From an uncultured Cryomorphaceae bacterium (GTDB lineage Bacteria > Bacteroidota > Bacteroidia > Flavobacteriales > Schleiferiaceae), in NCBI GenBank assembly GCA_913049845.1, contig CAJWZE010000014.1, forward strand, positions 1 through 33,001: DNA of 33,001 nucleotides, in the 5' to 3' direction. Below, one piece after another: positions 1 through 33,001 of this stretch. Positions within the stretch are counted from its first letter, which is position 1; every line of letters starts with the position of its first letter. The notes beneath the pieces are model-generated. The model had not been told where the DNA came from. It worked only from the letters and a program-made list of their open reading frames with translations, and ran no database searches. The position numbers and the translations under genes were made by a program.

Positions 1-405
1 AGCGCTGCTGAAATCTCGAAGCACTTAGAGATGAGTGAATCTGATGTGAAGGAGAGCATGCGTAACAGTGGTCGTCACGTAAGTATGGATGCTCCTCTGG
101 TTGAAGGTGAAGACAGCAACTTGTACGATGTATTGAATTCTTCAGACTCTCCACACCCAGACGAGGATTTAATGATGGACTCATTGCGTACCGAAATCGA
201 ACGTTCTTTGGCTACATTAACTCCTAGAGAAGGTGATGTCATTCGTCTTTACTTCGGTCTAGGCGGACAACACCCAATGACTCTTGAAGAGATTGGTGAG
301 AAGTTTGATTTGACTCGTGAGCGTGTCCGCCAAATTAAAGAGAAGGCAATTCGTCGCATGAAGCACACTTCTAGAAGCAAAATCTTAAAAACCTACCTCG
401 GTTAA
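1..405 (+). CDS. rpoD: RNA polymerase primary sigma factor RpoD, 3' part (5' end outside window)
   Basis: The frame is open from base 1, so this is the last 134 codons of a longer gene; the ATG at 31 is internal. The visible part carries sigma region 3 (from EISKHLEMS to about residue 50) and region 4 near the end, with TLTPREGDVIRLYFGLGG followed by the helix-turn-helix LEEIGEKFDLTRERVRQIKE that reads the promoter -33/-35 element. RpoD of Bacteroidota is about 290 residues, so roughly half is visible. It directs core RNA polymerase to housekeeping promoters, here presumably the TAnnTTTG type seen elsewhere in the window. A strong terminator follows 25 bases after the stop. A close sigma-70 paralogue cannot be fully excluded from the C-terminal half, but the long GLGG-type region 4 is typical of the primary sigma factor. 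Confidence 0.95.
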   Translation, partial: SAAEISKHLEMSESDVKESMRNSGRHVSMDAPLVEGEDSNLYDVLNSSDSPHPDEDLMMDSLRTEIERSLATLTPREGDVIRLYFGLGGQHPMTLEEIGEKFDLTRERVRQIKEKAIRRMKHTSRSKILKTYLG

Positions 406-430
406 TAAACTCGGTAAGAACTTTTTTGAC

Positions 431-467
431 AAGCACCCCATCCAGCCGGACGGGGTGCTTTATTTTT
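431..467 (+). terminator. Intrinsic terminator of rpoD
   Basis: A 9-bp perfect stem (AAGCACCCC / GGGGTGCTT, 431-439 and 452-460) with a 12-base loop is followed by TATTTTT. It lies between rpoD and rpe. Its position also argues against starting rpe at the upstream ATG at 455, which falls inside the right arm of the stem. Confidence 0.9.
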
Positions 468-490
468 GTACAAACAATTCCAGCATCGTT

Positions 491-1144
491 ATGGCATCAC
501 CTATAATCTCTCCTTCTCTTCTAGCTGCAGATTTCGCAAACTTGCAACGCGATTGTCAAATGGTCAATGAAAGCGAGGCCGATTGGTTCCACATTGATGT
601 CATGGACGGTGTATTTGTTCCTAACATCAGCTATGGAATGCCTGTGGTTAAATCCATGGCGGACAATTGTGATAAGGTCATGGATGTACACTTGATGATC
701 GTTCAGCCAGAACGTTACATTCAAACGTTCAAAGACTGTGGTGCAGATATCCTAACAGTACACTACGAAGCATGTAAACACTTGCACCGCACCATCCAAG
801 AGATTCATAATGCAGGAATGAAGGCTGGCGTGGCATTAAATCCACATACTCCGGTGAGCGTTTTGGAAGATATTGTGCAAAGTTTGGACGAGGTGTTGCT
901 GATGAGTGTGAACCCAGGATTTGGAGGTCAAAAGTTCATTGAGAACACCATTAAAAAGACCGCACAGGCGCGTGAATTAGTAGATAAGAGTGGATCTAAA
1001 GCCATTATCGAAATTGATGGAGGTGTAAATCTTGAAACAGGTGCTCGATTGGTTGCCGCGGGCGCAAATGCCCTTGTTGCTGGTTCTTTTGTCTTCAAGA
1101 GCGAAGACCCTAAAGCGACTATTTCGGCACTTAAGCAACTCTAA
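491..1144 (+). CDS. rpe: Ribulose-phosphate 3-epimerase
   Basis: Interconverts D-ribulose 5-phosphate and D-xylulose 5-phosphate in the non-oxidative pentose phosphate pathway, in the cytoplasm. The 217-residue product has normal family length and TIM-barrel motifs in order: ISPSLLAADFANL at the N-terminus, HIDVMDG (metal ligands His34 and Asp36), DVHLMI (His67), MSVNPGFGGQKF (phosphate loop, about 138-149) and EIDGGVN (catalytic/metal Asp176). The frame is open back to 455, but that start lies in the rpoD terminator and adds 12 unconserved residues, so the ATG at 491 is preferred. The stop codon directly abuts the stop codon of the convergent GlmU-like gene with no spacer. Confidence 0.97.
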   Translation: MASPIISPSLLAADFANLQRDCQMVNESEADWFHIDVMDGVFVPNISYGMPVVKSMADNCDKVMDVHLMIVQPERYIQTFKDCGADILTVHYEACKHLHRTIQEIHNAGMKAGVALNPHTPVSVLEDIVQSLDEVLLMSVNPGFGGQKFIENTIKKTAQARELVDKSGSKAIIEIDGGVNLETGARLVAAGANALVAGSFVFKSEDPKATISALKQL

Positions 1145-2293
1145 TTAACGACGGTATTCTGTGCTAAGCGCGTATACCTGTTCTAGGATTGCCTTTTCTA
1201 CTTCATTTACCTCTAGACCACGGCGTTTCATCATTCGATCCGCCGTATTTAATGCCTTATCAATACGGTATTCTTTCGTTCCTTGTGGTCCGCCCCAAGT
1301 GAATGAAGCAATGAAGTTGCGCGGAAAGCCAGCGCCATAAACATTTGCACTTACTCCTACGACCGTACCTGTATTGAACATCGTACTAATACCTGATTTA
1401 CTGTGGTCGCCCATGATTAAGCCACAAAACTGTTGTCCTGTCTTCGCAAATCGACTGTCCACGTACGACCACACCTTTACTTCGTCGTAGTTGTTTTTTA
1501 GGTTTGAATTGTTGGTATCCGCACCCAGATTGCACCACTCGCCTAAGGCACTATTACCCAAGAAACCATTATGGCCTTTATTCGAATACCCAATCATTAC
1601 GCTATTGTTGACTTCCCCACCCACTTTACAATGTGGGCCTAATGTGGTTGCGCCGTAAATTTTGGTCCCCATCTTTAAAGCACTACTTTCTCCTAATGCC
1701 AAGCCACCACGGACGATACAACCTTCCATAATTTCAGCATTCTTTGCCAAATAAATCGGTCCCGATGTAGCATTAAGGATACTTGCCGTAGCCTTGGCAC
1801 CTTCCTCCAAGAATACCCTATCTCCAATTACCGTATTCTTGGCATCTACAGGAGCGCTAAAGCGATCCTTGGTGAGTAGATCGAAGTCTAGATTCATTTC
1901 CGAAGCATTCTTAATCCAAATGTCCCAAGGGCGGGTGATGAGGTTCAATGTGCCACTAAATGGAATAATTTCCAACGGCTCATCTTCCCACTTCTCTCCT
2001 TTAAATGCCAATAATTCATCGCCTTGGATAAGGGCTTGACCGCTACTTAAACCAGCAACAGCCTCTAAAAATACATCCGTAGGACATACGCTACCACTTA
2101 CCAATACCTCGGCTTCCATAGAAGGGTACTTCACATTCAAATACGCCTCAGTACCATAGCTTATCTCATGACCACGCTTCGTGTATTTCTCTGCGATAGT
2201 TATAATGCCACAACGTAATTCTGCCACAGGCCTTGTATAGGTCAAGGGAAGTAAGTGAGAACGGTGTTTACCGTCAACGAGTTGAATCTTCAT
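1145..2293 (-). CDS. GlmU-like sugar-1-phosphate nucleotidyltransferase/acyltransferase (Bacteroidota type)
   Basis: This 382-residue protein belongs to the Bacteroidota 'alternative GlmU' family, predicted to make UDP-N-acetylglucosamine from glucosamine 1-phosphate for peptidoglycan and LPS. The N-terminal part (about 1-140) is a reduced nucleotidyltransferase-like domain with the family signature LPLTYTRPVAELRCGI instead of a full GlmU GxGTRM loop. From about 150 to 340 come hexapeptide repeats of a left-handed beta helix, including GHNGFLGNSALGEWCNLGA, where His241 sits where the acetyltransferase catalytic His of GlmU is expected. The frame is open to 2437, but that would run through the rpmE terminator hairpin; the ATG at 2293 begins the conserved MKIQLVDG. 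Substrate assignment is from family membership, not from direct evidence here. It probably has its own promoter in 2294-2333. Confidence 0.85.
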   Translation of the reverse strand: MKIQLVDGKHRSHLLPLTYTRPVAELRCGIITIAEKYTKRGHEISYGTEAYLNVKYPSMEAEVLVSGSVCPTDVFLEAVAGLSSGQALIQGDELLAFKGEKWEDEPLEIIPFSGTLNLITRPWDIWIKNASEMNLDFDLLTKDRFSAPVDAKNTVIGDRVFLEEGAKATASILNATSGPIYLAKNAEIMEGCIVRGGLALGESSALKMGTKIYGATTLGPHCKVGGEVNNSVMIGYSNKGHNGFLGNSALGEWCNLGADTNNSNLKNNYDEVKVWSYVDSRFAKTGQQFCGLIMGDHSKSGISTMFNTGTVVGVSANVYGAGFPRNFIASFTWGGPQGTKEYRIDKALNTADRMMKRRGLEVNEVEKAILEQVYALSTEYRR

Positions 2294-2325
2294 TCGGTGC
2301 GTTATTGGTTCCTCCGAATTTAGGG

Positions 2326-2356
2326 TAAAAAAAAAGACCCGCACACAGCGGGTCTT
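2326..2356 (-). terminator. Intrinsic terminator of rpmE
   Basis: A perfect 9-bp stem (AAGACCCGC at 2334-2342, GCGGGTCTT at 2348-2356) with a 5-base loop. On the minus strand it is followed by a run of T residues (plus-strand A run 2327-2335). It lies 23 bases after the rpmE stop and separates rpmE from the GlmU-like gene. Confidence 0.9.
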
Positions 2357-2378
2357 AAATTTTGATACGCTAAGTATC

Positions 2379-2627
2379 TTATCCTCTCTTACCGTAACGG
2401 CTGCGGAATTTATCCACACGACCAGCGGTATCAACAAGCTTCACCTTACCAGTGTAGAACGGGTGGGAGTAGCTAGAAATTTCCATTTTGATTAGTGGGT
2501 ATTCAACACCATCTACTTCGATAGTGTCTTTCGCATCAGCACAAGACTTAGTGATGAATTGATCGCCTGTGCCCATATCTTTAAAGACACACAAGCGGTA
2601 GTTTTCTGGATGAATTCCTGTTTTCAT
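2379..2627 (-). CDS. rpmE: 50S ribosomal protein L31, type B
   Basis: Small protein of the large ribosomal subunit that helps form the bridge to the small subunit. The 82 residues start with MKTGIHPENYRLCVFKDM and carry the type B features: the longer insert (ADAKDTIEVDGVEYPLIKMEIS), the SHPFYTGKVKLVDTAGRVDKF block, and no CxxC pair, so it is the zinc-independent form (RpmE2/YkgM-like). It is a single-gene unit, with a promoter-like TATATTTG about 60 bases upstream and a terminator just downstream. Confidence 0.96.
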   Translation of the reverse strand: MKTGIHPENYRLCVFKDMGTGDQFITKSCADAKDTIEVDGVEYPLIKMEISSYSHPFYTGKVKLVDTAGRVDKFRSRYGKRG

Positions 2628-2688
2628 TTCGTTTTGTATTTGATAGCCTGAGTTTTTGCCCAGACCCCATTTCCGTTATTGCGGACGG

Positions 2689-2696
2689 CAAATATA
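2689..2696 (-). promoter_or_regulatory. Promoter -7 element for rpmE (TATATTTG)
   Basis: A perfect match on the minus strand to the Bacteroidota -7 consensus TAnnTTTG. A start about 6 bases downstream would leave a leader near 55 bases. I see no convincing -33 TTG at the usual 17-23 base spacing, so only the -7 element is supported. The leader contains a short inverted repeat, CCGT/ACGG. Confidence 0.5.
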
Positions 2697-2742
2697 GGTT
2701 AAATGTTTGCACGCCGCTTAATTGGTGATGCAAAAATAGTGA

Positions 2743-2757
2743 TGTAGCTTCGCTACA
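2743..2757 (+). promoter_or_regulatory. Small hairpin two bases before the lipoprotein start codon
   Basis: TGTAGC-TTC-GCTACA is a 6-bp perfect stem with a 3-base loop, ending 2 bases before the ATG at 2760. In the mRNA it would occupy the ribosome-binding region of the lipoprotein gene. It has no T tract, so it is not a terminator. Its role is unknown. Confidence 0.5.
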
Positions 2758-2759
2758 AG

Positions 2760-4259
2760 ATGAAAATCCTGAAAATTATCATATCGTGTATGCTGTTTAT
2801 GACTGTTATAGGTTGTAGGAATACGGTAGAATTCCCGGGGAACAGCGTAGAATTGGGCTTTTCGTCTGATACCATTTATCTAGATACAGTCTTTACAGGA
2901 CTGGCCAGCTCTACGCGTATCCTGAAAGTATTTAACCCATCGGATGAGAACATCACCATCGACCGGGTGTATTTGGGCCGTGGTGCTGGGAGTTTCTATC
3001 GAATGAACGTGGATGGGGTAAGTGGTAAAGACATAGAAAAGGTAGAGGTATTGGCAAAAGACAGCACCTATATCTTCATTGAGATTAGTCCTGATGCGGC
3101 CGGTTCGACAGAGCTCGTTTACAAGGACAGTATTCTTTTTGAGAATGGCGACATACAGCAACATATAGATGTAGTTACCACGGTATGGGACGCTGTGTAT
3201 CACTTCCCTACTAACGTGCTAACTATTAATCGGCCTGAACCTCTTCCTCCATTGAAGCTTGCATATTCCGTGTTGGATAAAAACGAAGTCTGGGACAACA
3301 CTAAACCACACGTTATTTATGGGTATGCAGTCGTCGATAGTGCACATCGATTAACCATTGAGCCAGGAACGCAAGTTCATTTCCATGCCGGTAGCGGCCT
3401 TTGGGTATATCGCGATGGCGAGCTGTATGTGGATCCAGGTAAAACCGGAAGTATGGACAACGCTGTAGTTTTCCAAGGGGATCGTTTAGAGCCTTCTTAT
3501 GAATGGGTGCCTGGTCAGTGGGGCGGACTACTAGGGGGTGTTTTCATTCAAGGCGGTGCGCAATCAAAAGCAATACTCAACAACCTGATCATTAAAAATT
3601 CATTAACCGCCTTGCGGGTTGATAGTGCTTGGGGGACACTTCCGAATCTTACAGTAAACAACACCATTATCACACACAGCTCAAGAGTCGGTTTGTACAG
3701 TGGGTATGGCAACATTTTAGGAACCAACCTAGCAATCGGACCTAGTGGGGTTTATGGTTTTTATGGTTTAGGAGGGAATTATCGCTTTGACCACAGCACA
3801 ATTAACAACACATGGAGCTTCTCCTCTCGCAGTGGCACTGGTATTGGCATGGTTAACTTCTTTGAAGATGCCGCTGGCAACCGTTCCACCCGGAGCCTAA
3901 GCGCTCGTTTCACCAACACCTATGTTGGCGGAAATCTCGCCAGCGAAGTAGCTATGGGTATTGATCATAACGAGGTTTTTGATGTACGATTTGAAAATAG
4001 TGCGCTAAAAATTGAACCCAATCCAGAGGCAGGTCATTACATATTGAGTGATACAACCTTGTTCAAAGATTGTGAATTTAATTTGAATTGGGGCTTCTCC
4101 TCCACCCCATGGATACCTGAAGATCAGTGGAGATTCTTACCCGATTCTGTTTCGCTATTATTTAGCAAAGCCAAGGCAACTTCCATTAGCCCGTTGCTAG
4201 ATCTTGGTAGCACCGGTAGAAGCACCCCCGCCACTATTGGCGCTTTGGAACGTCCCTAA
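2760..4259 (+). CDS. Predicted lipoprotein with Ig-like and parallel beta-helix regions
   Basis: 499 residues. The N-terminus is a lipoprotein signal, with a hydrophobic stretch and lipobox VIGC giving Cys19 as the lipidated residue. After it comes an Ig-like/Hydin-like segment (about 28-135: DTIYLDTVFTGLASSTRILK, FNPSDENITIDRVYLG), a pattern common in Bacteroidota surface proteins. From about 190 to 440 the protein looks like a right-handed parallel beta-helix, with repeated short strands such as RLTIEPGTQVHFHAG, WGGLLGGVFIQGGAQSKAILNNL and LTVNNTIITHSS. No catalytic motif is recognised, so binding or structure at the cell surface is as likely as polysaccharide cleavage. The stop overlaps by 4 bases, tail to tail, with the acyl-CoA reductase gene. 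Confidence 0.8.
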   Translation: MKILKIIISCMLFMTVIGCRNTVEFPGNSVELGFSSDTIYLDTVFTGLASSTRILKVFNPSDENITIDRVYLGRGAGSFYRMNVDGVSGKDIEKVEVLAKDSTYIFIEISPDAAGSTELVYKDSILFENGDIQQHIDVVTTVWDAVYHFPTNVLTINRPEPLPPLKLAYSVLDKNEVWDNTKPHVIYGYAVVDSAHRLTIEPGTQVHFHAGSGLWVYRDGELYVDPGKTGSMDNAVVFQGDRLEPSYEWVPGQWGGLLGGVFIQGGAQSKAILNNLIIKNSLTALRVDSAWGTLPNLTVNNTIITHSSRVGLYSGYGNILGTNLAIGPSGVYGFYGLGGNYRFDHSTINNTWSFSSRSGTGIGMVNFFEDAAGNRSTRSLSARFTNTYVGGNLASEVAMGIDHNEVFDVRFENSALKIEPNPEAGHYILSDTTLFKDCEFNLNWGFSSTPWIPEDQWRFLPDSVSLLFSKAKATSISPLLDLGSTGRSTPATIGALERP

Positions 4260-5290
4260 AGGTTTTTGAGAAATTCTAAGGTATTCACCCCGTCGGCATA
4301 ATCCCATAAACGAGGTTCTTGCGCGGTACCTAGTGGAAGGTAACCCTCACCAACAACACATTGAACACTATCTTCCCAAACCTCAAGTCTAGCCTGTGGC
4401 CCTGCCTCAGGATATGTGCTGTAGTGAAGTATAGATACGGGTGTATGAAGCTCTTCGTTCTCGCGAACAATGATGAAGCCGTTTTCTAAGAAATCGTCTT
4501 GGTTTAGCAAGAATAAGGCACGGTAGTAGTCGTAGTTGTTACCATACTTGTTGTTATTTACCGTTTCGCTGTGATCCACAATATTGGCAAAGACGTTTTG
4601 AATGTCGTATCCTTCAGGAACGAGCAAGTGACTTACATTTCGGCAGCCCATTCCGAAGTATGAGAAGATATCTACCCCCAATCCTCTGAGCTCGTCTTCG
4701 GTTTCATTTCCGGTCAAAACAGCAACTGAGGTTCTGTTTTTACGGATAATATTGGGGTACTTCCCGAAGTAATATTCGAAATAATGCGAAGTATTGTCAC
4801 TTCCCGTAGCGATAACAGCACCCATATCTGAAAGCTGATCGACAAAAATCCAATCGCCTTCAAAGAGTTCGTCAAAGCGCAGTAGCACTTTCACTAATAC
4901 TGGCAAGAGATATTGATCATCGCTACTCATCTTAATGAGTGCAAAGTGGCCCGAGAGAAATACACTCAAAAAATCATGCATCCCAACCAGTGGTAGGTTT
5001 CCTGCCATAACAATACCGACTCTAGTGCGGGCAACTTCTGCAGTTACACCCTCACGTTCACGCCAAGCTTCGAGATTCTCTTTGGTTAGCTCATTCCCCC
5101 ACGCTTTAAGTGCCTGCAAGACGTTTTCTTCTACGAACCAACCGTTGTATCTGAAGGAACGCGTAATAGCAGCGCGCAATTCTTCTGCGAGATCTTCGTG
5201 ACCGTTAGAAATAGATTCCCCTTGGACAAAATCTCTTATGAATACACCTAATTGGGAAACTGCTTCAATCCTATGGTCAGTAAAAAACAT
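4256..5290 (-). CDS. Acyl-CoA reductase, LuxC-like
   Basis: 344-residue member of the LuxC/acyl-CoA reductase family (aldehyde dehydrogenase fold), which reduces long-chain acyl-CoA or acyl groups to fatty aldehyde with NAD(P)H. Visible family features are RTRVGIVMAGNLPLVGMHDFL (about 89-108), GHFALIKMSSDDQYLLPVL, ATGSDNTSHYFEYYFGKYPN (about 161-180) and FGMGCRNVSHL, where Cys216 is the expected acyl-accepting nucleophile. There is no luxD or luxE partner, so light production is not implied. The gene is divergent from a ferredoxin across only 49 bases with two opposed -7 elements, a pairing I recall from other Flavobacteriia. The physiological product (fatty aldehyde or alcohol) is inferred. 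Confidence 0.9.
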   Translation of the reverse strand: MFFTDHRIEAVSQLGVFIRDFVQGESISNGHEDLAEELRAAITRSFRYNGWFVEENVLQALKAWGNELTKENLEAWREREGVTAEVARTRVGIVMAGNLPLVGMHDFLSVFLSGHFALIKMSSDDQYLLPVLVKVLLRFDELFEGDWIFVDQLSDMGAVIATGSDNTSHYFEYYFGKYPNIIRKNRTSVAVLTGNETEDELRGLGVDIFSYFGMGCRNVSHLLVPEGYDIQNVFANIVDHSETVNNNKYGNNYDYYRALFLLNQDDFLENGFIIVRENEELHTPVSILHYSTYPEAGPQARLEVWEDSVQCVVGEGYLPLGTAQEPRLWDYADGVNTLEFLKNL

Positions 5291-5296
5291 TGGCGC

Positions 5297-6549
<1,253 letters not shown>

Positions 6550-6553
6550 TTAC

Positions 6554-7675
6554 TTAGTGATTGAGCATCACTGGCATAACCAACATCAATAAGTCTTCAC
6601 CTTCGTCAACGCCATCCGCCGGGATAAGAATTCCTGCCCGATTCGGTGCGCTCATTTCCAAACGCACGTTATCCGAACCAAGATTGCCGAGCATTTCCAA
6701 CAAGAAACGGCTGTTAAATCCAATCTCTATGTCTTCGCCTTGGTAATCACAAGCCAAGCGCTCGTTCGCTTTGTTACTGAAATCTAGATCTTCAGCGCTG
6801 ATGCCCATTTCCGCTCCTGCAATACGCAAACGAATCTGGTGGGTCGTTTTATTTGAGAAGATAGCCACACGCTTCACCGATGAAGAGAATGCGCTGCGAT
6901 CTACCAACATAACATTCGGGTTGGACTGCGGGATTACTGCCTCGTAGTTCGGATATTTTCCGTCAATCAAGCGACACACCATAACCACGTTATCAAAAGA
7001 GAACTGTGCATTGGTATTGTTGTATACCACCTTCACCTCTGAGGAGTCATAACTTAAAGAACCGCGTAGCATGTTCAGTGGCTTCTTCGGCATGATGAAC
7101 TCAGCCGTGCTTTCCGTACCTAGATTCGTTCTTCTATAACGCACTAACTTGTGTGCGTCTGTGGCTACAAAGGTTAATCCGTTAGTATCGAACTGGAAGA
7201 AAACACCACTCATCACTGGACGAAGCTCGTCGTTACCCGTAGCAAACAAAGTTTTACCAATGGCTGTAACTAGTACTTCAGCAGGAAGTGTTGTAGAGGT
7301 AGCATCCTCTAACTCTGGGAATTTCGGGAACTCGTTACCATCAATAAAGGCTAACGAGTACTTCCCATAATCTGAAGACAGTTCTATCGTATGCGACCCT
7401 TCATCGAAAGTAAAAGTCAACGGCTGCTCCGGGAAGGTCTTCAAAGTGTCCATTAACACTTTCCCAGGTACTGCTGCAGAACCTACATCTTCTGTTTCAA
7501 CTTCAAGGTTGACGCTCATAGTCGTTTCTAAATCGGAAGCGCTTACCACCAACTCGCCTTGCTTCAACTCAAAAAGGAAGTTGTCTAAAATAGGCAAGGT
7601 ATTGTTGCTTTGAATAATTCCTCCAATTAGTTGGAGTTGTTTCAACAGCTTAGAACTAGATACGATGAATTTCAT
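6554..7675 (-). CDS. dnaN: DNA polymerase III beta subunit (sliding clamp)
   Basis: The 373-residue ring-forming processivity factor that tethers DNA polymerase III and other clamp-binding proteins to DNA. Typical features are the N-terminal MKFIVSSSKLLKQLQLIGG, NTLPILDNFLF, DLETTMSV, FVATDAHKLVRYRR, the LIDGKYPNYEAVIP loop and the C-terminal VMPVML hydrophobic patch. The frame extends to 7693, but the conserved Met at 7675 is the start. dnaN is not beside dnaA here; it follows the Gld-type ABC genes, a context I recall from other Flavobacteriia. A perfect -7 element 30 bases upstream suggests its own promoter. Confidence 0.98.
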   Translation of the reverse strand: MKFIVSSSKLLKQLQLIGGIIQSNNTLPILDNFLFELKQGELVVSASDLETTMSVNLEVETEDVGSAAVPGKVLMDTLKTFPEQPLTFTFDEGSHTIELSSDYGKYSLAFIDGNEFPKFPELEDATSTTLPAEVLVTAIGKTLFATGNDELRPVMSGVFFQFDTNGLTFVATDAHKLVRYRRTNLGTESTAEFIMPKKPLNMLRGSLSYDSSEVKVVYNNTNAQFSFDNVVMVCRLIDGKYPNYEAVIPQSNPNVMLVDRSAFSSSVKRVAIFSNKTTHQIRLRIAGAEMGISAEDLDFSNKANERLACDYQGEDIEIGFNSRFLLEMLGNLGSDNVRLEMSAPNRAGILIPADGVDEGEDLLMLVMPVMLNH

Positions 7676-7704
7676 AATAGGTCGTCTTATCAAGAGATGA
7701 TGAA

Positions 7705-7712
7705 CAAAGATA
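7705..7712 (-). promoter_or_regulatory. Promoter -7 element for dnaN (TATCTTTG)
   Basis: Perfect TAnnTTTG match on the minus strand, predicting a leader of about 23 bases before the ATG at 7675. It lies in the 102-base gap after the DUF4340 gene, so dnaN need not depend on readthrough from the upstream operon. No clear terminator is seen between the two. Confidence 0.5.
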
Positions 7713-7777
7713 ATCGGCCAGGTAGGTTTTAACCGTGTCCTATTCTTTTTTTAATCACAGGTTTTTGTTAATAACCA

Positions 7778-8806
7778 CTAGTTGAATTCCCAGGGAGTCA
7801 ACATGAGGTTACGCCAGCCGTAGCGCTGTATAATTGCCATTCTACCATCCGGCAGCTTCGTGTAGAATCTGTCGGGATCCCACTCGTGTGGTGTACCGTC
7901 CTCCCCTATTAAAATACCTTCGGTTTTCTTGTAGAAAGCACGCGTCTCCAATATTTCTCCTTCGGTAGTATGTACATAGAATGAAAATGCCGGCGTCGAA
8001 TTAAAAATACTATCTTTCTTTTCCCATATATTATCCGTAGCAACCACTGCGCCCTCGTACTTTAAAGTACGGACTGCAGCAACTGCCGACATCAATAGTT
8101 GTGGATTACTATATGGCAATGGCTCGAACTCGCCACCCACCAAGATCCAACTAGCAGCATCGCTAGCAGTAAGGTTAAAACCCTCATCAGATTTACGGGT
8201 AATCATCCAAAAGAAGCCCTCTACACCGTTGACTTTCATCTCAATGCTTTCAATCTGCTCCGGAGCAAAACCGTAAATGGTTCGGTCGCGCCACATAGAA
8301 GGCTCGGTAAAGAATCGGGTGGTCAAATACCCGTTAAAACCTTGGATGTAAACTGAAAAGGGTAATTCTGAATCGACCATTCGGTAATAGGTTCCCAGCA
8401 TATCCGGTGTCTCTGTGCCGACGATGTAGCTTTTCACTAATTCGTCTCCGCTATATACCTCTACCCATTTACCGTATACCTCCATACGCTTATTCACTGC
8501 AGGAACGGCACTCTTGGAAACAAAATTCTTCAGCGTTACACTACCCAAGGTTTCTAGCAATACTTCAATAGCGTCCTTGCGTACAGCGTGTTCTCCGTCT
8601 ACTAACCAACCGTGTTCCGTACGCTCTAAAGTCACTTGGGAAGGTTTCTTGTCGCTTATGATCACCTTGGTAATCCTTGATGTATCTGCAAAGGCGAAAT
8701 CGTACTGTACCTTGAGTTCTTCCATACCGTCGCTCTGCGCTGGAGAGCCACAGCCAATGGCAATTGCTGCAAACAGTAAGCTATAAATACTATTCTTAAC
8801 GGGCAT
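7778..8806 (-). CDS. DUF4340-type lipoprotein of the Gld-like ABC operon
   Basis: 342 residues with a lipoprotein-like signal ending AAIAIGC (Cys19), followed by a beta-rich region typical of DUF4340: DTSRITKVIISDKKPSQVTLER and LVDGEHAVRKDAIEVLLETLGS (about 40-95), then GTYYRMVDSELPFSVYIQGF and TEPSMWRDRTIYGFAPEQIE. DUF4340 proteins commonly follow GldG-family ABC components, and here the start overlaps the end of the GldF-GldG gene by 11 bases, so co-translation is likely. The predicted site is the periplasmic face of a membrane, possibly as an accessory of the transporter. The lipobox (AIGC) is weak at -3. Function is not established. Confidence 0.78.
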   Translation of the reverse strand: MPVKNSIYSLLFAAIAIGCGSPAQSDGMEELKVQYDFAFADTSRITKVIISDKKPSQVTLERTEHGWLVDGEHAVRKDAIEVLLETLGSVTLKNFVSKSAVPAVNKRMEVYGKWVEVYSGDELVKSYIVGTETPDMLGTYYRMVDSELPFSVYIQGFNGYLTTRFFTEPSMWRDRTIYGFAPEQIESIEMKVNGVEGFFWMITRKSDEGFNLTASDAASWILVGGEFEPLPYSNPQLLMSAVAAVRTLKYEGAVVATDNIWEKKDSIFNSTPAFSFYVHTTEGEILETRAFYKKTEGILIGEDGTPHEWDPDRFYTKLPDGRMAIIQRYGWRNLMLTPWEFN

Positions 8807-11210
8807 ATTTTCTTCTTCTGTATAGGGTTAACAAGCTTGCAACAAGTAATAATAATACCTCTGGTAATGCTACATTAATAGCTTTCCATTTGGCTGCCTC
8901 ATTGCTCAACTTATCCTCATTGAGTAATCTCAATTTAATATCGCGCGTACGCGTTTCCATTAGTCCACGGTCGTCCAGCATGTAGTCGGTTAGATTCATT
9001 AGCAAATCGTCATTGCCGTATTGAATGTTAGTGTATTGATCAAATCCTAGCGGCAGAGGTTGACCACGAGGAAGTTCAGGGTTAATCAAATTCACTTGGT
9101 TGCGAATGATATCACCATCACTGAAAACAGCTATGCTGGTAGGTGCACTTTCCTTGATTTGAGGCAATGCATTTCCTGCCTTACGGGGAGCTATCCTATT
9201 GGCATAAGTACTTTCGAAGATTCCTTCCAGGAGGACACCTGCGAGCAAATCTTTGATGCGGAAGGTGCGTGGATCTGGACGGTTGTACAAGCTTCCTAAA
9301 CTCACTGTATGCGGTGCAGGTGTGCTCTTGGCATTGGTTGAGCTTAACAATAGTGGTGTTTTTAGAATTCCTGGTGCCTCTAAAGTATCAAGGGTGCTTA
9401 CGAATTCACCTTTTACCGCATTAAGGTTAGCTACCGCTGGATGCGTTGTTGGCCCCAATAGTGGGAAGTATACCCAAGGGCTAATGCTGCGTCTGTCATT
9501 AATACCAGCACAACGTATGTCTTGGATGAGGTTCGTGTTAACGCGAACGCCGTATTTAAATAACAGGTCGGTAAGATTTAAATCGAAATACGTTGGGTAG
9601 GCTAAGAATTCTGGTCCAAAGCTTAAGCTGTCCATTTCAGCGTGAACTCCATCTACAAACCACATAAGGTGTCCCCCACCCATGAGGAATTGGTCCAGCA
9701 GGTATTTATCCAATTCAGAGAAGGCCTTTGTTGGTTTTGCTACTACTGCAAGATCAAAACTGTTCAAGCGGCGCACCATGTCTTGTATGTCCGGTGAACC
9801 GTCGGCCTTTGCCTTGTAGGTCTCCATGGAAAAGCGCTCGACCGCGTAATGCTCACTTAAGGCCAAGCCGATACCGGCGGTCTGTGAAGCCGTGAGCTCT
9901 CCGTGCCCAGTAATCATGGCTATTTTTTGTCGTTCGGTTTGCAATAATGCAGAAAGTGAACGCGCCAAGTTGAACTCAAGTTGTTGTATGCTAATGTTTA
10001 CTTGCTCTGCTGGATCGAATACCATCACATCTTCTAACAGAATAACGGTTTCTTCTTTCTCTTGGTAACTCATCACTGCCGCCGGAAAGACATTTAGCAC
10101 GCTACCACCGTCCTTGGTTTTCACCTGAAGCTGGACTGCATTGATTCCTTTGGTGGCCAATTGGTTTTTGAAATCTGCTTGCTTTTCAGCTTCGTTCGGA
10201 TTGATGAACTCAAAGAATATATTGCCGTTGCGTGCACTCAACTCTTCGAGCATGAATTGCGTTTCTAGCTTTAGACGCTCAAAACCTGCTGGGAATTGGC
10301 CCTCGAGGTAGACCTTGATAAGCATGGGCTCTTTGACTTGGTCCAATAAGGATTCCGTGCCTTCGCTCAGCGAATACCTTCCCTCTTCGGTTATATCTAG
10401 TCTAAATCGTACGCTTTGGCTGATAAATATAACCATTGCTGCACCTACAAAGTATGCTATTATAGTACGTCCCGTCGAATGCAGATGACGCCTGCTCAGT
10501 ACGATGAACGTTCCAGATAGGAACAGTAATACCACTCCAATAAAGTACCCTAAATCGCGGCCGTCGAGTACGCCACGAGAAACAGACGTGTAATGTTCGT
10601 TAAAGCCAAACTGGCGCATAGTAAGTTCCCAGCCGCTGAATTTATAGATATCTGCCAATGCGTCGAAGCCAAGGTACATTCCCATATTTAGCGCTACCCC
10701 TAGAATGAAGGCTACCACATTGTTTGAAGTAAGCGCGCTCGCGAAAAGTGCTACCGCAGTGTAAGCCGCACCCAATGCTAAAAGACCAATAAATGACCCA
10801 CTGGCTGAACCCCAATCAATATTTCCCACAGGCGAGCCCAGGGCACTTATGCTCCAGAGATAGATCAGTGTAGGGGCAATACTCAATACCACTACGGAAA
10901 GTGTACCCAAGTATTTAGCGACAACAAGCTGTGTGGTCGAAATTGGTCGAACGGCCAAAAGCTCCATCATTCCCGAACGAATCTCATCGCTGAAAACGCG
11001 CATGCTTACTGCTGGAATAAGGAACAAGAACACCCACGGCGCCAAACCGAAATAGTTTGTCAACGAAGCATAGCCGGCCTCGAGCAGGTTGAATGGACCG
11101 TTAAATATCCAGAGCATCAAACCGTTGATCAGTAAGTAAATGCCTATTATCAAATAGCCTAATATACCCGAAAAGTAGAGCTGTAATTCTTTCTTTAGTT
11201 GTGCAATCAT
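8796..11210 (-). CDS. Fused GldF-GldG: ABC permease joined to auxiliary/substrate-binding component
   Basis: One 804-residue reading frame. Residues 1 to about 242 match GldF: six hydrophobic helices, SMRVFSDEIRSGMMELLAVRPIS (the ABC-2 permease element before helix 3) and a final helix ending VLSRRHLHS. Residues about 249 to 804 match GldG: an N-terminal helix (about 250-266), LDITEEGRYSLSEGTESLL, TGHGELTASQTAGIGLAL, FVDGVHAEMDSLSFGPEFLA, and a C-terminal anchor helix followed by RRRKYAR. In Flavobacterium johnsoniae gldF and gldG are separate adjacent genes encoding about 240 and 560 residues, which add up to this product. The GldA ATPase is not in the window. The gene overlaps its upstream neighbour by 4 bases and DUF4340 by 11. 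An export or gliding/secretion role is inferred from the family. Confidence 0.88.
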   Translation of the reverse strand: MIAQLKKELQLYFSGILGYLIIGIYLLINGLMLWIFNGPFNLLEAGYASLTNYFGLAPWVFLFLIPAVSMRVFSDEIRSGMMELLAVRPISTTQLVVAKYLGTLSVVVLSIAPTLIYLWSISALGSPVGNIDWGSASGSFIGLLALGAAYTAVALFASALTSNNVVAFILGVALNMGMYLGFDALADIYKFSGWELTMRQFGFNEHYTSVSRGVLDGRDLGYFIGVVLLFLSGTFIVLSRRHLHSTGRTIIAYFVGAAMVIFISQSVRFRLDITEEGRYSLSEGTESLLDQVKEPMLIKVYLEGQFPAGFERLKLETQFMLEELSARNGNIFFEFINPNEAEKQADFKNQLATKGINAVQLQVKTKDGGSVLNVFPAAVMSYQEKEETVILLEDVMVFDPAEQVNISIQQLEFNLARSLSALLQTERQKIAMITGHGELTASQTAGIGLALSEHYAVERFSMETYKAKADGSPDIQDMVRRLNSFDLAVVAKPTKAFSELDKYLLDQFLMGGGHLMWFVDGVHAEMDSLSFGPEFLAYPTYFDLNLTDLLFKYGVRVNTNLIQDIRCAGINDRRSISPWVYFPLLGPTTHPAVANLNAVKGEFVSTLDTLEAPGILKTPLLLSSTNAKSTPAPHTVSLGSLYNRPDPRTFRIKDLLAGVLLEGIFESTYANRIAPRKAGNALPQIKESAPTSIAVFSDGDIIRNQVNLINPELPRGQPLPLGFDQYTNIQYGNDDLLMNLTDYMLDDRGLMETRTRDIKLRLLNEDKLSNEAAKWKAINVALPEVLLLLVASLLTLYRRRKYAR

Positions 11211-11503
11211 ACTTTACTGCTATCGGTCTTTAGGCACGTCCATGTCTGGGGTTTATCGTAAAATAACGCTTTGGTCTTTGGCCATACCTCTCCAAATAAC
11301 GTGCTTTGGCGGTAAGCGTTTAAATCGGCTTCACTATCCCACATACTGTATGTAAAAAAATGTCCTTCACTCTCGAGCAAGTGCACGCCGTGGCAACCGG
11401 GCTGACTAGCTATGCGATTTCTGCTTTGTGCAAAAATGTCGCGAAACGCAGCACCCTCCTCCGAGCTAGGGTCAATGGCTAATTTAACAATGCGTTCTAT
11501 CAT
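11207..11503 (-). CDS. ABM-domain protein (putative quinol monooxygenase-like)
   Basis: 98 residues, the size of a single antibiotic-biosynthesis-monooxygenase (ABM, dimeric alpha-beta barrel) domain. It begins MIERIVKLAIDP, has FRDIFAQSRNRIASQPGCHGVHLLES and the typical FFTYSMWDSEADLNAYRQST strand-helix block, then LFGEVWPKTKALF. Proteins of this fold act on quinones, haem or small aldehydes without a bound cofactor; nothing here tells the substrate. It overlaps the DUF62 gene by 4 bases upstream and gldFG by 4 bases downstream, so it is expressed with the operon, though its link to the transporter is unclear. Confidence 0.8.
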   Translation of the reverse strand: MIERIVKLAIDPSSEEGAAFRDIFAQSRNRIASQPGCHGVHLLESEGHFFTYSMWDSEADLNAYRQSTLFGEVWPKTKALFYDKPQTWTCLKTDSSKV

Positions 11504-12288
11504 AAGAAATCAATACGTACCCAATCGTGAATCTTCATTCCGATTAATTCATTACTACCTCGGATATGTTCTCCACCGCTCTTACCCACTGCTACGGAAA
11601 GCATGCCTTCCTCGTTCCATAAGGCCGCTAATTTTCCTTGCGGAACGTCAGCGATGCGGTCGTAAATCTTCTTCATACTTCTATTCCGGGCCAATTCCAC
11701 CGAGAAGGTCCTACCCTTCAATTGGTTTTGAAAACTTTCGCGAGAAATGTTTGTCACACACGTTCCCATGCGGTCGATATAAACGACATTTCCACTAATA
11801 GCAAAATCGCCAATCCCAGCCGCGGGCTCTTTGACCTTTTTTACCGAATTGATGGAAGGACCGAGCATTTCTAATTTTCCTCCACTAAATAAGTGGGCTG
11901 CGGCGGCGGCAAACAACTCTTTTTCGTCGTTGAGGTCAATCCCACGAATGTCTAGAATTCGAGCACCGGTTATTTTCTCGTTTTTCAGGACACTGGTAAG
12001 CAAACCGTTGTTGGTACCCAAAAAGAATTGGCCACAAGCTTTTAAACAGATGTATTCGCCACCTTCCATAGGAGAGGTTCCAATCATAACACAATGTATG
12101 GTGCCTTTGGGGAAGTCGCGGTACACACCTCTGAGCATATGAGCAGCTTCTAGAATGTTGTGCGGCTCCACCAAATGACTGATATCCAATAATCTAGCTT
12201 CTTCTATACGGCGTATTAAACGAATCTTCAGCCTAGCGACAGTATTGTCGCGAAGTCCGTAATCCGATATTAATGTGATTATTCCCAT
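11500..12288 (-). CDS. DUF62 / SAM hydroxide adenosyltransferase-family protein, catalytic triad degenerate
   Basis: 262 residues matching the DUF62 family (SAM hydrolase, chlorinase, fluorinase): N-terminal ITLISDYGLRDNTVARLK, LLDISHLVEPHNILEAAHML, NNGLLTSVL, then KELFAAAAAHLFSGGKLEMLG and a C-terminal beta-barrel domain with YIDRMGTCVTNIS. Characterised members use an Asp-Arg-His triad; the Asp and Arg lie in VDPGVGxxR. Here that segment reads IGTSPMEGGEY (about 69-79), so both are missing, while the His (His132 in AAAAH) remains. Either the Bacteroidota branch uses other residues or it has another function. First gene of a four-gene overlapping run (DUF62, ABM, GldF-GldG, DUF4340), divergent from phoH. 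Confidence 0.85.
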   Translation of the reverse strand: MGIITLISDYGLRDNTVARLKIRLIRRIEEARLLDISHLVEPHNILEAAHMLRGVYRDFPKGTIHCVMIGTSPMEGGEYICLKACGQFFLGTNNGLLTSVLKNEKITGARILDIRGIDLNDEKELFAAAAAHLFSGGKLEMLGPSINSVKKVKEPAAGIGDFAISGNVVYIDRMGTCVTNISRESFQNQLKGRTFSVELARNRSMKKIYDRIADVPQGKLAALWNEEGMLSVAVGKSGGEHIRGSNELIGMKIHDWVRIDFL

Positions 12289-12329
12289 AGATGCTCGCTA
12301 GCGGAAGTGGTGTATTGGTGAAAATGTAG

Positions 12330-12346
12330 TTACTTTGTCAAAAGTA
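12330..12346. promoter_or_regulatory. Overlapping divergent -7 elements (phoH + and DUF62 operon -)
   Basis: An inverted repeat TACTTT-gtca-AAAGTA (12331-12346) holds a perfect minus-strand element TACTTTTG (12346-12339) and a plus-strand near match TTACTTTG (12330-12337). Leaders would be about 45 bases on each side. Because the two elements are packed head to head, RNA polymerase could probably occupy only one at a time. Confidence 0.45.
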
Positions 12347-12388
12347 AAGCAATTCCGCCTTCTAAAATAGTACTCAACACAGCAGTAA

Positions 12389-13333
12389 TTGACACAAAAA
12401 GTTTTTGAACTCACGTCGGCTGATCCAGCCCAGTTGTACGGGCCAAGCAACACCTATCTTAAGCAGATTGGCGCATACTTTCCAGCACTCAAAATTGTTG
12501 CTCGTGGTCACGAGATAAAGGTTACGGGTCCAGAGGACACACTAGAAGAGTTTGAGGACAAACTCGAAGCTATTGTGGCCTATGTAAGCAAAAACAAGCG
12601 CTTGGATAATCGAGCTTTAGAGGAGCTCATTCAAGCGAAGGATACTGCCCGTACGAAACATACAATGCTCAAAGACGAAGTTATTTTAAACGGCCCGAAC
12701 GGGCGCACAATCAAAGCGAAGACAACCAATCAGCACAAACTAGTCGAGAGTTCGATTACTAATGATTTAGTTTTCGCCATAGGCCCCGCAGGAACTGGTA
12801 AGACTTATACTGCGGTTGCCTTGGCTGTTGCGGCACTTAAGAACAGAGAGGTGCGCAGAATCATTATGACACGTCCTGCCGTAGAAGCTGGCGAAAACTT
12901 GGGTTTCTTGCCTGGAGATTTGAAAGAAAAATTAGACCCTTACTTGCAACCTCTCTACGATGCCCTTCGAGACATGATCCCCAAGGAAAAGCTCGAGTTT
13001 TATTTAGAAAACAAAACCATTGAGATAGCACCGCTTGCCTTTATGCGCGGTAGAACACTCGACGACGCTTATGTCATTCTCGATGAAAGTCAGAATACCA
13101 CAACCTCTCAAATGAAGATGTTCCTAACCCGTATGGGCGAAAATGCACGCTTTATTATTACAGGAGATACCTCACAGATAGATTTACCTAAACACCAAAA
13201 GAGTGGTCTCAAAGAGGCCATCAAAAAATTAAATGGTGTTAAGGGTATTGGGTTTGTAAACCTCGACGGTCGCGATGTTATCCGTCATCCTCTAGTTAAA
13301 AAGATTATTACCGCTTACGAGAAAAAAGATTGA
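12389..13333 (+). CDS. phoH: PhoH-family ATPase, TTG start
   Basis: 314 residues. The PhoH-like P-loop domain has Walker A GPAGTGKT (132-139), [40 protein letters not shown] with Walker B VILDE, and [10 protein letters not shown]. The N-terminus has the short family region [10 protein letters not shown]...[26 protein letters not shown] stop codon TAA lies directly before the TTG at 12389 and the next in-frame Met is residue 93, so TTG must be the start to keep the conserved N-terminus. The family is linked to RNA metabolism and ribosome maturation (YbeZ-like), though its exact reaction is not settled. purC follows after 2 bases. Confidence 0.95.
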
Positions 13334-13335
13334 TA

Positions 13336-14280
13336 ATGAATCGAGAGCCAACATATCAATTTTCAGGACAGACCAACTTCTACCGCGGAAAGGTTCGCGA
13401 TGTATATACCATCGGCCATGATGTTTTGGTAATGGTGGCGACCAACCGTATTTCAGCTTTTGATGTGGTACTGCCGCGTCCAATTCCAGGGAAAGGCCAA
13501 GTATTGAATCAAATTGCCGAGCATTTCTTGGTCGCTACTGAAGATATTGTTCCGAACTGGCGGGCAGTCACTCCAGACCCTCAGGTAACTATTGGGAAGC
13601 GTGCCGAACCGTTCAAAGTAGAGATGGTAATCCGCGGCTACCTTGCAGGCCATGCTGCACGCACCCACAAGAGCGGTTTACGCAAATTATGTGGCGTAGC
13701 CTTACCAGAGGGTATGAATGAAAATGATGCATTTCCAAAGCCCATTATTACCCCTACGACGAAAGCCGAGCATGGCGATCACGACGAGGACATCTCTCGT
13801 GAGGACATCATAGCCAAAGGCATCGTGAGTGAGGCAGATTATTTGCATCTTGAGAAATACACGCGTGCCTTGTTCCAACGCGGTACTGAGATGGCCGCCG
13901 AGCGTGGACTTATCTTAGTAGATACGAAATATGAATTCGGTAAGTTGACCGACGGCACGATTGTGTTAATCGATGAGATCCACACTCCAGATAGCTCACG
14001 CTACTTTTACAGCGAAGGCTATGCTGAGCGCCAAGAAAATGGCGAAGCGCAGCGTCAGCTCAGCAAAGAGTTCGTGCGCGAATGGCTTATGGATAATGGC
14101 TTCCAAGGAAAAGAAGGCCAGCAGGTACCTCAAATGACTGACGATTTCGTAAATCTAGTGAGTACTCGTTACCGCGAGTTGTTTGAAAAAATCACGGGAA
14201 AAACGTTCGAGCAAGCGCCTTTAGAGGGTGCCGAAAAACGTATCAAAGCAAACGTAGAAAACCACCTCGCCACCCTTTAG
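13336..14280 (+). CDS. purC: Phosphoribosylaminoimidazole-succinocarboxamide synthase (SAICAR synthetase)
   Basis: Purine biosynthesis: joins CAIR and aspartate with ATP to give SAICAR. The 314-residue product is of the longer type found in Bacteroidota and eukaryotes. Motifs: [13 protein letters not shown] (ATP-binding loop), [40 protein letters not shown] and [15 protein letters not shown]. The TTG two codons upstream (13330) would overlap phoH; the ATG at 13336 fits better and lies 2 bases after the phoH stop, so the pair is probably cotranscribed. Confidence 0.97.
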
Positions 14281-14323
14281 GAACAGTATTTGCTCCTTAT
14301 GTTCTAACCCTTTTAAGAGAACG

Positions 14324-14980
14324 ATGATGAAAACACTTAAGGCCACCACCCTTTTGGTATTCCTTTTGGTTGCATCGAATGCATTCGGGCAGCTCAAGGT
14401 CGTGCGCTTTGGTATGAAGGGAGGCGTCAACCTACCTCAACAAACCCTTAGCCTGAACGACATCTACAGCATCGTTAACGACCAGACCTACGATATTTCA
14501 AATATTCAAACTGAATTTAGTGACGGGGTTAACTTTGGGATGATTACTCGAGTAAGCCTGCCGCTTATTCCCGTTTACGTTCACGGTGAAGCACTCTACA
14601 CCCAATTTGACGAGATCATTGCCATCACTGACGGTGGGATAGATTTCAATATAAACTCAACAGTTCAGCGCCTTGATTTCCCAATCAGCGCGGGTGCTAA
14701 AATAGGTCCAGCATTTGCTGGAGTGGGTGCCACACCTTCCATCCCATTTGCAAATAGAAGTGACCTATGGACGGCTGATGTAGATGCAAATTTCACTTGG
14801 GGCTGGCACATCCATGCAGGCGTTAAGCTATGGAGAATCCTTGGTGAGTTTAAATATGAAAGTGGATTTGGGATGTTGGCAGGCAATGTAAACTACAACT
14901 ACAACGACACGGATTACCAGTTCGAACTAGACCAGCGTAGAGCACAGCTGGTTATTAGCCTCGCCTACCTCTTCAAGTAA
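14324..14980 (+). CDS. Outer-membrane beta-barrel protein
   Basis: 218 residues with a signal peptide (MKTLKATTLLVFLLVASNAFGQ after the first Met) and then alternating amphipathic strands typical of small 8-strand barrels of the outer-membrane beta-barrel families in Bacteroidota (PorT-like): VVRFGMKGGVNLPQ, NFGMITRVSLPL, VYVHGEALYTQ, QRLDFPISAGAKIGP, FAGVGATPSIPF, WGWHIHAGVKLWRILGEFKY, and a last strand AQLVISLAYLFK ending in aromatic-rich residues. Two adjacent ATGs (14324 and 14327) are possible starts. The stop abuts the stop of the convergent exonuclease gene. Partner or cargo is unknown. Confidence 0.8.
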   Translation: MMKTLKATTLLVFLLVASNAFGQLKVVRFGMKGGVNLPQQTLSLNDIYSIVNDQTYDISNIQTEFSDGVNFGMITRVSLPLIPVYVHGEALYTQFDEIIAITDGGIDFNINSTVQRLDFPISAGAKIGPAFAGVGATPSIPFANRSDLWTADVDANFTWGWHIHAGVKLWRILGEFKYESGFGMLAGNVNYNYNDTDYQFELDQRRAQLVISLAYLFK

Positions 14981-16312
14981 TTATTCCTCGAGCAATTTCA
15001 AGTAACCTTTACTGTAAAAATGATGAATAATACCCACAGCGTAGGTATCGTGTTCTATACCAACCATACGTTTCTTGAGCTGAGATTTATTGACCCCATC
15101 AGTGGCGAGGTAGAAATAGGTGTATCCTAGAATACGGCCGCCCTCAATTAATATGGCACACTTCTCATTGTCTTTTCTACCGGGTCCAACAAGCGTTCCT
15201 TCTTGGGGAAACATATATTCACGAAGCCTACTTATTGGCAGCTCCCTGGCGCGAGCTTTCCACTGTAAATTTTTAGTGTGCTTAAAGTAATACTCACGGT
15301 CCTTGTCCAAAAGAAATGTAAACGGATCTAGTGCCTCGTTCATCATTACGCGCTGCAAAAACTCATAGAGTGCTTTGGGTCCCTCGAAATAAAACTGCGG
15401 CGCCTTATAACGAATGGGGTAAACCCTAACATACTCTACCATTGTACTTTTTTTCGGCTCAGTAAACAACCCGAAATTCAGAAAATCACGCTTCTTAGCA
15501 TTGTTGTACATCGGGCGCTGTGCATCCACAGTTTGCTTGTATTGAATCTGCGCAATAGCTTCATTGCCAATATACTCCACCTCTAGACGGTGTGCATCAG
15601 CCTGCAAAGCCAAGGCCAGTTTATTATCCGCTACAAAGTGTCGGTTCACACTGTTCTGCAAGTCCTTACTGCTACCTATATATATGGGCTCTCCAACTTC
15701 ATTATAGATATAATAAATGCCCACCTTATTTTGAAGGTTTTTCACCTGCTCCTTAAACGGATTGCGCTGCTCACTGGCCAATTTTGAAACGAAAACCTTA
15801 TCCAAATAACTGTGGCGATCTTTCTGGAGTAAGATGCGCAGTAAATCGACCGTTAATCGTGCATCACCCTCCGCACGGTGACGGGCAGAATTTACCAGCC
15901 CGAGCTCCTTAGCAACTGTTTTAAGCCCATAATTTTCCCATTCCGGGAAGATGCGCTCACAATACGGTATCGTATCTAAGGTAGCTCGATGAAAATCAAA
16001 GCCAAATTGCTCGAATTCCTGCTGGAAAATGCGGTAATCAAAACCAATATTGTGCGCCACGAACGTAGTTCCCTTAGTAATCTTCACTAAGCGCTTTGCT
16101 AACTCATAAAACTTGGGCGCAGTGCGCACCAATTTATTGGTAATACCCGTCAGCTTGGTCACATATGGATCGATGGCCATTTGGGGATTTACTAAAGAGA
16201 TAAACTGATCCACGATCTCTCCGTCTTCCATCACAAAAACGGCGACGTCTATTATCTTTTCGGCGCCCCACTTACCTCCAGTACATTCTATATCTATGAC
16301 TGAAAATCTCAC
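14981..16312 (-). CDS. DEDDh exonuclease fused to a degenerate GIY-YIG domain
   Basis: 443 residues. Residues about 1-165 form a DnaQ-like 3'-5' exonuclease with all DEDDh residues visible: Asp7 and Glu9 (VIDIECTGG), Asp92 (HNIGFDYRIF), His145 and Asp150 (HRAEGDARLT). Residues about 196-275 are a GIY-YIG module (VGIYYIYNEVGEPIYIGSS ... PMYNN). Relative to UvrC/Cho, the catalytic Arg after YIG is Ser221 and the Glu nine residues before PxYN is Tyr258, so this nuclease half is probably inactive. The remaining 170 residues have no recognised domain. Bacteroidota commonly carry exonuclease/UvrC-like fusions; a role in DNA repair is inferred. It is the third gene of a DUF1015-yggS-exonuclease run, 2 bases after yggS. 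Confidence 0.88.
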   Translation of the reverse strand: MRFSVIDIECTGGKWGAEKIIDVAVFVMEDGEIVDQFISLVNPQMAIDPYVTKLTGITNKLVRTAPKFYELAKRLVKITKGTTFVAHNIGFDYRIFQQEFEQFGFDFHRATLDTIPYCERIFPEWENYGLKTVAKELGLVNSARHRAEGDARLTVDLLRILLQKDRHSYLDKVFVSKLASEQRNPFKEQVKNLQNKVGIYYIYNEVGEPIYIGSSKDLQNSVNRHFVADNKLALALQADAHRLEVEYIGNEAIAQIQYKQTVDAQRPMYNNAKKRDFLNFGLFTEPKKSTMVEYVRVYPIRYKAPQFYFEGPKALYEFLQRVMMNEALDPFTFLLDKDREYYFKHTKNLQWKARARELPISRLREYMFPQEGTLVGPGRKDNEKCAILIEGGRILGYTYFYLATDGVNKSQLKKRMVGIEHDTYAVGIIHHFYSKGYLKLLEE

Positions 16313-16314
16313 AT

Positions 16315-16959
16315 TTAATAATTTCTCGCACCAAAAATAGCCGACCCAATACGCACATGCGTGGAACCATGGCCTAGAGCTAACTTATAATCCCCACTCA
16401 TACCCATACTTAAGGTGGTCCATTGAAGCGGGTTTTGGAATTCATCAAAAAGTGATTTCAAGTAGGCGAACTCGGCACTCACAACCTTAGCATCAGAGGT
16501 GTTGGTCGCCATGCCCATAAGACCTTCCACACAAACATTAGGGTACTGGTCCAATTCTACGAGTATCTCACGGAGTTCCTCTTCGTTGAGACCAAATTTG
16601 GTGTCCTCATTAGCAATATGCATTTGAAGTAGACACGAAATCATTCGGTCGTGTTTTGCAGCTTGCTTGTTGAGCTCTACCAACACCTTTTTGCGATCTA
16701 CACCATGAACCAAATGCACAAACGAGGCCATGTATTTAATCTTATTTGTCTGTATGTTACCAATCATGTGCCAACAAATGTCCTTAGGAAGTAACTCATA
16801 TTTGGCAGCCATCTCTTGAATTTTATTCTCCCCAAAATGACGCTGTCCTGCATCATAAGCAGCCTGTATATCACTAGCAGGCTTCGTTTTGCTGACAGCC
16901 ACCAACTGTACATCACCTAATTGCGTACGGTATTTTTTAATAGATGCTGCTATACTCAT
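16315..16959 (-). CDS. YggS-family pyridoxal 5'-phosphate homeostasis protein
   Basis: 214 residues with an alanine-racemase-like TIM barrel that binds PLP but has no known catalytic turnover; it controls free PLP and amino-acid balance. Motifs: VAVSKTKP with Schiff-base Lys24, YDAGQRHFGENKIQEM, WHMIGNIQTNKIKY, LQMHIANEDTKFGL, VEGLMGMATNTSD, LSMGMSGDYKLALGHGSTHVRIGSAIFG. Family length is about 215-235, so it is complete. The ATG overlaps the DUF1015 stop by 4 bases (ATGA). Confidence 0.95.
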   Translation of the reverse strand: MSIAASIKKYRTQLGDVQLVAVSKTKPASDIQAAYDAGQRHFGENKIQEMAAKYELLPKDICWHMIGNIQTNKIKYMASFVHLVHGVDRKKVLVELNKQAAKHDRMISCLLQMHIANEDTKFGLNEEELREILVELDQYPNVCVEGLMGMATNTSDAKVVSAEFAYLKSLFDEFQNPLQWTTLSMGMSGDYKLALGHGSTHVRIGSAIFGARNY

Positions 16960-18110
16960 TTAAATAGATGGAGTAACATTCCACTTCTTAATTTGGGAGC
17001 AATATAGGTGCTTTTCGGAGGCATAATCCCTCCTTCTAGAGCTGTTTTTTTTAAAACTTCTATACTGACTGGAGGCAGTCTAAAACCTAAGGTCAATGCC
17101 TTGGCAGCCATAGCCTCACTTTGATCACAATCGCCCTGATGAATGTAGGTAATTCTTTTATCCGTCTGGGGATCCTTGATGCCCAACATTGGCTCCAAAA
17201 CATAAGCCATTAAATAATTAGGCGGTAAAGAACGGTCGACCTCATCGGGTAAAATTACACTGTACCACTGCCCACCTATAAACAATTCCAGATCGCCCTG
17301 AATCTCTTCAAAGCCACTGGATTTAAGCGAGACATTGAAATTCTTTTTAAAATCGGCCAGAGTTATCTCCGAAGCATCTGTTTTTATCCAACGTTCGAAT
17401 GAATCTATACCGAGGTCAGCCTCATCCATAAACATTGTGAGTATATGCTGCGCTGCATAATTGCCTTGTAAAAATTGTGCGACCCTGCAGGTGCTCCCGT
17501 ACCGATGATGGCCATCCGCTAGAAAGTACTCCTCGAGATCCTCCAAGGAAGATTGTAAAGCAGTCATATGGTTGTTACCAACGCGCCACAAACGGTGACC
17601 TATTTCGTTAGTCGTGTAATAATCAAACAACGGCTCTTGGGCTTTAATACTCTGAAAGAGTTCCTTTCGACGCTCATTAGAGGCACCGAAAACCAATATA
17701 GGTTCTGCCTGAAAACCTGTTGTTTCTAAATAGTCAGCAAACAGACGCTCCCGACTATCCAACGTATTTTCGTGCAAATGAATTCGGGCTGAATTCACAT
17801 CAAGTAATCCAATTAAACCTGTAAAAGTTTTACCATCCGCCTGCTGTTCATAGAGAAAGTAAACTTCACTTCTATCTTCCTTAAAAACACCGGACTTTAT
17901 AAAATTATCTAAGCGTTCACGAATGCGCTGAAAGCGCTCTTCATTAGTCAAAAGAAGATCGATTTCAGGACGAATGACCTGAAGAAAAGAAAAGGGGTTG
18001 TTTTCAAGCTTATCCAAGAGCTGGCTAGCTGTATAGGATTCCATCGAGCGGCTTGGCACCAAATGTGCCTTGTTCCTCTCTGGGTGGTACGCACGTAGTG
18101 GTTTCAACAT
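16956..18110 (-). CDS. DUF1015 protein
   Basis: 384 residues belonging to DUF1015, whose members carry a strictly conserved DGHHRY motif (here LADGHHRYGST, about residue 198). Other visible blocks are the N-terminal LKPLRAYHPERNKAHLVPS, NPFSFLQVIRPEI and the C-terminal GIMPPKSTYIAPKLRSGM. The gene is commonly found with serine biosynthesis genes in Bacteroidota and other phyla, as here behind serC-serA, but its reaction is unknown to me. A terminator separates it from serA, so it probably has its own promoter in 18111-18190 (a TTAATTTG near-consensus element lies at 18161-18168 on the minus strand). Confidence 0.88.
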   Translation of the reverse strand: MLKPLRAYHPERNKAHLVPSRSMESYTASQLLDKLENNPFSFLQVIRPEIDLLLTNEERFQRIRERLDNFIKSGVFKEDRSEVYFLYEQQADGKTFTGLIGLLDVNSARIHLHENTLDSRERLFADYLETTGFQAEPILVFGASNERRKELFQSIKAQEPLFDYYTTNEIGHRLWRVGNNHMTALQSSLEDLEEYFLADGHHRYGSTCRVAQFLQGNYAAQHILTMFMDEADLGIDSFERWIKTDASEITLADFKKNFNVSLKSSGFEEIQGDLELFIGGQWYSVILPDEVDRSLPPNYLMAYVLEPMLGIKDPQTDKRITYIHQGDCDQSEAMAAKALTLGFRLPPVSIEVLKKTALEGGIMPPKSTYIAPKLRSGMLLHLFK

Positions 18111-18194
18111 GTTAATTATCTGTAATTAGGTATGTGAAAGGTACAGCAAATAGGCCAATACAAATTAACTACGAAACAAAGACAAATACACAAA

Positions 18195-18223
18195 AGAAGG
18201 CCTTTGAAATCATAGGCCTTTTT
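18195..18223 (-). terminator. Terminator-like hairpin after serA
   Basis: AAGGCCT (18197-18203) pairs with AGGCCTT (18214-18220) around a 10-base loop. On the minus strand it is followed by CTTTTGTG, a weak T tract. It lies about 20 bases past the serA stop, so it likely attenuates or ends serC-serA transcription before DUF1015. Confidence 0.65.
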
Positions 18224-18240
18224 ACATATCAAGATACTTT

Positions 18241-19179
18241 TTAGATTGCGTCAATATGTGCCGCCAGTTCCGTACCAATACGATCTTGTGCCTCAAGCGT
18301 CGCAGCTCCAATATGCGGTGTAACGCTCAATTTGCCATTCATAAGCACCTTCACTGCCGGGGTAGGCTCGTTGACAAATACATCAAGGCCAGCACCCGCT
18401 ACTTTACCACTCTCCAGTGCGTCTAGCAAAGCTTCTTCATTGATAACACCGCCACGAGCAGCGTTTAACAATACGACACCGTCTTTCATTTTTACCAACT
18501 CGTCAGTACCAATCAAATCGCCGCCTGGAACATGAACAGAAATAATGTCGCTCTCTGCCAGCACGTGTTCGAAACCTACGTTTTCACACGTGAACTTCGC
18601 CGATTGACCGTCGAAGAAAGATAATTCTACATCTACGTTATTCTCATGAATATCAGAGAAAACAACCTTCATACCAGCACCTATGGCTAGTTTAGCAAGA
18701 GCTTGGCCAATACGACCAAATCCTACAATACCAAGGGTACGTCCACGCAACTCCGCTCCTTTTGCGTAGCTCTTCTTTAACGCACCAAATTTAGAGTCGC
18801 CTTCGAGGGGCATTTGACGGTTTGAATCATGCATAAAGCGCACTAAAGATCTCATATGTCCCATCACCAACTCCGCCACTGAGTGCGAAGAAGCAGCGGG
18901 AGTATTGAATACTTTCAACCCTTTTCCACAGGCATAGTCAACATCGATATTGTCCATACCAACACCACCTCGGCCAATAGCCTTGAGGGATGAACAAGCA
19001 TCAATAATATCCTTTCCCACCGTGGTGGCTGAGCGAACGAGAATGACATCGATTTGCTCCTCGTTGATGTAATCAATAAGCCGATTTTGTGCAACTTTTG
19101 TTGTTGATAGCTCGTGGCCTGAAGCTTGAATGGCTGCAGCTCCTGAAGCTGAGATTCCGTCGTTAGCTAATACTTTCAT
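18241..19179 (-). CDS. serA: D-3-phosphoglycerate dehydrogenase, short form without ACT domain
   Basis: First step of serine synthesis: oxidises 3-phosphoglycerate to 3-phosphohydroxypyruvate with NAD+. The 312 residues have the two-domain 2-hydroxyacid dehydrogenase layout: GRGGVGMDNID (70-79), NAD-binding GFGRIG (153-158), VSVHVP-like ISVHVPGG (213-220), and the catalytic set Arg242 (ARGGVINEEAL), Glu271 and His289 (TPHIGAATLEAQ). It ends shortly after the catalytic domain, so the C-terminal ACT regulatory domain of E. coli SerA is absent and serine feedback through ACT is not expected. Its ATG directly follows the serC stop with no gap, which supports assignment to serine synthesis over other hydroxyacids. 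Confidence 0.93.
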   Translation of the reverse strand: MKVLANDGISASGAAAIQASGHELSTTKVAQNRLIDYINEEQIDVILVRSATTVGKDIIDACSSLKAIGRGGVGMDNIDVDYACGKGLKVFNTPAASSHSVAELVMGHMRSLVRFMHDSNRQMPLEGDSKFGALKKSYAKGAELRGRTLGIVGFGRIGQALAKLAIGAGMKVVFSDIHENNVDVELSFFDGQSAKFTCENVGFEHVLAESDIISVHVPGGDLIGTDELVKMKDGVVLLNAARGGVINEEALLDALESGKVAGAGLDVFVNEPTPAVKVLMNGKLSVTPHIGAATLEAQDRIGTELAAHIDAI

Positions 19180-20250
19180 TTAGAATTTATTTTCAAGTTC
19201 TTTCATACAGTCTAAAAGTGCCACAACACTGTCCAAATCCATTGCGTTGTACATGGAAGCTCTATATCCTCCTACAGACCGGTGGCCATTCACGCCATAG
19301 ATTTTTTTCTCAGCAATAATTGCATCAAAAGCCTCTTTATGGGCTGCCTCGTCGTTCAACAAGAAACAAGCATTCATAGTAGAACGGTCCTCTACGGCGG
19401 CCGTGCCTGTAAAGAACGGATTGCGGTCAATCTCGTTGTAAAGCAATGCTGCTTTTTCTTCATTGCGCTTTTGGGCCGCTTCTACCCCACCATTGGCTTT
19501 CAACCAACGTAGCGTTAACATGCTTACATACACAGAGAAAACTGGTGGCGTATTGAACATACTGCCCTTAGAAATATGTGTGTTGTAGTCCAACATAGTC
19601 GGAATATAACGTCCCGATCTACCCAAGGCATCTTTCTTCACGATGACCAATGTTGCTCCCGCCGGTCCCAAATTCTTCTGAGCACCTGCGTAGATCAAAT
19701 CAAATTTGCTCACATCCAAAGGACGCGAGAATATATCAGAACTCATATCACAAATCAACGGCGCCTCAGTCTGAGGAAACTTTTTAATCTGAGTACCATA
19801 AATGGTGTTATTCGACGTACAGTGAAAGTAATCCGCGTCATCTTCAATCTCGTAATCTTTTGGTATGAAGTTATAGTTGGCTTCTTTTGAAGACGCTAGT
19901 ACTTCCGCATTTCCTAAACCAGCGGCTTCCTTGTAGGCTTTTGAAGACCAAGCTCCAGTATCCAAGTACTGTGCTTTTCCGTTTTCGCTCAAAAAGTTGA
20001 ATGCAAGCATGGCAAATTGCATAGAAGCACCTCCTTGCAAAAAGAGCACTTCATAGGTGTCAGGAATTTGCAGTTGTTCCCTGACCAAAGCAACTGCTTC
20101 ATCCATCACTGCGACGAAGCTTTTACTACGGTGCGAAATTTCAATAACAGACAATCCTAGATTGTCAAAATTGATCAAAGATTCAGAAACTTCTTTGAAT
20201 ACCTCTTGCGGCAGAATACAAGGTCCAGCAGAGAAATTATGCGTTTTCAT
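19180..20250 (-). CDS. serC: Phosphoserine aminotransferase
   Basis: PLP enzyme that converts 3-phosphohydroxypyruvate and glutamate to phosphoserine and 2-oxoglutarate. 356 residues, normal length. Motifs: N-terminal [30 protein letters not shown] (phosphate binding), [22 protein letters not shown] and [18 protein letters not shown] with PLP Lys192. The frame continues to 20298, but the Met at 20250 starts the conserved [10 protein letters not shown]. Followed directly by serA. A perfect -7 element lies about 24 bases upstream. Confidence 0.97.
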
Positions 20251-20273
20251 TTTTGCCTTTTTTAAATCAGCTA

Positions 20274-20295
20274 CAAAACTAAAATGTTCTAGAAC
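20274..20295 (-). promoter_or_regulatory. serC promoter -7 (TAGTTTTG) with adjacent 10-bp palindrome
   Basis: TAGTTTTG on the minus strand (20281-20274) matches TAnnTTTG exactly and predicts a leader of about 17 bases. Just upstream of it lies the perfect palindrome GTTCTAGAAC (20286-20295), placed where a bound protein would touch the promoter. It could be an operator, though a 10-base palindrome can occur by chance. The rest of the 196-base gap to pruA (20251-20446) holds a near-consensus TAACTTTA at 20408-20415 that may serve pruA; I see no gene or other structure. Confidence 0.45.
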
Positions 20296-20446
20296 CAATA
20301 AGGTTAAAGCAGACGAAAAGTTTCAGTTAATATCCACGAGCTTTCCACAAATTCCACTCCTTTGGTATGGCAGTCATAAATAACCATCAATTCTGCCACG
20401 TAGTGCGTAACTTTAGATCTCATTTTTGAATTAAATAACCACAAAT

Positions 20447-22072
20447 ATGTCTAATGGAATTTTCAACGTACCGATTGCATCAAACGAACCTATTTATGAT
20501 TATGCGCCAGGTACACCAGAAAGAGAAGCACTTCTAGCTTCATACAAAGAGCAATATGCAGCTACTGTAGATGTACCTATGTACATTGGCGGTGAAGAAG
20601 TTCGTACAGGTCGATTGGGTAAACTAACGCCTCCGCACGAGCATGCCCATGTTCTAGGTCACTACCACATTGGTAACGAAAGCCACGTAAAGACTGCAGT
20701 GGAAAGTGCTCTTGCAGCCCGCAAACAATGGGGTGCTATGACTTGGGAGCACAGAGCGGCAATCTTTCTAAAGGCTGCAGAGCTGATCAGTACGAAATAC
20801 CGTTACAAAATCAATGCTGCAACGATGCTTGCGCAGGGTAAAAACTGCTTTCAAGCAGAGATTGATGCAGTATGCGAGTTTGCCGATTTCTTGCGCTTCA
20901 ATGTTGAATACATGACGCAGATCTACAGCGACCAGCCTGAGAGTGCTCCTGGAATCTGGAATCGTCTAGAATACCGCCCTCTTGAAGGATTTGTATTCGC
21001 TGTAACTCCGTTCAATTTTACAGCCATCGCAGGAAACCTTCCAGCGACACCAGCACTTATGGGGAATACTGTAGTATGGAAACCGGCAGACAGCCAGATT
21101 TTCTCTGCTAACGTGGTTATGGAAATTTTTAAAGAGGCTGGTTTGCCAGACGGTGTCATCAATCTCATCTACGTAGACGGTCCTGTCGCTGGAGATTATA
21201 TATTTAGCCACAGAGACTTCGCAGGTCTGCACTTCACAGGATCTACTGCAGTATTCCAGCACTTGTGGAAAACCATTGGAACAAACATTGACAAGTACCG
21301 TGCTTACCCGCGTATCGTAGGCGAAACTGGTGGTAAAGACTTTATAGTGGCACATCCTTCGGCACCTGCACAGCAAGTAGTTACGGCGCTCTCTCGTGGT
21401 GCTTTTGAATTCCAAGGTCAGAAATGTTCTGCTGCTTCTCGTGCTTACATTCCTTCAAGCATGTGGCCTGCAGTAAAAAAAGGCCTATTGGCAGATGTCG
21501 CCACATTCAAAATGGGTTCTCCAGGAGATATGGTCAACTTCATAAATGCAGTGATTGACGAGCGTGCCTTTGATAAAATTGCTTCTTACATCGATTTCGT
21601 TAAGGAACAAGACGACGCAGAAATCATCGCAGGTGGTGGCTATGATAAGAGCGTAGGTTACTTTGTTGAGCCTACTGTAGTGGTTACTTCAAATCCTAAG
21701 TTCCGCACTATGGTTGAAGAAATCTTCGGCCCTGTGCTCACCATTTACGTTTACGAGGATGCCGATTGGGCTTCAACCCTCAAGCTAGTCGATAACACCT
21801 CTGATTACGCCTTAACAGGTGCCATCTACTCTGCCGATCGCTATGCCGCAATTGAAGCTACAAATGCCCTTGAAAATGCTGCAGGTAATTTCTACATTAA
21901 TGACAAGCCAACTGGTGCAGTCGTTGGCCAGCAACCGTTTGGCGGAAGCCGCGGCTCTGGAACAAATGACAAGGCAGGTTCGTACATGAACCTGCTTCGT
22001 TGGGTAAACGCTCGCACCATTAAAGAGTGTTTGGTTCCTCCAACAGATTACCGTTACCCATTCTTGGGATAA
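20447..22072 (+). CDS. pruA: L-glutamate gamma-semialdehyde dehydrogenase (1-pyrroline-5-carboxylate dehydrogenase)
   Basis: Oxidises glutamate semialdehyde to glutamate with NAD+, the second step of proline breakdown. 541 residues, the length of the stand-alone P5C dehydrogenases of Bacteroidota and eukaryotes. Features: PFNFTAIAGNLPATPALMGN (Asn190), WKPADSQ, LHFTGSTAVFQHLW, VGETGGKDFIVAH with catalytic Glu293, FEFQGQKCSAASRAY with nucleophile Cys327, EEIFGPVLTIYVY and QQPFGGSRGSGTNDKAGS. No proline dehydrogenase domain or neighbouring putA-type gene is present in the window. Divergent from serC; a strong terminator follows. Confidence 0.96.
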   Translation: MSNGIFNVPIASNEPIYDYAPGTPEREALLASYKEQYAATVDVPMYIGGEEVRTGRLGKLTPPHEHAHVLGHYHIGNESHVKTAVESALAARKQWGAMTWEHRAAIFLKAAELISTKYRYKINAATMLAQGKNCFQAEIDAVCEFADFLRFNVEYMTQIYSDQPESAPGIWNRLEYRPLEGFVFAVTPFNFTAIAGNLPATPALMGNTVVWKPADSQIFSANVVMEIFKEAGLPDGVINLIYVDGPVAGDYIFSHRDFAGLHFTGSTAVFQHLWKTIGTNIDKYRAYPRIVGETGGKDFIVAHPSAPAQQVVTALSRGAFEFQGQKCSAASRAYIPSSMWPAVKKGLLADVATFKMGSPGDMVNFINAVIDERAFDKIASYIDFVKEQDDAEIIAGGGYDKSVGYFVEPTVVVTSNPKFRTMVEEIFGPVLTIYVYEDADWASTLKLVDNTSDYALTGAIYSADRYAAIEATNALENAAGNFYINDKPTGAVVGQQPFGGSRGSGTNDKAGSYMNLLRWVNARTIKECLVPPTDYRYPFLG

Positions 22073-22089
22073 TACATAGATTGAAAAAT

Positions 22090-22118
22090 AAAGAGGGCGC
22101 TTAACGGGCGCCCTTTTT
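22090..22118 (+). terminator. Intrinsic terminator of pruA
   Basis: AGGGCGC (22094-22100) pairs with GCGCCCT (22108-22114), extended by A/T pairs on both sides, followed by TTTT. It lies in the 53-base gap before the convergent secreted-protein gene. Confidence 0.9.
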
Positions 22119-22125
22119 GTTCCTG

Positions 22126-22767
22126 TTAATTGGTCTTGTAATTTAATCGAATCGCATACAATAAGACGGGAATGCGAGAGCCAAAATTGTATCCAAGCTT
22201 CCAAGCCGTCTCTCCGTAAAAAAGAGCATTTGGACCCGCCCAGTTTCTTGTTCTACCGCGTTCTGCGGCCAATATCATATCTATGCGCGATGCGTCCTGC
22301 AATGGAGTAAGTAAAACCACTTCACCCAAATCGTCATAATAAAATCCATCACTGAAATTATAGTTGGTAAACCCAGCATTCATAGTCAATCCAAAGTAAG
22401 TTTCTCGGTTGGCATTCCACGTGCCGGGATTTTGCCAATACCAGCGACGTCCAAATTCAATACGCGCATAATTCTGCGTCTCAACGTACAAATTGAAGTT
22501 GTAGTTAGCGCTTTCTACACTATTGCTCCCTCTGAGAAATCCGTGCGAATACAAAAGCCAACCCGAACTTTGTGTACGGTATTCTATACCCGCATCAAAA
22601 TAACCGAAAGGCAATGTTAAAGGATTCCCCTTAATGACCAGTGAAGGAATATTCGGCTTGAAACGATCAACAATTTGTACACCCGGTTGCACCAAGCGCT
22701 GTGCATTTAACGAAAAGGTGAAAATGAGAGCCGCGATAGAAAATCCACGTGCGAGTAATGATTTCAT
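22126..22767 (-). CDS. Secreted, possibly outer-membrane, protein of unknown function
   Basis: 213 residues from the ATG at 22767, which starts a clean signal peptide (MKSLLARGFSIAALIFTF, SLNAQ); in-frame ATGs at 22773 and 22779 would add a few residues. The mature part alternates polar and aromatic residues (GYFDAGIEYRTQSSGWLLYS, FNLYVETQNYARIEFGRRWY, YFGLTMNAGFTNYNF, LLYAIRLNYKTN) like strands of a small beta-barrel or a lipocalin-like fold. I recognise no family. It starts 16 bases after the rsmG stop on the same strand, so it is probably transcribed with rsmG. Confidence 0.72.
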   Translation of the reverse strand: MKSLLARGFSIAALIFTFSLNAQRLVQPGVQIVDRFKPNIPSLVIKGNPLTLPFGYFDAGIEYRTQSSGWLLYSHGFLRGSNSVESANYNFNLYVETQNYARIEFGRRWYWQNPGTWNANRETYFGLTMNAGFTNYNFSDGFYYDDLGEVVLLTPLQDASRIDMILAAERGRTRNWAGPNALFYGETAWKLGYNFGSRIPVLLYAIRLNYKTN

Positions 22768-22783
22768 ATCCATAATCATCAAC

Positions 22784-23449
22784 CTAAGAATTAATTTTTA
22801 GTGCAAGGAATCCTTGAACCTCTTTTCTTGTGAGGTAGACCACCTTCTTCGTTTCAAAGAACTCATCAGAGAAGAATTGGTTCAAATGGGTAAGCTGCGC
22901 CTTTAGGGGGCCCAACTCATCTGCCAAATCTCCCCCTTTCAAATACAACAAGCCGTTTAGACGCTTATCATCAAAATTTTTCGTGGCCAATTTTCCTTTG
23001 ATCCATGGTATAAAGCGTTGCATATGAGTCACCGCACGAGAGACGACAAAATCATATTGGTACTTCAATTCCTCAGCGCGAATATGCGATCCTTCCACAT
23101 TCTCCAATCCAAGCGCCTCTGTTACCGCATTGACGACTTTGATTTTTTTACCGATGGAATCGACCAAATGAAATTCTGTTTCAGGAAAAAGAATGGCCAA
23201 TGGAATACCTGGAAAACCACCACCTGTACCGACATCAAGCACTACTTGTCCCGGCAAGAAATCATAGACCTTAGCAATGCCTAAACTGTGCAAGACATGC
23301 TTCAAGTAAAAGGACTCCATATCCTTACGACTAATGACATTGATCTTTGCATTCCACTCCTCATAAAGAGGCCCAAGGCGCTCAAATTGCTCCTTCTGTT
23401 TTGGGGTCAATTCTAGAAAGTGCTCGAAAATAAGTTCAGCTGTATACAT
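22784..23449 (-). CDS. rsmG: 16S rRNA (guanine-N7)-methyltransferase, G527
   Basis: Methylates N7 of G527 in the 530 loop of 16S rRNA. 221 residues, close to family length. Features: EEWNAKINVISRKDMESFYLKHVLHSL, the SAM-binding motif LDVGTGGGFPGIPLA (71-85), HLVDSIGKKIKV, and FVVSRAVTHM. The frame extends to 23548, but that would run across the divergent tgt start; the ATG at 23449 begins the conserved region. The -7 element TATCTTTG ends only 4 bases before this ATG, so the transcript may be leaderless. Confidence 0.95.
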   Translation of the reverse strand: MYTAELIFEHFLELTPKQKEQFERLGPLYEEWNAKINVISRKDMESFYLKHVLHSLGIAKVYDFLPGQVVLDVGTGGGFPGIPLAILFPETEFHLVDSIGKKIKVVNAVTEALGLENVEGSHIRAEELKYQYDFVVSRAVTHMQRFIPWIKGKLATKNFDDKRLNGLLYLKGGDLADELGPLKAQLTHLNQFFSDEFFETKKVVYLTRKEVQGFLALKINS

Positions 23450-23453
23450 GTAG

Positions 23454-23483
23454 CAAAGATATGCCCGGCAGTTGGTACTTTTG
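23454..23483. promoter_or_regulatory. Divergent -7 elements for rsmG (-) and tgt (+), very close to the start codons
   Basis: Minus strand TATCTTTG (23461-23454) and plus strand TACTTTTG (23476-23483) both match TAnnTTTG exactly in a 40-base gap. The distance from the last base of the element to the ATG is 4 bases for rsmG and 6 for tgt, about where transcription should begin, so both mRNAs may start at or next to the AUG. The elements point away from each other, 14 bases apart. Confidence 0.55.
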
Positions 23484-23489
23484 TCCCCA

Positions 23490-24620
23490 ATGAAATTCCA
23501 ACTCAAACATACCGATGCAAAGAGTTCGGCACGCGCAGGAACCATCACAACAGATCACGGTCAAATACAAACGCCCATCTTCATGCCCGTGGGAACTGCG
23601 GGTACTGTAAAGGGCGTGCATACCAAAGACCTGAAGGAGGACACAAAAGCTCAAATCATCTTGGGCAATACCTACCACCTTTTCTTACGTCCTGGGACTG
23701 AGATATTTAAAGATGCAGGCGGTCTGCATAAATTCAACGGTTGGGATCGACCTATACTCACGGACAGCGGTGGCTACCAAATATACAGTCTTGCAAACCA
23801 GCGCAAGATCACCGAAGAAGGTGCCACTTTCGCCTCTCACATCGACGGTACGAAACACTTGTTCACGCCTGAACGCGTCATGGATATCCAGCGTGAGATT
23901 GGTGCAGATATCATAATGGCCTTAGACGAATGTCCACCGTATCCAAGCACCTACGAGTACGCCAAAAAGTCTATGCATATGACCCATCGTTGGCTCGATC
24001 GCTGCTTTGACCGACTAGACCAAGTGAAACCCTTATACGGCTACAACCAAGCGCTTTTCCCAATCATCCAAGGCTCCACATATGAAGACCTCAGAAATGA
24101 ATCGGCAGAATACATCGCTAGTAAAAATGCTGATGGAAATGCCATTGGAGGGCTAAGCGTTGGAGAACCTGCTGAGGAAATGTACAGGCATGCTGCCGGT
24201 GCATGTGCCATCTTGCCAAAAGACAAGCCACGGTATCTGATGGGCGTTGGTACACCATCAAATATCTTAGAAAATATCAGCCTCGGGGTGGATATGTTTG
24301 ACTGTGTCATGCCTACTCGAAATGGACGTAACGGTCAAATATTTACCAGCGAAGGAATCGTAAATATCCGCAACAAAAAATGGGAAAACGTGCACGAGCC
24401 TCTTGATACAAAAGGAACAAGCTTCGTGGATAGCCAATATACTAAGGCCTACGTGCGCCATCTTATTCATAGCAAAGAAAGCCTCGGTGCTCAAATTGCC
24501 TCTATGCACAACATCCGCTTTTATCTCTGGTTGGTGGAACAAGCGCGCGCGCACATCATAGCCGGTGATTTTACAAGATGGAAAAACGAAATGGTTCCGA
24601 AATTAGAACGTAGATTGTAG
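23490..24620 (+). CDS. tgt: Queuine/preQ1 tRNA-ribosyltransferase lacking the zinc cysteines
   Basis: Exchanges guanine 34 of GUN-anticodon tRNAs for preQ1 in queuosine synthesis. 376 residues, TIM barrel. Catalytic residues are present: Asp92 (LTDSGGYQ), the nucleophile Asp271 (VDMFDCVMPTRNGRNG), FMPVGTAGTVKGV and GGLSVGEPAEEM. The C-terminal zinc site of E. coli Tgt (CDCYTC plus His) is changed: after PLD the positions of the three Cys are Gly309, Ser311 and Asp314, while His340 (SMHNIRFY) remains. I recall the same change in other Flavobacteriia, so it looks like a clade form and not damage. The ATG at 23490 is chosen over codons at 23472-23487 inside the promoter region. lptF/G follows after 2 bases. 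Confidence 0.95.
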   Translation: MKFQLKHTDAKSSARAGTITTDHGQIQTPIFMPVGTAGTVKGVHTKDLKEDTKAQIILGNTYHLFLRPGTEIFKDAGGLHKFNGWDRPILTDSGGYQIYSLANQRKITEEGATFASHIDGTKHLFTPERVMDIQREIGADIIMALDECPPYPSTYEYAKKSMHMTHRWLDRCFDRLDQVKPLYGYNQALFPIIQGSTYEDLRNESAEYIASKNADGNAIGGLSVGEPAEEMYRHAAGACAILPKDKPRYLMGVGTPSNILENISLGVDMFDCVMPTRNGRNGQIFTSEGIVNIRNKKWENVHEPLDTKGTSFVDSQYTKAYVRHLIHSKESLGAQIASMHNIRFYLWLVEQARAHIIAGDFTRWKNEMVPKLERRL

Positions 24621-24622
24621 TT

Positions 24623-25747
24623 GTGAACAAGCTGGATTGGTACATACTGCGCAAATTCATAGGCAGCTTCTTTTTGACTATGATTTTAATCTTGGCCATT
24701 GCTATCGTTTTCGACATCAGCGAAAAGATCGATGATTTCCAAAACGGCGCTACCATGAACGAAATTGTCTTTGATTACTACGTCAATTTTGTGGCCTTCT
24801 ACGGAAACCTATTTAGCGCACTTATCCTCTTTATATCCACCATCTGGTTCACCTCAAGAATAGCCTCAAACACAGAAGTGGTGGCTATCCTCACCTCAGG
24901 CACCAGCTTTAATCGGCTGCTTCGCCCATATTTCATAGGAGCTACCATCATCTGTATTCTATCCCTGACGTTGAATCACCTGTTGGTACCGCAAACCAAT
25001 ATCAAGCGGATTGCCTTCGAGGAGAAGTACATCACGGGGGTGAATCGTCCCATTAATCAAAAAGTTCACAGGCAAGTACTACCGGGCCATTATGTATACT
25101 TTGAAACCTTCTCCGGCCTTCGTCAAAGCGGTTACCAATTCACTTACGAAACCTTCGACGATCATCGACTCATATCCAAACTGAGTGCTGATTTCGTTCG
25201 TTTAGATACGGCCGTTGGTACCTGGCGCTTAGACAACTACCGTCTTAGAAAGGTAGATAGCCTTGGAAATGAATTCATCGCAACGGGTAGACGATTAGAC
25301 ACAGTCCTTCGGTTCACTTCTGAACAAATCGCACCCAAGCTGAGTTCCATTGCAACGATGAACTCAAAAGAACTCAGGGCCTTTATTGCCCAAGAAGAAA
25401 TCACTGGAAACGAAAACATCGCATCTTATCAAATGGAGATGCAGCGCCGCTCCTCCTACCCGCTTAGCTCCTATGTCTTTGTGCTGCTCGCTGTATCCTT
25501 GGCAAGCCAGAAGAAACGTGGAGGACTTGGTATTAATATAGCCATTGGATTAGTCATTTGTGCCGTTTATGTTTTTGCTATGCAGATCTCTCAAACCTTC
25601 GCAACAACAGGAGTTTTATCTTCCGATAAATGGCTGGGGAAAACGTTAATGTGGATTCACATTCAACCTGCAGAATTTGCCATCTGGTTACCTAATCTAC
25701 TGTTCGCCGTCATCGCTTTATGGCGATACAATAAAGCGCCGAAATAA
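24623..25747 (+). CDS. LptF/LptG family permease (YjgP/YjgQ), GTG start
   Basis: Inner-membrane permease subunit of the LPS export ABC transporter LptB2FG. 374 residues with six helices split in the family manner: three near the N-terminus (about 13-35, 55-77, 98-120), a periplasmic beta-jellyroll domain (about 130-270), then three at the C-terminus. The N-terminal LDWYILRKFIGSFFLTM and AFYGNLFSALILFISTIWFTSRIASNTEVVAILTSG are typical. The start is GTG at 24623: an in-frame stop lies 4 codons upstream and the first internal Met (residue 20) falls inside helix 1. Whether it plays the F or the G role cannot be told. Cotranscribed with tgt and the EamA gene, which begins 1 base after its stop. 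Confidence 0.92.
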   Translation: MNKLDWYILRKFIGSFFLTMILILAIAIVFDISEKIDDFQNGATMNEIVFDYYVNFVAFYGNLFSALILFISTIWFTSRIASNTEVVAILTSGTSFNRLLRPYFIGATIICILSLTLNHLLVPQTNIKRIAFEEKYITGVNRPINQKVHRQVLPGHYVYFETFSGLRQSGYQFTYETFDDHRLISKLSADFVRLDTAVGTWRLDNYRLRKVDSLGNEFIATGRRLDTVLRFTSEQIAPKLSSIATMNSKELRAFIAQEEITGNENIASYQMEMQRRSSYPLSSYVFVLLAVSLASQKKRGGLGINIAIGLVICAVYVFAMQISQTFATTGVLSSDKWLGKTLMWIHIQPAEFAIWLPNLLFAVIALWRYNKAPK

Positions 25748-25748
25748 A

Positions 25749-26678
25749 ATGAGTTCATACACGAAGGATCAACTCAATCTGCACTTCATTGTGTTCATCT
25801 GGGGCTTCACCGCCATCCTCGGTAAGTTTATAAGTATCGATGCTTTGGCATTAGTTTATAACCGTACGGCAGTCACTTCGGTGGCCATTGGAATATACCT
25901 ACTTGTCTTGGAAAGAGGTTTCAAAGCCAATTCAAAGGACCTTCTCTTTATGTGGCTTTGTGGTATACTTATCGCGGTGCATTGGATCACCTTTTTCGGA
26001 GCAATCAAAATTTCAAACGTCAGCATCACACTAGCAGGTGTTTCTACCGGGGCCCTTTGGTCCTCGTTACTAAGTCCGATTTTATCCAAAACAAGGTTCG
26101 ACCCCACAGAACTTCTGCTCGGACTATTAGTGATCTTGGGAATAGGTATCGTTTTTTACGAAGAACCCAATACAGCCGATATTAGACATTTATCTTATTT
26201 CGGTATCGAACTGACCAATTTTCAATTGGGGCTAATTATCGCGCTTTTCAGCTCGATGCTGAGTGCCTCTTTTAGCATACTCAACAAGCAACTTGTCACC
26301 CGTTATCCCAAACCCGTACAAGTCACTTTTTGGGAACTCACTTTTGCGTTTCTTTCCATAGTGTTGTATTGGCTTATCATCGGTAACAACCCGATGAACC
26401 TGTGGGCTACAGAAAATTCTGATTGGATATATATTGCCATCCTCGCGCTGGCCTGTACCGCTTATCCGTTCATAAAAAGTATTGAACTGCTCAAGCGCCT
26501 CTCGCCCTTCAGTGTGATGCTTGCCATCAATCTTGAACCTGTCTATGGTATACTGTTAGCTGCCTTATTTTTCGGCGCTTCAGAAAGTATGGCTCCCCAA
26601 TTTTATATTGGTGTATTTATCATATTCGGAACAGTTATCGCCAATGGTATTATAAAAGCACGCAAAAGAAAAGGCTAA
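25749..26678 (+). CDS. EamA/DMT-superfamily transporter
   Basis: 309 residues, about ten hydrophobic helices arranged as two EamA repeats (roughly 8-145 and 160-305). N-terminal FIVFIWGFTAILGKFISIDAL and the motif VSTGALWSSLLSPIL at the end of repeat 1, and NLEPVYGILLAALFFGE-like NLEPVYGILLAALFFGASES in repeat 2, are typical. Such permeases export or import amino acids, purines or other small metabolites; the substrate cannot be told. The ATG at 25749 lies 1 base after the lptF/G stop; the longer frame from 25677 would overlap that gene. Confidence 0.92.
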   Translation: MSSYTKDQLNLHFIVFIWGFTAILGKFISIDALALVYNRTAVTSVAIGIYLLVLERGFKANSKDLLFMWLCGILIAVHWITFFGAIKISNVSITLAGVSTGALWSSLLSPILSKTRFDPTELLLGLLVILGIGIVFYEEPNTADIRHLSYFGIELTNFQLGLIIALFSSMLSASFSILNKQLVTRYPKPVQVTFWELTFAFLSIVLYWLIIGNNPMNLWATENSDWIYIAILALACTAYPFIKSIELLKRLSPFSVMLAINLEPVYGILLAALFFGASESMAPQFYIGVFIIFGTVIANGIIKARKRKG

Positions 26679-26723
26679 AGCAATTTGTTTTGGTATTTTG
26701 CGAGTTGTGAAAACACATAAAAC

Positions 26724-27677
26724 ATGGAATACCTTTCATTCGAAAAACCTATTGAGGAGCTTGAAATTCAACTAAATAAAGCTTCTGAACTGGCAGATGA
26801 AACGGGCGTTGATATGGCCAAAACCATAGACGATATCCGCAAAAAGCTGGTGGACAAGAAAAAAGAAATCTACGGAAACTTAAGCGCTTGGGAGCGAGTT
26901 CAACTCTCGCGTCACCCTCAGCGTCCATATACACAGGCGTACATCGAAGCGCTGACTGAAGGGAATTTTATCGAATTACACGGCGATCGCGGCGTGAAAG
27001 ACGACAAAGCTATGATTGGCGGTTGGGGAAAGATGGGCGACCAAACTTACATGTTCATCGGCCAGCAAAAAGGGGTGAACACAAAAATGCGTCAGTACCG
27101 TAACTTTGGTATGGCAAATCCTGAAGGGTATCGCAAAGCACTTCGATTGATGAAACAAGCTGAAAAGTTTGGAAGACCTATCGTAACTTTAATCGATACT
27201 CCTGGAGCTTTCCCTGGTTTGGAAGCTGAGGAACGTGGACAAGGCGAAGCAATTGCTAAAAACATTATGGAGATGTCTCGCCTCAAGGTTCCTGTGATTT
27301 GTATCATCATTGGCGAAGGGGCATCAGGAGGTGCCATCGGTATTGGTGTTGGCGATAAAGTTTTAATGCTTGAGAACACTTGGTATTCAGTGATATCTCC
27401 TGAAAGCTGTTCTTCAATTCTTTGGAGGTCTTGGGACCACAAGGAGAAAGCAGCAGAAGCTTTAAAATTGACTGCCACTGACATGAAGAAAAATGGATTG
27501 ATCGACGGCATCATCAAGGAGCCATTAGGCGGTGCACACGCACATCCAGAATTGATCTTTGAAGAAGTTAAAAAGGCCATCATAAAGCATACTAAAGCAT
27601 TGAGCAAATTGAGCCCTGAAGAACGCGTGGAACAGCGTATGGAAAAGTTCTTCAATATGGGCGTATACGCTGAATAA
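26724..27677 (+). CDS. accA: Acetyl-CoA carboxylase carboxyltransferase subunit alpha
   Basis: Alpha half of the carboxyltransferase that moves CO2 from carboxybiotin to acetyl-CoA, the first committed step of fatty acid synthesis. 317 residues, normal length: N-terminal helical part with [18 protein letters not shown], then the crotonase fold with [74 protein letters not shown] and [13 protein letters not shown]. The partner accD is not in the window. dnaB follows after 5 bases. Confidence 0.98.
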
Positions 27678-27682
27678 GAATT

Positions 27683-29197
27683 ATGGAAGACCCGCAATAC
27701 AGCAATCAAGCGCCAAGAAATCTTGGACAGACTACCAACCTGACCGCAGGCGGCCGAGTACCGCCACAGGCAGTTGATTTGGAAGAGGCTGTATTGGGTG
27801 CACTTCTCATTGATAAGAATGCGTTAGCCAAGGTTATCGACATCTTGCACCCCGAGGCGTTCTACAAAGACCAACATAAGGATATCTACAAATCCATCAC
27901 CATTCTCTTTGGTGATAACCAACCTGTTGATATTCTAACTGTTGCCGCAGAACTGCGTAAAGAGGGAATCATAAAAAAAGCTGGTGGTGAGTCATACCTA
28001 GCACAGCTCAGCCAAAAAGTTAGTTCTGGTGCTCACATAGAGTACCACGCTCGCATTATTCTGCAAAAACACATTCAACGAGAGTTAGTACGTATTTCTT
28101 CAGAGATTATCGAGAGTGCTTTTGATGAGACTACCGATGTCCTAGAACTATTGGACAATGCCGAACAAAAGCTTTTTGAAGTTGCCCAGGGGAACTTGAA
28201 AAGAAATTACGAAAGTGCAGAAGACCTCATTCGTCAAGCGATCGATAAGATTGAGAATATTTCTAAGCAGGAAGGACTTTCGGGTGTTCCCTCGGGTTTT
28301 GCTGCATTAGACCAAGTTACTTCCGGTTGGCAACCTTCAGATTTGATTATTCTCGCCGCTCGGCCAGGTATGGGTAAGACCGCTTTTGTTCTATCTATGG
28401 CTAGAAACATGGCGGTAGAACACCAGAAAAAGGTCGCTGTATTCTCGCTTGAGATGTCTTCGGTTCAGCTGATTACTAGGATTATATCTTCCGAAACAGG
28501 ACTAAGCTCTGAGAAGCTTCGTAAGGGAGATCTGACAGATAGAGAATGGAATAACCTTACTTCAGGCGTAAAAGACCTGGAAAAAGCCAGTCTCTTCATT
28601 GACGACACCCCAGCGCTCTCCGTGTTCGACCTTCGTGCGAAGGTTCGTCGTCTAGCGAGTACGCAAGGTTTGGATTTGATTGTCATCGACTACTTACAGC
28701 TGATGACTGTAGGAGGATCTAAAACACAAGGCAACCGTGAGCAAGAGATCTCAACCATTTCTCGTTCACTAAAGTCTATCGCGAAAGAACTCAATGTACC
28801 AGTAATTGCACTTTCGCAGCTGTCTCGTGCCGTTGAAACACGTTCAACATCAAAGCGTCCACAACTCAGTGACCTTCGTGAATCTGGTGCTATTGAGCAA
28901 GATGCCGATATAGTAAGCTTCATTTACCGTCCTCAATACTATGGTATTGAAGAATGGGAAGATGGAGATCCTTCAGAAAACCAAGCTGAAATTATCATTG
29001 CGAAACACCGTAATGGTTCGTTAGAAGATGTTCGACTTAGATTCATCGCAGAACTTGCCAAATTCGCCGATCTCGACCAAGGTTCTACCATGATGATGGA
29101 AAGTAAAATGAACGAAGGTGGTGGAGTTACACATTCGAACGACGGGTACGATAATCTTCCTACACCAGGTCTTGACGGAGGTGATGTACCTTTCTAA
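27683..29197 (+). CDS. dnaB: Replicative DNA helicase
   Basis: Hexameric 5'-3' helicase that unwinds DNA at the fork. 504 residues: N-terminal domain (about 25-130, PPQAVDLEEAVLGALLIDKNAL, LHPEAFYKDQHKDIYKSI), linker helix, then RecA-like domain with Walker A ARPGMGKTA (226-234), SLEMSSVQLITRIIS, Walker B VIDYLQLM, ALSQLSRAVETR with the arginine finger region, and DLRESGAIEQDADIVSFIYR. No intein is present. The last 14 bases overlap the next gene. Confidence 0.98.
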   Translation: MEDPQYSNQAPRNLGQTTNLTAGGRVPPQAVDLEEAVLGALLIDKNALAKVIDILHPEAFYKDQHKDIYKSITILFGDNQPVDILTVAAELRKEGIIKKAGGESYLAQLSQKVSSGAHIEYHARIILQKHIQRELVRISSEIIESAFDETTDVLELLDNAEQKLFEVAQGNLKRNYESAEDLIRQAIDKIENISKQEGLSGVPSGFAALDQVTSGWQPSDLIILAARPGMGKTAFVLSMARNMAVEHQKKVAVFSLEMSSVQLITRIISSETGLSSEKLRKGDLTDREWNNLTSGVKDLEKASLFIDDTPALSVFDLRAKVRRLASTQGLDLIVIDYLQLMTVGGSKTQGNREQEISTISRSLKSIAKELNVPVIALSQLSRAVETRSTSKRPQLSDLRESGAIEQDADIVSFIYRPQYYGIEEWEDGDPSENQAEIIIAKHRNGSLEDVRLRFIAELAKFADLDQGSTMMMESKMNEGGGVTHSNDGYDNLPTPGLDGGDVPF

Positions 29198-30458
29198 AAA
29201 CACCATATTCACACTATTCATTTCGCTATTCTTCAGCGTTTCAAAAGGTCAAGTCCTTATTCCTATGGATTATGAAGGACAAAGGAATCATTTGAAAGCC
29301 TATGGTCTCGTTTACGAGGCTATTACTTCCGGTTACGATTGCCATTGGCTACTCAACTATAGAGGTGGGTCGTTTGCCATCCTTGATGCTGATCAAAATA
29401 TAGTTGAAAAAGCATTGCTCAAGGGAATATCCTACGAAAAAAATAGTGCCCAAACTCTACTCAGCCTGATGACTGAACTTAAAAGCCCAAGCACTAATAC
29501 CAATAGTATTGAACTTGAAAGGGTGCCTAAAATTGCCGTTTATTCTCCAGCAGGCAAACAACCTTGGGACGATGCTGTAACTCTAGTGCTTACCTATGCC
29601 GAAATTCCATTTGTCACCATATACGATGAAGAAATACTTACTGGGCAACTGGAAGAATACGAATGGCTCCACCTCCACCATGAAGACTTCACTGGTCAGT
29701 ACGGTAAATTCTACGGGGCATACAGAGATGCAGCTTGGTACATAAATCAAAAGGCTCTGTTCGAAGCAGATGCGCGCGCGTTAGGCTATTCTAAAGTAAG
29801 CCAAGTGAAAGGTGTTGTGGCAAAAACCATTTCATCATACGTCAATAATGGTGGCTTTCTCTTCGCAATGTGTTCAGCCACCGATTCCTATGATATTGCC
29901 TTAGCTGCAGAAGGCGTAGACATCTGTGAAAGTATGTTTGATGGAGATCCGTCCGCTCCAGGGGCAGCCCTCCAGCTAGACCATTCAAAGTGCTTTGCCT
30001 TTGAGAATTTCATATTGGAAACTAACCCCTTACGATACGAGTATTCATCCATTGATATCACTGAGAAACGGGTACGCAAATTGAAGGAAAATCAAGACTA
30101 CTTTGAGCTGTTTGATTTTTCGGCGAAATACGACGTGGTACCAACCATCTTGGTTCAAAACCATACTTCGCTTGTCAAAAGCTTTTACGGACAAACCACC
30201 GCCTATAGCCTAGAAACTCTTAAGCCTTCTACTACTGTATTAGGTTCAAATAAGGTTGATAAGGCCGCTCGATACATTCATGGCACCTTTGGGAAGGGGT
30301 ATTGGACTTTTTACGGTGGTCACGACCCAGAGGATTACCAACACCGCGTGGGCGATGAGCCTACTGATCTAATGAATCATCCGAATAGCGCTGGTTATCG
30401 ATTGATTCTAAACAATATTCTTTTCCCAGCAGCAAAGAAGCCGCCACAGAAGACCTAG
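29184..30458 (+). CDS. Conserved secreted protein of Flavobacteriia (often labelled asparagine synthetase B), function unknown
   Basis: 424 residues from the ATG at 29184, which opens a signal-like segment (hydrophobic 7-18, KGQ at about 23). The body is strongly conserved in my memory of Flavobacteriia: LIPMDYEGQRNHLKAYGLVY, WLLNYRGGSF, KQPWDDAVTLVLTYAEIP, WLHLHHEDFTGQYGKFYGAY, FLFAMCSATDSYDIALAAEG (Cys230), IHGTFGKGYWTFYGGHDPED (His380) and HRVGD. It has neither the N-terminal catalytic Cys2 nor the ATP-pyrophosphatase SGGLDS loop of real asparagine synthetase B, so that label is not supported. The MCSATD turn with Cys230 and the later GGHDPED recall class I glutamine-amidotransferase-like folds; this is only a hypothesis. 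Overlaps dnaB by 14 bases and the porin gene by 4. Confidence 0.85.
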   Translation: MYLSKNTIFTLFISLFFSVSKGQVLIPMDYEGQRNHLKAYGLVYEAITSGYDCHWLLNYRGGSFAILDADQNIVEKALLKGISYEKNSAQTLLSLMTELKSPSTNTNSIELERVPKIAVYSPAGKQPWDDAVTLVLTYAEIPFVTIYDEEILTGQLEEYEWLHLHHEDFTGQYGKFYGAYRDAAWYINQKALFEADARALGYSKVSQVKGVVAKTISSYVNNGGFLFAMCSATDSYDIALAAEGVDICESMFDGDPSAPGAALQLDHSKCFAFENFILETNPLRYEYSSIDITEKRVRKLKENQDYFELFDFSAKYDVVPTILVQNHTSLVKSFYGQTTAYSLETLKPSTTVLGSNKVDKAARYIHGTFGKGYWTFYGGHDPEDYQHRVGDEPTDLMNHPNSAGYRLILNNILFPAAKKPPQKT

Positions 30459-32419
30459 TTAAACAAGGTCCAGCGAGCACTAAGCTGAACCCAACGGTCT
30501 GTCCTCGGTGTTGCACCGAAAGCATAGTAATTGTAATCTGTTAATCCCTCTAAGGCATTTACGACTCGTACGCCTGCTATAAAATTCGCTATTCGCGCTT
30601 CAAATAAGGCGGTTACCCAAGGATAACTGCCGGCTAAATGATCGGTCTGCATGGCCCAGATAGGCACACCCACCAAATACGTTGGTGTATAGAAAGCGTC
30701 CTCAATACTCACATTGATTCCCACCTTCAACTCAAACTTTGTTCCGATACTCATTTTATAATTTGCCTCTGTAAAACCGCCCCAATTCGGTGTGGCAAAT
30801 CCACCAAACGAAGATTTGTAGGCGCCATAGCCCTGAACACTTAAGTTCAAGCCTTGCCTATCACTCATTAATCCGACCTGTGCTCGAGTGTAGGTTCCGT
30901 CCCAAGCTGCTAATTCATCGAAAGATTCCAGGTAACGTATACCTGTTATCTGTGCACCGTAAAGGAGCAATTCCTTTTTCCAAAGCTCCCCTTGCTTCCA
31001 ATCTAACCTTGCCTCATTCTTGAAGTAAGACACTTCGATATCCCTAAAATCATATGAATATCCGTAAAGTTGCTCGAACCGATACATCTTTGGTTGGTGC
31101 AGGAGATTAAGACTAACAGAAAAATCACCAGGGAACTTCGGTATAGAAACTTTGTTTCGTAGATCATAACCACGGGCATTAAAACCAAGAAGATGTATTG
31201 CGTACGTTCCTCTAAACGAAAACACGTTCTGTCGATGTAAAGCTAAAGTACCTTTAGCTCTAACGAATGGTTGAAGTGTATTGTTGAAAGACTCAGTAAC
31301 CGTACTGCTGTCCGTTCTAAAGGCATCCCAGCCTCCTGAATTACTTACTAAGTTCTCTAATCCTACATGGGTTTGTAGAGCATAGTAAGCTCTGGTTGCG
31401 GCAAGTTCTCCTAAAATCTTGTCGTGATGCAGAACAACCTCTGCACTTGTCAATCGTAACGAATCGCTATAATAAAGCGTTCTACTGTCCAATTCTGGTA
31501 CTACAGTCGTGCTGTCCCAAAAATATTCAGTCTGTTGTAAATCATTTTGAATTGCCCACACCGCACTCTTAAGCTGCGCTTTTAAAGTGATGTCCTTTAA
31601 ATGATGATAGTACATGAAATGTAAGCTTTCTTCATACAATTCGCCGCGGTTGTTAGCTACACTAAAGTTTCTTCGTAATGTCGGCACATTAATTTCAAAG
31701 AAATCTGGTGAAATGAGACCGCCGTGCTGACCACTCCTCGCATTAAAGAAACTAAATTCAAAACCGTGCAACGGTAAGGTTCGCTTACCCTCGTTATAGA
31801 CGCCGTCTTGACGCATTTTGATATTAAGCTCGTGTCCGTCTGTACCTTCATTGCGGTATAATCCCAGCGCATTCGAGCGTAAATAATCGACCCATAGTTG
31901 TTTTGCAGAATCTACGGGTGACATTGTCTTTAGACCAAATAGCTGACCGCCACCGATACCTGTAAGTACAGTCAGATCGGTTTTAGGTGAAGTAGCACTG
32001 TGATAATTCGGCATCGCTAGATAAGATCTTGAAAACTGATGCCAACCGTCTAATTCTGGAGTTAGATAAGGATCCAGTGCATCGTACTGTATACCACCTA
32101 TGGCTGAATTCTCTCGTACCGTCCACTCCCACGAGTTAGACCTCCAAATTTCAGACTCAGCCTTGTTATTCATTAGAAGCGTTAGGCTATCCGTAGGCTG
32201 ATCATCTAAACTCATAAAATACCCTTGTCTATAGACCACTGTGCTCAATCCCCTTACACTAGCAGCCTGAGGTTCATTATCAGTAGTATCTAGAACTTCA
32301 TATACACTTGCAGCTTCAACTACAATGTCGCTTAAGTCTCGGTAAGCACTTGTATCAGATTGACCAAAAGCGCTAGCAGTAAATAACAAGAGTAAAGATG
32401 TCAACAAGAAGGGCCTCAT
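30455..32419 (-). CDS. Putative porin (Porin_10-like), large outer-membrane beta-barrel
   Basis: 654 residues with a signal peptide MRPFLLTSLLLLFTASAFGQ. The protein is built of long alternating strands rich in Tyr, Trp and Phe (NFSVANNRGELYEESLHFMY, FSFRGTYAIHLLGFNARGYD, DFRDIEVSYFKNEARLDWK, GLNLSVQGYGAYKSSFGGF) and ends with RWVQLSARWTLFN, a typical terminal beta-signal with an aromatic residue near the end. The conserved LYRNEGTDGHELNIKMRQDG and FFNARSGQHGGLISPDF blocks fit the 'putative porin' family of Bacteroidota, about 650 residues. There is no TonB box or plug domain, so a TonB receptor is unlikely. The start lies about 100 bases beyond the 5S rRNA gene and the stop overlaps the convergent upstream gene by 4 bases. 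Confidence 0.85.
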   Translation of the reverse strand: MRPFLLTSLLLLFTASAFGQSDTSAYRDLSDIVVEAASVYEVLDTTDNEPQAASVRGLSTVVYRQGYFMSLDDQPTDSLTLLMNNKAESEIWRSNSWEWTVRENSAIGGIQYDALDPYLTPELDGWHQFSRSYLAMPNYHSATSPKTDLTVLTGIGGGQLFGLKTMSPVDSAKQLWVDYLRSNALGLYRNEGTDGHELNIKMRQDGVYNEGKRTLPLHGFEFSFFNARSGQHGGLISPDFFEINVPTLRRNFSVANNRGELYEESLHFMYYHHLKDITLKAQLKSAVWAIQNDLQQTEYFWDSTTVVPELDSRTLYYSDSLRLTSAEVVLHHDKILGELAATRAYYALQTHVGLENLVSNSGGWDAFRTDSSTVTESFNNTLQPFVRAKGTLALHRQNVFSFRGTYAIHLLGFNARGYDLRNKVSIPKFPGDFSVSLNLLHQPKMYRFEQLYGYSYDFRDIEVSYFKNEARLDWKQGELWKKELLLYGAQITGIRYLESFDELAAWDGTYTRAQVGLMSDRQGLNLSVQGYGAYKSSFGGFATPNWGGFTEANYKMSIGTKFELKVGINVSIEDAFYTPTYLVGVPIWAMQTDHLAGSYPWVTALFEARIANFIAGVRVVNALEGLTDYNYYAFGATPRTDRWVQLSARWTLFN

Positions 32420-32478
32420 ACGGGCGTAAACTTAATCAATAATGCTGCAATAACGGGTAAACGCTGAGTTTAGCGCAT

Positions 32479-32510
32479 AAAAAAGCCCAACCTATTGCTA
32501 GATTGGGCCT
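32479..32510 (-). terminator. rRNA operon terminator
   Basis: On the minus strand GCCCAATC pairs with GGTTGGGC (plus 32501-32508 and 32485-32492), followed by six T. A second small stem, CGCT/AGCG (32462-32475), follows on the minus strand with TTT and may act as a backup before the porin gene. Confidence 0.85.
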
Positions 32511-32516
32511 GAAAAA

Positions 32517-32620
<104 letters not shown>

Positions 32621-32679
32621 TAAACTTTAAATAAGTTTAATGTGCTAACACATTGGTATATGAACATATAGAGCTCTCG

Positions 32680-33001
32680 TCTTAGAAAGCCACGGGTAAT
32701 TAGTACTTCTCAGCTATGACATTACTGCCTTTACACTTGAAGCCTATCAACGTCCTAATCTCGAACGACCCTTAAGGGAAATCTCATCTTGAGGTGGGCT
32801 TCGCACTTATATGCTTTCAGTGCTTATCCCAACCAGCCGTAGCTACCCTGCGGTGCATCTGGCGATACAACAGGTACACTAGAGGGCTGTCCGACTCGGT
32901 CCTCTCGTACTAAAGTCAGCTCCTCTCAAATTTCCAACGCCCACAGCAGATAGAGACCGAACTGTCTCGCGACGTTCTGAACCCAGCTCGCGTGCCACTT
33001 T
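32680..33001 (-). rRNA. rrl: 23S ribosomal RNA, 3' end (rest outside window)
   Basis: The minus strand carries the last 320 or so bases of 23S rRNA. The sarcin-ricin loop AGTACGAGAGGACC (complement of 32899-32912) is intact, as are the CGCGAGACAGTTCGGTCTCT segment and the terminal GGACGTTGATAGGCTTCAAG and AGTACTAATTACCCGTGGC blocks. The 3' end is placed by analogy with other 23S genes, to within about 5 bases. The 5' part and the 16S gene lie to the right of the window. Confidence 0.97.

Follow-up and report, generated by a model that had tools for sequence, protein, structure and literature searches.

The window analysed here, a stretch of 33,001 nucleotides, is one entire contig of a 1.79-Mb, 106-contig, 85%-complete bin. 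It contains a tight cluster of genes on one strand, in which genes for a SAM hydrolase, an ABM-domain protein, a GldF-GldG fusion and a DUF4340 protein overlap by 4, 4 and 11 bases, and a putative dnaN gene comes next. The genes, and the parts of the fusion, are listed in the order in which they are read.

11500..12288, minus strand: SAM hydrolase / hydroxide adenosyltransferase, 262 aa, with which the overlapping cluster opens (Pfam)
11207..11503, minus strand: ABM-domain protein, 98 aa; its stop overlaps the gldFG start by 4 bases (Pfam)
8796..11210, minus strand: gldFG fusion gene, 804 aa (single ORF, profile matches, genus conservation, predicted model)
10494..11210, minus strand: GldF half, residues 1-239, a six-helix NosY-like ABC-2 permease (TIGR03518, 285 bits; NosY chains, Z 19.9-21.9 over residues 1-242)
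10473..10490, minus strand: linker, residues 241-246, from the last GldF helix to the first GldG helix (helix boundaries of the model; every genus locus read has the same junction length)
10419..10472, minus strand: first GldG transmembrane helix, residues 247-264 (predicted model)
10071..10388, minus strand: DUF7088 domain of GldG, residues 275-380 (Pfam)
8955..9932, minus strand: predicted GIFT-fold domain of GldG in the periplasm, residues 427-752 (matches the IFT52 N-terminal domain at Z 21.1 and 20.6 and oligosaccharyltransferase chains at Z 16.7-18.8; ABC_transp_aux at 427-739)
8802..8918, minus strand: C-terminal helix of GldG, residues 765-803 (predicted model)
7778..8806, minus strand: DUF4340 protein, 342 aa; its start overlaps the gldFG end by 11 bases (Pfam)
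6554..7693, minus strand: downstream gene, taken for dnaN (ORF; served as a query in the reading of loci)

The original prediction described one 804-residue frame in which GldF and GldG are joined with no internal stop, and gave no strand. The frame is indeed present, on the minus strand, with its ATG at 11210, a stop ending at 8796 and zero internal stops. Both halves were found as described, each matching its own profile nearly end to end, and the junction sequence reads RRHLHSTGRT as quoted. The GldG half scored 527.4 bits against the equivalog TIGR03521 (cut-off 389.85), with residues 253-803 covering profile positions 7-552 of 552. The GldF half scored 285.1 bits against the equivalog TIGR03518, 3.4 bits below the curated cut-off of 288.5, which is an NCBI naming rule and not a biological trait; residues 1-239, directly before GldG, cover profile positions 1-238 of 240. 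We call the N-terminal half GldF on the strength of this near-full-length match and its position in the gene, with its score under the cut-off. Pfam places ABC_transp_aux at residues 427-739 and DUF7088 at 275-380; four ABC2_membrane families match the N-terminal part, just one of them over its cut-off.

The neighbourhood is largely conserved. Loci were read in a sample of 88 genomes from the window's family, of which 85 had a GldG match and 81 gave readable loci; the other four (G020, G046, G067 and G083) had only fragments. All four neighbours (SAM hydrolase, ABM, DUF4340 and the 6554..7693 product, which we take to be DnaN) were matched in 60 of the 81 loci and none in three, counts that score the presence of matches and not gene order, at loci some of which are cut by contig ends. 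DUF4340 was matched in 75/81 family loci and near 56 of the 68 named loci outside Flavobacteriaceae; it had no match at 12 named Flavobacteriaceae loci or at 6 loci of family f3. In Flavobacterium psychrophilum, dnaN is placed downstream of gldG in an excerpt of PMC5682007. The SAM hydrolase gene scores well under the cut-offs of the NCBIfam equivalogs; it and the ABM-domain gene (11207-12288) are co-oriented and overlapping with gldFG, and their link to gliding is unexplained. A scan for promoter-like sites (7, against 10.3 in shuffled sequence) and terminator-like sites (8, against 5.1) in the window was not used further.

A structure of the monomer was predicted from 46 sequences (mean pLDDT 81.5, pTM 0.68). 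In the model, the permease has six helices (approximately 16-35, 51-79, 92-124, 133-160, 164-188 and 217-240), and a linker of about 6 residues leads to a GldG helix at 247-264, with a last helix at 765-803. The model thus retains GldF's final helix and GldG's initial one in a compatible topology, as had been proposed. If the permease is N-in, the large GldG part between the two helices must be periplasmic in this model. The predicted permease fold (residues 1-242) is NosY-like, with Z scores of 19.9-21.9 and a best rmsd of 2.6 over 231 aligned residues, and residues 427-752 matched IFT52 and oligosaccharyltransferase chains at Z 16.5-21.1, the IFT52 N-terminal domain being the best (Z 21.1, rmsd 2.5, 216 aligned).

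No solved structural relative was found by sequence at E values up to 1. NosY of NosDFY has the fold of the GldF half at about 15% identity, and NosDFY, like GldAFG, combines an ATPase, a permease and a periplasmic partner in one complex; in NosDFY this partner, NosD, has a different fold and is a distinct protein. A literature search for NosDFY with mechanotransmission found nothing, and the comparison draws on the fold match. The GIFT domains of IFT52 and of OST48/Wbp1, which we presume to be the matched chains of the oligosaccharyltransferase complexes, share the fold of residues 427-752. IFT52 and OST48/Wbp1 are eukaryotic proteins that are not known to carry an attached permease. The name GIFT itself includes GldG, as explained in an excerpt of PMC7226087. 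Another close counterpart is the F. johnsoniae system of GldF, GldG and GldA; the two halves match the GldF and GldG profiles nearly in full and in the same order. In F. johnsoniae, according to part of PMC9127263, GldF (Fjoh_2722) and GldG (Fjoh_2721) are encoded by separate genes, whereas here they form one chain, and sister species of the window have a GldA some 70 residues short of the profile length.

A metagenome consensus can erase a stop or a frameshift, and the window is a single contig of a fragmented, incomplete bin (106 contigs, 85% complete); the chance that the fusion arose in this way is nevertheless very small. In the window's genus (g1), with 25 genomes, two had no match and two had unread fragments, and the gene was fused in all 21 loci read, one of which breaks off within GldG at a contig end. 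Besides the window's own locus, which is among the 21, the remaining 20 come from separate genomes. No stop or frameshift near codon 245 was found in the assemblies of related species, and neither half failed to match its profile. The nearest named locus, L085 (Bacteroidetes bacterium isolate IN_BCD_1), is 95% identical across all 804 residues, and other near named loci carry the titles Cryomorphaceae, Schleiferiaceae or Flavobacteriales bacteria. In 20 complete g1 genes, the junction was free of gaps and stops at a pS of 0.74-0.81, where silent sites are near saturation, and pN/pS was 0.52 in the linker, 0.62 across the junction as a whole and 0.16-0.18 in the halves. The intact junction at such divergence, together with these ratios, indicates that gldFG is translated as one continuous frame, with a linker that appears constrained yet looser than the halves. 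With 46 of 80 named loci also fused, these sequence comparisons confirm the fusion as real and exclude an assembly artefact in practice.

The occurrence of the fusion was mapped across related genomes, as the original prediction had suggested, and proved widespread in Bacteroidota. Its interpretation of the gene as a true fusion stands; the rarity it implied does not (46/80 named loci, 15/113 order genomes and 7/56 phylum genomes). Within the family, 36 of the 81 loci were fused and 45 split, with fusions in genera g1 (21/21), g5 (3/3), g14 (3/3) and g17 (9/21, the other 12 split), and the loci of 15 other genera were all split. The order sample comprised 158 genomes, 113 of them over the GldG cut-off; fifteen of these carried frames of at least 785 codons, seven in the window's family. 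The phylum sample, which overlaps the order sample in genomes, comprised 247 genomes, 56 over the cut-off, and seven had fused-length frames; one over-cut-off frame of 687 codons (G288) was left unread and not scored as fused. All 11 fused-length frames outside the family were true fusions when read, and nine short-frame comparison loci were split. The 80 best loci in named genomes divided into 46 fused and 34 split, which gives no estimate of frequency because the scan ranks by one continuous match and is biased towards in-frame pairs; 10 of the 46 come from genomes that the family sample already contains. The fused named loci include Bizionia, Algibacter, Aquimarina, Dokdonia, Wocania, Flaviramulus, Mucilaginibacter and rumen Bacteroidales, and Dokdonia has both a fused (L138) and a split (L133) locus. 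Bizionia algoritergicola (L101) and Algibacter lectus (L132) are cultured species with the fused form. Verified fusions occur in four genera of the window's family and eight other genera, with more among named Flavobacteriaceae, and on these comparisons gldFG is a recurring variant of a known machine, not a new one. A tie between fusion and small genomes was considered and is unsupported, as the fusion is found in genomes of 1.3 Mb (an incomplete bin) up to more than 5 Mb. No statement of a GldF-GldG fusion was found in the open-licence literature searched, which does not establish its absence in print.

Two trees of fused and split loci were built, both quickly, without a mixture model and with long-branch warnings, and the placement of L211, L212 and L224 is unsure. 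The wider tree held 163 GldF+GldG rows, after identical rows were removed (175 to 163) and six overly partial loci were left out of the trees; it requires at least 14 state changes, 12 of them forced by starred branches, a number that carries no direction for each change. In the family tree, g14, g1, g5 and g17 are grouped (support 85) with the 12 split g17 rows nested within, so a single fusion with one split after it would fit the tree, and so would as many as four fusions. The junctions are not equally long (g1 33, g5 34, g14 38 and g17 31 residues), and on that ground we lean towards several fusions within the family.

The split loci show how little would be needed to fuse the genes. A GldF match lies directly upstream of gldG in the 45 split family loci; stop and start overlap in 32 of these, by one base in 18 and four bases in 14, and in a further 7 gldG is in frame behind the stop, so that a single point change or small indel could fuse the pair. 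The split GldF ends in a tryptophan in 35 of the 45, often as QSRKW, and QSRKW persists inside the chain of the fused g14 and many Bacteroidales proteins. The fusion might accordingly be a neutral by-product of stop loss between overlapping genes that leaves the machine unchanged, since coupled split genes already give a 1:1 ratio. We rate this at even odds. The 32/45 overlapping and 7/45 in-frame loci speak for it, as do the mixing of both states within genera (Dokdonia L138 and L133; g17, 9 fused and 12 split) and the span of fused genomes from 1.3 Mb (incomplete bin) to over 5 Mb. The presence of the fusion in 21/21 genus loci and its retention over long branches argue only against harm, and this neutral reading competes seriously with any functional account. 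Another reading is that the gene yields two proteins, either because translation can also begin internally to give GldG or because GldG is released from GldF by cleavage after synthesis; we judge this quite improbable. Across 82 scored fused loci (ten named loci were dropped as duplicate genomes, and L211 was unscored for want of an RxDxT motif), 59 had some ATG, GTG or TTG before the GldG helix and 23 an ATG; in the g1 loci, one of the three codons was present in 11/21, and 2/21 had an ATG 18 or more residues ahead of the RxDxT motif, and a cut after synthesis is compatible with the sequence. However, the window has none of the three codons in the internal-start region before the GldG helix, no position is common across the genus, and the linker is only about 6 residues long in the model.

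The part played by GldA, GldF and GldG in gliding and type 9 secretion is poorly understood. The three proteins are described, in the partial sources consulted, as forming an ABC transporter needed for gliding. The window's genome has GldM (390 bits) and GldJ (471 bits) matches over cut-off, as do 84/88 and 78/88 family genomes, respectively, which is only consistent with a GldFG role in gliding or type 9 secretion. Such a role may be dispensable, because gliding without GldF and GldG is reported, in an excerpt of PMC7440613, for two Cellulophaga species and for Maribacter sp. HTCC2170. We consider it probable that this real GldF-GldG fusion replaces two proteins and, most likely as A2(FG)2, moves periplasmic GIFT domains for gliding and type 9 secretion. 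This account builds on the single frame, its conservation and recurrence and the predicted architecture, and presumes expression as one chain. Two fusions and two GldA ATPases would most likely form one A2(FG)2 complex. ATP binding and splitting by GldA would move the GldF permease; the short cytoplasmic link and the transmembrane helices of GldG would carry this movement across to the GIFT domains in the periplasm, and these would act on a putative partner needed for gliding and type 9 secretion. GldG would then be a permanent 1:1 partner that relays GldA/GldF movement to the periplasm.

A role outside the gliding machine, in which GldFG exports or handles a glycan or lipid and the GIFT domain is the ligand-binding part, seems unlikely, at roughly one chance in a few. 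GIFT domains are proposed to bind sugar in an excerpt of PMC7226087 that cites Beatson and Ponting 2004, which would favour ligand handling by GldG. The same role would suit the absence of both proteins from Cellulophaga tyrosinoxydans and the gliding without this transporter for which C. algicola and Maribacter sp. HTCC2170 are cited (PMC7440613, in part). Against it, PMC8444969 lists F. johnsoniae strains null for gldA, gldF or gldG as non-motile, and they formed no biofilm; GldM and GldJ are over cut-off in most of the family (84/88 and 78/88).

Returning to the gliding machine, the 1:1 ratio of GldF to GldG that had been predicted is forced within the chain, and a natural single-chain form fixes both this ratio and the membrane side on which the two are joined. 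Repeated fusion, together with the overlapping start and stop codons of split forms, suggests that GldG might be tied to GldF as an obligate 1:1 membrane partner, rather than being the exchangeable substrate-binding protein that its database name implies. GldAFG would then be an A2(FG)2 mechanical transmitter, with lineages that combine fusion and short GldA as its minimal form; we hold this tentatively, at slightly less than an even chance. Single-chain GldFG is a simpler structural target and a natural test of how GldAFG works, and the distribution map names species that carry it.

No GldA ortholog was found in the window's 85%-complete bin, where the best profile match scored 160 bits and was 37% identical to the GldA of a sister species. 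A GldA match above 300 bits was present in 17 of the 25 genus genomes and missing from eight, three of which are listed as 91-93% complete. In several g1 assemblies (G064, G068, G072, G075 and G079) gldA lies less than 2 kb from a contig end, perhaps from repeated DNA beside it. This position in sister genomes makes an assembly gap the likely cause of the missing GldA in the window's bin.

Among 40 family loci read for GldA (L165-L204), the protein was 227-233 residues long in 34 and 299-305 in six. In the short form the missing stretch, of about 70 residues, lies close to the C terminus, and the terminal LE..F motif is mostly retained. This form occurs in g1, g5, g15, g17 and g19, and full-length GldA was read in g6, g14, g16 and g18. 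A link between fusion and GldA shortening was rejected as a rule, since fusion goes with full-length GldA in g14, and split genes go with short GldA in g15 and g19. Outside the family, GldA was compared in 20 genomes. With a fused gene, the GldA match ran to the profile end in G172, G208, G158, G252, G103 and G088, reached position 293 in G114, where the contig ends, and stopped by position 247 in G413, G312, G090 and G096; with split genes it was short in G346 and G092 and full in the other seven. Fusions of GldA itself are not claimed: in the loci read, the extra codons of the 262- to 422-codon frames around short GldA precede the start of the match. In G346, G413, G312 (family f17) and G268 (f22), gldF(G) is preceded on its own contig and strand, within about 1.5 kb, by the best GldA match.
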